Source of the DNA: Roseibacillus sp.
GTDB lineage: Bacteria > Verrucomicrobiota > Verrucomicrobiia > Verrucomicrobiales > Akkermansiaceae
DNA length: 56,220 nt
Assembly (NCBI GenBank): GCA_002715825.1
Contig: PBAI01000025.1
Span: forward strand, 1-56,220
Direction of reading: 5' to 3'
Part shown: positions 1 through 56,220 of the stretch, piece after piece
Numbering within the stretch: the first letter of the stretch is position 1
Layout: every line of letters begins with the position of its first letter
Notes under the pieces: generated by a model
Seen by the model: only the letters and a program-made list of their open reading frames with translations
Database searches by the model: none
What the model was told of the DNA's origin: nothing
Program-made: the position numbers and the translations under genes

Positions 1-2250
1 CAGTCCCCCTGCCAGCGCAGGCCATTCACCGCCTGTCGAATAATGTACTTCATCAGCCAGATTGCCCCATGAATCCAGCAGAACGAGCAGTTCCCCGCTG
101 TTACTCAGGGTGCCGTCATATGGGCCGAGCACCCGCGCCCCGGGGTGAGCCTCACTCGTGTAGGCAGGGTTGGCGGCGACAACGAGATACTCCCCGGCCG
201 AAAGACTGACCCCGGCAGGAAAAGTATAGTTCACCCCTTCATCAATACGCCAGCCACCCAGATCGATTGAAGCACTTGAGTTATTGTAGAGCTCGATATA
301 TTCCCCATCCCTGTGACTGGAGGGGGGCTCCACCATAAGCTCGGTGATCACGATACCCTCCTCGCGCGTTGGATCGTTTGCCCGGTTTTGGGTTCCCACC
401 TCTGAGGAGTAGAACATCCCGGATCCATCCGGATACGCTGCTGAAAAATTGCGCCCCCGCGCTTGCTCGACGACTACCGCATCAATAACTCTGTTCCCGG
501 AATCCACCAGCCATAGAACTTCATCACCGCCACCGGTTCCAAACAATACGGGCCAGCTCCTGAAGCCCCGCGGGCCAATTGCCCCTGAAAGCGGAATCTT
601 GTCGCTGAAATCCCTGCGACTTGACAGGAAGAGCCCCGACAAGCTCTGGGAGGTAGTCCCCTCGTGGTAAAGTTCCACCCAGTCTATATTGCCATCCACG
701 TCATAATGCACTTCATTTATGGCGAGGACCGTGCCCAGTTCCGCCGCGCTGGAATTAGCTGCGTCGCGGGTCGGTGAAGTAAAAAGAAACCAGCTACCAG
801 CTCCTGCCGGCTTACGGCCCAAGGATCGCCCATCATTGGGCATGGCCGTATCAATGCCATTGACGATGGTAGAACCATCATTCTGAGTAAGATACACTAC
901 CGTGCTGTTTCCCACCGACAGATTAGCCTCGGCAAATCCCACGGAAGAAAGACCTCCCGGCTGAATCACAAGACTCCCCGGGATGCGATACTTGGTGAGA
1001 TTACTTGCGGAATCGCTAAGATACCAACCTCCCACATCGATTGAGGATCCCGTAGGATTGTAGAGCTCAACAAATCCGCTTCCATTCTGGGGAAGCACCT
1101 CGTTGATGACGATACTCGGAGCACTTGGAGTCGAAATGTTTACCCTTGCTCCAAAAACGACGTCAGAACTCGTGGTTCCAGTTTGGTGAACCTCAACTGC
1201 CAGAACATTGGTGCCCTCTACCAGGGGCGGGGAGCTGCTGGTCACAATCGCTTCTTCCTCACTTGCGTCTCCCACCGTTCTTGAGGCTGTTGTCGTGAAG
1301 CTGGCACCCTCTTCGACGCCAATTCCTCCCAGCCATTGGCCGTTGAGCCAGAAGCCTGCTCCGTCATCCAAAATCGTATCAATGGAAATACTGGTTCCCT
1401 GAGTCGTCCCGTTGAACTCAAAAGAAGTCCTGAAATAGTATGTTATGATATCGTTACCCGGCGCGTTTGGATTTTCGAAAGGCGTTGAAATGCCGGGCGA
1501 GGGAACCACCGAAGTCTCATACCCAAAGAGGCCTCGCCCTGTATCCCAACTTGCGTCATTAAATCCGGGATTCTTCCACCCGCTTCCCTGATTAGAACCG
1601 TCGTCGAGATACTTCCATCTATGGTCGAAGTTGATGTAAGGGAGCCCCACTGAGAGGTCTACCTCCGGGTTCGAATACGGTTCCTCTGCCGCCGCCGGCT
1701 CACCAGCTCCAGGAGTCCCCCCCGGGGAACTGCTTGCTCTCCAGACCCGATAGTCATCGATGGCGTAACTGTCATTTTCGAGAACCAGGCTATGCCCTCC
1801 TCCGTCGGCAGCAACTGGCCAAGGGTGACGATCATCATACCGTAAAGTACAAACCGTCGCTCCATTTTTGTTTCGAATATTGATCCGTTCCCCTTCATTC
1901 GCCAGTGATCCCGTCCATGGACCCAGCACCCGCACTGACTGCGGCAACCCGTAAGCGGCACGGAACGTTGCAGGGTCTACCCCGCAGATTACCACGCGCT
2001 CCCACTGCTTGAGAAAGTTACTTTCGTGGTTTCCTGAATCGTAGACCGGAAAGTCGAAATCCACGGCTCCCCTCACCTTCCATTGCGCTATGTCGTAGAT
2101 CGTTGCCGTAAGGTTTTCTACCTCGATGAATTCGTGGAGTCCGGCGGGAGGATGATACATTACCTCCCTGATGACCACCTGCTCTCCCTTCAGGGATGAG
2201 AAGGGGCCGGCAAAGAGGCAAAGTAGACAGAACTTTAAAACACGATTCAT
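1..2250 (-). CDS. Secreted lamin-tail-domain (LTD) protein, partial (C-terminus beyond left edge)
   Basis: Not in the ORF track because it runs off the window. The reverse complement opens at ATG 2250 (MNRVLKFCLLCLFAGPFSSLKGEQVVIREVMYHPPAGLHEFIEVENL...). Frame checked as open over the first ~300 nt and the N-terminal ~600 nt. Contains LTD-like segments (FIEVENL..., NIELYNNSSASIDLGGWRIDEGVNYTFPAG). Confidence 0.85.
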   Translation of the reverse strand, partial: MNRVLKFCLLCLFAGPFSSLKGEQVVIREVMYHPPAGLHEFIEVENLTATIYDIAQWKVRGAVDFDFPVYDSGNHESNFLKQWERVVICGVDPATFRAAYGLPQSVRVLGPWTGSLANEGERINIRNKNGATVCTLRYDDRHPWPVAADGGGHSLVLENDSYAIDDYRVWRASSSPGGTPGAGEPAAAEEPYSNPEVDLSVGLPYINFDHRWKYLDDGSNQGSGWKNPGFNDASWDTGRGLFGYETSVVPSPGISTPFENPNAPGNDIITYYFRTSFEFNGTTQGTSISIDTILDDGAGFWLNGQWLGGIGVEEGASFTTTASRTVGDASEEEAIVTSSSPPLVEGTNVLAVEVHQTGTTSSDVVFGARVNISTPSAPSIVINEVLPQNGSGFVELYNPTGSSIDVGGWYLSDSASNLTKYRIPGSLVIQPGGLSSVGFAEANLSVGNSTVVYLTQNDGSTIVNGIDTAMPNDGRSLGRKPAGAGSWFLFTSPTRDAANSSAAELGTVLAINEVHYDVDGNIDWVELYHEGTTSQSLSGLFLSSRRDFSDKIPLSGAIGPRGFRSWPVLFGTGGGDEVLWLVDSGNRVIDAVVVEQARGRNFSAAYPDGSGMFYSSEVGTQNRANDPTREEGIVITELMVEPPSSHRDGEYIELYNNSSASIDLGGWRIDEGVNYTFPAGVSLSAGEYLVVAANPAYTSEAHPGARVLGPYDGTLSNSGELLVLLDSWGNLADEVHYSTGGEWPALAGGL

Positions 2251-2456
2251 GGGATTTTTTTGGGAATTCAAGTTCGACGCGTAGTTACAATATCGTCACT
2301 TCAACCCCAAGCAAAGTTGAATACCGTGCACCAGTTCTCCCGATCAGGTGCTGTTTTAACCCAGAAGTGGCATTCCCGCATGGCACTCCCTGAGAGGAGC
2401 TCAAACTCCTCAGATCAGTAAAGGCCCTGTTTTGGAGTTTCCTCCGCCATTTTTAA

Positions 2457-5400
2457 TCACTCAACAACCACCCTGTAATAGAGCTCTTGTTCATCGGAAG
2501 AAGCGTGTGGCAGCACCGTAATACCTCGAGAAGCCTCTATCGTTCCCACGTCCAGCCAGCTGTCTGGTCTCAGATCCGGACTAACCTGAAGGGTATAGCT
2601 ACGCCCCGGGACGCTGTTCCAGCTGGCTCTGGTGGTATCTCCAACCCTCGTAACCTCAATCAACTTGAAGACCGAAAGAAGATCCAGGGGATCAGTTCCG
2701 GCATCAACCTCACTACCGTCAAGGGCTCCGTCACCATCGGTGTCAGGATTCAGGGGGTCCGTTCCTGCCAATGCTTCCCCGGCATCGTCAAGCCCATCAT
2801 TATCCAAGTCTCCTGCAGAGGTAACAACACCCGGGGTCCCTCCCAGAACCAGACTCGCACGCCAGTTGGACGGGTCATTGTAATTCCCCTCGGTATCAAT
2901 GACCTCCAGGGAAGACCCTCCCCCATCAGCTTCAACCGGCCAGGGAAGATCATCAGAATACTCGAAGTCGTGGATAATATCCCCCACCGCGTCAACAAGA
3001 ACGATGGACTCTCCCCCATTACTGATTCCTCCATCGGACCAGCTCGCAAGCACCCTGATTCCTTCTCCGTAAATTACTCGGAAATCTGATGGGTTCGCGG
3101 TGACCACGGCAATTTCTCCGGCAGCCAATTCAAGACCATCAAGGACAAGCTCTGCAAACGGATTTCCGGACTCAAACCTGATTCCCGAAAGGTCGATCGG
3201 AGAGCTGCCGATGTTGGCCAGTTCGATAAACTCCAGATCATATCCAACTCCGAGATCAAGCGGGTGATACATGACTTCCGTGATACGAAGATCCTCAACT
3301 GCAGCACTTTCAGAGGCAGGATCAACCACGACGAAGTAATCAAATTCAAACCGCGCCATGAGCGCCGAAGGAGTTGAGGCAAAAATTCCTCCCCGCTCAA
3401 GAGATGCCTCCGCATCGATATTCTCAGAGTGCAGAGTTTCCCATGTCCCTTGACTGACACGGTAATCGAAATGCAATACGCTCCCCACCCTCCGTATACG
3501 GACTACGGCGGCACCTTCATCCCAAAGGACGCTGCCAAGGCGAGTCTCAGTCGTGCCGACAATCTTCCGGGCTCGCAGAAAATCCCCGTTTTCCATGCCG
3601 AACGCATAAGTCACTTCCTGCCCGTCTTCGATAACTCTGATGATCAGGCCTGCGATAAATCCTCCCTGCTGAATAGAGGACAGGCTCACATCGGTCTGAA
3701 GAAGAACATCCTCCACTCCGGCAAGATCGCGCCACAGGACCGGATATTGCGGATTGACAGTCCGCATCGATTTCGCGGAATCATCGTTTAGCTTCAAAGT
3801 GAGCTCTCCCGGCCTGTCGTTCAGGGAATACCACGCACTTCCACTGTAATCGTGCCGAACCTCCACGTTTTCCTCCACCCATCCGTCACCCAGCGTCTGG
3901 TCCGAGAATGAATGCCACTCCGACTCCGAGTAAACCGTAATCTCTCTTGTGGTTACGGTCTCGGTCGCATCCTGATCCTCGGCCGTGACGGTGAGCAGAT
4001 ACAACCCGGGCCTGGGAAAGCGTATGTTGGCGGTAGCAGGAGACGGATTCTCCAGTATTGCCTCCCCGTCAACTTCCCATCGATAGCTTAGATTTGTTCC
4101 TTCGGGATCAAAACTCCCACTTCCATCAACCACCAACGTGCTGTGAACGGGAACATTGAGAGAGGAAGGTGAACTATCAAGATGGACAATCGGCGCGGCG
4201 TTACCGACCTTATTGATTACAACTACGTCCGTTCCGACGACAAGTCCCTCGGAGTCAAGAGCTTGAAATTCCAGTTCATTACGACCCTGACGAAGGTAAA
4301 TGCCCGAAGCAGCCCACTCCGTCTGCCCCGTGAACTGAACCTCTACCTCCGGTCGATCGACGACACGGATATCATAGGCCCGATGGTTGCTGGTCCCGCT
4401 GAGATCAATGATATCTGCGGCTGTGTTAGAAGGTCCGTCGACACTGAAGCGAGTGTTGGCAACGGCACTTCCGATTTCAGAGTTCATGGCGTAATTGACC
4501 CTTGAATTGTTGAAGTTGAGATACCGGTTCGGATTAATCGACACTCTCCGATTGGAGCGCGCCTCAAGATCGAACCATGTTTCCAGACGCTCTGACCCAC
4601 TGGTGTACTTCTCCACCATCTCCCCGATATAGTAATTCACCCTCTGCTCAACGTAGGGCTTACGGAAAAAATTAGGCACTCCCGTCAGACCCCCGATGAA
4701 TGGAGCCGAAGCATTTCCGTAGGTGAGATCAGAGTCCCACTGCAGGAGCATCCATTTGCCATCGCTGTGCCTGCGGAGAAAATACCCATTCTTTCCCCTG
4801 TTGCGCGTCAGGGTATCCCAGTCATCAACCCAGCCACGAACCACCGCATTGACTGCCATCATGTCAATGTCCGCCATCCTCTCAATTTCCTCGCGGGTAA
4901 ACCGGTTCTGACCAACAGAGAAAACCCAATTGAGGAATGACCCGTAGTCATATTCGTCTTCACGCGACCGCTTCATCCACTCGGCATGATACATGTTTGG
5001 CTCTACGCTGCGCCCATCCACTCCCCAGTCCGCGTTTCTCTGAGTGCGGCTCCATCCATCGTCAAACCACCACTCATCATCAATCCGATAGAGCTCTCCC
5101 TTCTCGCCCTGCTCCCAGTTGCGTTTCAGAAAATCGTTAGCGTTGGTTTCCACATCCTCACGAATCATCGCCGGACCGTTGTTGATCACGATACGAACAA
5201 ACTCGTGCTCGTTGGACGGATGCCCGAGAAGATAGAGCCAGTATCTGACCAGTCTGTTGTTATGAGATCTTCCTACCGCAGGATCGTCATCAATCGTCCG
5301 GCGAGCCCATCCACGATAACGCTTATCCCGGGGGCTTTTCCACTTAAGGGTCTTACCTTGGGAGGTGCTGAAGCTATCACTTCGCTGCCACGGGCTACCC

Positions 5401-7814
5401 GCTTTACGAAATTCGGCGTTGTAAATGATGTGCCGTTCGTTGCCGATAAAGGTGCTGTTGAAAAACTGGTTTGAAAGTCGTGGAAAGGCATAATTAAAAG
5501 CCGAGCCTTGTCCGGCGTTTCCCAGCGCTTGCACCGTTCGGGCTGAGATGACAAAGCGCTGGCTTCTCAGGTCCCGGGGCACTGCCGTGGTATCTACAAT
5601 AAACATCGCGGGACGTTCAGGAGCAGGACTTGGCATTACGGTCGCTTCTCCCTCCGCGCTTTCTGCCTCGACGTAGAACTGGGCTATGTCCCCATCAGAG
5701 GTGTATTCGGAGAGAGTCGCCGTATAAATCCCGTCACCCGCTCTGTTATCTCCATTAGAACCATCATCAACCATCTGGGTTGTATTCCATGCGGTGTCAG
5801 GATTCGTGCTGTCGAGCCGATGCCGGAGATTCACGGTTGGAGCATCAGATGAAGCAACCTTCACGGTAACCTGCACGGGATTACCCCGCGGCACAGCCGG
5901 ACTATGGATGAGTCCGCTCAATGTGGGCGCCGCTGAAGGAATGAGGGCGGAGTTAACGGACCCCGCACTTCCGAGGTTTCTCGGCACAGGCAACCTCAGA
6001 ACTCCTCCGAAGGACCGATCCCAGGTGTGTACGATCACTGTAGGCTTTCCGTAGACCCAGCGGGCCTCACACTCGAAGGTCAGATTATCTAATCTGTTCA
6101 TACCGGTCACATCAATTTCCACCCTGTTGGCCTTGATGTCCCCGTGGCCTGTAGAAACGAGATGGAAATCGCGCCCCTGCATATAACTCCGATGATGCGT
6201 TCCCTGACACAGCCACCCTGAAGCGCCCTGTCCGTTTGTGCTAACCCTCTGTCCTCGCCCGGGAAGGAGGTTGGGCCCACCTTGGCTTAGTGCAAAATTC
6301 ATGTTCCGCATGGCGATCTCGCAATCACCAACACCATGCATGTGCAACTCCTCGTAGCTGCTTTCGCCCCCCATGGTCCGCAGGCGGTCATAGCTGTCCG
6401 TTATCGAGAATGTGGTCCATTCTCCTTTCTCTGACTCATCTGAATCTTTCCAAGCCGTAGGCACCGAATTATCCATTGAGGGGTGCCTCAATTCAAGCGA
6501 ACTGCCGAGGCCACCAGCTTTTTCAGGCCAATCTCCACCTGTATGGTAATGAACCTCATCCACCATGTTACCCCATGCGTCTTCGATCCGGAGCAGTTCG
6601 TTATTATTGCTCAAGCTGTCACGGTATTGCCCTATGATGCGGGCACCGGGAAAGGCAGCAGCCGTGATGCGCTCATTTGCGGCGATAACCACATATTCCC
6701 CGGGAGCAATCGTTGACCCCGCAGGGAAACGAAAATCCACTCCATCCACGATTCGCCAACCGCTCATGTCCACAATCGTGTTCCCCTTGTTATAAAGCTC
6801 GATGAACTCACCATCCCTGTGCCCGGAAGGAGGCTCCACCATAAGTTCATTGATCACCACGTCGGTTTCGCGGTCAGGATTGTTCGGCGCCTGCCTGCTC
6901 CCTTGGGCAGAGGAGTAGAAATCCGTGGAACCGTCGGGGTAGGCTGCTACATGATCGCGAAGACTGTCGCGATCGTAGCCCACCGCGCTTCGGACCACAT
7001 TGTTACCGTCCACCAGGAACGCGACTCCGTTATCAGAAAATCCAACATCGAAGCTCAGGAAGCCATTGGGTGGCACCGATCCCGATATGTCTGTTCTGTC
7101 ACCAAATCCTCGCGCTCCGCTCAAAAAATATCCATCGAGGCTCTGGACTGTGCTGGATGTGTTGTGAACCTCTACCCAGTCGACATCTCCATCCTCGTTG
7201 AAGTGAAGCTCGTTAATCACGAGAGACGACACTACGGCGCTGTCCGAATTACCAGGAAAGCCTCCCACCCGGGAACTCGCTCCCCAGCTCCGGTAGTCGT
7301 CGATTCTCCGCTCTGACTCGGTTAATACGAGACTGTGTCCAGCGCCGTCCGGCGCAACCGGCCATGGGTGCGTGTCGTCGTATCTTACCGAGGTCATCAC
7401 CACGCCGTTCTTGTCCCGTAAAGTAATCCGATCACCGGCATTATCGAGTGAACCCGTCCACGGACCAAAAACCTGAATCGCATTTGACACCCCGTAGGCC
7501 GCCCGGAATTCCGCAGGATCCCCCTGGCACACCACGATCTTGCGCCGTCCCACGAGGAATGAATCGTTAGGAGCCGCCGCAGAAAAGTCCGGAAAGGTGT
7601 AATCAACTCCTCCGGTAATCTTCCAACCCGCAATGTCAAAGACGCTCGAAGTGAGATTTTCGATCTCTATGAACTCCGGAAGCGGAGTCTCGCCCTCCGG
7701 GACCATCTGAGGATGATACATGATTTCCCGAATCACCACTTGCTCCCCACGGAGAAAATGGAGTGAAAGCAGGATGCCCAACAGGGGGAAGGCGACATAG
7801 GATCGAAAATTCAT
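2457..7814 (-). CDS. Large secreted protein with lamin-tail domains, CotH-kinase-like region, PKD-like domain, Ca-binding TSP3-like repeats and verrucomicrobial C-terminal module
   Basis: 1785-aa ORF with signal peptide. Repeated 'EFIELYNKGNTIVDMSGWRIVDGVDFRFPAG' LTD motifs, CotH-like 'YNAEFRKAGSPWQRS...LKWKSPRDKRYRGW', PKD 'VDGSGSFDPEGTNLSYRWEVDG', and 'DLDNDGLDDAGEALAGTDPLNPDTDGDG' near the C-terminus. Confidence 0.9.
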   Translation of the reverse strand: MNFRSYVAFPLLGILLSLHFLRGEQVVIREIMYHPQMVPEGETPLPEFIEIENLTSSVFDIAGWKITGGVDYTFPDFSAAAPNDSFLVGRRKIVVCQGDPAEFRAAYGVSNAIQVFGPWTGSLDNAGDRITLRDKNGVVMTSVRYDDTHPWPVAPDGAGHSLVLTESERRIDDYRSWGASSRVGGFPGNSDSAVVSSLVINELHFNEDGDVDWVEVHNTSSTVQSLDGYFLSGARGFGDRTDISGSVPPNGFLSFDVGFSDNGVAFLVDGNNVVRSAVGYDRDSLRDHVAAYPDGSTDFYSSAQGSRQAPNNPDRETDVVINELMVEPPSGHRDGEFIELYNKGNTIVDMSGWRIVDGVDFRFPAGSTIAPGEYVVIAANERITAAAFPGARIIGQYRDSLSNNNELLRIEDAWGNMVDEVHYHTGGDWPEKAGGLGSSLELRHPSMDNSVPTAWKDSDESEKGEWTTFSITDSYDRLRTMGGESSYEELHMHGVGDCEIAMRNMNFALSQGGPNLLPGRGQRVSTNGQGASGWLCQGTHHRSYMQGRDFHLVSTGHGDIKANRVEIDVTGMNRLDNLTFECEARWVYGKPTVIVHTWDRSFGGVLRLPVPRNLGSAGSVNSALIPSAAPTLSGLIHSPAVPRGNPVQVTVKVASSDAPTVNLRHRLDSTNPDTAWNTTQMVDDGSNGDNRAGDGIYTATLSEYTSDGDIAQFYVEAESAEGEATVMPSPAPERPAMFIVDTTAVPRDLRSQRFVISARTVQALGNAGQGSAFNYAFPRLSNQFFNSTFIGNERHIIYNAEFRKAGSPWQRSDSFSTSQGKTLKWKSPRDKRYRGWARRTIDDDPAVGRSHNNRLVRYWLYLLGHPSNEHEFVRIVINNGPAMIREDVETNANDFLKRNWEQGEKGELYRIDDEWWFDDGWSRTQRNADWGVDGRSVEPNMYHAEWMKRSREDEYDYGSFLNWVFSVGQNRFTREEIERMADIDMMAVNAVVRGWVDDWDTLTRNRGKNGYFLRRHSDGKWMLLQWDSDLTYGNASAPFIGGLTGVPNFFRKPYVEQRVNYYIGEMVEKYTSGSERLETWFDLEARSNRRVSINPNRYLNFNNSRVNYAMNSEIGSAVANTRFSVDGPSNTAADIIDLSGTSNHRAYDIRVVDRPEVEVQFTGQTEWAASGIYLRQGRNELEFQALDSEGLVVGTDVVVINKVGNAAPIVHLDSSPSSLNVPVHSTLVVDGSGSFDPEGTNLSYRWEVDGEAILENPSPATANIRFPRPGLYLLTVTAEDQDATETVTTREITVYSESEWHSFSDQTLGDGWVEENVEVRHDYSGSAWYSLNDRPGELTLKLNDDSAKSMRTVNPQYPVLWRDLAGVEDVLLQTDVSLSSIQQGGFIAGLIIRVIEDGQEVTYAFGMENGDFLRARKIVGTTETRLGSVLWDEGAAVVRIRRVGSVLHFDYRVSQGTWETLHSENIDAEASLERGGIFASTPSALMARFEFDYFVVVDPASESAAVEDLRITEVMYHPLDLGVGYDLEFIELANIGSSPIDLSGIRFESGNPFAELVLDGLELAAGEIAVVTANPSDFRVIYGEGIRVLASWSDGGISNGGESIVLVDAVGDIIHDFEYSDDLPWPVEADGGGSSLEVIDTEGNYNDPSNWRASLVLGGTPGVVTSAGDLDNDGLDDAGEALAGTDPLNPDTDGDGALDGSEVDAGTDPLDLLSVFKLIEVTRVGDTTRASWNSVPGRSYTLQVSPDLRPDSWLDVGTIEASRGITVLPHASSDEQELYYRVVVE

Positions 7815-8164
7815 TGAGGGCGGGGACTTTAGAGTGGGGTTTGTGAACCAGGCTCATGGTAAGCAACCGGTTCCAGGGATCATTTTTGCCGTGTCACCCC
7901 TCAAGTAAAGGCCGAAAGATACAGATAGGCCAATCACGACATCGCCTTCGGACCCCCGAACGAGGGAGGGAGAGGCATCGCCCGTTCTCTGCGTCTTCCG
8001 ACCTCGCTGCAAAGGCTCAGTCAGCGTCAGTTATGAGTCTTATAGCGCCCTTCTCGCTTCCGAGTAGGCAGCAGGCCGTTCCATCAAGTGAAAATTCGGG
8101 TTGAGCTGGCAAGAGGATCGTTTAACAAGTCTTGGGGCCATAACCGTTAGGCCTCGAACCCGTC

Positions 8165-10633
8165 ATGAGAGCTCAGACACTGGCAGCGCAACGATGCCTC
8201 GCCCGGGGTATCCTCGTGCTCCTCACTCTCGCTTCGGGGGCCCTTCAGAAATCAGTGGCGAAAGAAGTGGACTTTGCCCGGGAGGTTCTTCCCATTCTTT
8301 CTAATAAATGCTTTGTTTGTCACGGACCGGATACAAAGAAAGAGGAGGATCTACGTCTTGACTCCTACGAAGGCGCTACCGAAGACCGCGACGGCCTTCG
8401 AGCAATCGATCCGGACAGTCTTGAAGATAGCGAGCTCATCCTCCGTATCCACGACGGAGACGACCCGATGCCTCCGAAGGACGCCGAAAAACAGCTAACC
8501 TCCGATGAACGGGAAATTTTATCCCGATGGGTCAGGGAAGGTGGCAACTACGCCAAGCACTGGTCTTTTGTGACGCCTGTGCGCAAAGACCCACCTGAGG
8601 ATAGCAAAACCGCGCATCCGATAGACCGCTTCGTCAAGGCCAAGCTGGTCGAAAAGCTCGGAGAAAAAGCGCGCCTCTCTGAGACAAGTGATCGGGCGAC
8701 TTTGGCGCGAAGAGCCGCCCTTACCCTCACCGGCCTGCCGCCAGACCCCACGGTTCTGGCGAGCTTCATCGGCGACAAGACAAATACCGCTTATCTGCGC
8801 TATCTTGAAACGCTGATGGAGAGCCCTCGGTATGGCGAACATCAGGCTCGCTACTGGCTTGACGCTGTTCGCTACGGCGACACCCATGGCCTCCATCTGG
8901 ATAACAAACGCGGCATCTATCCTTACCGCGACTGGGTGGTTCGCGCATTCAACAAGAACCTCCCACTCGACGAATTCATCATCTGGCAACTAGCCGGGGA
9001 TCTCCTTCCTGAAGCAACCCTGGAGCAAAAAGTGGCAACAGGATTTGTTCGTATGAACCCTTCGACTGCGGAAGGCGGTGCCATCCCTGCGGAATTTCAG
9101 TGTAAAAACAATTTCGACCGGACTGAAACCATTGGCACAGTTCTACTGGGAATGACAATGTCCTGTGCTCGCTGTCATACTCATAAATACGACCCGATCA
9201 CTCAGACCGAATACTATCAGCTTCTTGCCTTCTTCAACTCGACAGCGGAGTCCCCGATGGACGGGAACAAATATGAGTATGGACCGGTCATGAAAGCTCC
9301 CGCAGATCAAGTGGCATGGAACGAATGGGAAAATCTCGCCACGCGGAACAAAGCCCTTTTGAAGGAACTTGAGACTTTAAAGGCCATCCCCATCGCAGAT
9401 ACCGATAAAATTCAATGGAAGACACTTTCCCGCAGGGATCGACTAAACAGGGTAGCCGATCCCAAGGGTCCCTTCAAGGAATCCAGTCTCCACCCCCGAG
9501 CCGCAGAGCTGAAGGCGCTCTTCGCGGAATCCGAAAAGCGCTTTACCTCCACCTTGATCGCGCAGGAACTCGGAAAACCCCGAGTCACCAAGGTCCTCGT
9601 GAGGGGCGAATATAATCAACCCACTGGTGAACCAGTAGAGCCGGGAATACCTTCCGTCATGGGCAGTCTTCCTGAAGGAGCTCCCCGCAACCGTCTTGGA
9701 CTCGCTCAATGGCTGGTGTCACCGGAAAACCCTCTGGTTGCCCGGGTTCTCGTCAACCGGATCTGGCAGCGGGTTTATGGTGATGCGCTTGTGCGCTCCC
9801 CGGAGGACTTCGGCCTGCAGGGCAAGCAGCCTACCCATCCCGGTCTTCTCGACTGGCTCGCCGTAGAATTGCAGGACTCCGGATGGGACCTTCGTCACAT
9901 CCTTAAGCTGATGCTGACCAGCGAGACCTTCACGCAGCAGTCCGCCCATCGAGCAGACATTCTGGAGGATCCCGAAAACCTCTACTATGCAAGAGGACCG
10001 AGCTATCGCCTCGATGCGGAAGTGATCAGGGATATGGCCCTGTGGTCCAGCGGCCTCCTGGACGGACACATGGGGGGAGAGGGTATCAAGCCTTACCAGC
10101 CAGCGGGACTTTGGAAGGCTCTCATGCATCCTGCCAGCAACACAAAGAACTACGTGACCGACAAAGGCAGCAAGGCCTATCGCCGCAGCCTCTATGTCTA
10201 TTGGAAAAGAACCAGTCCTCACCCGATGATGACGCTTTTCGATGCCCCTGACCGGGAATCAAGCTGTGTTCGTCGTTCACGAACCAATACCTCACTTCAG
10301 TCACTTGGTCTGCTCAATGAAACCCAGCGCGTGGAAATGGCCCGAAAACTTGCGGAACGGCTGATGACTGAGGCAGGGAACGACACCTCCAGAATGGACC
10401 TTCTCTTTACCCTCGTAGCGAGCCGGCCACCCCGCGAAACGGAGAGAAAGGCATGCGAACAGCTCCTCGAGCAGATGCGTCAGCGCTACGAGGCCGCAGA
10501 AAATGATGCTCTCGCCCTTCTTTCGACCGGAGAAATTGCCCGTAATCCCGACCTAAAGCCAGCGGAAGTAGCGGCGTGGACTCAGGTATCCATTACTGTC
10601 CTCGCGAGTGATGTTGCACTGCTCCTGAATTGA
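8165..10633 (+). CDS. PSCyt1 + DUF1549 (PSCyt2) + DUF1553 (PSD1) protein
   Basis: 'ILSNKCFVCHGPDTKKEEDLRLDS' (planctomycete cytochrome c-type), 'CARCHTHKYDPITQTEYYQLLAFFNST', 'NPLVARVLVNRIWQRVYGDALVRSPEDFGLQG'. Confidence 0.95.
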   Translation: MRAQTLAAQRCLARGILVLLTLASGALQKSVAKEVDFAREVLPILSNKCFVCHGPDTKKEEDLRLDSYEGATEDRDGLRAIDPDSLEDSELILRIHDGDDPMPPKDAEKQLTSDEREILSRWVREGGNYAKHWSFVTPVRKDPPEDSKTAHPIDRFVKAKLVEKLGEKARLSETSDRATLARRAALTLTGLPPDPTVLASFIGDKTNTAYLRYLETLMESPRYGEHQARYWLDAVRYGDTHGLHLDNKRGIYPYRDWVVRAFNKNLPLDEFIIWQLAGDLLPEATLEQKVATGFVRMNPSTAEGGAIPAEFQCKNNFDRTETIGTVLLGMTMSCARCHTHKYDPITQTEYYQLLAFFNSTAESPMDGNKYEYGPVMKAPADQVAWNEWENLATRNKALLKELETLKAIPIADTDKIQWKTLSRRDRLNRVADPKGPFKESSLHPRAAELKALFAESEKRFTSTLIAQELGKPRVTKVLVRGEYNQPTGEPVEPGIPSVMGSLPEGAPRNRLGLAQWLVSPENPLVARVLVNRIWQRVYGDALVRSPEDFGLQGKQPTHPGLLDWLAVELQDSGWDLRHILKLMLTSETFTQQSAHRADILEDPENLYYARGPSYRLDAEVIRDMALWSSGLLDGHMGGEGIKPYQPAGLWKALMHPASNTKNYVTDKGSKAYRRSLYVYWKRTSPHPMMTLFDAPDRESSCVRRSRTNTSLQSLGLLNETQRVEMARKLAERLMTEAGNDTSRMDLLFTLVASRPPRETERKACEQLLEQMRQRYEAAENDALALLSTGEIARNPDLKPAEVAAWTQVSITVLASDVALLLN

Positions 10634-10672
10634 ATGCCCTCACCCTGATTTATCCTGAAATCACGCCCCGAC

Positions 10673-12169
10673 ATGGACCTCCACGACTACCAACTCTCCA
10701 TGACCCGCCGACAGCTCTTCGGCAGGTCTGCCCTCGGACTCGGTACTGCCGCAATGGCCCAGATGCTGCCCGAGGAACTTCAGGGGGCACAAGGCAAGGC
10801 CGACCTCAACGGAGGGATTCATCATCGGGCCACTGCGAAGCGGGTTATTTATCTCTTCATGAGCGGTGGACCCAGCCATATCGATACCTGGGACTATAAG
10901 CCAAAGATGCGCGAAATGTTCGGCCAGGACCTCCCCGAACATATCCGGGATGGACAGCGGGTTACAGGGATGACAGCCGGCCAGAAAACCCACCCTGTCT
11001 GCCCGTCGAAATACGAGTTCACCAAGCATCCCAATAACGAGGACGGACTCTGGGCGAGTGAGCTGCTTGCGCAGACCGGTAAGGTTGCCAAGGAGCTCTG
11101 CGTAGTGAACAGCACCTATACGGAGGCTATCAACCACGATCCCGCCATTACCTTCATACAGACCGGAAGCCAGGTTCCGGGTCGGCCAAGCCTTGGTGCT
11201 TGGCTGAGTTACGGACTTGGAACCATGAATGAGGACCTTCCGGGCTACATCGTGATGCACGCCAAGACGAGTTTCCCTGAGCAGAGTCTTTTCAATCGCC
11301 TCTGGGGTCCCGGCTTTCTTCCTGCCGAACACCAGGGTGTCCTCCTGAGGAGCGAGGGCGATCCCGTCCTTTATCTGAGCAATCCGAAAGGCACTTCAAG
11401 AAGCGACCGACGAGCCCAGCTGAACACTCTGGCCGCTCTCAACCGTAGTCAGCACGAACAAAGCCTCGATCCACAGACTCTGGCCCGTATCAAGCAGCAT
11501 GAAATGGCCTTTCGCATGCAGACCTCTGTCCCGGAGCTGATGGATCTGACCACGGAAAGCGACAAGACCTTTGAACTTTACGGCGAAGAGGCGAGAAAGG
11601 CAGGCACCTTTGCCGCCTGCTGCCTGAACGCCCGCCGGCTTGCTGAGCGCGGTGTGCGCAATATCCAGATTTTCCACCGTGGATGGGACGCCCACGGCGG
11701 CCTTCCCCGGGAGCACGAATCCCAGTGCCGGGATATTGATCAGGCATGCTATGCCCTCATCACAGACCTGAAGCAGAGAGGGATGCTGGACGAAACACTG
11801 GTAGTGTGGGGAGGAGAATTTGGCCGGACGTCTTACTGCCAGGGCGGACTGACCAAAGAAAATTATGGGCGTGATCATCATCCTCGATGTTTCACGACTT
11901 GGATGGCCGGGGGCGGAATCAAGCCCGGAATCACCTACGGGAAAAGTGATGACTACGGGTATAATATCGCCCATCCTGATGGAACGCCCATGCGACCCAA
12001 GCCAACCATGGAGAAGTGGACCCCGGGCACCATGCATATTCATGACCGAAACGCGACGATTCTCCACCTTCTCGGTATCGATCACAAGCGTCTCACCTAT
12101 CGCTATCAGGGGAGGGATTTTCGCCTTACTGATATCGATGGTCACGTCTTGAATGACATTCTCGCCTGA
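10673..12169 (+). CDS. DUF1501 domain-containing (sulfatase-superfamily-like) protein
   Basis: 'RVIYLFMSGGPSHIDTWDYKPKM', 'VWGGEFGRT', 'HLLGIDHKRLTYRYQGRDFRLTDIDGHVL'; lies directly downstream of a DUF1549/1553 gene. Confidence 0.95.
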   Translation: MDLHDYQLSMTRRQLFGRSALGLGTAAMAQMLPEELQGAQGKADLNGGIHHRATAKRVIYLFMSGGPSHIDTWDYKPKMREMFGQDLPEHIRDGQRVTGMTAGQKTHPVCPSKYEFTKHPNNEDGLWASELLAQTGKVAKELCVVNSTYTEAINHDPAITFIQTGSQVPGRPSLGAWLSYGLGTMNEDLPGYIVMHAKTSFPEQSLFNRLWGPGFLPAEHQGVLLRSEGDPVLYLSNPKGTSRSDRRAQLNTLAALNRSQHEQSLDPQTLARIKQHEMAFRMQTSVPELMDLTTESDKTFELYGEEARKAGTFAACCLNARRLAERGVRNIQIFHRGWDAHGGLPREHESQCRDIDQACYALITDLKQRGMLDETLVVWGGEFGRTSYCQGGLTKENYGRDHHPRCFTTWMAGGGIKPGITYGKSDDYGYNIAHPDGTPMRPKPTMEKWTPGTMHIHDRNATILHLLGIDHKRLTYRYQGRDFRLTDIDGHVLNDILA

Positions 12170-12449
12170 TCCCTCGAGGGATTCTCAGTAAAGTCAGGAT
12201 CCAAGCCCTACGTTGGCGATCAGCAAGCTGACAGGGTATTCGGGAACCTTGGAGATCCGCGCCAAGCCCATCAACGGAATCGTCTTCCATGACAAAGCAC
12301 CAAGGCTACGTAGCGGGCTAAACCTTACCGGAATGCTTGTCCGCAAAAAGTTGCGCTTGCAGCCCGGAAGCTGCGAACACGCTGGCATGGCTCCGCCTCC
12401 ATCCGGCCCACCCTTGTAGTGCCGCCATGGAAACGCGCACGCTGACCCT

Positions 12450-13115
12450 CTACTTGGCCTCAGGATTACTTTGTCCCTCGCCCGCTGGATCAGCTTCATC
12501 CCCGCTGTCCACTAGCTTGGATGACCCTATCCCGAACATCGTTAGTGCCTCAAGTGTTGCATGCATGGTAGCATCGAGGGGTTGGACCGCGCTCTCCGGA
12601 ACCAACTGAATCTGCCCGAGGGTCGCGGCCGGAACCGATGGAAGAAATACGGCAACCTGACCATTCCCCAGGACCTCGATCTCGAATCCCACCGCTTGCG
12701 AGCTTGACCCCAATAAATCCACTAAAACCGGGCGAAACTGACGACCTCCCTCATGACCCAGATACTGGTGGATCAACGTCCGGATAACGCGGTAACCCGG
12801 GATTCGCTCCAGGATGCACCGCTCGGCCCAGCCCCGGACCACTTCTCCCCATTTTGTTCTCACCGTTACTCCCGTGAGGTAACAGAGCGCGACCACCAGA
12901 GTGAGTGCGACGGCGAGAACAAGGTAACTGATTGCCGGCGAATCGAAGGGAAACCACGTGACCACTGGGAGAAGCAGCTTATTAAAAACCGTCACGATCT
13001 GCCAGAGGGCAAAGCCAATAATCCCCACCGGCACCACAACAAGCACCGCACCAGTCAGAGTCGTCTTCAAAAATCCGAGGTTTTTTCCGTCCTGCTCCTC
13101 CGGTTGCTTCGACAT
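12450..13115 (-). CDS. DUF502 family membrane protein
   Basis: 'LKTTLTGAVLVVVPVGIIGFALWQIVTVFNKLL' and 'ERIPGYRVIRTLIHQYLG', typical of DUF502; two predicted TM segments. Confidence 0.85.
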   Translation of the reverse strand: MSKQPEEQDGKNLGFLKTTLTGAVLVVVPVGIIGFALWQIVTVFNKLLLPVVTWFPFDSPAISYLVLAVALTLVVALCYLTGVTVRTKWGEVVRGWAERCILERIPGYRVIRTLIHQYLGHEGGRQFRPVLVDLLGSSSQAVGFEIEVLGNGQVAVFLPSVPAATLGQIQLVPESAVQPLDATMHATLEALTMFGIGSSKLVDSGDEADPAGEGQSNPEAK

Positions 13116-13213
13116 TTCCTACTTCTGCATGAAACTCACCCCGTGTCGACGATTTGCCGAAAATCTCACTTCTTCTTTCTATCACTGGCCGCCTCAACAA
13201 GCGACCGAGGTTC

Positions 13214-15232
13214 TTACTGATCCCACTCAACAGCCTTTGACCCTGCAACCATGGGTTCGTACCAGTCGCCCCTCAACCAATCGACGATGAAACCAATCTC
13301 CCGGTCAGTCAACTGGGCCGGTCGCTCGAGGGAACCATCGTCACGGTATTTCGGTCCAAAAACTGACATCCGGTCATTACGCTTCCCGTAGAAACGCTCG
13401 TGAGAAGGGTTTCTTACGAAAGCAATCTGCCATTCCCTGTTTCCATATCCGGTTAAATCAATTCCGTCACCCTCCTCATGATAGGTGTGGCACTCCGTAC
13501 ACTCGATGGAGAGAAGCTCGCGTCCCTCCTCGATCAAACTTCGATCAGCATTATCGAGAGCTGCCTGATTCTTGAGCTGAGCCTCTGCCGAGAGAGCAAC
13601 CGCCATCGCATGAACCTCCTCGGACGGAAGATCCAGAAATATATCACTCTTAAGATACTTCAGCATCCTGCTCTTTTCGATTAATTTGGTTCCCCCGAAA
13701 TAATCCGGATGGGCAAAGGACTCTGCGTTCAAGATTCCCGCAGACCACTTCCGTGAAGCAAACCCCTTCAAGTCGGACGCACTTTGAGGATCCTTGCGGG
13801 GTTTTCCCATCCCGTCATGACCGTCAAACGAGTGGCATGAGGCACAGTTCTGGGAAAATAGCCGAGGGCCCTGCGTCAAGGCATCGTTGCGCAGTAGCGT
13901 GATTGCGCCTTCGGGTGGGATCCCATTTGGTCCGCCTGCCAAAACCTTGATCCTAGCAGCATCTCGATGAGCCGCTTCCACGGCTGCCTGATGTTCCTCA
14001 CTCGTCCAATCATGAGTGAATGCCACCAGAGTATAATGAACAAACCCTCCTAGTACAACGACCAGGAAGACCAGATTGAATATGTGGCCTATCCGCTTTC
14101 GCCCGATAAAAGGCATCAGAAACACAATGGCAGCCACGATGCCAGGTATGACGAAGGCTCCGGTAATCAGGTCAAAGTCCTTCAGGAGAGCGAAGAGAGC
14201 CATGAAATACCAGTCCGGGCGGGCTGCTGAGTAGTTCTCAGAAGGGTCTGCCGGCGCACTGAGCTCAGTTCCCACCTGCCCGACGAAGAAAAGAATTCCT
14301 CCCAACACAACGGCACATGCTACCGCATCCCGTAAGACCTGATCCGGCCAGAAATAGACATCTCCCGGACGAGGTTTGCGATCCGCCTCTTCCAGCCGTC
14401 TCTTTCGAATGTAGAGATAGACAACCCGCATCAGGCAAAGCCCCGTGAAAATAGCGGGAACGATCCCGACAAGTGGCTTGGACGCTGACGGGAATTCGTC
14501 CCAGTTGAGCCAGACGAGAGCCATCGCAAAGACCATGACAAACAGTGCTACCCACCAGAAATGACGCGCAGAGGAAGATGTCTTGCGAGGGGCTGGAGTG
14601 ATCCCGTGTTTTCGAAACAGATAAATGTGAAGCACGATAAGACCGACCAGAAGGGCCGGCAGCACTCCAGCGTGCAGTGCAAAAAAACGGGTGAGGGTGT
14701 GATGACCCGCCTCATTCCCCCCAATTAAAATCTGTTTCAGGTAATCCCCTACGAATGGAGTGTTACCGACGATATTGGTAGCGACCTCGGTGGCCCAATA
14801 CCCCTTCTGATCCCAAGGGAGCAGATAGCCGGTAAGTCCGAGTCCCATCGTTACCCCCAGCAAGGCGAGTCCGAACCAGAAATTGAACTCACGCGGGGCC
14901 TTGTATGCCCCATCCACAACCACTTGGACAAGATGCAGGACCAGCAGGACGATCATGAATTGCGAAGTCCAGTGATGAATTCCCCGCAACCAGACGCCGC
15001 CTTTCACATGCTCCTCGAGATGATGAACACTTTCCCATGCTGAATTCGCGCTCGGACTGTAGAACATCCAGAGCATGATTCCGGTGATGAACTGAACCAT
15101 GATGGCAAACGTCAGAGTGCTTCCCCACACGTAGCGCCACCGCGCACCACCGGGAATATTCTCAAAGAGTGCTTCCTGGGTAAACCGTCTGATTCCCGTC
15201 CTGTTATCGATCCAATTCAGGAGAGGTTTCAT
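13214..15232 (-). CDS. Cytochrome b (b6/subunit IV fused) with C-terminal diheme cytochrome c
   Basis: 'GYLLPWDQKGYWATEV', 'WPDQVLRDA', 'ARPDWYFMALFALLK' and two CxxCH motifs, 'CASCH' and 'CTECH'. Confidence 0.95.
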   Translation of the reverse strand: MKPLLNWIDNRTGIRRFTQEALFENIPGGARWRYVWGSTLTFAIMVQFITGIMLWMFYSPSANSAWESVHHLEEHVKGGVWLRGIHHWTSQFMIVLLVLHLVQVVVDGAYKAPREFNFWFGLALLGVTMGLGLTGYLLPWDQKGYWATEVATNIVGNTPFVGDYLKQILIGGNEAGHHTLTRFFALHAGVLPALLVGLIVLHIYLFRKHGITPAPRKTSSSARHFWWVALFVMVFAMALVWLNWDEFPSASKPLVGIVPAIFTGLCLMRVVYLYIRKRRLEEADRKPRPGDVYFWPDQVLRDAVACAVVLGGILFFVGQVGTELSAPADPSENYSAARPDWYFMALFALLKDFDLITGAFVIPGIVAAIVFLMPFIGRKRIGHIFNLVFLVVVLGGFVHYTLVAFTHDWTSEEHQAAVEAAHRDAARIKVLAGGPNGIPPEGAITLLRNDALTQGPRLFSQNCASCHSFDGHDGMGKPRKDPQSASDLKGFASRKWSAGILNAESFAHPDYFGGTKLIEKSRMLKYLKSDIFLDLPSEEVHAMAVALSAEAQLKNQAALDNADRSLIEEGRELLSIECTECHTYHEEGDGIDLTGYGNREWQIAFVRNPSHERFYGKRNDRMSVFGPKYRDDGSLERPAQLTDREIGFIVDWLRGDWYEPMVAGSKAVEWDQ

Positions 15233-15263
15233 GGTCTCAGGAGGGAGGGTTTAGCACCAATCA

Positions 15264-15923
15264 TCAGACCACTTTCTTTTCCGAAATACCTGCCTTGAAC
15301 TTCTGGAAGCGAATCCACACTTCACCTTGCTCAAGCTTTTCCCCGATGACCTCGAGGGTATCGAGCCCCCGCTTCGCCTGCGTATTATCCGGGGCCAGAC
15401 TACCATCAGTTTTGAAACTGCTCTCGTGGCACGGACAGTAATAGTGCTCACCACGATCACCCTCGTTACGATACTCAACCGCACACCCGGCATGGGGACA
15501 ACTCGCACTGAATACTACGACCTTCCGATCCGCGACTCTCTGGGCATAAACAAGCCCGAGGGGAAGGTCCTTGTAGGTAGTCCAGGCGTCGGACTTGTCA
15601 GCAATGACCTTGAACGCCTGCGGCGGACCTCCCACAACGAGACTATCAAGAGTTGTCAGGCGTGCGAGAATTCCTTCGGAGGCGCCGTTAAACAACGGGC
15701 TTAGAACCACCCGCAGACCGACCACAGTCGGGGCAGCCACAATCGCAGTGCCGAGAGCCAAGCTGCAAAACTCCCTTCGCGGGAATCCGTCACTCTTGGC
15801 TGGAGAATGTCCACCCTTGTTCATCTCCTCATCGGCACCATGTAGCCGACCAGCAGAGGGCTGTTTGAGAGTGTCCGACATGGGTACGTCGGGTATGTCA
15901 TCGTCTGTATCAATACCGGCCAT
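15264..15923 (-). CDS. Rieske [2Fe-2S] protein of the bc complex
   Basis: Cluster-binding motifs 'CPHAGC' and 'CPCHESSF'; N-terminal twin-Arg-like 'PRREFCSLALGTAIVAAPTVVG'; immediately upstream of the cytochrome b gene. Confidence 0.93.
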   Translation of the reverse strand: MAGIDTDDDIPDVPMSDTLKQPSAGRLHGADEEMNKGGHSPAKSDGFPRREFCSLALGTAIVAAPTVVGLRVVLSPLFNGASEGILARLTTLDSLVVGGPPQAFKVIADKSDAWTTYKDLPLGLVYAQRVADRKVVVFSASCPHAGCAVEYRNEGDRGEHYYCPCHESSFKTDGSLAPDNTQAKRGLDTLEVIGEKLEQGEVWIRFQKFKAGISEKKVV

Positions 15924-16064
15924 GGGTTAGTGGGTAGGATACGGCCGGAATCCTACAGACATGATCGCTGCAACTCAAGGCAGCAGCAAGATGACCTCCC
16001 CAAAATTTCTACTTTGGGAATTACCCCCTGAAATCAGCCCAGAAGGGCAGGAATCTGGCGAATT

Positions 16065-17378
16065 TCAGATCTCCCAGCCTTTTCGGGGAGCGGTGCGGAT
16101 CAATTGATCAGCGCGTGGGTTCCCTTTGGCCCTGAGCGCTGTGGCGTCCCACTCAACTTTCTCACCCGCCCGCAGCGCGACGTTTCCAAGAAGAACCATC
16201 TCCGTCAACGGAACAGAGTATTCAAAGTTGGAAAGACAGGGAGACCCTCCCTTACAGGATTCAATCCACTCCTTGTATGGATTATCTCCGACCCGTGGGA
16301 AGAGCGGGTCGGGGTCAGAAAACTGGACTTCCTGACCCTCCGAAAGAACCCGAAATCCATTGGGGTTCCACTCTCGGAAGGCAATGGTCGCCTTGGACCC
16401 GACAATCAGGCTGCCATTCTTCGGCAAGTCCTTCTCACCGATAATATCGGCACTGGGCTTCTTCCCCCCGTCATACCAGGTGAGACTGACTGGTGGAAGC
16501 TCTCCCCGGGCGGGAAACTCATAGCGAATCACACTCCATTTCGGCGCGGTGTCTTCACTCACTCCAGAGACATCCGCCTCCACACTGGTGGGCGCGCCAA
16601 GTTGCAACGCCCAGAAAGCCGCGTCCATATTATGGCATCCCATGTCCCCGAGAGCCCCAGTCCCAAAATCCCAGAAGCCACGCCATTTGAAAGGATGATA
16701 CCCATCGTGGTAGGGACGCTCCGGGGCGGGGCCCAGCCATAGATCCCAGTCGAGGTAATCGGGAACCGGCTTTGACCCCTTGGGTCGACCGATCCCCTGT
16801 GGCCAGATCGGACGGTCCGTCCAGACATGAACTTCTTTTACCTCCCCAATGATACCAGCTCGTACGACCTCCACCAGTTTGCGGGTGGAACTGTAGGAAT
16901 GTCCCTGATTTCCCATCTGGGTGACGACTTTTTTATCGCGGGAAAGCTTCAACATTTCACGAGCCTGCCACACCGTATGGGCAAGTGGTTTCTGCACATA
17001 GACATGGAGACCCAGATCCATGGCCAGCATGCTGGCTGGAAAGTGGTGGTGATCCGGGGTGCTTACCGTCACTGCATCAAGCTGATCACCAAGCTGCTCA
17101 AGCATGACACGATAATCCTTGAAGAGTTTGGCTTTGGGAAAGCGTGCCTTTCTTGCCCGCAGGGTCCTTTCATCGACGTCACACAGAGCGACAATATTCT
17201 CGCTCATGACCCCCTCACTGTCAGCCGTTCCCTTTCCTCCGGCCCCAATCACCCCGACGTTGAGTTTGCTGTTCGGAGACACCTTTCGCCCCGATGCAAA
17301 TCCAGCGGGCAGAAGACCGGAGCCTGCGACAAGAGATGAACTCTGAAGAAATCGACGCCTCGACAATGTGGTTTTCAC
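16065..17378 (-). CDS. Gfo/Idh/MocA family oxidoreductase, Tat-type signal
   Basis: 'SRRRFLQSSSLVAGSGLLPAG', 'KLNVGVIGAGGKGTADSE', 'DAVTVSTPDHHHFPASMLAMDLGLHVYVQKPLAHTVWQAR'. Confidence 0.95.
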   Translation of the reverse strand: MKTTLSRRRFLQSSSLVAGSGLLPAGFASGRKVSPNSKLNVGVIGAGGKGTADSEGVMSENIVALCDVDERTLRARKARFPKAKLFKDYRVMLEQLGDQLDAVTVSTPDHHHFPASMLAMDLGLHVYVQKPLAHTVWQAREMLKLSRDKKVVTQMGNQGHSYSSTRKLVEVVRAGIIGEVKEVHVWTDRPIWPQGIGRPKGSKPVPDYLDWDLWLGPAPERPYHDGYHPFKWRGFWDFGTGALGDMGCHNMDAAFWALQLGAPTSVEADVSGVSEDTAPKWSVIRYEFPARGELPPVSLTWYDGGKKPSADIIGEKDLPKNGSLIVGSKATIAFREWNPNGFRVLSEGQEVQFSDPDPLFPRVGDNPYKEWIESCKGGSPCLSNFEYSVPLTEMVLLGNVALRAGEKVEWDATALRAKGNPRADQLIRTAPRKGWEI

Positions 17379-17453
17379 AACGGCATCGGACGATTTTCAC
17401 GAGCTGGGGTCAAGTCGTTGAGTCGCTGAACCCGAGTTCTGGAGCAACTGGTT

Positions 17454-18422
17454 CTACCGGCATAGGCCGCGGCTCACCTCTCCCTGCATCCGGGCGTCGA
17501 GCGCCTGCTTTCCTCCGATCACATAATCGCCTCTCGACTCCCTTGCCAGAGAAGCCATGGCGCACCCCCTTTTGAGGGCAAGCTCCTGCTCCCCCTCCAT
17601 GAGGGAATAGAGCACTCCTGCTGCCAGAGCGTCACCAGCCCCGATCGGACTGACCGCCTCACCATCAAAGGCGGCGTGACTTTCAAACTGATCTCCTAGC
17701 AGAGCACTGGCTCCCTTACGGCCCTGTGTCAGGACAATATTAGCGATACCAAATTCACCCTTTAACCGACGCAGTTCCTCTTCTGCATCTCCTCCTCGTC
17801 CCCAGAGCAACTCGAGGTCCCTCTCCTTGATGAAAAGCAGATGGATGCCAGGGATGATCGTCGAGAGAACTTCCTGCGCACGGCATGGCTGCCACAGCTT
17901 CGAGCGGTAATTCACATCGAACGACACCTTCACCCCGGCCCTGCACGCCAGCTGCACAGCATCGAGGATTGCATTACGACAATCCTCCGACAGCGCTGGT
18001 GTAATTCCGGTAGCATGGAAATATTGGCTGTCATGGAGGGAATGCAGATCGAGTTCATCAATCCTCAAGCCCGCTACTGAGGCTCCGTCCCGGTCATAGG
18101 TGATCGAAGTTAGATTATCTCCAAGCCCGGCCTCCACCCACATCTGCTCCGTTCGACCTTCATCACTTCGGATCACAGAAGAAACATCGACGCCGTGCGC
18201 TTGAACACCGGAAACGACTCGTTCCCCAAGGGTCCCTCTTGCAACTTTTGAATGCCACGAAGCACGCTTGCCGAGCCGCGCGAGTGCGATCGCGCAGTTC
18301 GACTCCGCCCCCGCCACGTCGAGGCGAAGTCCCACACTCGACAGAAAAGGCACTCCCGGATCGGTAGTGAGGCTCAACATCGTGGACCCCAAAGTCGTGA
18401 AATCCCACGAACTCATTGGCAC
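17454..18422 (-). CDS. PfkB-family carbohydrate kinase (2-keto-3-deoxygluconate kinase-like)
   Basis: 'GAESNCAIALARLG', 'LTQGRKGASALLGDQ', 'EAVSPIGAGDALAAGVLYSLMEG' (GAGD motif). Confidence 0.92.
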   Translation of the reverse strand: MPMSSWDFTTLGSTMLSLTTDPGVPFLSSVGLRLDVAGAESNCAIALARLGKRASWHSKVARGTLGERVVSGVQAHGVDVSSVIRSDEGRTEQMWVEAGLGDNLTSITYDRDGASVAGLRIDELDLHSLHDSQYFHATGITPALSEDCRNAILDAVQLACRAGVKVSFDVNYRSKLWQPCRAQEVLSTIIPGIHLLFIKERDLELLWGRGGDAEEELRRLKGEFGIANIVLTQGRKGASALLGDQFESHAAFDGEAVSPIGAGDALAAGVLYSLMEGEQELALKRGCAMASLARESRGDYVIGGKQALDARMQGEVSRGLCR

Positions 18423-18491
18423 GAGACAAAGTTTTTCTTGGAGAACAAAGTCTCCACCTTGCCCTCGAAAAATATTTTCATCAAAACGCTC

Positions 18492-20414
18492 CTACGAATG
18501 AGGGGGATCAATGGTATCCCCACTCGGGGCCACCACCACGGTGGGCTTCTGAGCTTTTTCACCCTCTACTTGGGCTGCCAGCGGCATAGCCGCGATACCT
18601 GCGGCTGCTGCACCAGCAAGGAGCTGCTTTCTTTTATTGGAGTGCCCAAAGCGCTCCCTGCGAATGACGAGTGAATTTCTATCGTGAACCCGGTAGACCA
18701 CATTGCGCACCTCGTCATCCCGGAAAAACTCTCCACCGACCTTGAAAATCCGATACCATAGATGGTAATCGTCCGCTCCAAGCCCAACTGCTCTCTCCTG
18801 ATAGTTTCCAGCCTTGAGAGCAACTCTTGTCCGCATTGTTACCGAGGAGTGCGGGAGCATATTGTCATCCGAGTTACCCGTAAACATCGTATCAAGGGAC
18901 TTATTGGGCCAATGAAGCCGCGGGGTAATCTCTCCATCCTGGAGGGTGTTGAGCAGACAACCGTAAACATCCACTCCCCTCTCATCCAGCGAACGAACCG
19001 CTCTTTCGAGATAATTGGGCATTATCTGGTCGTCATAATCAAGGGGCTTGTAGAACTCGGTTTCGCACTGTGCCAGAGCCTGTCGGTGCAACCAGCTACA
19101 ATGCTCAATATCTGGCCTGAGCCCAGTGCAAATCAGAGGCAAGTCATATCGCTCAGCCAACTTTTCCCCAAAGGACCATGAGCCATCCACCAGAAGCACA
19201 GTTTTAAAATTCCTGTATGTCTGAGCTGCTATACTGTTGATTGCGTCATCGAGGAACGATGCGTCAACGCCTTCGTGGATACGAACACCAACGGTTACGC
19301 GCGCATTCTCATGCTGAAGGCCTGTATGGGTGAGGTTTGCCAGCACAGGTCGGTAAGCACTTGCATAATTGGACCCCAGAGAAAGCCGGTCGACTGACGC
19401 GAGGCACTTGACTGGATCGAGCTTGGCTGCCTTGAGGATGGCCCGATGCGCAATCTTGGCCAGCCGCTTAGGATTATCATTCCAATCAATGAGATATCCA
19501 TTGTGGCCACCCTTGATGAAATCAGCGATTCCACATGTCTTAGTAACGACAACAGGAATTCCACAGCTAAGAGCCTCTGCGGCAGTAAGCAGGAATCCTT
19601 CTTTCCTGCTATTTCCCAGCAATACGTGACACCCTTCAAGGCGGTGTCGGTAACTAAGCGCGTTGAAATCCAGAGGTCGAATATCCAACCGATCCTCAAC
19701 CCCGAGTTTCCGGGCGAGCTTCAGCACCGCTTCCATCGCTTCTCCCTGAACTCTTTGCGTATAATCCAACCCTGCAGTTTCTGCTCCGGTCCAGGCCCGC
19801 ACTATGAGTCTTGGATTTTCCGCAAGGAGATATGGCAGAGTCATGAGACCCTTGTCTTCCAGCGGGCGTCCCATCCATCCCACCACGATCCGCCCTTGGG
19901 GATCGTTTTGCCCCTTCGCCATGCAAAATTCCGTCACGGGAGGAGGAAGAACGCCCCCGTCGATGTGGCCGTTCTCCCGGATCCAGTTGGCGTACCGGTT
20001 CATGACCTTCTGGGAAACACCAGCCACTGTCATCCCCGTTTGACCCTCATAAGCCTTACTGAAATACCGCCATCCGGCGTCATCCCAAGAGTGAAGCACC
20101 AGCGAGGTAGGACGTTCCGGCAGACCATCCAATTTCCCGTAGCTCAAAAACCACGAACTCGGATCGTTGGGAGCAACCCGCGTAACCTCTCCGCAGCTGA
20201 AGCCATTCTCCATGGCTTTATCCAAGAGAGGGGTATCGTCAGACTGGCAGTAGAGGGTAGTGCGTTCCCTGACCCACTCCGGCAGCGTCTCTATGTATCG
20301 GAGCACTGCAGTCTGGGCCCCTCCGAGCGCCATATTGTGGCTTACGAAGCAAGGAGCAATCTGGGGTAGCATTGTATGCGACATAGTAAGGGCAGGTGAA
20401 CTTTCGAGGGCCAC
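18492..20414 (-). CDS. Bifunctional glycosyltransferase: N-terminal GT4-like, C-terminal GT2-like (start may be 20384)
   Basis: GT-B motif 'LLGNSRKEGFLLTAAEALSCGIPVVVTKTCGIADFIKGGHNGYLIDW'; GT-A motif 'VRIHEGVDASFLDDAINSIAAQTYRNFKTVLLVDGS...KPLDYDDQI'. Confidence 0.88.
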   Translation of the reverse strand: MALESSPALTMSHTMLPQIAPCFVSHNMALGGAQTAVLRYIETLPEWVRERTTLYCQSDDTPLLDKAMENGFSCGEVTRVAPNDPSSWFLSYGKLDGLPERPTSLVLHSWDDAGWRYFSKAYEGQTGMTVAGVSQKVMNRYANWIRENGHIDGGVLPPPVTEFCMAKGQNDPQGRIVVGWMGRPLEDKGLMTLPYLLAENPRLIVRAWTGAETAGLDYTQRVQGEAMEAVLKLARKLGVEDRLDIRPLDFNALSYRHRLEGCHVLLGNSRKEGFLLTAAEALSCGIPVVVTKTCGIADFIKGGHNGYLIDWNDNPKRLAKIAHRAILKAAKLDPVKCLASVDRLSLGSNYASAYRPVLANLTHTGLQHENARVTVGVRIHEGVDASFLDDAINSIAAQTYRNFKTVLLVDGSWSFGEKLAERYDLPLICTGLRPDIEHCSWLHRQALAQCETEFYKPLDYDDQIMPNYLERAVRSLDERGVDVYGCLLNTLQDGEITPRLHWPNKSLDTMFTGNSDDNMLPHSSVTMRTRVALKAGNYQERAVGLGADDYHLWYRIFKVGGEFFRDDEVRNVVYRVHDRNSLVIRRERFGHSNKRKQLLAGAAAAGIAAMPLAAQVEGEKAQKPTVVVAPSGDTIDPPHS

Positions 20415-20706
20415 GGAGTATACTGGAACACCGCGCTGCTGGCAACAACGACGCGATTAACAACTCACAATCGTTAGGCGGGTCTTCATCCCGGAGTATT
20501 CAAAAAATGCGGATCTGATCACAATTTCTGCGGTTTTAGGAGTCCGATCCGGCTCAATTCCCATGCTCTTAGGTGTCGACCACATTGATTTTCAGCGTTT
20601 TGGAAGTCTTTTCCAGAGATTTGCAGGAAAATGATCGATTGAAGACAAGTTAGGCCAGAGGTTGTAGAATACCGACACCATCACCCGTAGAATAGTCCGT
20701 CCCCCG

Positions 20707-23310
20707 ATGATGCACTTGCCGATTCCAGTCATGATCCTGCTCCTGCTGACAGCCTCAGCAGCCACGATCATGGGTGAGGAGAAAAGTCATTGGGCCTTCC
20801 AGTTACTGCGGGAGCCAACTCCTCCACCGGACACCCAAGGCGACTGGAGCATGAACTCCATCGATAACTTTGTTCTAGCGGACCTCGTTGACGCCGGCCT
20901 GAAGCCCAGCCCACAGGCGGACCCTGCCACCCTGCTTCGTCGCCTCTCCATCGACCTCACGGGACTGCCCCCCACCTTGAAAGAGCTCGAGAATTTCGAA
21001 TCTGCAGTGACCGAGAAGGGCCCTGACCAGGCCTACCTCGCGCTTGTGGAAAGACTACTTGGCTCCCCCCACTACGGCGAGCGCTGGGGCCGCCACTGGC
21101 TCGATGTAAGCCGCTACATCCAGGGAAAGACCAAAGTCGCTGCCGTTGACAGGATCGACATGGCTGAGCCTTACCGGGACTATGTGGTGAGAGCCTTGAA
21201 TTCGAACAAGCCGTTCGATCAGTTCGTCGTCGAACAAATCGCGGGAGACATTCTGGCTGAAGCCGAGTCCAAACGACTGTACGCGGACCAGCTCGACCTT
21301 CTGGCTGCCCCGGGATTTCTCTCCATCGGCCCATGGTTCGCAGACTGCGCCGATCCTAACACCCTTCGGATGGACATTATCGATGAGCAGATCTCAACAA
21401 CGACTCAGGCTTTTCTTGGCCTCAACTTTTCCTGTGCGCGCTGCCACGACCACTTCTTCGACCCCGTTCCCACCCGAGACTATTATGCGTTGGCCGGTAT
21501 TTTTGGAAGTACGCGGATTCTCAAGGAGAACAGCAGCAACTGGAGGGACGGTCGTTATCGGCTGACACGACCAGAGGCATCCCAGAAGAAAATACGTGCA
21601 TTTGAAGCAAACGAGAAACTGGTAGACTCTCTCCGTCGGGACCGCTGGAAAGCTCTTGCTACTGCCCGGGAAGACCTGCTCGAGCGGGAACTCCTTCAGA
21701 AGGATGTCGATTACAGGAATGCCCTCAAGTCTCTCCCCCCCATGCCTGCAGTTGAGATCGAGGCTGAAGACTATCAGGGACAAAATAACGTGAGGCGCGT
21801 CAAGGTAGCTGGCGAAACTGTCGTGGAGACTCAGCGGGAGCGGCTGCAGTGGGTGGGATGGCGACCGGAGCTCCCAGAAGCCGGCACCTACACGATCCTT
21901 CTGCGCTGCGCGGCCCCGGAATCCTACCGCATCGAGCTGAAAATTGACGGCAAGTCCGTCCTGAGCGAGTTCTCCCTCCCGACGAGTGGGGGGTGGGAGA
22001 GTCGGCATTTTAGATGGGTAAGCCTCGGCCACTATCTCCTCCGAAGCGGAAAGAATGACATTCGCCTCTGGGCCGACGACCATTCCTATCTCCCCCGGAT
22101 CGACAAAGTGCGCTTTGTAAGAACTCCTCCCCATCGCGGCAAATGGCTGAATGAAGCGTCGAAGAAGTGGGGGCTCCGAAAAGAGATTCTCGCTCAGCTT
22201 CAATTCGTTCCCCAAGCCTGGCCACCGGGAATCGCTGACCTTGAACGCTTCCTTGTCCCTGAGTCTGTCTCCCGGATCGACACCGAAATCGCAAAGCGCC
22301 GCGCCCTCCATGCTCCCCTCCCGCAAATGCTCGCGGTCACCGATGTCCAAGGAGTACGAAACGAGCCCATTCACATTGGCGGAGACACCTACAATGTTGA
22401 GAAGAAGGCTGTCCCTCGTGCTGTCCCCTCGCTCGCGAGGCACCTCGTGAAGAGCCCTGTCATCCCGGAACATTCCAGTGGCCGCCTGCAGTTGGCACAA
22501 TGGATCGTCGATCCCGGAAATCCCCTGACCGCCCGCGTCATTGCTAATCGTCTCTGGCAAGGGCACTTCGGCACAGGCATTGTTGCAACCTCCGGTGATT
22601 TTGGAGTTCAAGGCGCAAACCCCACGAATCAACCTCTCCTCGACTTTCTTGCCGCCAGGCTCATCGCGATGAATTGGTCTTTGAAGGACCTCCATCGCCT
22701 CATTGTTACTTCCGCCACCTACAGGCAGAGCAGCTCGACAGCCCTCACTACGAACAATCCGGACCCCGACAACAAACTCCTCTGGCGCTACCCACGACGC
22801 CGGCTGGAAGCCGAAGCCCTGTACGACTCAATGCTGAGTCTGGCGGGCAAGGTTCCCCGTCAGCCCAGTGGTCATCCCCTTGACAATAGCAAATCCAAGG
22901 ACCGCGCGATGTATATTCTCACCTCGGGACGTTCCCCAATGGGGATGGGAATCGAAATCCGCAAGATGTTGCATCTTTTTGGATACGATCCATCAGGAGT
23001 TCCGGTCCACAAGCGGGATAGTTCTGTCAATACCTCGCAATCCCTTTTCTGGCTCAATAACAAACTGCCCCGCTACTACGCGTCCAAAATCGCCGAGCGC
23101 CTGCTCGCACTGCCAGACTTAAATGACGAACAGAGAGTCACTGTCGCCTTCCGTATGATTCTCGGGCACTCCCCCGGCCCCCTCCTGATGGAGCAGACCT
23201 TCACCTATCTTGACCACTGCCGGATCGTGCAGGACCTTGGGGAAACCGCCTCCTGGGCGAGAGTGGTCCTGGGCCTCTTTTCCTCGGATAACTTCAGCTA
23301 TCTAAAATGA
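20707..23310 (+). CDS. DUF1549/DUF1553 protein with inserted carbohydrate-binding-like domain
   Basis: 'LRRLSIDLTGLPPTLKELENFES', 'CARCHDHFFDPVPTRDYYALAGIFGST', 'NPLTARVIANRLWQGHFGTGIVATSGDFGVQGA'; a CBM6/35-like stretch 'VEIEAEDYQGQNNVRRV...IRLWADDHSYLPRIDKVRFVRT' lies in the middle. Confidence 0.93.
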   Translation: MMHLPIPVMILLLLTASAATIMGEEKSHWAFQLLREPTPPPDTQGDWSMNSIDNFVLADLVDAGLKPSPQADPATLLRRLSIDLTGLPPTLKELENFESAVTEKGPDQAYLALVERLLGSPHYGERWGRHWLDVSRYIQGKTKVAAVDRIDMAEPYRDYVVRALNSNKPFDQFVVEQIAGDILAEAESKRLYADQLDLLAAPGFLSIGPWFADCADPNTLRMDIIDEQISTTTQAFLGLNFSCARCHDHFFDPVPTRDYYALAGIFGSTRILKENSSNWRDGRYRLTRPEASQKKIRAFEANEKLVDSLRRDRWKALATAREDLLERELLQKDVDYRNALKSLPPMPAVEIEAEDYQGQNNVRRVKVAGETVVETQRERLQWVGWRPELPEAGTYTILLRCAAPESYRIELKIDGKSVLSEFSLPTSGGWESRHFRWVSLGHYLLRSGKNDIRLWADDHSYLPRIDKVRFVRTPPHRGKWLNEASKKWGLRKEILAQLQFVPQAWPPGIADLERFLVPESVSRIDTEIAKRRALHAPLPQMLAVTDVQGVRNEPIHIGGDTYNVEKKAVPRAVPSLARHLVKSPVIPEHSSGRLQLAQWIVDPGNPLTARVIANRLWQGHFGTGIVATSGDFGVQGANPTNQPLLDFLAARLIAMNWSLKDLHRLIVTSATYRQSSSTALTTNNPDPDNKLLWRYPRRRLEAEALYDSMLSLAGKVPRQPSGHPLDNSKSKDRAMYILTSGRSPMGMGIEIRKMLHLFGYDPSGVPVHKRDSSVNTSQSLFWLNNKLPRYYASKIAERLLALPDLNDEQRVTVAFRMILGHSPGPLLMEQTFTYLDHCRIVQDLGETASWARVVLGLFSSDNFSYLK

Positions 23311-24773
23311 GCGCCTCATCCTCAGCACCCAACTACCCCCCCGGGAAGGCCGCTATCGAGGTGGGCAAGAATGGTTTATTTCCTCTCTCCCTGTCCCGGC
23401 GAGGTTTCATGGGCTTTAGCGGACTAGCTCTCTGTGATCTTCTCTCCCGACAAGAGACCAAGGCGGCAACTCCGACCTCACCCGCGTCCGGAGATCTGGA
23501 ACCTCACTTCCCTGCTAGAGCAAAGCGCATGATTTTCATTATGCTCGATGGGGGAATCTCCCAAGTTGACTCCTACGATTACAAACCCCGTCTGCAGGCA
23601 GAGCATGGCCAACCACTGCCTGCCTCTATCAAATCACCCAAATTCACGTTTGCGGAGCGCGGTCATATTATCGGATCTCCTTTCGAATGGAGTCAATGGG
23701 GAGAAACGGGAAGCTGGGCCAGCGACCTCTTCCCGAAGGTTAACCGTGGATGGCTGGATAAACTATGCTTCATCCACTCTCTGCACCACGAGAACGAGGA
23801 TCACATCACCGCGATGTCGATGCTTAACACAGGTGTGCCTCGCGAGCTTCGGCCCTCTATGGGTAACTGGCTGCTCTATGGGCTTGGATCTGATAATAGC
23901 AATCTGCCCGGGTATGTGGACCTGACCCCCAAGGACGGAAAAGCATTTCCTACCGGCTTTCTGCCTTCCTCTTTCGCAGGAGCACCAATCCTGAAACCTT
24001 CCCGCAGGGGAGGTGAATTGATGTGGGACAACTTAGCGGCTGGATTTTCCGACCAACGGGCCCACCTTGATTTTATCCAAGCTATCAATGAGGAGAGTGA
24101 TCCGCTCATGGCAGAATTACGTAACCGCGAGCTCGCCTTCCGAATGCAAAATGTGGCCCCGGAGATCATGGATTTGAATCAGGAATCCAAGGCGACAAAA
24201 GAACTCTACGGGGTTGGTGCAGACCATACTGACGAATTCGGGCGCACTTTGCTTCTGGCCCGTCGCTTCGCGGAAGCGGGCGTTCGTTTCGTCACCGCTA
24301 CCCATTCAACATCCCGTTATGGAAATCTTTGGGACCAGCACGCGGGTCTGGAAAAAGGTCATCGAGGGAATGCCAATGCCGTGGATCAACCCATCGCGGC
24401 ACTCCTTCACGATCTTGAGTCCAGAGGCATGCTCGAAGACACTCTCGTTCTCTGTGGCAGCGAATTTGGACGCACTCCAAGCCGCGAAATATTTGACGGT
24501 CAGATGGGCCGAAGCGACGATGGACGAGATCACAACCCTCATGGCTTCACCATGTGGATGTGCGGTGGGGGGACCAAGCAGGGCTACCACCACGGCGCCA
24601 CTGACGACTACGGCTATTATGCGATAAGAGACAAGGTCTCCATCCATGACCTTCACGCGACTGTTCTGCACCTTCTGGGAATCGACCACAAGCGCCTCAC
24701 CTTCCACCACTCTGGACGCGATTACCGGCTAACCGACGTCTTCGGTAAGGTTGTGAATGAGATCATCGCTTGA
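23307..24773 (+). CDS. DUF1501 domain-containing protein
   Basis: 'RMIFIMLDGGISQVDSYDYKPRL', 'LCGSEFGRTP', 'GCGGGTKQGYHHGATDDYGYYA', 'HLLGIDHKRLTFHHSGRDYRLTDVFGKVVNEI'; start overlaps the upstream stop (ATGA). Confidence 0.95.
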   Translation: MSASSSAPNYPPGKAAIEVGKNGLFPLSLSRRGFMGFSGLALCDLLSRQETKAATPTSPASGDLEPHFPARAKRMIFIMLDGGISQVDSYDYKPRLQAEHGQPLPASIKSPKFTFAERGHIIGSPFEWSQWGETGSWASDLFPKVNRGWLDKLCFIHSLHHENEDHITAMSMLNTGVPRELRPSMGNWLLYGLGSDNSNLPGYVDLTPKDGKAFPTGFLPSSFAGAPILKPSRRGGELMWDNLAAGFSDQRAHLDFIQAINEESDPLMAELRNRELAFRMQNVAPEIMDLNQESKATKELYGVGADHTDEFGRTLLLARRFAEAGVRFVTATHSTSRYGNLWDQHAGLEKGHRGNANAVDQPIAALLHDLESRGMLEDTLVLCGSEFGRTPSREIFDGQMGRSDDGRDHNPHGFTMWMCGGGTKQGYHHGATDDYGYYAIRDKVSIHDLHATVLHLLGIDHKRLTFHHSGRDYRLTDVFGKVVNEIIA

Positions 24774-24803
24774 GATTTTCCGGGAGGCTCGAGGCCCGAG
24801 CGC

Positions 24804-25610
24804 TCACCTCACGGGCTTCAGAACAATCCGGCGAATATCCATGATGCCGCGAGCCTTCTTAAGAACTTTCACGGTCAGCTCCTGATCACCAGGTTTCGCG
24901 ATATCCACTTCACCCAACGAAACGTCGATCCAGTTTTGATACCCTCCGGTATCCTTGACCGTGAACTCCAGCGAGGTCCCCGCCGTTTCGAGTACTGCCC
25001 GGCTTCCACCGGCTCCCCGTCCGCACCCCTGGGTCAGAACAACCTCATACTTTCCTGCGGTTGCTACGGCGTAGTTCCAAACCGGATAATCATCCGGATT
25101 TCCCCAAAATCCGATACAGAGCTTTTTCGGGTTGGGCTCGTAACGAAGCATCACGCCTGAGATCCGACAGTTTCTGGCATCCAGCTCGATGGCCTGCCCT
25201 CCTTCCTGCACTACAGGGCTACCCTCGCAGGCCGGCGCCAGTCTTAAAACTTTCACCCCCGGCGCAGTTCCGCTCAATTGAATACGGCATGCTCCTGCTT
25301 TCTTGATGTAGAACCTCCCAAGGTGACCCTGCACAAGAGAGGGCTTCTCAATCGGCTTTTGCCCATTAAGCGTGACCTTTATCTGACTGTCCGAAGCTCC
25401 TTCATACGTAAGGTCATACATTCCCCATCGCGTGGCACGGAAACTGACAACAAGATTGTCTCCATCGGTCTTAAAATCCGCTCGCGGAATCTTGATCTCC
25501 CCGGTTTTTTCGAAAGTCGGCTTGGCCTCGACCACGGCGAGGTTGAGCAACAGAGCCACCACGATTCCAATGAAGGCACGCATCAGAGTTTCCATAGCGA
25601 GAATTGTCAC
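24804..25610 (-). CDS. Secreted DUF5077/CBM-like protein of unknown function
   Basis: Signal peptide 'MRAFIGIVVALLLNLAVVEA'; 'GFWGNPDDYPVWNYAVATAGKYEVVLTQGCGRGAGGSRAVLE' resembles CBM-like modules in PVC secreted proteins. Start is probably the internal Met at MRAFIG. Confidence 0.75.
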   Translation of the reverse strand: MTILAMETLMRAFIGIVVALLLNLAVVEAKPTFEKTGEIKIPRADFKTDGDNLVVSFRATRWGMYDLTYEGASDSQIKVTLNGQKPIEKPSLVQGHLGRFYIKKAGACRIQLSGTAPGVKVLRLAPACEGSPVVQEGGQAIELDARNCRISGVMLRYEPNPKKLCIGFWGNPDDYPVWNYAVATAGKYEVVLTQGCGRGAGGSRAVLETAGTSLEFTVKDTGGYQNWIDVSLGEVDIAKPGDQELTVKVLKKARGIMDIRRIVLKPVR

Positions 25611-25705
25611 TCTGAAAGCCCTGCTTGGAAATCTCTAATTCTAAGCATGCGGCAAGAATACAGAAACGCCTTCTCCCAGCCTCTACTCTGCCCTAAAAAC
25701 TCGTG

Positions 25706-26686
25706 ATGCTCTTTCTCTCCCGCCTTTTCCTGATCCTAATCGCCTCGGCAGCAGCTCTCCCTGCTCAGAAAATACGAATCGGCCTCATCGGTCTCGATAC
25801 GTCCCACGTCATCGCCTTTACCTCCCTCTTGAACGAAGAAAACAATCCTTTGCATGTACCCGGCGCAATCGTGACAGCAGCCTACAAGGGTGGCAGTCCT
25901 GACATTCCTTCGAGCATCAACAGGATACCAGGATTCACTAAAACCCTGACCGAGAAATACGGGGTGCGGCTCTATGTTAATATTGCAGACATGTGTAACG
26001 AGGTGGACGCCATCCTTCTAACCAGCCTTGACGGGCGCACTCATCTCGAACAGGTCAAACCGGTTCTGGATGCAGGCAAACCTGTCTTCATCGACAAACC
26101 TCTGGCCGGTTCTCTCAAAGATGCCGTTAAAATCTTTCAACTTGCAAAGAAGTCGGGAGTTCCCTGCTTCAGCAGCTCTTCCTTGCGCTGGCACAAGGGG
26201 GTAATTGAAGTGACTAATGCCGATGCTGGTGAAATCCGCTCCGCCATTTCATACGGACCAGCTGTTTCAGAACCCCATCACCCCAGCCTCTTCTGGTATG
26301 GGATTCATGCCACGGAATCACTCTTCACGGTAATGGGTCCCGGCTGTCAGAGCGTGACAGCTACCGAGAACAAGAATACGATTGTAGTTACCGGTAAGTG
26401 GAACAACGACCGAATCGGAACCCTGCATGGGATTAGAAATGGCAAGACTGCATTCAAGGTTACTGCCTTTGGCACGAAGGACATCGTTGAGCAGGCATCA
26501 GGCGGGAACTACGCCCCGATGCTCAGGGAAATCGTAAAGTTTTTTCAAACCGGCATACCTCCAGTTTCGGCTGACACCACTCTGGAACTCTACGCCTTCA
26601 TGGAAGCGGCTGACGAGAGCATCCGGCGCGGAGGAGCGCCCATATTCCTGCCCGAATATCTCCGGAAAAATGGATGGGCCAGATAA
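25706..26686 (+). CDS. Gfo/Idh/MocA family oxidoreductase, exported
   Basis: 'IRIGLIGLDTSHVIAFTSLLNEE...', 'DAILLTSLDGRTHLEQVKPVLDAGKPVFIDKPLAGSLKDAVKIF'; leading signal peptide. Confidence 0.9.
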   Translation: MLFLSRLFLILIASAAALPAQKIRIGLIGLDTSHVIAFTSLLNEENNPLHVPGAIVTAAYKGGSPDIPSSINRIPGFTKTLTEKYGVRLYVNIADMCNEVDAILLTSLDGRTHLEQVKPVLDAGKPVFIDKPLAGSLKDAVKIFQLAKKSGVPCFSSSSLRWHKGVIEVTNADAGEIRSAISYGPAVSEPHHPSLFWYGIHATESLFTVMGPGCQSVTATENKNTIVVTGKWNNDRIGTLHGIRNGKTAFKVTAFGTKDIVEQASGGNYAPMLREIVKFFQTGIPPVSADTTLELYAFMEAADESIRRGGAPIFLPEYLRKNGWAR

Positions 26687-26779
26687 GCGAAACAGCACGC
26701 CCAAGGTGAGACCTCCCCCGCTGTCGCTATCTCCTTGATCTCACCCCTCCTCCCACGGGATAGTTCTGTCACCATCTTC

Positions 26780-28066
26780 ATGCATATGCGCACTCTTGTT
26801 GTCCCTCTTCTTTTGTGCAGCACCCTGACCGGGTTTTCACAGTTCTACAATGACTACGAGCTGGAGCCCCACGGCTACTTCAGCAAGGATGCTAAAGACC
26901 CCGTCACTCTCTTGATGAAACGAGTCCAGCGTGGCGAAGTTCTCATCAAGGAGCCGAATGGCAAACCTCTGGTTGAGCGTCTTCTGAGAGAACTCGAAAT
27001 GAACAAGGATACTCAGGTTCTTGTCTTTTCCCGCACCAGCCTGCAGCGAAGAGAGGTCTCTTACTCAAACCCGCGGGCACTCTACTTCAACGAGTCCGTC
27101 TATCTCGGATGGATGCCGAATGGCAGAATCGAAATTGCCAGTTTCGACCCTGAACTAGGTCCTATCTTCTACTTCCAGCGCGAACTTGATGACGCAAGCT
27201 CTCCACTTCTTGCACGCACTCGCTCCTGCCTCGGGTGCCATGCTGGCGACGCCACGAATTTTCTGCCCGGTTCGCTGGGACGATCCGTCTATCCGGACAA
27301 GTCAGGTCGCTCGCTGAGGAGCATCGACGATTACCGGCGATCCGGGCACCATATTCCCCTTCATGACCGTTACGGAGGATGGTTCGTGAGCGGAAATCAT
27401 GGAACCATGCGGCACATGGGAAATGCAATTGCCACTCGCGAGCAGGGTGAGGTCACCATTGACCGCGAACAATTTGCCAACCTCGAGAAACTCGATCGTT
27501 TTTTCCACACCGAGGCCTATCCGGCTCCCGGCAGTGATATTGCAGCCCTCCTCGTTTTTGACCATCAGGTAACCATGCATCATCGTCTGGTGGAAGCCGC
27601 CTACCGGGCACGCCAGTCCCTTTTTGACAGCAAACTGAATCCTGAAGAGACCAACGTAAACAAGCTGAACGAGGGACGCAGTATCAACGAATTTCTGGAG
27701 GGACGGGACAAGGTCGTAGACTATCTGCTTTTTCGCGACGAGACTCCCATCCCCAAGGTCTCCTGCGACCCCGGCTTTCGACGCGCCTTTACGGCCAACC
27801 GTATTGCGGACAGCAGGAAGCGCTCCCTGAAAGATCTGCGCCTCGACGGGCGCATTTTCGAGAATCGTTGCAGCTACATGATCTACTCACCCACCTTTGA
27901 CCAATTTCCTCCCATGCTAAAAGGTGCCATCTACGCCCGGATCCACGAGATCCTCACTGCTCCGCAACCAGTCGAGGGGTTTGACTACCTCGAGAAGGAT
28001 GAGAAACGCCGGATTCTTGAAATTCTTCACGAGACCAAGGATGACCTGCCTCCCGGCTGGCTCTGA
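26780..28066 (+). CDS. Secreted protein with a single CxxCH motif, unknown function
   Basis: ORF track start 26735; MHMRTLVVPLLLCSTLTGFSQ at 26780 looks like the true signal peptide start. One heme motif 'RSCLGCHAGDATNFLPGSLGRSVY'. Confidence 0.8.
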   Translation: MHMRTLVVPLLLCSTLTGFSQFYNDYELEPHGYFSKDAKDPVTLLMKRVQRGEVLIKEPNGKPLVERLLRELEMNKDTQVLVFSRTSLQRREVSYSNPRALYFNESVYLGWMPNGRIEIASFDPELGPIFYFQRELDDASSPLLARTRSCLGCHAGDATNFLPGSLGRSVYPDKSGRSLRSIDDYRRSGHHIPLHDRYGGWFVSGNHGTMRHMGNAIATREQGEVTIDREQFANLEKLDRFFHTEAYPAPGSDIAALLVFDHQVTMHHRLVEAAYRARQSLFDSKLNPEETNVNKLNEGRSINEFLEGRDKVVDYLLFRDETPIPKVSCDPGFRRAFTANRIADSRKRSLKDLRLDGRIFENRCSYMIYSPTFDQFPPMLKGAIYARIHEILTAPQPVEGFDYLEKDEKRRILEILHETKDDLPPGWL

Positions 28067-28141
28067 GGCTTCAAAAATCTTCAGGACATTCCAACAGTGT
28101 ATGGATCTCCCTCCAGATTTGTGGTAGGAGCGCCGGAAATC

Positions 28142-29323
28142 ATGGCGAAAACCCACCCTTTTACTCTCCTTTTTTTCTTTATCGGTCTGTGCTCCACCCT
28201 CGCTGCGGACGATTCGGAAACAGATTCCTCCAAGCCAATTCCAATCCGCTATCGGGTTCCCGACCTCATGATGGTGACCTGGGCAGAGTGGCCAGATGAC
28301 CCAGCCCAACAAGACGTGATGGCCCGTTACATCAAGTCTCATGGATTCAACGCGGTGGAATGTGAAATACATCTTCTGGAGATGTGCCGCCGCAATGGAC
28401 TTTACGCCCGTCTCGGGGCGAGCAACATCAATGAGCTTCATAAGCAGGCCGCTGGACTCAGAGATGACAAAAGCGTCTTCGCCTACTTTATTTCCGACCG
28501 GCGCCGAAGAAATTCGTTCCCGGGGTTCGCGAACATCGCCCGGGCCTTCGCCGAAGTAGATCCCAATCATCCTACCATCTTTATCAACCGGGCCATCTGG
28601 GGCGAATACTACGAATTTGTGGACACCGTGAAGCCCATGATTCTGGACTACTATCACTATCACTGGGACGGGAGACGCTATCCCGACCGTCGCTATATCT
28701 ACCTGCGGTCAGTCTGCGAGTTAGCCAGAAAAAACGGAATTCCCGCCATGCGCTGTGTCGGAGCAGGGGTCTCCCTGCCCCAGATTCGCCACACCATGTA
28801 CACCAGCCTCGCCTACGGGGTTCAGGCCTTTCACTTCTGGCCTCCCTGGATGTTCAGCTACGAAAAGAAGGACGATAAACCGGTATTGGTCGACGGAAAG
28901 ATTGTGCCCCGTGTCAACGTGCCGCCCCTTGCCGAGGTGGCCCGGGATATCCAACCACTCGGACCCACGCTCGCAACACTCCAGTCCACAGGAGTCTATC
29001 ACACCAAGCCTTTTCATCCCGAGGCCCCGGGAGCGGCCGAGTTCCCCGAGGATCACTGGATCCAATGTCCGGATGAGCACCTCGTCCTCGGCATGTTCAA
29101 GGGTACCGAAAACCGCCCCTATTTTCTCACAGTCAATGCCGACATTACAAGGGACCGTATCAGCCACCTCACCTTCCACGAATCCGTCTCCCTCGTGGAG
29201 CGCATTGATCGAAAAAGCGGAGAATGGGTGAAGGCTTATGATCCAGGCGGCGGCAAGACGACTCTTGCTGTAAAACTGCCTCCGGGCGGAGGTGATCTTT
29301 TCCGGGTGACGCAGGCGAATTGA
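28142..29323 (+). CDS. Secreted glycoside-hydrolase-like (TIM-barrel) protein of unknown specificity
   Basis: Signal peptide 'MAKTHPFTLLFFFIGLCSTLAADD'; 'MMVTWAEWPDDPAQQDVMARYIKSHGFNAVECE', 'MILDYYHYHWDGRRYPDRRY', 'SLAYGVQAFHFWPPWMF' recall GH42/GH-A barrels. Confidence 0.65.
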   Translation: MAKTHPFTLLFFFIGLCSTLAADDSETDSSKPIPIRYRVPDLMMVTWAEWPDDPAQQDVMARYIKSHGFNAVECEIHLLEMCRRNGLYARLGASNINELHKQAAGLRDDKSVFAYFISDRRRRNSFPGFANIARAFAEVDPNHPTIFINRAIWGEYYEFVDTVKPMILDYYHYHWDGRRYPDRRYIYLRSVCELARKNGIPAMRCVGAGVSLPQIRHTMYTSLAYGVQAFHFWPPWMFSYEKKDDKPVLVDGKIVPRVNVPPLAEVARDIQPLGPTLATLQSTGVYHTKPFHPEAPGAAEFPEDHWIQCPDEHLVLGMFKGTENRPYFLTVNADITRDRISHLTFHESVSLVERIDRKSGEWVKAYDPGGGKTTLAVKLPPGGGDLFRVTQAN

Positions 29324-29355
29324 CCACTTGATATCTTAACAAGCGCACCTGACCT

Positions 29356-30000
29356 TTAATGCGGTTTGACCAGGGCCCGGCAAGGAGCCCCATCCGCTCC
29401 CTTGATCTTGAGCGGCAGGCACACGAGGTCGTAGTTCCCCGGCTCGACCTCTGCGAGCCACAGCCCCTCAATCACCCAGATCCCAGCACCAAGCATGACC
29501 TTGTGAACTTCGACCACGTCCTTTCCGAATCCACCGATACTGAGATAATCTACCCCGACGGTCATCACGCCGGCATCAGCAAGGACCTGACCAGCTGACT
29601 CACTGATGGAGACAAATTCCCGATCAAACTCCGGCGCCATTTCCCAGCTTCCCGGCGTATTGCGGGTCTTGAAAATGATCCGCTCCCCCTGCTGAAGATC
29701 CAGTCCTTCAAGATCGGAGGGCGTGATCTGATCTTTCGAGTCCATCCCGATAACCCGGCAGGGCCCGATGGTGGCCTCCAGTGGCATCTCATCCATACCG
29801 GCCCCACCCGGAATGAAGTGACACATCGCATCCATGTGAGTCGCGGTGTGTGCACTCATCTCCAGTTTGGTCAGGTTACACGGCATATCGTCCACCCCCA
29901 GCTGGAAATGGCGGTAGATCTTGACCTCCGGATCACCTTCCCAGTGCACCATCCCGTTCTCGAGAGGGACGGTTATATCGATCCAGTCATTCTTCATCAC
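29356..30000 (-). CDS. Cyclase family protein (kynurenine formamidase-like)
   Basis: 'DITVPLENGMVHWEGDPEV', 'MSAHTATHMDAMCHFIPGG' (HxxxHxDxxxH-type metal motif). Confidence 0.93.
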   Translation of the reverse strand: MMKNDWIDITVPLENGMVHWEGDPEVKIYRHFQLGVDDMPCNLTKLEMSAHTATHMDAMCHFIPGGAGMDEMPLEATIGPCRVIGMDSKDQITPSDLEGLDLQQGERIIFKTRNTPGSWEMAPEFDREFVSISESAGQVLADAGVMTVGVDYLSIGGFGKDVVEVHKVMLGAGIWVIEGLWLAEVEPGNYDLVCLPLKIKGADGAPCRALVKPH

Positions 30001-30158
30001 CCATCTTCTGACAGATTCTCGCAGCCCGGTCTAGAGCCCTTGTTCCAATCCTGTAGGTATTCCTTTGCTTCTGTGTCGCAGACCTCCATTCCTGGCAATC
30101 CGCAGAATTCAGGAAACGCCGCTTGACCGCCCTCCCTGTGATTCCACACAAGTGTTCC

Positions 30159-31667
30159 ATGAGAATCCTGCCTCTACTGCTCTTCCTCAGTGTCAACACG
30201 TGGAGCGTCGCCCGAGAGAAACCCAACATCCTCTTCATCCTCGCCGACGATCTTGGCTATGGAGACGTGGGGTGCTACAACCCGGAGAGCAAGGTCCCAA
30301 CCCCGCATCTCGACCAGCTCGCCCGCGAGGGCCTTCTCTTCACCGACGCACACAGCCCCTCCACGGTCTGTACGCCTACCCGCTACAGCGTCATGACCGG
30401 GCGTATGGCATTTCGCCTGAATTACCGTGGGGTTTTCACCGGTGTCGGGGGGCCCTGCCTGATCGAAAAGGACCGGCTGACCCTCCCTGCCATGCTGCAG
30501 CAACAGGGCTACACCACCGCTCTCTTCGGCAAATGGCATATCGGGATGACTTTCTTCGACGAGAAAGGCGAAGCTATTAACAAGAACGGTTTGGAGGCCG
30601 TGCGCAGGGTCGACTATAGTCGACCGGTTCCCGACGGACCCATCCACCGCGGCTTCGACCACTTCTTTGGAACAGTCTCCTGTCCCACCACAGACTGGCT
30701 CTACGCCTACATGGAGAATGACCGGATCCCTGTTCCACCCACCCAGCTGGTCGACAAGAGCAAGCTCCCCAAGCACGCGTGGTCCTTTGACTGCCGACCG
30801 GGCTTGGTGGCTCCGGATTTCGACCTCGAGGAAGTCGACATGGTGTTTCTTGAGAAAAGCCTTCAGTTCCTCGATACCCACGTCAAAAAGACTCCGGAAA
30901 AACCCTTTTTTCTCTTCCACTCCCTTCAGGCTGTCCACCTCCCCTCTTTTCCCGGCCGGGACTTCAAGGGCAAAACCAAGGCTGGTCCTCATGGCGACTT
31001 CATCTTCCAGTTCGATCACATCGTCGGGAAACTCCTCGAGAAGCTCGAGAACCTCGACCTCACCAGGAACACGCTTGTGATTATTTCGAGCGACAACGGT
31101 CCCGAGGTTGGAACCGTCATCAATATGCGCGACAAATATCAGCACGACGGAGCCCGCCCATGGCGGGGGGTCAAGCGGGACAACTGGGAAGGTGGTCACC
31201 GCGTTCCCATGATCGCGCGTTGGCCCGGGAGGATCCAAGCAGGTTCAAAGACCGCCCAGACTGTCTGCCTGACTGATCTCATGGCCACCTGCGCGGCCCT
31301 CACCGGGGTCGAACTCCCGGTTGACGCCGCCGAAGACAGCTTCGACATGCTACCCGTCCTCCTCGGCAAGGCCGAAAAACCCATCCGGGAATATACCCTT
31401 CACCAGACCATCAGCCTCGCCCTCGCCATCAGGGGCGGAGACTGGAAATATCTCGATCACAAGGGTTCCGGAGGCAATCGCTACGGTGGTGCACTACAGA
31501 AATATGCCCTCCCGGATGCAGCTCCCGAGACCCCGGGCCAACTCTACAATCTGGCGGTCGACCCCGGCGAAACGACGAACCTTGTGACCGAAAAGCCCAA
31601 AATCGCACAATCTCTCAGGGAACAGCTGGAGAAATTCAAGGCCACTGGTCGCAGCCGACCGCGCTGA
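30159..31667 (+). CDS. Sulfatase (arylsulfatase family)
   Basis: 'KPNILFILADDLGYGDVGCY', formylglycine motif 'CTPTR' in 'HSPSTVCTPTRYSVMTGR', 'GKWHIG'. ORF track start 30123; M at 30159 precedes the signal peptide. Confidence 0.95.
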   Translation: MRILPLLLFLSVNTWSVAREKPNILFILADDLGYGDVGCYNPESKVPTPHLDQLAREGLLFTDAHSPSTVCTPTRYSVMTGRMAFRLNYRGVFTGVGGPCLIEKDRLTLPAMLQQQGYTTALFGKWHIGMTFFDEKGEAINKNGLEAVRRVDYSRPVPDGPIHRGFDHFFGTVSCPTTDWLYAYMENDRIPVPPTQLVDKSKLPKHAWSFDCRPGLVAPDFDLEEVDMVFLEKSLQFLDTHVKKTPEKPFFLFHSLQAVHLPSFPGRDFKGKTKAGPHGDFIFQFDHIVGKLLEKLENLDLTRNTLVIISSDNGPEVGTVINMRDKYQHDGARPWRGVKRDNWEGGHRVPMIARWPGRIQAGSKTAQTVCLTDLMATCAALTGVELPVDAAEDSFDMLPVLLGKAEKPIREYTLHQTISLALAIRGGDWKYLDHKGSGGNRYGGALQKYALPDAAPETPGQLYNLAVDPGETTNLVTEKPKIAQSLREQLEKFKATGRSRPR

Positions 31668-31776
31668 TTTACCTCATAAATTGATTTTCACGACGTTTGC
31701 GTGCAGGCAAACCTCCTCTTAAGAGGTGATTTGGGATTACAGTTAGTACTTTATCCCTGATTATCAACAGGATAAG

Positions 31777-32286
31777 ATGCTTCAAATGAATATTTTGAAC
31801 CTGCCACTCCTCCTAGCCCAAGCTGAATTAACGGACGCTGAAGCCGCTGGGTTAATTGCCATTGTCTTCGGTGCTCTTTTAATTCCCTCTTTAATTTTAA
31901 TAGCAATCTACGTCATTGCGAGTTGGAAGATCTTTGAAAAGGCAGGACAACCCGGATGGGCCGCGGTGGTTCCGGTCTACTCCACCATTGTTCTGCTAGA
32001 AGTCCAAAAACGTCCTGTGTGGTGGATCGTGTTCTGGCTCATTGCAGGAATCCCAATCGTCGGCATCATCTCGGTTCTTGCGATGTATGTCATCATGTGT
32101 TGCGACTTGTCGAAACAATTCGGCAAGGGCGGAGGATTCACCGCTGGGTTAATTCTACTTTTCCCGATTTTCCTGATGATCTTGGCCTTTGGCAGTGCCC
32201 AGTATCAAGGAGCATCGGCTGCTGCAGCGCCTCCGGCTGACCCACCTGCAGCTCCTCCGGCAGATCCACCCGCTGAGGAGGCCTGA
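31777..32286 (+). CDS. DUF5684-like small membrane protein with Pro/Ala-rich C-tail (start may be 31786)
   Basis: 'IASWKIFEKAGQPGWAAVVPVYSTIVLLEVQKRPVWWIVFWLIAGIPIVGIISVLAMYVIMCCDLSKQFGKGGGF' and tail 'APPADPPAAPPADPPAEEA'. Confidence 0.82.
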   Translation: MLQMNILNLPLLLAQAELTDAEAAGLIAIVFGALLIPSLILIAIYVIASWKIFEKAGQPGWAAVVPVYSTIVLLEVQKRPVWWIVFWLIAGIPIVGIISVLAMYVIMCCDLSKQFGKGGGFTAGLILLFPIFLMILAFGSAQYQGASAAAAPPADPPAAPPADPPAEEA

Positions 32287-32316
32287 GCAAAAACACTCTA
32301 TCTCTTTGATCCAACA

Positions 32317-32352
32317 AACGGGGTTCCATGAACATGGAGCCCCGTTTTCTTT
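32317..32352 (+). terminator. Rho-independent terminator after the DUF5684 gene
   Basis: AACGGGGTTCCATG-AA-CATGGAGCCCCGTT: 14-bp stem with one G-U pair, followed by a T-rich tract (TTCTTT). Confidence 0.75.
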
Positions 32353-32495
32353 GGAACGAAATGTAACTCGCTTACTATTAGAACATAGGAGGTCTGGCAC
32401 TCATTGCCAAAAGTGAGATGGAGAATGATAACGTGACAAAATAGTCACTATTTGCGGCGTTTCTTCCGGTCCGAGGCTATAGTGCCACCGCACCA

Positions 32496-33854
32496 ATGAA
32501 GAAAGTTATTCTTCCCTCATTCCTTACCCTTGCCCTCGCTCCTCTCCTCCTTGCTGCTCCTCCCAATGTCGTAATCTTTCTGACCGACGATCAAGGCACG
32601 CTCGACGCGAACTGCTACGGGTCAAAAGATCTCTACACCCCGGCCATGGACAGCCTCGCTGAGACCGGGGTGCGCTTCACCCAAGCCTACAGCCACACCG
32701 TCTGCTGTCCGGCGCGAGCCCTCTTGATGACCGGGCGCCATCCACAGCGCTCCGGCGTAGTCCACTGGACTCAGGGAGATCGTAAAGGCAGTGACAGCCA
32801 GAACCGAAATATGGCTGCTTCTGAAATTACGATCGCGGAGGTTCTCAAGAAGGCGGGTTACGCCACTGCCATTTTCGGAAAATGGCATCTTGGAGCCAGG
32901 GAAGGACACGGCCCTCTCGCTCAGGGTTTCGATCACCACTTTGGGCACCTCGGAGGATTCATCGATAACTACAATCACTTTTTCCTGCACGGGCAGGGCT
33001 TCCATGACCTCTACGAGGACAACGTCGAAATTTTCAAGAGTTATGCCTACTTCCCGGATCTCATGACCGAGCGGGCTCTCGACTACATCGATGAGAACAA
33101 AGATGGTCCCTTCCTGCTCTACGCCGCTTTCAACATTCCTCACTACCCCGAACAGCATGACAAAAAGTTTGAAGCGCGTTACAGGAATCTTCCCATGCCA
33201 CGCCAGTCCTACGCCCGCATGATTTCCACCACAGATGACCGCATGTTGCAAATTCTCAACAAACTGGAGGAACACAAACTCCGGGATAACACCATTGTCA
33301 TCTTCATGAGCGACAATGGCCACTCCACCGAGGATGGTGCGCGCACTCGGAAGAATCACAAGAGTGGCCTGGAGGAGGGCCATTATTACCACGCCTTCGG
33401 AGGAGGCGGCAACACCGGCAAGTGGCGCGGATCCAAGGGCTCGTATTACGAGGGCGGACTTCGAGTTCCGGCGATCATCAGCTATCCCGCGAAGCTTCCA
33501 CGTGGCGTGGTTCGGGATCAGGCCATCACCGCGGCAGACTGGTTCCCGACCATCCTCGATCTCTGCGACCTTGGGGAGCCGCCGAAAGAGCTGGACGGGC
33601 ACTCGGTTCTTCCGCTGATTCGCGAGCCGGATTCTCCCTCTCGTCATCGCACCCTGCACTGGGCATGGGGAAATGGATGGGCCGTGCGCGAGGGGAGCTG
33701 GAAGCTGATCGGCAATGGCGGGAAGCCCACCTTTCTCGGCAACGTAGACGACGAAAAGCCAGAATTCATCAACTATCTTACTACCCGGCCCGAGCTGGTT
33801 CAGCAGCTTCTCCAAAAGCATTCCGACTGGATGGAGAGGACCCTCCCAAGATAA
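32496..33854 (+). CDS. Sulfatase
   Basis: 'PNVVIFLTDDQGTLDANCYG', CxPxR motif 'CCPAR' in 'HTVCCPARALLMTGRHPQRSG', 'FGKWHLG'. Confidence 0.95.
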   Translation: MKKVILPSFLTLALAPLLLAAPPNVVIFLTDDQGTLDANCYGSKDLYTPAMDSLAETGVRFTQAYSHTVCCPARALLMTGRHPQRSGVVHWTQGDRKGSDSQNRNMAASEITIAEVLKKAGYATAIFGKWHLGAREGHGPLAQGFDHHFGHLGGFIDNYNHFFLHGQGFHDLYEDNVEIFKSYAYFPDLMTERALDYIDENKDGPFLLYAAFNIPHYPEQHDKKFEARYRNLPMPRQSYARMISTTDDRMLQILNKLEEHKLRDNTIVIFMSDNGHSTEDGARTRKNHKSGLEEGHYYHAFGGGGNTGKWRGSKGSYYEGGLRVPAIISYPAKLPRGVVRDQAITAADWFPTILDLCDLGEPPKELDGHSVLPLIREPDSPSRHRTLHWAWGNGWAVREGSWKLIGNGGKPTFLGNVDDEKPEFINYLTTRPELVQQLLQKHSDWMERTLPR

Positions 33855-34054
33855 TCGGGATTGTTTCCCGCCTGCCGGCAAGTCGATTGCAATCGTCTGG
33901 TTTCCTCTGCTGAGGAACAGGGATCACCTCTGGTCTGTCGCGAAGAATTTGTGGGAGAAACAGAAGGCCGAGAGGACTTTTACGGCCCAAATACTGCTTT
34001 AACCCGGAGCCCCCCGAAGAAGCACTCGATCCTCCTCTGGATGTTTGCTATCTA

Positions 34055-37000
34055 ATGTCGAAAGACACGTGCAGTAATTTACCACAAAAGGGTAGATCTC
34101 TCTCGCAAAGCCTCCAAGAACCCAGCCCACCCGTTCCCGATTTAAAGCAAATGAACTCCGAAAATCCAGTAATCAAAATTGCGGGTCTTGTTTCCCTTGG
34201 GATCGCTCTGGGGATCTCCCTTTACCTCGCCGGGAACTCCCTGGGGGGGGCCTCAGTAGCGGGGTGCTCAGGTGAGGGAAGCGGATGTCACAACGTCCTG
34301 TCCAGTAAATGGGCATACATTCTTGGCGTGCCGGTCAGCCTGACAGGACTACCCATCTACGGCGCTCTCCTGTTTTTCTCAATTTTTCCATCCCGTCACT
34401 CCCAACTGTTGAAGGGCACCCTTTCCGTTCTTGTGGTAGGGGCAGCTCTCTGGTTCGCCGGGGTCCAGCTCCTGATTCTCAAGTCGTTCTGTCCATGGTG
34501 CTGCACCACCCATGGATTTGCAGTTGCCGGCACATTACTTTTAGCAGTTTCCTCTCGTCAAGAGCGCGCGCCTCACAGGCTCATACTCTCAACCTCCTTC
34601 GCTCTCCCAGCTCTTGGCGGATTAATCTTTCTGCAGTTTCTGAGCTCCGCTCCGGACCAGTCGAAGCAGGCTTCTCTCGGCGATGCTGGAGCCCTTAAGG
34701 ATGAAAATAACTTCATCTCCCTGCATGGAGGTGAATTTCTGCTCAACCCTGAGGACTTTCCAGTGATTGGTTCACCTCGAGCCCGCCATACGGTCGTCGC
34801 ACTGGGAGATTACACTTGCGGGTTCTGCCGTAAGCTGCACGGACAGTTACAGCAGATTGTTTCATCTTACCCGGAAGGCGAGCTTGCAGTCATTGAACTC
34901 CCGGTCGCGCGCGACGCGAAAGCTGCTGAAATCCAGAGACTCATGCTCTCCCTCTGGAAATCTCACCCGGAAACAAAAAAGACCCTTGATACCCGGATCC
35001 ATGAACGCCGGCTCTCAATCGAGCCGGACACCATTCGGACAGCCGCTGAAGAACTTGTCGGGGCAGAGGCCGTGCGCACCGCACTTGCTGACCACGCCGC
35101 GTGGGCTGAGCAGCAGATCGAAGTTGCCTCCCAGGTTCTCAAAGCCAACAGCAAAATTACTGGTGCCCCCCACCTCCCCCAGTTGATTGCCGGTGAGGAA
35201 GTCAATATCGGAGCCTCAAAGGATTTGGAAACTTACACCGAACTTTTTGCTCGTAACTATGATCTGGCGAGTCCCGATCTAAATGCCCTCGCTCGATTCA
35301 GCAATTCTCCGAGAAATCCTGAGCCTGCTCTTGCGATTGCAACCGTGCAGGCGAATACGGAGATACTGTGGCCTACTCGAGAGCGGCAACTGGAACTTAC
35401 GCCTCGTAGCCCTGGTATTCTCTGGCCTGTCTCCAGCCTTCTCGCTCCCACGCAATTGGGGCGAAAAAAGCGGAACAAGGACAACCCACAGGTAGCAGCA
35501 GGCTACTTTGGCTGGATCCTGCGAAACTTCGAGATGCCCGGCGAAATGCTACTTGCAGACCCAGCGGCCAACCCAGATGGCGATGCCAGCCGAAACGCGC
35601 TGGAATACTGGTGCAGATTGGATCCCAAACAAAGAGACAACTCCCCGGGACTGATCCATCGCGGCAGAAATGGCAACATGGTCTACTCCCTTGAGATGCG
35701 GGACGACGACCCGGCAATCGGCGGCGTATTCCAATTCTCTGACGACCTCCATTTTACGGATACCGAGACCGTTGCCTTCTCTGAGGCAAAACCTATTGAC
35801 TCGGATCCAATGGACGGTCTTCAAACCTGGATGGCCACCGACCCTGAAGATAAACCTGGCCTCACTCGCTTCGCACGTGCAGCTCTCGAGATCGATTGGC
35901 CCTCTGATTCCGAATGCCTGCAGCAATGTGCCGCGGTCGCAGTCACCACCTGCCAGGGTGACCCCTCTCAGGTCCACGCCGTCTTTGAAGCCTGCATGGA
36001 CACGTGCTCCGGTGGTTGGTGTAACGAAATTTTTGATCCCGTCTGTGGATGCGATGGGCAAACCTACTCCAATGCCTGCGCAGCTGCTGAAGCCAACGCG
36101 AGCGTGGAATATCTTGGAGCCTGCGAGCAACCCGAGTGTTCCAGCAATGCCGACTGTGGTGATACTGAATACTGTTTCTCGCAGGAAGGCTGCGACACCC
36201 CAGGAACATGCCGGGAGAGACCCGTGTTCTGCACCCTTGAGTTCCAACCTGTCTGCGGGTGCGATGGAAACACTTACGGCAATGCCTGCGCCGCCGCAGC
36301 CGCAGGAGTCAATGTGGTCAGAGAAGGAGCCTGTTTGGCAGATGGCGGGTGCAACAGCAATGCCGACTGCAGCGATGCTGACTACTGCTTCTCCGAAGAG
36401 GGTTGCGATGTACCGGGAACCTGCCAGGAAAAACCCCAACTTTGCACCCGCGAATTCAACCCGGTCTGTGGCTGTGACGGTCGGACCTACGGGAACCCAT
36501 GCCTGGCGGCCTCTGCTGGAGTCAACGTGGTCAGCCAGGGAGCCTGCGTTGCAGAAGAACAATGCAATACCAACGCTGACTGCGATGAGGCCGATTACTG
36601 TTTTTCCGAGGAAGGATGCGACGCGCCGGGAACCTGCCGGACAAGACCGGAAATCTGTACCCTTGAAGCTCATCCGGTCTGTGGGTGTGACGGGCAAACC
36701 TACGGAAATGCATGCTTCGCCGCCGGCGCAGGGGTCAACATCGCCAGCGAGGGTGTCTGTGAGGTCGTCAACGAGTGCAATACCAACGCCGACTGCGACG
36801 ATGCCGATTACTGCTTCTCAGAGGAAGGCTGTGACGCCCCGGGAACCTGTCAGCCCAAGCCGGAGTTCTGCACCCGCGAATTCCGCCCGGTATGTGGCTG
36901 CGATGGAAGGACCTATGGAAATGCCTGTCAGGCAGCCGCAGCGGGAGTGAATGTCGTCAGTCAGGGAGCCTGCCCGGTTGAGGGCGAATGCAACACCAAC

Positions 37001-37633
37001 GCTGACTGCGGTGATGCCGATTACTGTTTCTCTGAGGAGGGCTGTGACACCCCTGGGACCTGCGAGGAAAAACCGGTGTTCTGCACGTTTGAATTCAATC
37101 CGGTCTGTGGGTGTGATGGCAACACCTACAGCAACCCATGCGTTGCTGCCTCGGCAGGAGTTAACGTGGTCAGCCAGGGAGCCTGCGTCGTGGAAGAGCC
37201 ATGCAATACAAACGCTGACTGCGACGATGCCGATTACTGCTTTTCCGAGGACGGGTGCGACGCACCGGGTATCTGCCAGACGCGACCGCAGATCTGCACC
37301 CGCGAATTCCGCCCCGTATGTGGCTGCGATGGGAGGACCTATGGAAATGCCTGTGAGGCAGCCGCAGCGGGAGTGAATGTTCGTCAGGAAGGCGCCTGTC
37401 TCAGCGAGGGTGAATGCACGAGTAACAACGACTGCCCTGGAAGTGAATACTGCCTCTTTACAAGAGGTTGCGGCGGTTCGGGATTCTGCCAATCACGCCC
37501 TGAATTCTGTCTTGCCGTGTGGGACCCTGTCTGTGGATGTGATGGAAGAACCTACGGAAATGCCTGTGAGGCAGCTGCGGCCGGTGTATCTGTTCTGAGA
37601 AGCGGAGTGTGCCTTCCAATCCGAGACCCTTAG
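34055..37633 (+). CDS. VKOR-like + DsbA-like thioredoxin + spacer + multi-Kazal fusion protein (start may be 34151)
   Basis: VKOR: 'AGCSGEGSGCHNVLSSKWAYILGVPVSLTGLPIYG...LKSFCPWC' in hydrophobic context. Trx/DsbA: 'VVALGDYTCGFCRKLHGQL'. Spacer: 'LLADPAANPDGDASRNALEYWCRLDP'. Then Kazal cores 'CTLEFQPVCGCDGNTYGNAC...' repeated. Confidence 0.92.
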   Translation: MSKDTCSNLPQKGRSLSQSLQEPSPPVPDLKQMNSENPVIKIAGLVSLGIALGISLYLAGNSLGGASVAGCSGEGSGCHNVLSSKWAYILGVPVSLTGLPIYGALLFFSIFPSRHSQLLKGTLSVLVVGAALWFAGVQLLILKSFCPWCCTTHGFAVAGTLLLAVSSRQERAPHRLILSTSFALPALGGLIFLQFLSSAPDQSKQASLGDAGALKDENNFISLHGGEFLLNPEDFPVIGSPRARHTVVALGDYTCGFCRKLHGQLQQIVSSYPEGELAVIELPVARDAKAAEIQRLMLSLWKSHPETKKTLDTRIHERRLSIEPDTIRTAAEELVGAEAVRTALADHAAWAEQQIEVASQVLKANSKITGAPHLPQLIAGEEVNIGASKDLETYTELFARNYDLASPDLNALARFSNSPRNPEPALAIATVQANTEILWPTRERQLELTPRSPGILWPVSSLLAPTQLGRKKRNKDNPQVAAGYFGWILRNFEMPGEMLLADPAANPDGDASRNALEYWCRLDPKQRDNSPGLIHRGRNGNMVYSLEMRDDDPAIGGVFQFSDDLHFTDTETVAFSEAKPIDSDPMDGLQTWMATDPEDKPGLTRFARAALEIDWPSDSECLQQCAAVAVTTCQGDPSQVHAVFEACMDTCSGGWCNEIFDPVCGCDGQTYSNACAAAEANASVEYLGACEQPECSSNADCGDTEYCFSQEGCDTPGTCRERPVFCTLEFQPVCGCDGNTYGNACAAAAAGVNVVREGACLADGGCNSNADCSDADYCFSEEGCDVPGTCQEKPQLCTREFNPVCGCDGRTYGNPCLAASAGVNVVSQGACVAEEQCNTNADCDEADYCFSEEGCDAPGTCRTRPEICTLEAHPVCGCDGQTYGNACFAAGAGVNIASEGVCEVVNECNTNADCDDADYCFSEEGCDAPGTCQPKPEFCTREFRPVCGCDGRTYGNACQAAAAGVNVVSQGACPVEGECNTNADCGDADYCFSEEGCDTPGTCEEKPVFCTFEFNPVCGCDGNTYSNPCVAASAGVNVVSQGACVVEEPCNTNADCDDADYCFSEDGCDAPGICQTRPQICTREFRPVCGCDGRTYGNACEAAAAGVNVRQEGACLSEGECTSNNDCPGSEYCLFTRGCGGSGFCQSRPEFCLAVWDPVCGCDGRTYGNACEAAAAGVSVLRSGVCLPIRDP
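36137..37628 (+). repeat. Seven tandem 213-bp (71-aa) Cys-rich/Kazal coding repeats
   Basis: Unit starts (first Cys codon) counted at 36137, 36350, 36563, 36776, 36989, 37202 and 37415, exactly 213 bp apart. Consensus CNTNADCxDADYCFSEEGCDxPGTCxxxPxxCTxEFxPVCGCDGxTYGNACxAAAAGVNVVSQGACxxEx. Confidence 0.95.
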
Positions 37634-37671
37634 GACCGGAGCCTTGCGCCTGACCCCCCTGAAGATTTTTC

Positions 37672-39072
37672 TCAGGACCCCAAGGCTTTCAGAACGCCAT
37701 CGAGGCTTTCCTGCGCATCCCCGAAGAGCATTTGTGTGTTTTCCCTGAAGAACAACGGATTCTCAACCCCTGCGTAACCCGTGGCCATGGAGCGCTTTAA
37801 AACAATCGTGTGACGACCCCTCCAGCATTCCAGAACAGGCATGCCCGCGATCGGGCTGTCAGGCTCATCGAGAGCAGAGGGGTTAACGATGTCGTTTGCC
37901 CCGATGACGACTGAAACGTCAACATCAGGGAAGTCCTCATTAATCTCGTCCATTTCGAAAACGATATCGTAGGGCACCTTGGCCTCTGCAAGGAGGACGT
38001 TCATGTGGCCGGGCATACGGCCCGCTACGGGGTGAATTCCGAAACGAACGTTCACTCCCTTCGCCCGCAGAACTTTCGTCATCTCGTTGACAGTGTGTTG
38101 CGCCTGAGCGACCGCCATGCCATAGCCAGGAATAATCATTACTTCCTTGGCCTCCCTCATGAGCTCCGCTGTCTCCTCTGAGGTAATGGCCACGGCTTCA
38201 CCCTGCTCTCCTTCAGAGCTTTTAGCAGCGGCACCCCCGCTACTGCCAAATCCACCTGCTATCACCGATAGAAACTTCCGATTCATCGCCCTGCACATGA
38301 TATAGCTGAGAATCGCTCCACTGGACCCAACCAGTGCTCCCACAACAATGAGGAGATCATTCTTAAGCATGAACCCGGTAGCTGCCGCGGCCCATCCCGA
38401 GTAGCTGTTCAACATGGAAACAACCACCGGCATATCTGCCCCACCAATCGCCATCACCATGTGCACCCCAAAAATCAGCGCAATGACAGTCATGATCACG
38501 AGCGGGCTCAGTCCCCCACCCTCGGCCGACTGCTCGACAAACGAAATACCCACCACGATCGTCACGATCAGCAACCCCAGATTAAGCCAATGCCTTGCGG
38601 GTAGCATAAGAGGCTTTCCCCCGATCTTTCCACTCAACTTGCCAAAGGCGATAACCGAACCTGAGAACGTTACCGCACCTATGAGGATCCCAAGATAAAT
38701 CTCAATATCATGAATCGTTTTCTCAGCTCCTTGATAATGCTGACCGTCAGGATCGAGATAGGTTGCATACCCTACCAAGGCAGCAGCCAGCCCTACTAGG
38801 CTGTGAAGAATCGCCACCAGTTCCGGCATCTGCGTCATCTGGACCCGCCGGGCGAGAACAAATCCCACCACGCCGCCTAGCGACAGCGTTCCAACAAGAA
38901 CAGCGTAGTTCCCCTTGATGCCAGCAACCGCGGCAATCAGCGCAATGGCCATACCCAGCATACCGTAAAAATTTCCCCGGCGTGCGGTCTCTTGATTACT
39001 CAGCCCTCCCAACGCGAGGATGAAGAGAATAATTGCTCCAAGATAGGCAGCGTCTGCAATTTGGTCAGTCAT
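37672..39072 (-). CDS. pntB: NAD(P) transhydrogenase subunit beta
   Basis: '[41 protein letters not shown]', '[64 protein letters not shown]'. Confidence 0.97.
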
Positions 39073-39091
39073 TTCCTTTTCCGGTTAGAGG

Positions 39092-40645
39092 CTAGTCCTT
39101 ACGAAACATCTCAAGCATCCGATGAGTCACAGCGAACCCTCCAACGATATTGATTGCCGTAATCAGGATAGCGACCGCAGCCAACCAGACGATTGCAGGC
39201 GCCTCCTTTGAGATCTGCATGAGCGCTCCAATGATGATGATACTACTGATTGCATTCGTGACACTCATCAGCGGCGTATGCAACGCCGGGCTCACATTCC
39301 AAATCACCATGTAGCCGACGAAGCAGGCTAGAACAAATACCGTAAAATGCTCCATGAAAGAAGATGGAGCAAAAGCACCGACTCCAGCGAGGGCGCCCCC
39401 CGCTAGGAGAAGCGGCATCAGGAATCCGAGGATCGAGCGCTTTGCTGCAGGCACTACCGGAGCCGCTTGATGCGGTTCCTCGATCTTTTTTTCCCTCGCG
39501 GGAGCTGCGGAAAGCTTTGGAGCAGGAGGCGGCCAGGTAACCTCTCCTTCCTTGATGACAGTTGCACCCCGGATGACCTCATCCTCCATGTTCACATTGA
39601 CAGTCCCATCCTTTTCCGGACTCAGATCGGTCAACATATGTCGGAGATTGGTCCCATAGAGCTGACTGGACTGAGCAGCCAACCGACTGGGAAGATCAGT
39701 GTAGCCTACCAGACTGACTCCGTGTTTCACCACCACTTTACCTGCCTCTGAGAGCTCGCAGTTGCCACCCTGTTCGGTGGCGAGATCAACGATGACGCTA
39801 CCCTCCCTCATCAACTCAACCATATCAGCGAGGATCAGCTTTGGCGCCGGCTTCCCGGGAATCAGCGCTGTAGTAATAATGATGTCCACCTCTTGAGCCT
39901 GCTCACGGAAGAGAGCCATCTCTGCCTCAATAAAGGCCTCGCTCATGACCTTGGCGTAACCTCCCTCGCCGGACCCATCCTCCTCATCTTCAAAATCAAG
40001 CATGAGGAAATCAGCATCCATGCTCTCTACCTGCTCTTTCACCTCCGGCCGCGTATCAAAGGCTCGGACAATAGCTCCCATGCTGCGGGCGGCTCCAATC
40101 GCTGCAAGGCCTGCAACTCCAGCGCCGATCACCAGCACCTTGGCAGGAGGAACCTTACCCGCGGCGGTAATCTGACCGGTGAAAAATCTCCCGAAATGCT
40201 GCGCTGCCTCAACCACAGCGCGGTAGCCTGCAATGTTAGCCATCGAGCTCAGAGCATCCAGTTTCTGCGCGCGGGAAATCCTCGGCACACTGTCCATCGC
40301 CAACACCGTGGCTCCGGTCGCAGCGAGTGCGTCCATCAGCTTCTCGTTTTGGGCCGGCCAGATAAAACTCACCAGGATTTTTCCCGGGGAAAGGAGTCCG
40401 ACTTCCTCATCTTCAGGCGCTCGCACCTTGAAAATGATGTCTGAGGACGACCAGAGATCCTCCGCTTTCTCGATAATCTGAACCCCTGCGTCCCGATAGG
40501 TTTGGTCAGGAAAACTGGCCGCCTCTCCGGCTCCCTGCTCAATAGCAACTGTAAATCCAAGTTTCTGGAGGTGCTGCGCAACATCCGGGGTGGTGGCGAC
40601 CCGGCATTCTCCCTCATATATCTCGTTCGGAATCCCGATTTGCAT
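39092..40645 (-). CDS. pntA: NAD(P) transhydrogenase subunit alpha (domain I and membrane part fused)
   Basis: '[31 protein letters not shown]', '[40 protein letters not shown]'. ORF track start 40666; MQIGIP at 40645 is the likely start. Confidence 0.96.
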
Positions 40646-40984
40646 CTGATGACAGGCCTCGGCCAATCAAATGCCGAGGGGGGCGGGACCTTAAAGCGAA
40701 AACGCTGCTTTTCAAGCGCGATCGCGAAGCCATCCCCTTAAAGCAGGCCCAAAAGGTAGCAACGCACACTCAACTGACTGTCATCGGAGGTCGCCCAACC
40801 TGAACCCACCGACTTATACACAAGTTATCAAGATCGCTCACGAATCGAGGCCCGGGGACGGACGCTGCATAGTATTGCCATCGAATATCGCATCTTTGCG
40901 TGGCTCCCGTGGTTGGAGTTTGCATCCTTGCCTCCAAGGCGCGATAACCTCCGTGTTCCAATTGTAGTCCCATAAGAAATTTAC

Positions 40985-42313
40985 ATGAGCACGAAGCAAA
41001 CGAGACGGAGTTTTCTCCAGAAATCAACTGCCGCCGGCGCTGCCGTCGGCTTCCCCACCGTCATCCCCTCCAGCGCCCTCGGCAAAGATGGAAATACCGC
41101 GCCCAGCGAGCGGGTAGTGATGGGCTTTATCGGTATCGGCAACCGGGGCCTTGGCGTAATGCAGGCCCATATCAATCACAAGGACGTTCAAGGTGTCGCG
41201 GTTTCTGACTGTCACAAGAACCACACAGACCGCAACCGCAGGTGTGGATCAGAGGGTGGCAAGGAAGCCGTAGACAAGAAATACGGCAACAAGGACTGCA
41301 AGGCCTACTTTGATTATCGTGAACTGTGCGCCCGCGACGACATCGACGCCGTAATGGTCGCCACTCCAGACCACTGGCATGGACTTATCTGCATGGAGGC
41401 CCTTCGCAACGGCAAGGACGTCTACTGCGAAAAACCCGTCACTCACTTCCATGCGGAAGGTAAAGCCATCCATGAAACCGTCGCGAAGCACAAGCGCATC
41501 TTCCAAGTCGGATCCCAGCAGCGCTCAGACTGGAACTTTCGTCAGGCAGTGGAGATCGTGCGCAACGGACTCATCGGCAAGGTCACCAACGTGGAAGTCG
41601 GACTCCCCGGAGGCAAAACCGGCCCCGATCGTGATCCGACCCTGAAAGATGCTCCTGAAGGATACGACCGCTGGTGCGGACCGAGCCCGGTTCTTCCTTA
41701 CATGGAGGCTCGTCACCACTGGTCATGGCGCTGGCACACCAACTACGGACGCGGCCAGCTCATGGACTGGATCGGTCACCACAACGACATCGCCCACTGG
41801 GGTCTTGGACTTGAGGCTACTGGCGGCGGCGGCGGACCGGTAAGCGTGGAGGCAAAGAACTGGGACTTCTCGAAGACCCCGGACATCTACGATACTGCTT
41901 GGCAATATGATGTCATCTCGAAGTATCCCAACGATATCGAGGTCAAAATGTCCTCCCGTATCGGTGGTGGCTGCAAGTGGATTGGCACCGATGGCTGGGT
42001 CTGGGTTAATCGTGGCCGCCTCGACGCCTCAAACAAGGAATGGATCAAGAAAGGCTTCAGCGCTGGAAAATGGAAGGGCTACAAATCGCCCGGCCATCAG
42101 AGAAACTTCATTGATTGCGTGAAGTCCCGAAAGGAAACGGTAGCACCGGCAGAGAACGCTCACCGCGCGATTACGCCCGGCCACATCGCCTACGTTTCCC
42201 ATGAAATCGGTCGTGCTATCAAATGGGATCCTAAGAAGGAGGCCGTCATTGGTGATGACAAGGCTCACAAGATTCTCTACTCCCTGCCCTACCGGGGGGA
42301 CTGGAAACTCTAG
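40985..42313 (+). CDS. Gfo/Idh/MocA family oxidoreductase, Tat signal
   Basis: 'TRRSFLQKSTAAGAAVGFPTVIPSSALG', 'VVMGFIGIGNRGLGVMQAHIN', 'DAVMVATPDHWHGLICMEALRNGKDVYCEKPVTH'. Confidence 0.96.
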   Translation: MSTKQTRRSFLQKSTAAGAAVGFPTVIPSSALGKDGNTAPSERVVMGFIGIGNRGLGVMQAHINHKDVQGVAVSDCHKNHTDRNRRCGSEGGKEAVDKKYGNKDCKAYFDYRELCARDDIDAVMVATPDHWHGLICMEALRNGKDVYCEKPVTHFHAEGKAIHETVAKHKRIFQVGSQQRSDWNFRQAVEIVRNGLIGKVTNVEVGLPGGKTGPDRDPTLKDAPEGYDRWCGPSPVLPYMEARHHWSWRWHTNYGRGQLMDWIGHHNDIAHWGLGLEATGGGGGPVSVEAKNWDFSKTPDIYDTAWQYDVISKYPNDIEVKMSSRIGGGCKWIGTDGWVWVNRGRLDASNKEWIKKGFSAGKWKGYKSPGHQRNFIDCVKSRKETVAPAENAHRAITPGHIAYVSHEIGRAIKWDPKKEAVIGDDKAHKILYSLPYRGDWKL

Positions 42314-42362
42314 GAATTGATCCCTCCAAGTAGCAGGAATTTCTTCCCTGCTCCAAAGCTCT

Positions 42363-42396
42363 GGGCCCGCCTGCGAAATGCAGGCGGGCCCTTTTT
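42363..42396 (+). terminator. Rho-independent terminator after the Gfo/Idh/MocA gene
   Basis: Perfect 12-bp stem GGGCCCGCCTGC-GAAAT-GCAGGCGGGCCC followed by TTTTT. Confidence 0.93.
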
Positions 42397-42564
42397 AGAG
42401 ACGTCGATCAGGTTAGAATCCAGCATAAGGCATCGCCCTATGCGCAGATTTTTTGTTCCACTGCCATAGGTTCGGGAGACCCTCTGATACCTGCTCCCAT
42501 CCAGTTCTTTTCTGGTTGGCGTGGAGGTCGACAGCAGGAAAACTACACGGTAACCCATTCCCTC

Positions 42565-44058
42565 ATGTTCCTCCGACACGGCGCACTCTACATGCTCATG
42601 GCTCTGGCCGCAATCGAGGCTGACGATAACACTGATCGCCACCGGATTAAACCTCGCTCCGTCGACAATGCTGGAACAAAACCTCCTGTCCCGAAATGGT
42701 CAGAACTGATACGGATTCATGACCCCGGCTCGCGAAATGATCGATGGGCCGCACGAGACCTTGACGATTCTCACTGGGAGATCATGAATCTCCCAACACA
42801 CTGGGAAAGCGCGGGACTTCCCGGGTTTGATGGCGTGGTCTGGTTTCGTCGCACAGTTGAAGTGCCGGCTCTGATGGCGAACGGCGAGGCCACTCTCGAG
42901 CTGGGTGCAATCGACGATATGGATGTAACGTGGATCAACGGCAAAAGGGTTGGGGGCTACGAACAGCCAGGAGACCATTTTACCCCCCGCTCCTATAAAC
43001 TGGGTCGGGATACTCTTAAGCAAGGCAGAAATACGATCACTGTCCGTGTATTCGACCACGGGCATGGAGGAGGCATCGCACAGACCCACGGAAAACTTCA
43101 ACTTAGTGGAAGCGGCACAAATATTCCCCTGACTGGCCCATGGCGTTACAAGGTTGGCGCAAGCTTGCAGCTGCTAGTTGCCCCCGGGAAACCCTTCTCG
43201 GATCCTCGTTCTGACAGTCCGTTCGGGAAAGAGTTTAATATCAGCGCCAACGATGTCGTAGCACTTGCTGGCGGCACGAACATCGTCAAGCAGTTTGAGT
43301 CTGGATTTCTTGAGACTCTCCTCACTATCAGCTCTTCCGAGCGTGCGTATTTCCGCGATATGGCCTGGCAGGCGGACACCGTTTACCTACAGCAGCGTCC
43401 AAGGAATTTTGGTTCACATCTCGATATGCTCCGGCGCATGGGGGCAAGTATCATCATTGCCAATTTCGGACAGGTTGAGGCTCTAGATGGGACTACCCAT
43501 CTTCCTCAGTTCTTGGAGGCCTACGAAGAACTTCTTGATCAGTTCGAACAATGCACTCGCCGTATTGTGCTGGTCTCGCCGCACCAGTTCGAAAAACACA
43601 AGGACCCTCTCCTTCCTGACCTGAGCCTGCGAAATGGGGATATAGCCGCCTACAGCGAGGGTATCCGCCAACTTGCCATGCGAAGAGAATATCTTTACGT
43701 CGACCTTTCCCAAATCGACTCCTCAGGCTGGACGAGCAGCAGTAGCCAGCTTAATGCCGAGGGTCAGTGGCGCTGGGCGCAAAATGTCGCAGCACGATTG
43801 ACCGGAAAGACGACGGGGGTACGGACCAGACACTTCGAGCTTTTGCGTCAGCAAATCAGCCAAAAGAATGTTCTGTGGCGTCAGCACTGGAGACCTACCA
43901 ATTGGTCTTTTCTCTACGGCAACCGGCAGCAGGTAGCCAGCAGCAAGGATCACCGCCCGGGGCAACCTCGCTGGTTCCCGGAAGAAGTCAGGGCCATCAT
44001 CCCTCTCATCGAGAAGGCTGAAGAAAGAATCTGGAAAATGAGAACCCCTTCCCGATGA
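42565..44058 (+). CDS. Sialate O-acetylesterase-like jelly-roll + SGNH-like hydrolase protein
   Basis: 'RWAARDLDDSHWEIMNLPTHWESAGLPGFDGVVWFRRTVEVP', 'DVTWINGKRVGG', 'LTGPWRYKVG'; C-terminal half resembles PVC SGNH proteins adjacent to heme-binding CxxCH proteins. Confidence 0.85.
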   Translation: MFLRHGALYMLMALAAIEADDNTDRHRIKPRSVDNAGTKPPVPKWSELIRIHDPGSRNDRWAARDLDDSHWEIMNLPTHWESAGLPGFDGVVWFRRTVEVPALMANGEATLELGAIDDMDVTWINGKRVGGYEQPGDHFTPRSYKLGRDTLKQGRNTITVRVFDHGHGGGIAQTHGKLQLSGSGTNIPLTGPWRYKVGASLQLLVAPGKPFSDPRSDSPFGKEFNISANDVVALAGGTNIVKQFESGFLETLLTISSSERAYFRDMAWQADTVYLQQRPRNFGSHLDMLRRMGASIIIANFGQVEALDGTTHLPQFLEAYEELLDQFEQCTRRIVLVSPHQFEKHKDPLLPDLSLRNGDIAAYSEGIRQLAMRREYLYVDLSQIDSSGWTSSSSQLNAEGQWRWAQNVAARLTGKTTGVRTRHFELLRQQISQKNVLWRQHWRPTNWSFLYGNRQQVASSKDHRPGQPRWFPEEVRAIIPLIEKAEERIWKMRTPSR

Positions 44059-47054
44059 AAAAATTTCTCCTTATTTTTCTTCTGGGAATACACCACGGGA
44101 CGCTCCTCGCCCAACCCAAGAACTATTCCGTTGGACCCGCTCCTCAGGATAACTCGAGCGAGGCGGAACTGGAATCCTTCAGAATTGCCGAAGGGTATAA
44201 TGTTTCCCTTTTCGCTTCGGAACAGGACGGAATCGCCAACCCCATCGTGATGCGCTGGGGACCAAGGGGCAGACTCTGGGTTCTCTGCTCTCTTGTTTAC
44301 CCACAGGCCATTCCATCTGAGACGCCCAACGACAAACTTTTCATCCTGGAGGATATTGACCACGACGGGAAAGCAGACACGACTCGGATATTTGCAGACA
44401 AGCTCAACATGCCTACTGGATTCGCCTTAGGGAATGGAGGAGTCTATATTGGTGAGGGTGAGGACCTCGTCTTTCTTACAGATACCGATGGAAATGACCG
44501 GGCTGATCATCGGGAAGTGATTCTCAGCGGTTTTGGCACCGGCGATACCCATCAGAACATCAATTCCTTTACCTGGAGCCCGGGTGGAGAGCTGCTTTTC
44601 TGCCAGGGTCTTCACAACTTCTCACGGGTCGAGACGCCCTGGGGGATTGTTCGCATGAATGAGCATGGAGTATGGCGCCTCCGTCCTCGCAGAATGCAGC
44701 TGCACGCCTTTCGGGGATGCAGCGGACAGAACCCATGGGGACTATCCCACGGGCATTGGGGTCAACCGTTCGCCAAGAGTAATGGAAATGCGGTGAGCGA
44801 ACTATTGCCCGTCATGGTACACACAGAGAACCGCCACCCCCCGCTCGACATTGGAGGCACGCGTATCAAGAGCATGATTTGCGAGATCATTGACTCTCCA
44901 GCCCTCCCCGACGATCTCCAGGGCAATATTGTCATTGCAGGCTACTTCGCGCACCTGATCGACCGCCTGAAAATCACCTCCGATGGAGCAGGCCACCGGG
45001 GAGAGCTACTTGATCCACTCTGGACTACAGAACATCAAAGTTTTCGGCCTGTAGATATCCAGACAGGCCCGGACGGGGCCCTCTATATCGCAGACTGGTA
45101 CAACCCGATTATCGGTCACTATCAGGCCTCTCTGCGTCATCCTGACCGAGATAAGACCCACGGAAGAATCTGGCGTCTGACCGCAGAGGAGAAGCGGCCT
45201 GTTCGTGCTCCCGATTACCACATGATGCCCACAAGGGAACTTCTTGAATCCCTCTCCAATGCGACTCTTAAAGAGCGGGAAAGATTACGTATTATCCTTT
45301 CGGACCGGTATGCTGATCTGGAAAAACAACCTGAAATACGCCGGGCGATAGCAAAATGGGTATCCTCATTCGATCCTCAGGATCCTCGTCTGGATCATCA
45401 GATCTTTGAAGCCCTCTGCCTTCACGAATGGTTTGAAATAGTAAACCCCGAGCTACTGGAGCGCTTACTCAGATCAGGCGAGCCAATGGCACGGTCCTAC
45501 GCGACCCGCATAGTTGGCCGCTGGCATGATCGTCTACCGGCACCACTGATACATCTGAGAAAATCAGTGACTGATCCTCACCCACGCGTGCGACTTGAAG
45601 CTGTAGTGGCTGCCAGTCAACTCCGGTCCACCGAGGCAATGGAAACAGCGGTCCTCGCTCTCAATGCTCCAACCGACCGCTTCATTAAAGCGGCCCTCCG
45701 TCAATGCACCCATGCCCTGCAACAGTGGTGGTTCAAATCCTTGAGAGAAGGGCAACTGGCTATTGATGACATTGGACATCTCGCATTTCTTCTCGACCAA
45801 ACCTCGGGTCAGGACGCTGCCGGCGTTGCTCGAAAAATTCTCCAAGACTCAACCCTGAAACCAACCAGCGCTGCATTGCCGGTCCTGGCGATGATTCTCG
45901 CCACTCAGGGATCTGTCGAAGACCTCGACTGGCTGATCGCCAAAGCCCATTCCGATTTGAGAAACTCCACTCCTCTTCTGTCTGCGATGCAGGAGTCTGC
46001 CTCCATCAGGGAACTGAAACCTCGGAACCCAACCCTGAACTCGCTCCTTGCCTCCGCTGTTACAATCGGAACCGCTAAACAGAAAATCCACGCCCTTCAA
46101 CTGATCGGATACTGGCAGCTCCTCGACCTCCGGGAACTGGTAGTCAACACCACCTTCAATCCCCAAGTTGCTCCCGAAATTCGTATCGCGGCCCTCAGAT
46201 CCACCAGCCATTTCCCAGAGATAGCAGAGCACCGTCTCGATGATCTCGCTGCCTTGAGTGCCGCACCCGGTGACGAGGGGATACGCCATGCCGCGCTTGA
46301 CACACTGACCGCAATGAATCCCGGCAGGGCAGCACAAATCGCGGCCAAAGCCCTTATCGCTGCGGGGCCGGACGAACCTCTTGAGCCCTACCTCATTCCT
46401 TTTCTCACTCGCGCTGACGGAGCCCTCGCCTTGGCCTCTAGCCTCCAGAAAAGCGAATTGAGTCTGAGACTCCGCGATCGAATCCGCGGAGCGCTGGGGG
46501 CCGCCGGACTTCATTCCACACATCTTGAGAAAGCTCTCAACCTTCCTTATGTAGAATCTCCTTCCGCCGTTGGCCTGCCAGTCTACAGCCAGCAATGGAT
46601 TGACTCCCTTGCCGCGGAAGTCCGGAAAGACGGCGATTCCAGCAGGGGATCAAAAGTCTACCACAGAGATTCTCTGGCCTGCACCAAGTGCCATGTCATC
46701 TCAGGGGAGGGAATGGAATTCGGCCCCGAACTGACTGCTGTAGGCGCAGGTTTACCACTGGAGATCATCATCGAATCCGTAGTCTGGCCCCAACGCCAGA
46801 TCAAGGAGGGCTACCTTTCCACCTCCATCACGACCCGGAACGGTCTGATGGTAAGCGGCCATCTCAAGCATGAGGACAGCCAGCGCATTATCATTGAGGA
46901 CGCAGTTACCCGCCAGAGGAGGACGCTGACACCTTCTCAAGTCGAGCACCGTCAGGACGCCGGCACGATCATGCCACCCGGTTTGACGGCACAGCTGAGT
47001 CGTGAGGAACTCAGGGATCTCGTGCGGTTTCTCTCGGAAAGAAAGGGGAAGTAG
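44055..47054 (+). CDS. PVC-type heme-binding CxxCH protein (membrane-bound dehydrogenase / HEAT / cytochrome c)
   Basis: 'FRIAEGYNVSLFASEQDGIANPIVMRWGPRGRLWVLCSLVYPQ', 'GDTHQNINSFTWSPGGELLFCQGLH', HEAT-like middle, C-terminal 'CTKCHVISGEGMEFGPELTAVG'. Confidence 0.95.
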   Translation: MKKFLLIFLLGIHHGTLLAQPKNYSVGPAPQDNSSEAELESFRIAEGYNVSLFASEQDGIANPIVMRWGPRGRLWVLCSLVYPQAIPSETPNDKLFILEDIDHDGKADTTRIFADKLNMPTGFALGNGGVYIGEGEDLVFLTDTDGNDRADHREVILSGFGTGDTHQNINSFTWSPGGELLFCQGLHNFSRVETPWGIVRMNEHGVWRLRPRRMQLHAFRGCSGQNPWGLSHGHWGQPFAKSNGNAVSELLPVMVHTENRHPPLDIGGTRIKSMICEIIDSPALPDDLQGNIVIAGYFAHLIDRLKITSDGAGHRGELLDPLWTTEHQSFRPVDIQTGPDGALYIADWYNPIIGHYQASLRHPDRDKTHGRIWRLTAEEKRPVRAPDYHMMPTRELLESLSNATLKERERLRIILSDRYADLEKQPEIRRAIAKWVSSFDPQDPRLDHQIFEALCLHEWFEIVNPELLERLLRSGEPMARSYATRIVGRWHDRLPAPLIHLRKSVTDPHPRVRLEAVVAASQLRSTEAMETAVLALNAPTDRFIKAALRQCTHALQQWWFKSLREGQLAIDDIGHLAFLLDQTSGQDAAGVARKILQDSTLKPTSAALPVLAMILATQGSVEDLDWLIAKAHSDLRNSTPLLSAMQESASIRELKPRNPTLNSLLASAVTIGTAKQKIHALQLIGYWQLLDLRELVVNTTFNPQVAPEIRIAALRSTSHFPEIAEHRLDDLAALSAAPGDEGIRHAALDTLTAMNPGRAAQIAAKALIAAGPDEPLEPYLIPFLTRADGALALASSLQKSELSLRLRDRIRGALGAAGLHSTHLEKALNLPYVESPSAVGLPVYSQQWIDSLAAEVRKDGDSSRGSKVYHRDSLACTKCHVISGEGMEFGPELTAVGAGLPLEIIIESVVWPQRQIKEGYLSTSITTRNGLMVSGHLKHEDSQRIIIEDAVTRQRRTLTPSQVEHRQDAGTIMPPGLTAQLSREELRDLVRFLSERKGK

Positions 47055-47161
47055 ACCTCAGGACTTCAACCAGTCCTCCCGAGTGATCGCTCCGCCACTT
47101 ACCAGGCCGATTGACTCACCTTCTCCGGCCTGCTGAACTCGGGCACACTTTCAACTATCAT

Positions 47162-47932
47162 ATGACCCGCGCTATTTTTTTTCTAGGACTTCTCGGGCTG
47201 GCTTTTGACCTTGGATACGCCCGGCCTATCGAGGTCATTGTCTACTCGAAGACTTCGTGGTATCGCCATCCGGAAATTGCACGAATCAACGGATATCTCG
47301 CCACCCTCGGCGCAAAACATGATATCAATGTCAGCATTACCGAAAGCGCAAACGAGCTCAGCGCGCGAAATCTGAAGAACTACGATCTGATTTTGTTCAA
47401 TAATGCCACTAATCTGGGGGAAAGCCTCACGGTCGAGGAGCGAAAGCCCGTAATTCAATGGTTCAACAAGGGTGGTGGCATCATGGCCATGCATGCTGGC
47501 ATTGTTCAGAACGGGACATGGCCTGAACTCATAGAAATTGCGGGCTGCGATTTTCATGGTGACTCCGAGTTCATGGAGGCACGATTCCTCGTTGATCCTC
47601 AGGCGGAAGAAGATCCTGTTGTAGCAGGAAAACATAAGGAATTCAGGTACACCGCTGACTGGCTGAACTTCGACAAATCCGTAACCGGCCTTCCAGGTGT
47701 GGAAGTTCTCCTCCGCCTTGATGAAAAAAGTTACGTCCCGCTTCGAGACCATCCATCCTACGCCGAGATGAAACCAATGGGAGATGACCATCCAATCTGC
47801 TGGAGGCGCAAAATGGGTGAGGGCCGATATCTCTACACGGGACTCGGACACGACATCAAGTCCATCGATACCCCCTTTGGCCGCGCTCATCTCCTGGCGG
47901 CGATCAAATGGACAGCTGGTCGCGTAAAGTGA
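47162..47932 (+). CDS. ThuA domain-containing protein, exported
   Basis: 'VIVYSKTSWYRHPEIARINGYLATLG', 'NKGGGIMAMHAGIVQNGTWPELIEIAGCDFHGD', 'GRYLYTGLGHDIKSIDTPFGRAHLLAAIKWTAG'. ORF track start 47111; M at 47162 precedes the signal peptide. Confidence 0.93.
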   Translation: MTRAIFFLGLLGLAFDLGYARPIEVIVYSKTSWYRHPEIARINGYLATLGAKHDINVSITESANELSARNLKNYDLILFNNATNLGESLTVEERKPVIQWFNKGGGIMAMHAGIVQNGTWPELIEIAGCDFHGDSEFMEARFLVDPQAEEDPVVAGKHKEFRYTADWLNFDKSVTGLPGVEVLLRLDEKSYVPLRDHPSYAEMKPMGDDHPICWRRKMGEGRYLYTGLGHDIKSIDTPFGRAHLLAAIKWTAGRVK

Positions 47933-47978
47933 CCGGAATATCCCCTGAGCAAGAATTTTCCTATTTCCCTTTCCTTTA

Positions 47979-49346
47979 ATGAATGCCATCCGCCTCGCTA
48001 TTTATTGCCTCCTGATCGGACAATCCTCGCTGCCCGGTGCACCACCTCCCAACATTGTCGTTTTTCTCGTGGATGACATGGGATGGGGTGATTTGGGGTG
48101 CTACGGCAACGAAATCATCCAATCGCCACACCTTGACAAGTTTGCCACTGAGGGGATCCGTTTTACCCAGTGCTATTCGGCTTGCGGAGTCTGCTCACCA
48201 TCCCGTTCATCAATTCTCACCGGACGCACTCCATATCGCAACGGTGTCTGGCGCTGGATCCCGGGAGGCCATTCCTGCCACCTTCGAGAAAGTGAAATTA
48301 CATTCCCGGAACTGCTGAGGAAAAAAGGCTACGACACCTGCCATGTTGGAAAATGGCACCTCAACGGACACTTCAACAGCACGAAACAGCCCCAGCCAAA
48401 CGATCATGGCTACAACCATTGGATGGCAACTCAGAATAACGCAGCGCCCAGCCATAAAAACCCCAGAAATTTTGTTCTCAACGGAAAACCAATGGGGCAG
48501 CTTGAAGGATACGCCGCGCCGCTCGTGGCACAGGAGGGCGTGCGTTGGCTGAACGAGGTGCGCAACCGGAACAAGCCATTCCTTCTGTCGGTTTGGACCC
48601 ACGAACCTCACCTTCCTATCGAATCTGCAGAGGAGTTCATGGAACCTTATCTCCATATCAAGGATGAGGGCATCCGACAGCATCATGGCAATATCACGCA
48701 ACTGGATCACGCCTTTGGAATAGTGATGGAAGCCTTGGACAAACTCAAAGTGCGGGACAACACCATCGTCTTCTTTACCTCAGACAACGGCCCGGAGGGA
48801 AAAGGCAACAAGGGCCGCACCCGGGGTTCGACTGGCGGACTGCGTGGGCGAAAGAGGGATAGCCACGAGGGCGGCATCAGGGTCGCTGGAATGGTTCGCT
48901 GGCCCGAAAAGATAATGCCGGGATCGGTAAGTGATATCCCGGTCATTGGCTCGGATATATTCTCTACTGTTCTCGACGTCACAGGAATTCCCCTGCCAGA
49001 TGATCGCACCATTGACGGAGTCAGTATGCTACCAGCTTTCGATGACAACCCGGTCAAGCGCCCTGTTCCTCTTTTCTGGCGAAACCACATTGCTCCCGCA
49101 AGCAGCCACGCAGCCCTGCGAATTGGAGAATGGAAACTGATATCCAATATCAACTTCGATAAGTTTCAGCTTTATCAGATCCAGACCGACTGGAAAGAGG
49201 AACACGACCTCGCCTCGAAAAAACCGGCAAAGCTCAAGGAGATGAAGGAGGCCTTCTTCGAGGTCCTGAAAGGAATCGAGAGTGAGGGACCTCTCGACTG
49301 GGTGGACCGATATGGCCAACGCAAAATCCCTGCAGAACCAAACTGA
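47979..49346 (+). CDS. Sulfatase
   Basis: 'PNIVVFLVDDMGWGDLGCYGNE', 'CGVCSPSRSSILTGRTPYRNG' (CSPSR), 'VGKWHLNG'. Confidence 0.95.
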   Translation: MNAIRLAIYCLLIGQSSLPGAPPPNIVVFLVDDMGWGDLGCYGNEIIQSPHLDKFATEGIRFTQCYSACGVCSPSRSSILTGRTPYRNGVWRWIPGGHSCHLRESEITFPELLRKKGYDTCHVGKWHLNGHFNSTKQPQPNDHGYNHWMATQNNAAPSHKNPRNFVLNGKPMGQLEGYAAPLVAQEGVRWLNEVRNRNKPFLLSVWTHEPHLPIESAEEFMEPYLHIKDEGIRQHHGNITQLDHAFGIVMEALDKLKVRDNTIVFFTSDNGPEGKGNKGRTRGSTGGLRGRKRDSHEGGIRVAGMVRWPEKIMPGSVSDIPVIGSDIFSTVLDVTGIPLPDDRTIDGVSMLPAFDDNPVKRPVPLFWRNHIAPASSHAALRIGEWKLISNINFDKFQLYQIQTDWKEEHDLASKKPAKLKEMKEAFFEVLKGIESEGPLDWVDRYGQRKIPAEPN

Positions 49347-49355
49347 TCAACAACC

Positions 49356-50651
49356 ATGAAAATAGAAGTTTATCCCATCATTTTTGCAGCCCTTTGCGCG
49401 GCTGTCGCGTTCGCGGATTGGCCACAATTCCAAGGTCCTCAGCGTAATGGCACCTCGAGTGAATCGGGTTTATTACGCAGCTTTCCTGAAGAGGGACCGA
49501 GGATCATCTGGGAAAAGGATCTTGAGGAGGGCTTCGGCGGATGTGCCGTTGACGGGAACGATCTCTTCATTGTCGACCGGGTAGCGAAGAAAAAGGATAT
49601 ATTGATCTGCTTGGAAGCCACTACAGGCAAGGAACAGTGGCGCTACGAGAGCCCTTCTCAGGGAGAACCTGCATTCCCCGGATCCCGTAGCGTCCCTACC
49701 ATCCGGGAAGACGCTGTATATTTTATCGGATCATTTGGACGAGTCCATTGCGTAGATCGGACCACAAGGAAGGCTCGCTGGCAGATAATGATGTCCGAGA
49801 GATACCCGGATGCGGAGACGCCGAAGTGGGGCTATGCCCAATGCGCCCTGGTAGTCGACGACATTGTTATTGTCACTCCATTTGGTTCGGAAACAGGCGT
49901 TGCCGGCTGGCACCGCGACACCGGAAAAGAGGTCTGGAAGAGCGGACCTATCGGCGATTCACACTCCTCTCCCACGCTGCTGGAGATTGCAGGAGAAAAG
50001 CACATCGTCCTGACTTCAGTAGTGAATCAGGGAAGCAAGGAGGGCCTTGTTACCAGCTATAGACCAACCGATGGAAAGACCCTGTGGCAGACTTCCCAAT
50101 ACTATAACAGGATCCCCATCCCCCCCGTGACCAAGGTCAGCGAAACTCTTCTCTTCGTCACTGGGGGCTATGACTGCGGATCCAAGATGCTATCCATCCA
50201 GCGAGAGGGTGGGCGCTATCTGCTGAGTGAAAAATGGTCCATAAAGAAAGGGTCCCAGATTCACCCTCCGTTTGTAATCGCCAACCATCTCTATTTCCTC
50301 GCCAACGAGAACTCCAATCATCGGGTCACCACAAAGCGTAAAACCGGGGGGCTCAGCTGCTGGACCCTTGATGGTCAGGAGGTTTGGCGCACAGGTAACG
50401 ACCCCTTCATGGGGCGAGGCGCAAGCCTTTACGCTGATGGCATGCTGATAATCCAAGATGGAGAAAAGGGCATCCTTCGCCTCAGCGAAGTCAGCAGAGA
50501 AGGCTTTCGCGAGCTTGCCTCTGCAAATGTTTTCGGGAGCGATCTTGAGAAGAAGTTTGACCTCAAATTCTGGAGTCCTATGGCCCTCAGTGACGGACGC
50601 CTTTACATGCGAGGACAGAATCGCTTGCTCTGCGTGGACTTGAAGAAATAA
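49356..50651 (+). CDS. PQQ-binding-like beta-propeller repeat protein (BamB-like fold), exported
   Basis: 'DWPQFQGPQRNGTSSESGLLRSFPEEGPRIIWEKDLEEGFGGCAVDGNDLFIVD', 'VHCVDRTTRKARWQ', 'GWHRDTGKEVWKSG'. Confidence 0.93.
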   Translation: MKIEVYPIIFAALCAAVAFADWPQFQGPQRNGTSSESGLLRSFPEEGPRIIWEKDLEEGFGGCAVDGNDLFIVDRVAKKKDILICLEATTGKEQWRYESPSQGEPAFPGSRSVPTIREDAVYFIGSFGRVHCVDRTTRKARWQIMMSERYPDAETPKWGYAQCALVVDDIVIVTPFGSETGVAGWHRDTGKEVWKSGPIGDSHSSPTLLEIAGEKHIVLTSVVNQGSKEGLVTSYRPTDGKTLWQTSQYYNRIPIPPVTKVSETLLFVTGGYDCGSKMLSIQREGGRYLLSEKWSIKKGSQIHPPFVIANHLYFLANENSNHRVTTKRKTGGLSCWTLDGQEVWRTGNDPFMGRGASLYADGMLIIQDGEKGILRLSEVSREGFRELASANVFGSDLEKKFDLKFWSPMALSDGRLYMRGQNRLLCVDLKK

Positions 50652-50674
50652 TACACCCCCTCCCCGGATAAATC

Positions 50675-52285
50675 ATGAGAACCATCATTTCGCTCTGGAT
50701 CGCCACCTGCCTTTTTTCCTTCGCCGCTCAAAAGCAACCTAACATTGTCTTCATTTTCAGTGACGATCATGCACCTCACGCGATCGGTGCCTATGATGGC
50801 TGGCTGAAAAGCACGAACCCGACCCCTCACATCGATCGTCTTGCATCAGAAGGAATGCTTTTTGACAAAAGCTTCTGCACTAATTCAATTTGCGGTCCGA
50901 GCCGGGCAGTAATCATTACTGGTAAACACAGCCACAAGAACGGTTTCATGAACAACGGGAACAATTTCGATGGTTCTCAGCAAACCTTTCCCAAGCTTCT
51001 GCAAAAGGCGGGATACCAGACCGCCATGTTCGGAAAGTGGCACCTCAAATCGAAGCCTCAGGGATTCGACAAGTGGATGGTTCTTCCGGGTCAGGGCCTT
51101 TATTACAACCCTGACCTCCTCACCCCGGAGGGAAAAACCACCATCGAGGGACATTGTACCGATGTCGTAACGAATCTGGCCGTTGACTGGCTCAGAAAAG
51201 GGCGCAATCAAGAACAGCCATTTCTCCTGATGTGTCAGCACAAGGCCCCGCACCGCAACTGGATGCCTGCCCTTCGTCACCTCCACTTGTGGGCGGATGA
51301 GGATCTGCCGGAACCTGAAACACTTTTTGACAAATGGGAGGATAACGCCAGCCCGGCACGGTGGCAGGAACTGGAGATCGATGGCCACATGGACCTCCAG
51401 TTCGACCTCTTCTACAATCTGACTCCTGCCTACAAGGGAGCGGATAAGAAGGGCATGTTTGACAAGTCCGCATGGCGTAACATGTCGCGAATGACACCCA
51501 CCCAGCTTACCGCATGGCGCGACCATTATGCGCCGCGTGATGCCGAGCTCAAGGAAGCCAACCTCTCAGGCAAGGACCTCGTGCGCTGGAAATACCAACG
51601 ATACGCCAAGAATTATCTACGCTCCGTGCGAGGCGTCGATGAAAGTGTCGGAACTCTGATGCGAACGCTGGATGAAATGGGAATTTCCGAGAATACCATC
51701 GTGGTTTACTCCTCGGACCAGGGATTCTACATCGGCGATCATGGCTGGTTCGATAAGCGCTGGATGTATGAAGAGTCTCTTTTGATGCCTCTTATCATCA
51801 AGTGGCCCGGAGTGACAAAGCCCGGTTCGCGAGATAACGAGCACATGGTCCAGAACCTCGACTACGCTGAAACCTTTCTGGAAGCGGCAGGAGTGGCAAT
51901 TCCAGATGACATGCAAGGCCGCTCTCTCGTTCCGCTGCTCAAGGGACAAAACCCGAAGGAATGGCGAGAAAGTATTTATTATCACTATTATGAATACCCG
52001 AGTGTCCATCAGGTGCCTCGACACAACGGAATCAGAACTGAGAGATATAAGCTCATTCAGTTCTACGAATTCGGGGAGTGGGAATTTTACGATCTGAAAG
52101 AAGATCCAGATGAATTACGAAACCTCTACAAGGATGAGAACTACGCAGCCCAGATTTCTCAGATGAAAACCCAGCTTGAGCAATTGCGGAGCAAATACGA
52201 TGACAATACAGTAGGTCCCGTCAAACCTGCGGCTTGGCGCCAGAAGCACCGAACCAAGCAATTCCGCGTCAAAGACGAGCTGTAA
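50675..52285 (+). CDS. Sulfatase
   Basis: 'QPNIVFIFSDDHAPHAIGAY', 'TNSICGPSRAVIITGKHSHKNGF' (CGPSR), 'FGKWHLKSKPQGFDKW'. Confidence 0.95.
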   Translation: MRTIISLWIATCLFSFAAQKQPNIVFIFSDDHAPHAIGAYDGWLKSTNPTPHIDRLASEGMLFDKSFCTNSICGPSRAVIITGKHSHKNGFMNNGNNFDGSQQTFPKLLQKAGYQTAMFGKWHLKSKPQGFDKWMVLPGQGLYYNPDLLTPEGKTTIEGHCTDVVTNLAVDWLRKGRNQEQPFLLMCQHKAPHRNWMPALRHLHLWADEDLPEPETLFDKWEDNASPARWQELEIDGHMDLQFDLFYNLTPAYKGADKKGMFDKSAWRNMSRMTPTQLTAWRDHYAPRDAELKEANLSGKDLVRWKYQRYAKNYLRSVRGVDESVGTLMRTLDEMGISENTIVVYSSDQGFYIGDHGWFDKRWMYEESLLMPLIIKWPGVTKPGSRDNEHMVQNLDYAETFLEAAGVAIPDDMQGRSLVPLLKGQNPKEWRESIYYHYYEYPSVHQVPRHNGIRTERYKLIQFYEFGEWEFYDLKEDPDELRNLYKDENYAAQISQMKTQLEQLRSKYDDNTVGPVKPAAWRQKHRTKQFRVKDEL

Positions 52286-52386
52286 CCCTTGTCTGTACCC
52301 GGCCCTAACGAGCTCCTCATCGCGCTTCGGAGATCCTTCCCACAATACTCAGGGATTAAGAACATGACCCATCGAGTCCTCCTGTA

Positions 52387-53004
52387 ATGAAGCTCCTCTC
52401 CTCACCGGCCCTTATTCTCACCATCGGAAGCCTCTGCTCCTGCGGACCGATCTCACGAATCTATGACCAGCCACCACCCTCCTCACGCTATCTTGCTGGC
52501 ATTGGCGTGGGTGCCCCACCACAGAGCGGACCTGCAAATCCTGCAGAAGCTTCCAAATTCTGGGATGGCGACTCTCTGATCGGCCCCACCGCGATCCACA
52601 TCGTAAGGGCGGAGCAGAAAGCTTACTTCTACAAAGGCGGTCAACTTGCGGGCGTGACGCCCGTTTCAACCGGAAACTCTAAATACACTACAAAGCCGGG
52701 GAGCTTCACGGTGACCCAGAAGTCCGTGGACTATTATTCCCGAACCTACGGCACTATCGTAGACCTTGCGACTGGAACGGTTCTAAATGACGACGCTGAT
52801 TCAAGGAAAGATAAGCCGGGACCCGGGCAGAAGTTTGTCGGTTCACCGATGCCTCACTTCCTGAGATTTAACCTAGGTGTCGGCATGCATGCAGGACACC
52901 TTCCAGGCTACGCGGCTTCCCATGGATGCGTTCGCCTCCCAGCCGACATGGCGAAAAAATTCTTTGAGAACGCCGAAATAGGCACCCCGGTCATTGTGGA
53001 ATAA
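52387..53004 (+). CDS. L,D-transpeptidase (YkuD) family lipoprotein-like protein
   Basis: Catalytic motif 'HAGHLPGYAASHGCVRLP'; N-terminal lipobox-like 'LTIGSLCSCG'. Confidence 0.93.
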   Translation: MKLLSSPALILTIGSLCSCGPISRIYDQPPPSSRYLAGIGVGAPPQSGPANPAEASKFWDGDSLIGPTAIHIVRAEQKAYFYKGGQLAGVTPVSTGNSKYTTKPGSFTVTQKSVDYYSRTYGTIVDLATGTVLNDDADSRKDKPGPGQKFVGSPMPHFLRFNLGVGMHAGHLPGYAASHGCVRLPADMAKKFFENAEIGTPVIVE

Positions 53005-53059
53005 CTGCCGGAAGACTGCTGTGCTAAACCTTGCCATCCAATCCCTCACTTTCCAGATA

Positions 53060-53560
53060 ATGCGTAACATAGTGATGACCCTGATCGGCCCGGACCGACC
53101 CGGACTCGTTGAAGAATTGTCGGCCACCGTGGCCCGTCACCGGGGAAACTGGGAGGAATCCCGCATGTCTCACCTCGCCGGCAATTTTGCGGGCATGCTT
53201 AGAATCCAGTGCCCGGATGAGACCTACGAGGACCTTCTTTCTTCTCTGCGTTCACTTGAAAATCTTACCGTCTCAGTGTCCGAGGAACTTCCCGAGATCG
53301 GTCACAGCCAGAAGATTATCTCTTTCGACGTCGTAGGAAACGATCGCCCCGGAATTATTCAGGAGCTAGCCTCCGCCGTCGTCAGAAGCGGAGGCAACGT
53401 AGAGGAGCTCCAGAGTAATCTTGAATCGGCTCCACATGCCGGGCATCCGGTCTTCAGGGCCAAGGGCACAGTGACAGTCAACGAGGACTTCGACGAACAA
53501 GGCCTCATTACGGCCCTGGAGGGCCTCGGTGCCGACCTCGCTGTCAGCATCGAGAACTAA
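53060..53560 (+). CDS. Glycine cleavage regulator GcvR-like double-ACT protein
   Basis: 'MRNIVMTLIGPDRPGLVEELSATVARHRGNWEESRMSHLAGNFAGMLRI' and second ACT 'ISFDVVGNDRPGIIQELASAVVRSGGNVEEL'. Track ORF starts upstream with a TTG at 52994. Confidence 0.9.
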   Translation: MRNIVMTLIGPDRPGLVEELSATVARHRGNWEESRMSHLAGNFAGMLRIQCPDETYEDLLSSLRSLENLTVSVSEELPEIGHSQKIISFDVVGNDRPGIIQELASAVVRSGGNVEELQSNLESAPHAGHPVFRAKGTVTVNEDFDEQGLITALEGLGADLAVSIEN

Positions 53561-53564
53561 GCTC

Positions 53565-54167
53565 TCAGGCCATCCTGAACTCTGATGCCTTGCCAGCACT
53601 CTCACGTTCCATCTCGAGAAAATTCGCAAGAAGCTGCTTACCTCCTTCAGTGAGGATTGATTCAGGATGGAATTGTACTCCGTGAACGGGAAACTCCCGA
53701 TGCCTTATCCCCATGATCAGGTCTCCACACCACGCGGTTTGCTCGAGGCATTCTGGAAGAGAATCCTTACGAAGGATCAAGGAATGATACCGGGTTGCCT
53801 CGAGGGGAGAATCCAACCCTCGAAAAACACCCTCTCCGTTGTGCTCGATCATCGAAGTTTTCCCATGCATCAACTGCTCCGCCCGGACGACCTCTCCCCC
53901 ATACACCTGCCCGATCGATTGATGTCCGAGACATACACCTAGGATGGGAACCTCCGGACCGAACTGGCTGATCACTTCACAACTGATTCCCGCTTCATTT
54001 GGACTACACGGTCCCGGAGATATGCAGATACGTTGCGGATTGAGGTCCTTGATCTCTTCGACGGTCACCTCGTCATTGCGTCGGACTTCCATGTCCGCCC
54101 CCAGCTCACCAAAAAACTGGACGAGATTATAGGTAAAGGAGTCATAGTTATCTATAACGAGAAGCAT
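53565..54167 (-). CDS. trpG: Anthranilate synthase component II / aminodeoxychorismate synthase glutamine amidotransferase
   Basis: '[24 protein letters not shown]', '[14 protein letters not shown]', '[16 protein letters not shown]', '[11 protein letters not shown]'; downstream of a trpE-like gene. Confidence 0.95.
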
Positions 54168-54270
54168 GAGACTGAGGTTAGGTTGATACGTCGGTATTGA
54201 TCGGGCTCAAGTACAGGTAAATCCTTTTCGAGGACGGGTGAACCATAAACACTCGCAGAGTCAGGTTACG

Positions 54271-55806
54271 CTAAGTTTCCAGAGTATTGGCCAAAGCGAT
54301 TGCTCTGAGCATTCCCATCGCCTTGTTAACGGTCTCCTCGTATTCGTAGACCGGATCACTATCTGCCACTACTCCAGCACCAGCTTGCACATAAACTTTT
54401 CCATCCTTGAGCAGGCATGTCCGCAGCGCAATGCAGGAATCGTGAGCGCCATCCCATCCAAAGTAGCCTACCGCTCCGGCATAAGCGTTACGCTTGTTGC
54501 ACTCTAACTCGTTTATAATCTGCATCGCCCGGACCTTAGGCGCTCCACTGACTGTGCCCGCTGGAAAAGTCGCTCTCAGAACATCGTAGGAACTGTGCTC
54601 GGGTGAAAGCGTTCCGGTGACGTTGGACACGATATGCATCACATGGCTGTAGCGCTCCACGATCATGAAATCATTCACTTCCACTGTGGAATGAGCGGCA
54701 ATGCGCCCTACGTCATTCCTCGCCAGGTCCACAAGCATCACGTGCTCGGCTCGCTCCTTCTCATCAGAAAGCAGGTCTTCTGCCAGGGCGTCATCCTCCT
54801 CCGCGGTCTTACCTCGCCATCGAGTGCCCGCGATCGGGCGGATGTCGATTTTCCCTTCAACACATCGCACATGAACCTCTGGAGAACTTCCAACGAGGGA
54901 AAAATCACCCAGTTCCAATATAAACATATACGGAGACGGATTGACATGCCTCAGAGCGCGGTAGAGATCGATCGGCGCCCTTTCAAAGGGCGCCTCGAAA
55001 CGCTGGCTGGGAACTACCTGAAAAATATCACCGGCAGCAATGTACTCCTTCGCTGTCTTCACCATGGACTCGAAATGCTCCTGGCTGGTGTTACTCACCG
55101 GGGCGGGGACAATCGTATCCTGAAGCCCGTTAAGCGCCGGCACATGTAAGGGGCGGTCGAGAACCTCAATCAGAGACGCTACTCTTCCCACAGCCTCATA
55201 GTAAGCTTCCTCCTCTGTTGCATGGTCGTCCAACATGGCATTCGCTACGACGAGCAAACGACGCAACTTGTGATCAAACAACAGGACTGCATCTGTAATC
55301 ATGAATACCGCCTCGGGCAACCTGAGATCGTCAGGAGGCGACTCCCCAACGCTTGGCTCAAACTGACGAACGCCATCATACGCCAGGTATCCGACCGCAC
55401 CTCCAAAAAACGGAGGGGCATCACCGTGACATACTGGATTAAAACTGGACATGAACTTTTCCAGCTCAGCCAGTGGATCCCTCTCTGCCACAACAGTGCT
55501 CTCTTCCCCACCCTTACGAATTACAACTTCACCACCATGTGCCTCAAAAACACGACTCGGGCAGCTCCCGACTATTGACCAGCGCCCACTGGCGTCAGTG
55601 CTTTCCGCACTTTCAAAGAGGAAAGCATGGCGACCATCACGAATCTTGAGATATGCAGAAAGCGGTGTTTCGAAATCAGCTGCCAGCTGCGCGTAGACCG
55701 GCACCACGTTCCCTCGCTCGGCGAGCGTGCGAAATTCTTCTAGCGAAGGTTTGACTGCAGGGGAACTCAAGGCGCGCGAGCATGACGGGGAACTTCCCAT
55801 GCGCAA
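54271..55806 (-). CDS. trpE: Anthranilate synthase component I
   Basis: 'VPVYAQLAADFETPLSAYLKIRDGRHAFLFESAES', 'VVPSQRFEAPFERAPIDLYRALRHVNPSPYMFIL', 'RPIAGTRWRGKTAEED', 'ATFPAGTVSGAPKVRAMQII'. Confidence 0.95.
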   Translation of the reverse strand: MRMGSSPSCSRALSSPAVKPSLEEFRTLAERGNVVPVYAQLAADFETPLSAYLKIRDGRHAFLFESAESTDASGRWSIVGSCPSRVFEAHGGEVVIRKGGEESTVVAERDPLAELEKFMSSFNPVCHGDAPPFFGGAVGYLAYDGVRQFEPSVGESPPDDLRLPEAVFMITDAVLLFDHKLRRLLVVANAMLDDHATEEEAYYEAVGRVASLIEVLDRPLHVPALNGLQDTIVPAPVSNTSQEHFESMVKTAKEYIAAGDIFQVVPSQRFEAPFERAPIDLYRALRHVNPSPYMFILELGDFSLVGSSPEVHVRCVEGKIDIRPIAGTRWRGKTAEEDDALAEDLLSDEKERAEHVMLVDLARNDVGRIAAHSTVEVNDFMIVERYSHVMHIVSNVTGTLSPEHSSYDVLRATFPAGTVSGAPKVRAMQIINELECNKRNAYAGAVGYFGWDGAHDSCIALRTCLLKDGKVYVQAGAGVVADSDPVYEYEETVNKAMGMLRAIALANTLET

Positions 55807-55818
55807 AGGTTAAAACCC

Positions 55819-56220
55819 TTACAAATGCGTTCCGATCGCAAGATCCATCTGGTCCATCGTTGCGGGAGCAGGGCGCTCCTCTGCTTCTTCCCCACCAATC
55901 TCAAACCAGCTGGTGGGCTCAGCCTGAGACGCGACGTGAACCCCGAGCCTTTTCTCCAGTCCCTTGGCTGTTCCAATTTTACGAATCGCAGACACAGCCA
56001 CATCAGGGCAATTACAATCGCCACTCAGGTGACCGAGAATCACCGTCCTCAACCCGTGGTCGAGGAGACCTTCAACCAGATCAGCGGTCTGCTGATTGGA
56101 GAGGTGGCCATGTCGGGAGGAAATCCGCTGCTTGATTGACCACGGCCTTTTGCTATCCGCATCCAGCATCTTGTCGTCGTAATTAGCTTCAACGAGCAGC
56201 GCGTGGACACCCTTTAAACG
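55819..56220 (-). CDS. MBL-fold metallo-hydrolase (YycJ/WalJ-like), partial (N-terminus beyond right edge)
   Basis: The reading frame continues past the track's M (56169) to the window edge: 'RLKGVHALLVEANYDDKMLDADSKRPWSIKQRISSRHGHLSNQQTADLV...VILGHLSGDCNCPD', typical of this family. Confidence 0.85.
   Translation of the reverse strand, partial: RLKGVHALLVEANYDDKMLDADSKRPWSIKQRISSRHGHLSNQQTADLVEGLLDHGLRTVILGHLSGDCNCPDVAVSAIRKIGTAKGLEKRLGVHVASQAEPTSWFEIGGEEAEERPAPATMDQMDLAIGTHL

Follow-up and report, generated by a model that had tools for sequence, protein, structure and literature searches.

We report that a single gene of Roseibacillus sp. (Verrucomicrobiota, family Akkermansiaceae) joins a disulfide-forming enzyme, made of a VKOR-like membrane domain and a DsbA-like thioredoxin domain, to an array of cysteine-rich Kazal domains, its apparent client, on one and the same chain. 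The enzyme-client fusion is real, conserved and apparently unreported (the parts are known, the combination is new); its catalytic residues are intact, and the fusion has two origins, one in this bacterial genus and one in an Asgard archaeon. Disulfide oxidases are normally general services that act in trans on many clients. From the features described below we infer, with no more than even confidence, that the Roseibacillus product is a multi-headed Kazal/follistatin-like protein that is anchored in the inner membrane, faces the periplasm and would receive its disulfides in cis from the oxidase at its own N-terminus. The gene lies in a window of 56,220 nucleotides, i.e. the whole stretch of DNA that was analysed (contig PBAI01000025.1 of assembly GCA_002715825.1).

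Architecture of the fusion protein

The reading frame is open throughout its 1192 codons, as a first-pass annotation made from the DNA letters had stated (Table 1). Since the orthologues start near Met33 (e.g. MNMGSNNKTVRIAG) and residues 1-32 are not conserved, the gene most likely begins at position 34151, and its start is probably the ATG located there rather than 34055. The same annotation had proposed four parts, namely VKOR, DsbA, spacer and Kazal array, and the Pfam profiles recover them in this order; in particular, the profile search that it recommended returns both VKOR and Kazal matches on the product. The VKOR profile (PF07884) matches residues 48-158 (E=1.5e-14, 54.7 bits for a cut-off of 27.5), Thioredoxin_4 matches residues 236-358 (E=2.9e-6), and Kazal_1 (PF00050) is found in eight copies (E=6e-49, 164 bits for a cut-off of 21), every copy being above the cut-off. 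The motifs initially picked out as a C-x6-C loop, FCPWC and CGFC correspond to C71/C78, C146PWC149 and C255GFC258. These six catalytic cysteines are invariant across 20 verrucomicrobial homologues, as is the proline of the DsbA cis-Pro region (P375, in LPQ), at the level of sequence. The fusion protein contains 89 cysteines in all, these six and 80 within the array among them.

In the AlphaFold2 model, residues 38-195 form five long helices and residues 204-402 a DsbA-type domain, for the most part at pLDDT 80-94; residues 415-619 are modelled poorly, and beyond them come a helical hairpin with twin CX3C (618-651) and then Kazal folds. A Foldseek search with the first half of the model retrieves ScsC, alpha-DsbA2 and the Synechococcus VKOR. 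Hydropathy and the AlphaFold2 model agree on five hydrophobic helices, none of them beyond residue 205, so that the inner-membrane tethering supposed at the outset holds at the level of predicted topology. The hydropathy of the product reveals no hydrophobic export signal upstream of the array except the VKOR helices themselves, and the DsbA domain and the Kazal array are predicted by the model to lie on the same, periplasmic side of the inner membrane. The region between them had been described as an export-type spacer of about 250 residues. An export-type domain is indeed present (about 478-632); it does not, however, make up a single spacer, because a variable linker precedes it, with dN/dS values of 0.15-0.53 that in most cases exceed those of its flanks.

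Table 1. Position of the fusion gene, of its domains and of the upstream gene in the window.
Feature	Position	Strand	Basis or remark
Type I sulfatase gene, directly upstream	32496..33854	+	Pfam; syntenic in the genus; intergenic gap 28-301 bp
Fusion ORF: VKOR - DsbA - linker/export-type domain - CX3C hairpin - 8 Kazal domains	34055..37633	+	stop at 37631-37633
Likely start codon ATG, at Met33 of the ORF as listed	34151..34153	+	orthologue starts; residues 1-32 not conserved
VKOR-like membrane domain, five predicted TM helices (residues 38-195), C71-x6-C78 and C146PWC149	34166..34639	+	Pfam VKOR; AF2 helices; hydropathy; Foldseek to Synechococcus VKOR 4NV5
DsbA/ScsC-like thioredoxin domain (residues 204-402), C255GFC258, conserved P375 in LPQ	34664..35260	+	Pfam Thioredoxin_4; AF2 mostly pLDDT 80-94; Foldseek ScsC / alpha-DsbA2
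Variable linker with ILWP motifs, residues about 406-477	35270..35485	+	low pLDDT; dN/dS
Domain C-terminal in many exported verrucomicrobial proteins (NPDGD..RNALEY), residues about 478-632	35486..35950	+	sequence matches
Twin-CX3C helical hairpin (C621-x3-C625, C647-x3-C651), residues about 617-652	35903..36010	+	AF2 helices 618-630 and 637-651; Cys positions
Kazal domain 1 (C656-C690), P1 Glu	36020..36124	+	profile; P1 residues of the units
Seven ten-Cys FOLN/Kazal (follistatin-module-like) units, residues 695-1186, P1 L,R,L,R,F,R,A	36137..37612	+	profiles; AF2 of two units; Foldseek

Conservation in Roseibacillus

The fusion is not confined to its source genome. Intact fusion ORFs are present in eight further Roseibacillus genomes (G001, G002, G003, G004, G008, G009, G010 and G013) and partial ones in three more, owing to masked bases (G006) or contig ends (G007 and G011), which brings the number of further genomes to 11; none of these orthologues shows a frameshift or an assembly join, the defect that the annotation had asked to be looked for. 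G005 retains just the VKOR end, where its contig breaks off, whereas the fusion is absent from G012 and G014. Kazal_1 is found in 12 of the 15 Roseibacillus genomes, each time on the fusion ORF, barring one 36-residue fragment match in G010, and among 388 genomes sampled across the phylum it occurs in none but the source genome of the window. The VKOR-DsbA half and the Kazal half are both under purifying selection, with dN/dS of about 0.1-0.3 in most orthologue comparisons.

The Kazal array

The seven ten-Cys units of 71 residues originally counted are all there, whereas the total number of Kazals is eight, the first one (656-690) lying behind the CX3C hairpin. In full-length Roseibacillus copies the array comprises 5 to 9 Kazals. 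Two array units were modelled with a pLDDT of 91.7, and in the PDB this model is matched best by follistatin FS modules (E 1.7e-6), followed by rhodniin and single Kazals. The Kazal part resembles ovomucoid and LDTI, and superposes on the latter with 0.7 A over 36 residues. The FS modules (FOLN + Kazal) share the overall fold of the ten-Cys unit, and its cysteine count fits as well, yet the placement of cysteines in the Kazal part differs: the array unit carries one more cysteine, in CGC, and lacks a counterpart of Kazal C5. In the models, the complete unit is at least as close to an FS module as to a plain Kazal. Follistatin FS modules bind ligands, not proteases; no TGF-beta-like ligands are known in bacteria.

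Six of the eight P1 residues (Table 1) are Arg, Leu or Phe. Across the Roseibacillus arrays P1 is mostly Arg and Leu, and the first Kazal always has Glu at this position. In most units of the genus, an Arg, Leu or Phe at P1 stands between Thr (P2) and Glu (P1'), an arrangement shared with ovomucoid, and the reactive loops CTLE, CTRE and CTFE fit the ovomucoid layout. The array has in common with the ovomucoid third domain and LDTI (a classical and a non-classical Kazal inhibitor) the loop C-T-L/R/F-E...P-V-C-G...D-G-x-T-Y-x-N-x-C; it differs from them in being tandem and tethered to a membrane enzyme, and is a putative inhibitor. LDTI inhibits trypsin and tryptase, and its complexes with trypsin are among the structural matches. 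Inhibition of serine proteases by the Roseibacillus array is plausible on these grounds.

A second origin in Heimdallarchaeota

When GTDB genomes were scanned with the Kazal unit and the best 80 loci were kept, a VKOR was found on the Kazal ORF in one of the about 70 loci from taxa other than Roseibacillus, a protein of 1444 aa from Candidatus Heimdallarchaeota bin272 (CP070760.1). It is composed of a Trx-like domain (CGTC), a VKOR (32 bits, above cut-off), a thioredoxin (CNFC), twelve ten-Cys Kazals, a Ser/Thr-rich stretch and a C-terminal hydrophobic segment, and its genome has no other VKOR above the cut-off and no other Kazal protein. Seven relatives have stand-alone Trx-VKOR genes that match its first 350 residues with about 34-42% identity, and no further fusion was found among 228 genomes of the same phylum.

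In a VKOR tree that includes Asgard homologues, the archaeal VKOR groups with those of Asgard and the Roseibacillus VKOR with those of Verrucomicrobiota (each 100/100), and a single origin of the VKOR of both fusions is rejected by the AU test (p = 1.7e-5); the two VKOR halves were therefore recruited separately. The Kazal-unit tree (67 columns, p-AU 0.6) is compatible with a shared origin of the two arrays by transfer as well as with separate origins; in it the Heimdallarchaeal units are nearest to those of Planctomycetota. The pairing of VKOR with Kazals thus seems to have evolved twice as far as its VKOR part is concerned, the archaeal case resting on one MAG, and further fusions may exist beyond the best 80 Kazal loci. 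An earlier VKOR tree, built without Asgard homologues, was compatible with a common origin and with separate ones (AU p=0.14).

In both fusions the machinery is N-terminal and the client C-terminal. The P1 residues of the Heimdallarchaeal Kazals are only Asp and Thr, unlike canonical trypsin/chymotrypsin inhibition; given that P1 is mostly Arg or Leu in Roseibacillus, inhibition is likelier there and doubtful in the archaeon.

A possible mechanism and its alternatives

In the scenario that we favour, the VKOR helices would direct the chain to the inner membrane, so that all of it past TM5 comes to lie in the periplasm. The DsbA domain, being N-terminal and therefore folded before the array, could then oxidise in cis the roughly 40 array disulfides at the translocon exit, and electrons would pass from C255/C258 to C71/C78 and C146/C149 of VKOR and finally to quinone. 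The mature array would be a tethered multi-headed inhibitor of the Kazal type with several P1 specificities, Arg being directed at trypsin-like targets and Leu/Phe at chymotrypsin/subtilisin/elastase-like ones, and would probably shield the envelope from the proteases of competitors or predators. The machinery-first, client-last order of both lineages suits oxidation of the client during export, and we also count in favour of self-oxidation that the Kazals of the genus always reside on the fusion ORF (one 36-aa fragment match aside). We regard this proposed self-oxidation as the best single explanation. The more general idea, that bacterium and Asgard archaeon represent a twice-evolved class of self-oxidising proteins, each with an oxidase joined to a dedicated Cys-rich client and acting in cis during export, is offered more tentatively, and we lean somewhat against it at present.

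One element of the first-pass annotation finds no support, namely that the protein does without a general Dsb system. A stand-alone VKOR-DsbA of 389 aa is encoded in the same genome (G000:C20:14159-15268), hence a separate, presumably general, oxidase; oxidation in cis would then be a dedicated extra and is not strictly required. Verrucomicrobial VKOR-DsbA proteins split into a stand-alone clade, which includes this paralogue, and a C-terminally extended clade, in which the Kazal fusions stand beside proteins ending in Ig-like domains, DUF1573 or an unknown region of about 580 aa. Several further observations count against the favoured reading. These other C-terminal domains are not Cys-rich; many bacteria carry unfused Kazal arrays with no VKOR next to them, and 8 of 14 genomes of this kind that were examined lack any VKOR match; and the archaeal P1 residues, like the resemblance of the unit to ligand-binding FS modules, do not point to protease inhibition.

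The array could be, instead of a protease inhibitor, a chain of follistatin-type binding modules serving in adhesion, in ligand or metal binding or in envelope spacing, in which case cis-oxidation might still hold. We take this alternative seriously while judging it rather unlikely: the rank of the FS modules above rhodniin and single Kazals in the structural search speaks for it, as do the Asp and Thr at P1 in the archaeon and the constant Glu in the first Roseibacillus Kazal, but the ovomucoid-like P2, P1 and P1' residues of most Roseibacillus units, and the likeness of the Kazal part to LDTI, an inhibitor of trypsin and tryptase, do not. To our mind less probable again is the view that the VKOR-DsbA half is an extra general periplasmic oxidase or a mere anchor, the array being a passenger oxidised by any Dsb enzyme and the fusion doing nothing but co-localise the two. 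It would account for the stand-alone paralogue and for the unrelated passengers of the extended VKOR-DsbA relatives; against it, every catalytic residue is retained, the Kazals of the genus are encoded in cis with the fused oxidase (apart from the fragment match), and the same pairing, in the same order, has a separate origin in an archaeon that possesses no above-cut-off VKOR besides the fused one.

The diversity of C-terminal domains in the extended clade, together with the variable array length, would also be expected if a paralogous VKOR-DsbA clade tolerant of additions had gained an exported domain and a Kazal array by neutral accretion, with no functional tie to oxidation. We find this improbable in view of the purifying selection on both halves, the retention of the fusion in most members of the genus and its second, independent origin. 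As for an artefact, be it an assembly join, a frameshift or two proteins made from internal starts, the source is a draft MAG (48 contigs) and a long repeat could mislead assembly; however, the recurrence of this architecture between syntenic flanks in the assemblies of 11 further species reduces the likelihood of such an error to almost nothing, and an array produced from an internal start would carry no export signal. An assembly join was accordingly rejected on orthologues, synteny and selection.

A conserved enzyme-client fusion with separate bacterial and archaeal origins would provide a natural setting in which to test co-translocational disulfide formation and the way a single oxidase copes with dozens of disulfides, possibly also a route to the production of Cys-rich repeat proteins. 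The fusion also marks an unreported candidate system for protease inhibition or binding in marine Verrucomicrobiota.

Relation to known systems

VKOR proteins with a C-terminal thioredoxin domain have long been known (PMC4555120), as the first-pass annotation stated, and a VKOR-DsbA fusion from Clostridium sp. complements an E. coli dsbA dsbB mutant (PMC12453122). The latter and the Synechococcus VKOR (3KP9/4NV5) share with the Roseibacillus protein the four-Cys VKOR, the fifth TM helix and a periplasmic CXXC domain of thioredoxin fold; the Roseibacillus protein adds about 790 residues to this common core (linker, exported-protein domain, CX3C hairpin and eight Kazals). A literature search, most subscription journals being outside its reach, found no report of VKOR and Kazal in one protein. 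Unfused multi-Kazal proteins of Myxococcota, Planctomycetota and Alphaproteobacteria have the same ten-Cys unit (up to about 60-64% identity over most of the unit). In the roughly 70 non-Roseibacillus loci among the best 80, however, VKOR is missing both from the ORF itself and from the neighbouring 5 kb, the Heimdallarchaeal one excepted. The Kazal core motif, searched in any frame, is absent from 20 long VKOR ORFs that were selected among 343 sampled genomes of the Planctomycetota group and 331 of the Myxococcota group, and from the VKOR loci of 6 Kazal-bearing genomes. The VKOR-DsbA-FGE_sulfatase-TlpA proteins of Myxococcota are likewise VKOR-DsbA chains extended by several domains; they have no Kazal, and the partner is an FGE-like domain with a TlpA-type thioredoxin.

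Gene neighbourhood

Promoter and terminator signals around the fusion gene do not exceed the level expected by chance. Most orthologous loci have common flanks, with the sulfatase gene upstream and pntB/pntA and a Gfo/Idh gene downstream, and the sulfatase and fusion genes are possibly co-transcribed. The Roseibacillus genomes compared are marine MAGs.

Features of the fusion and its relatives

The DsbA motif of the fusion, CGFC, is kept in all orthologues, and CISC/CSSC stands in its place in the separate VKOR-DsbA paralogue. CGFC resembles the CGYC motif of DsbC, and it is conceivable that the DsbA domain acts as an isomerase on the Kazal array. The exported-protein domain within the fusion (xPDGDxxxNxLEY...), commonly C-terminal in exported verrucomicrobial proteins, had no Pfam match. 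Because a sulfatase gene lies directly 5' of the fusion genus-wide, with a gap down to 28-65 bp in some species, the two may form one operon.

By third-codon identity to its orthologues, the fusion gene is a mosaic: identity to those of the Roseibacillus genomes G001 and G003 rises from 0.55-0.85 to near 1.0 at about residue 216 and falls back near residue 936, and for G013 and G004 a switch lies near residue 456. These switches suggest recombination between species.

VKOR-DsbA proteins with other C-terminal additions occur in the same C-terminally extended clade as the fusion; the ~580-aa C-terminal region of the 1022-aa protein has no Pfam match. The Myxococcota proteins (about 840-950 aa) are a further class of long VKOR fusion. 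Trx-VKOR genes stand alone in Asgard relatives (L134-L140), with GGCGC and CxxCTxSQ motifs.

Positions of the features discussed
Feature	Position	Strand	Remark
Sulfatase gene	window 32496-33854
Mosaic region	window about 34700-36860
CGFC motif	window 34817-34828
xPDGDxxxNxLEY... domain	window 35486-35950
VKOR-DsbA, 1022 aa	L031 5771-8839	-	G055; different family, same order
Extended-clade VKOR-DsbA	L038 5460-7133	+	DUF1573 or Ig-like C-terminus
Extended-clade VKOR-DsbA	L032 6626-8647	-	DUF1573 or Ig-like C-terminus
Myxococcota VKOR-DsbA-FGE_sulfatase-TlpA	L202 1667-4405	-
Same architecture, Myxococcota	L209 1927-4554	-
Same architecture, Myxococcota	L211, L212, L198-L201
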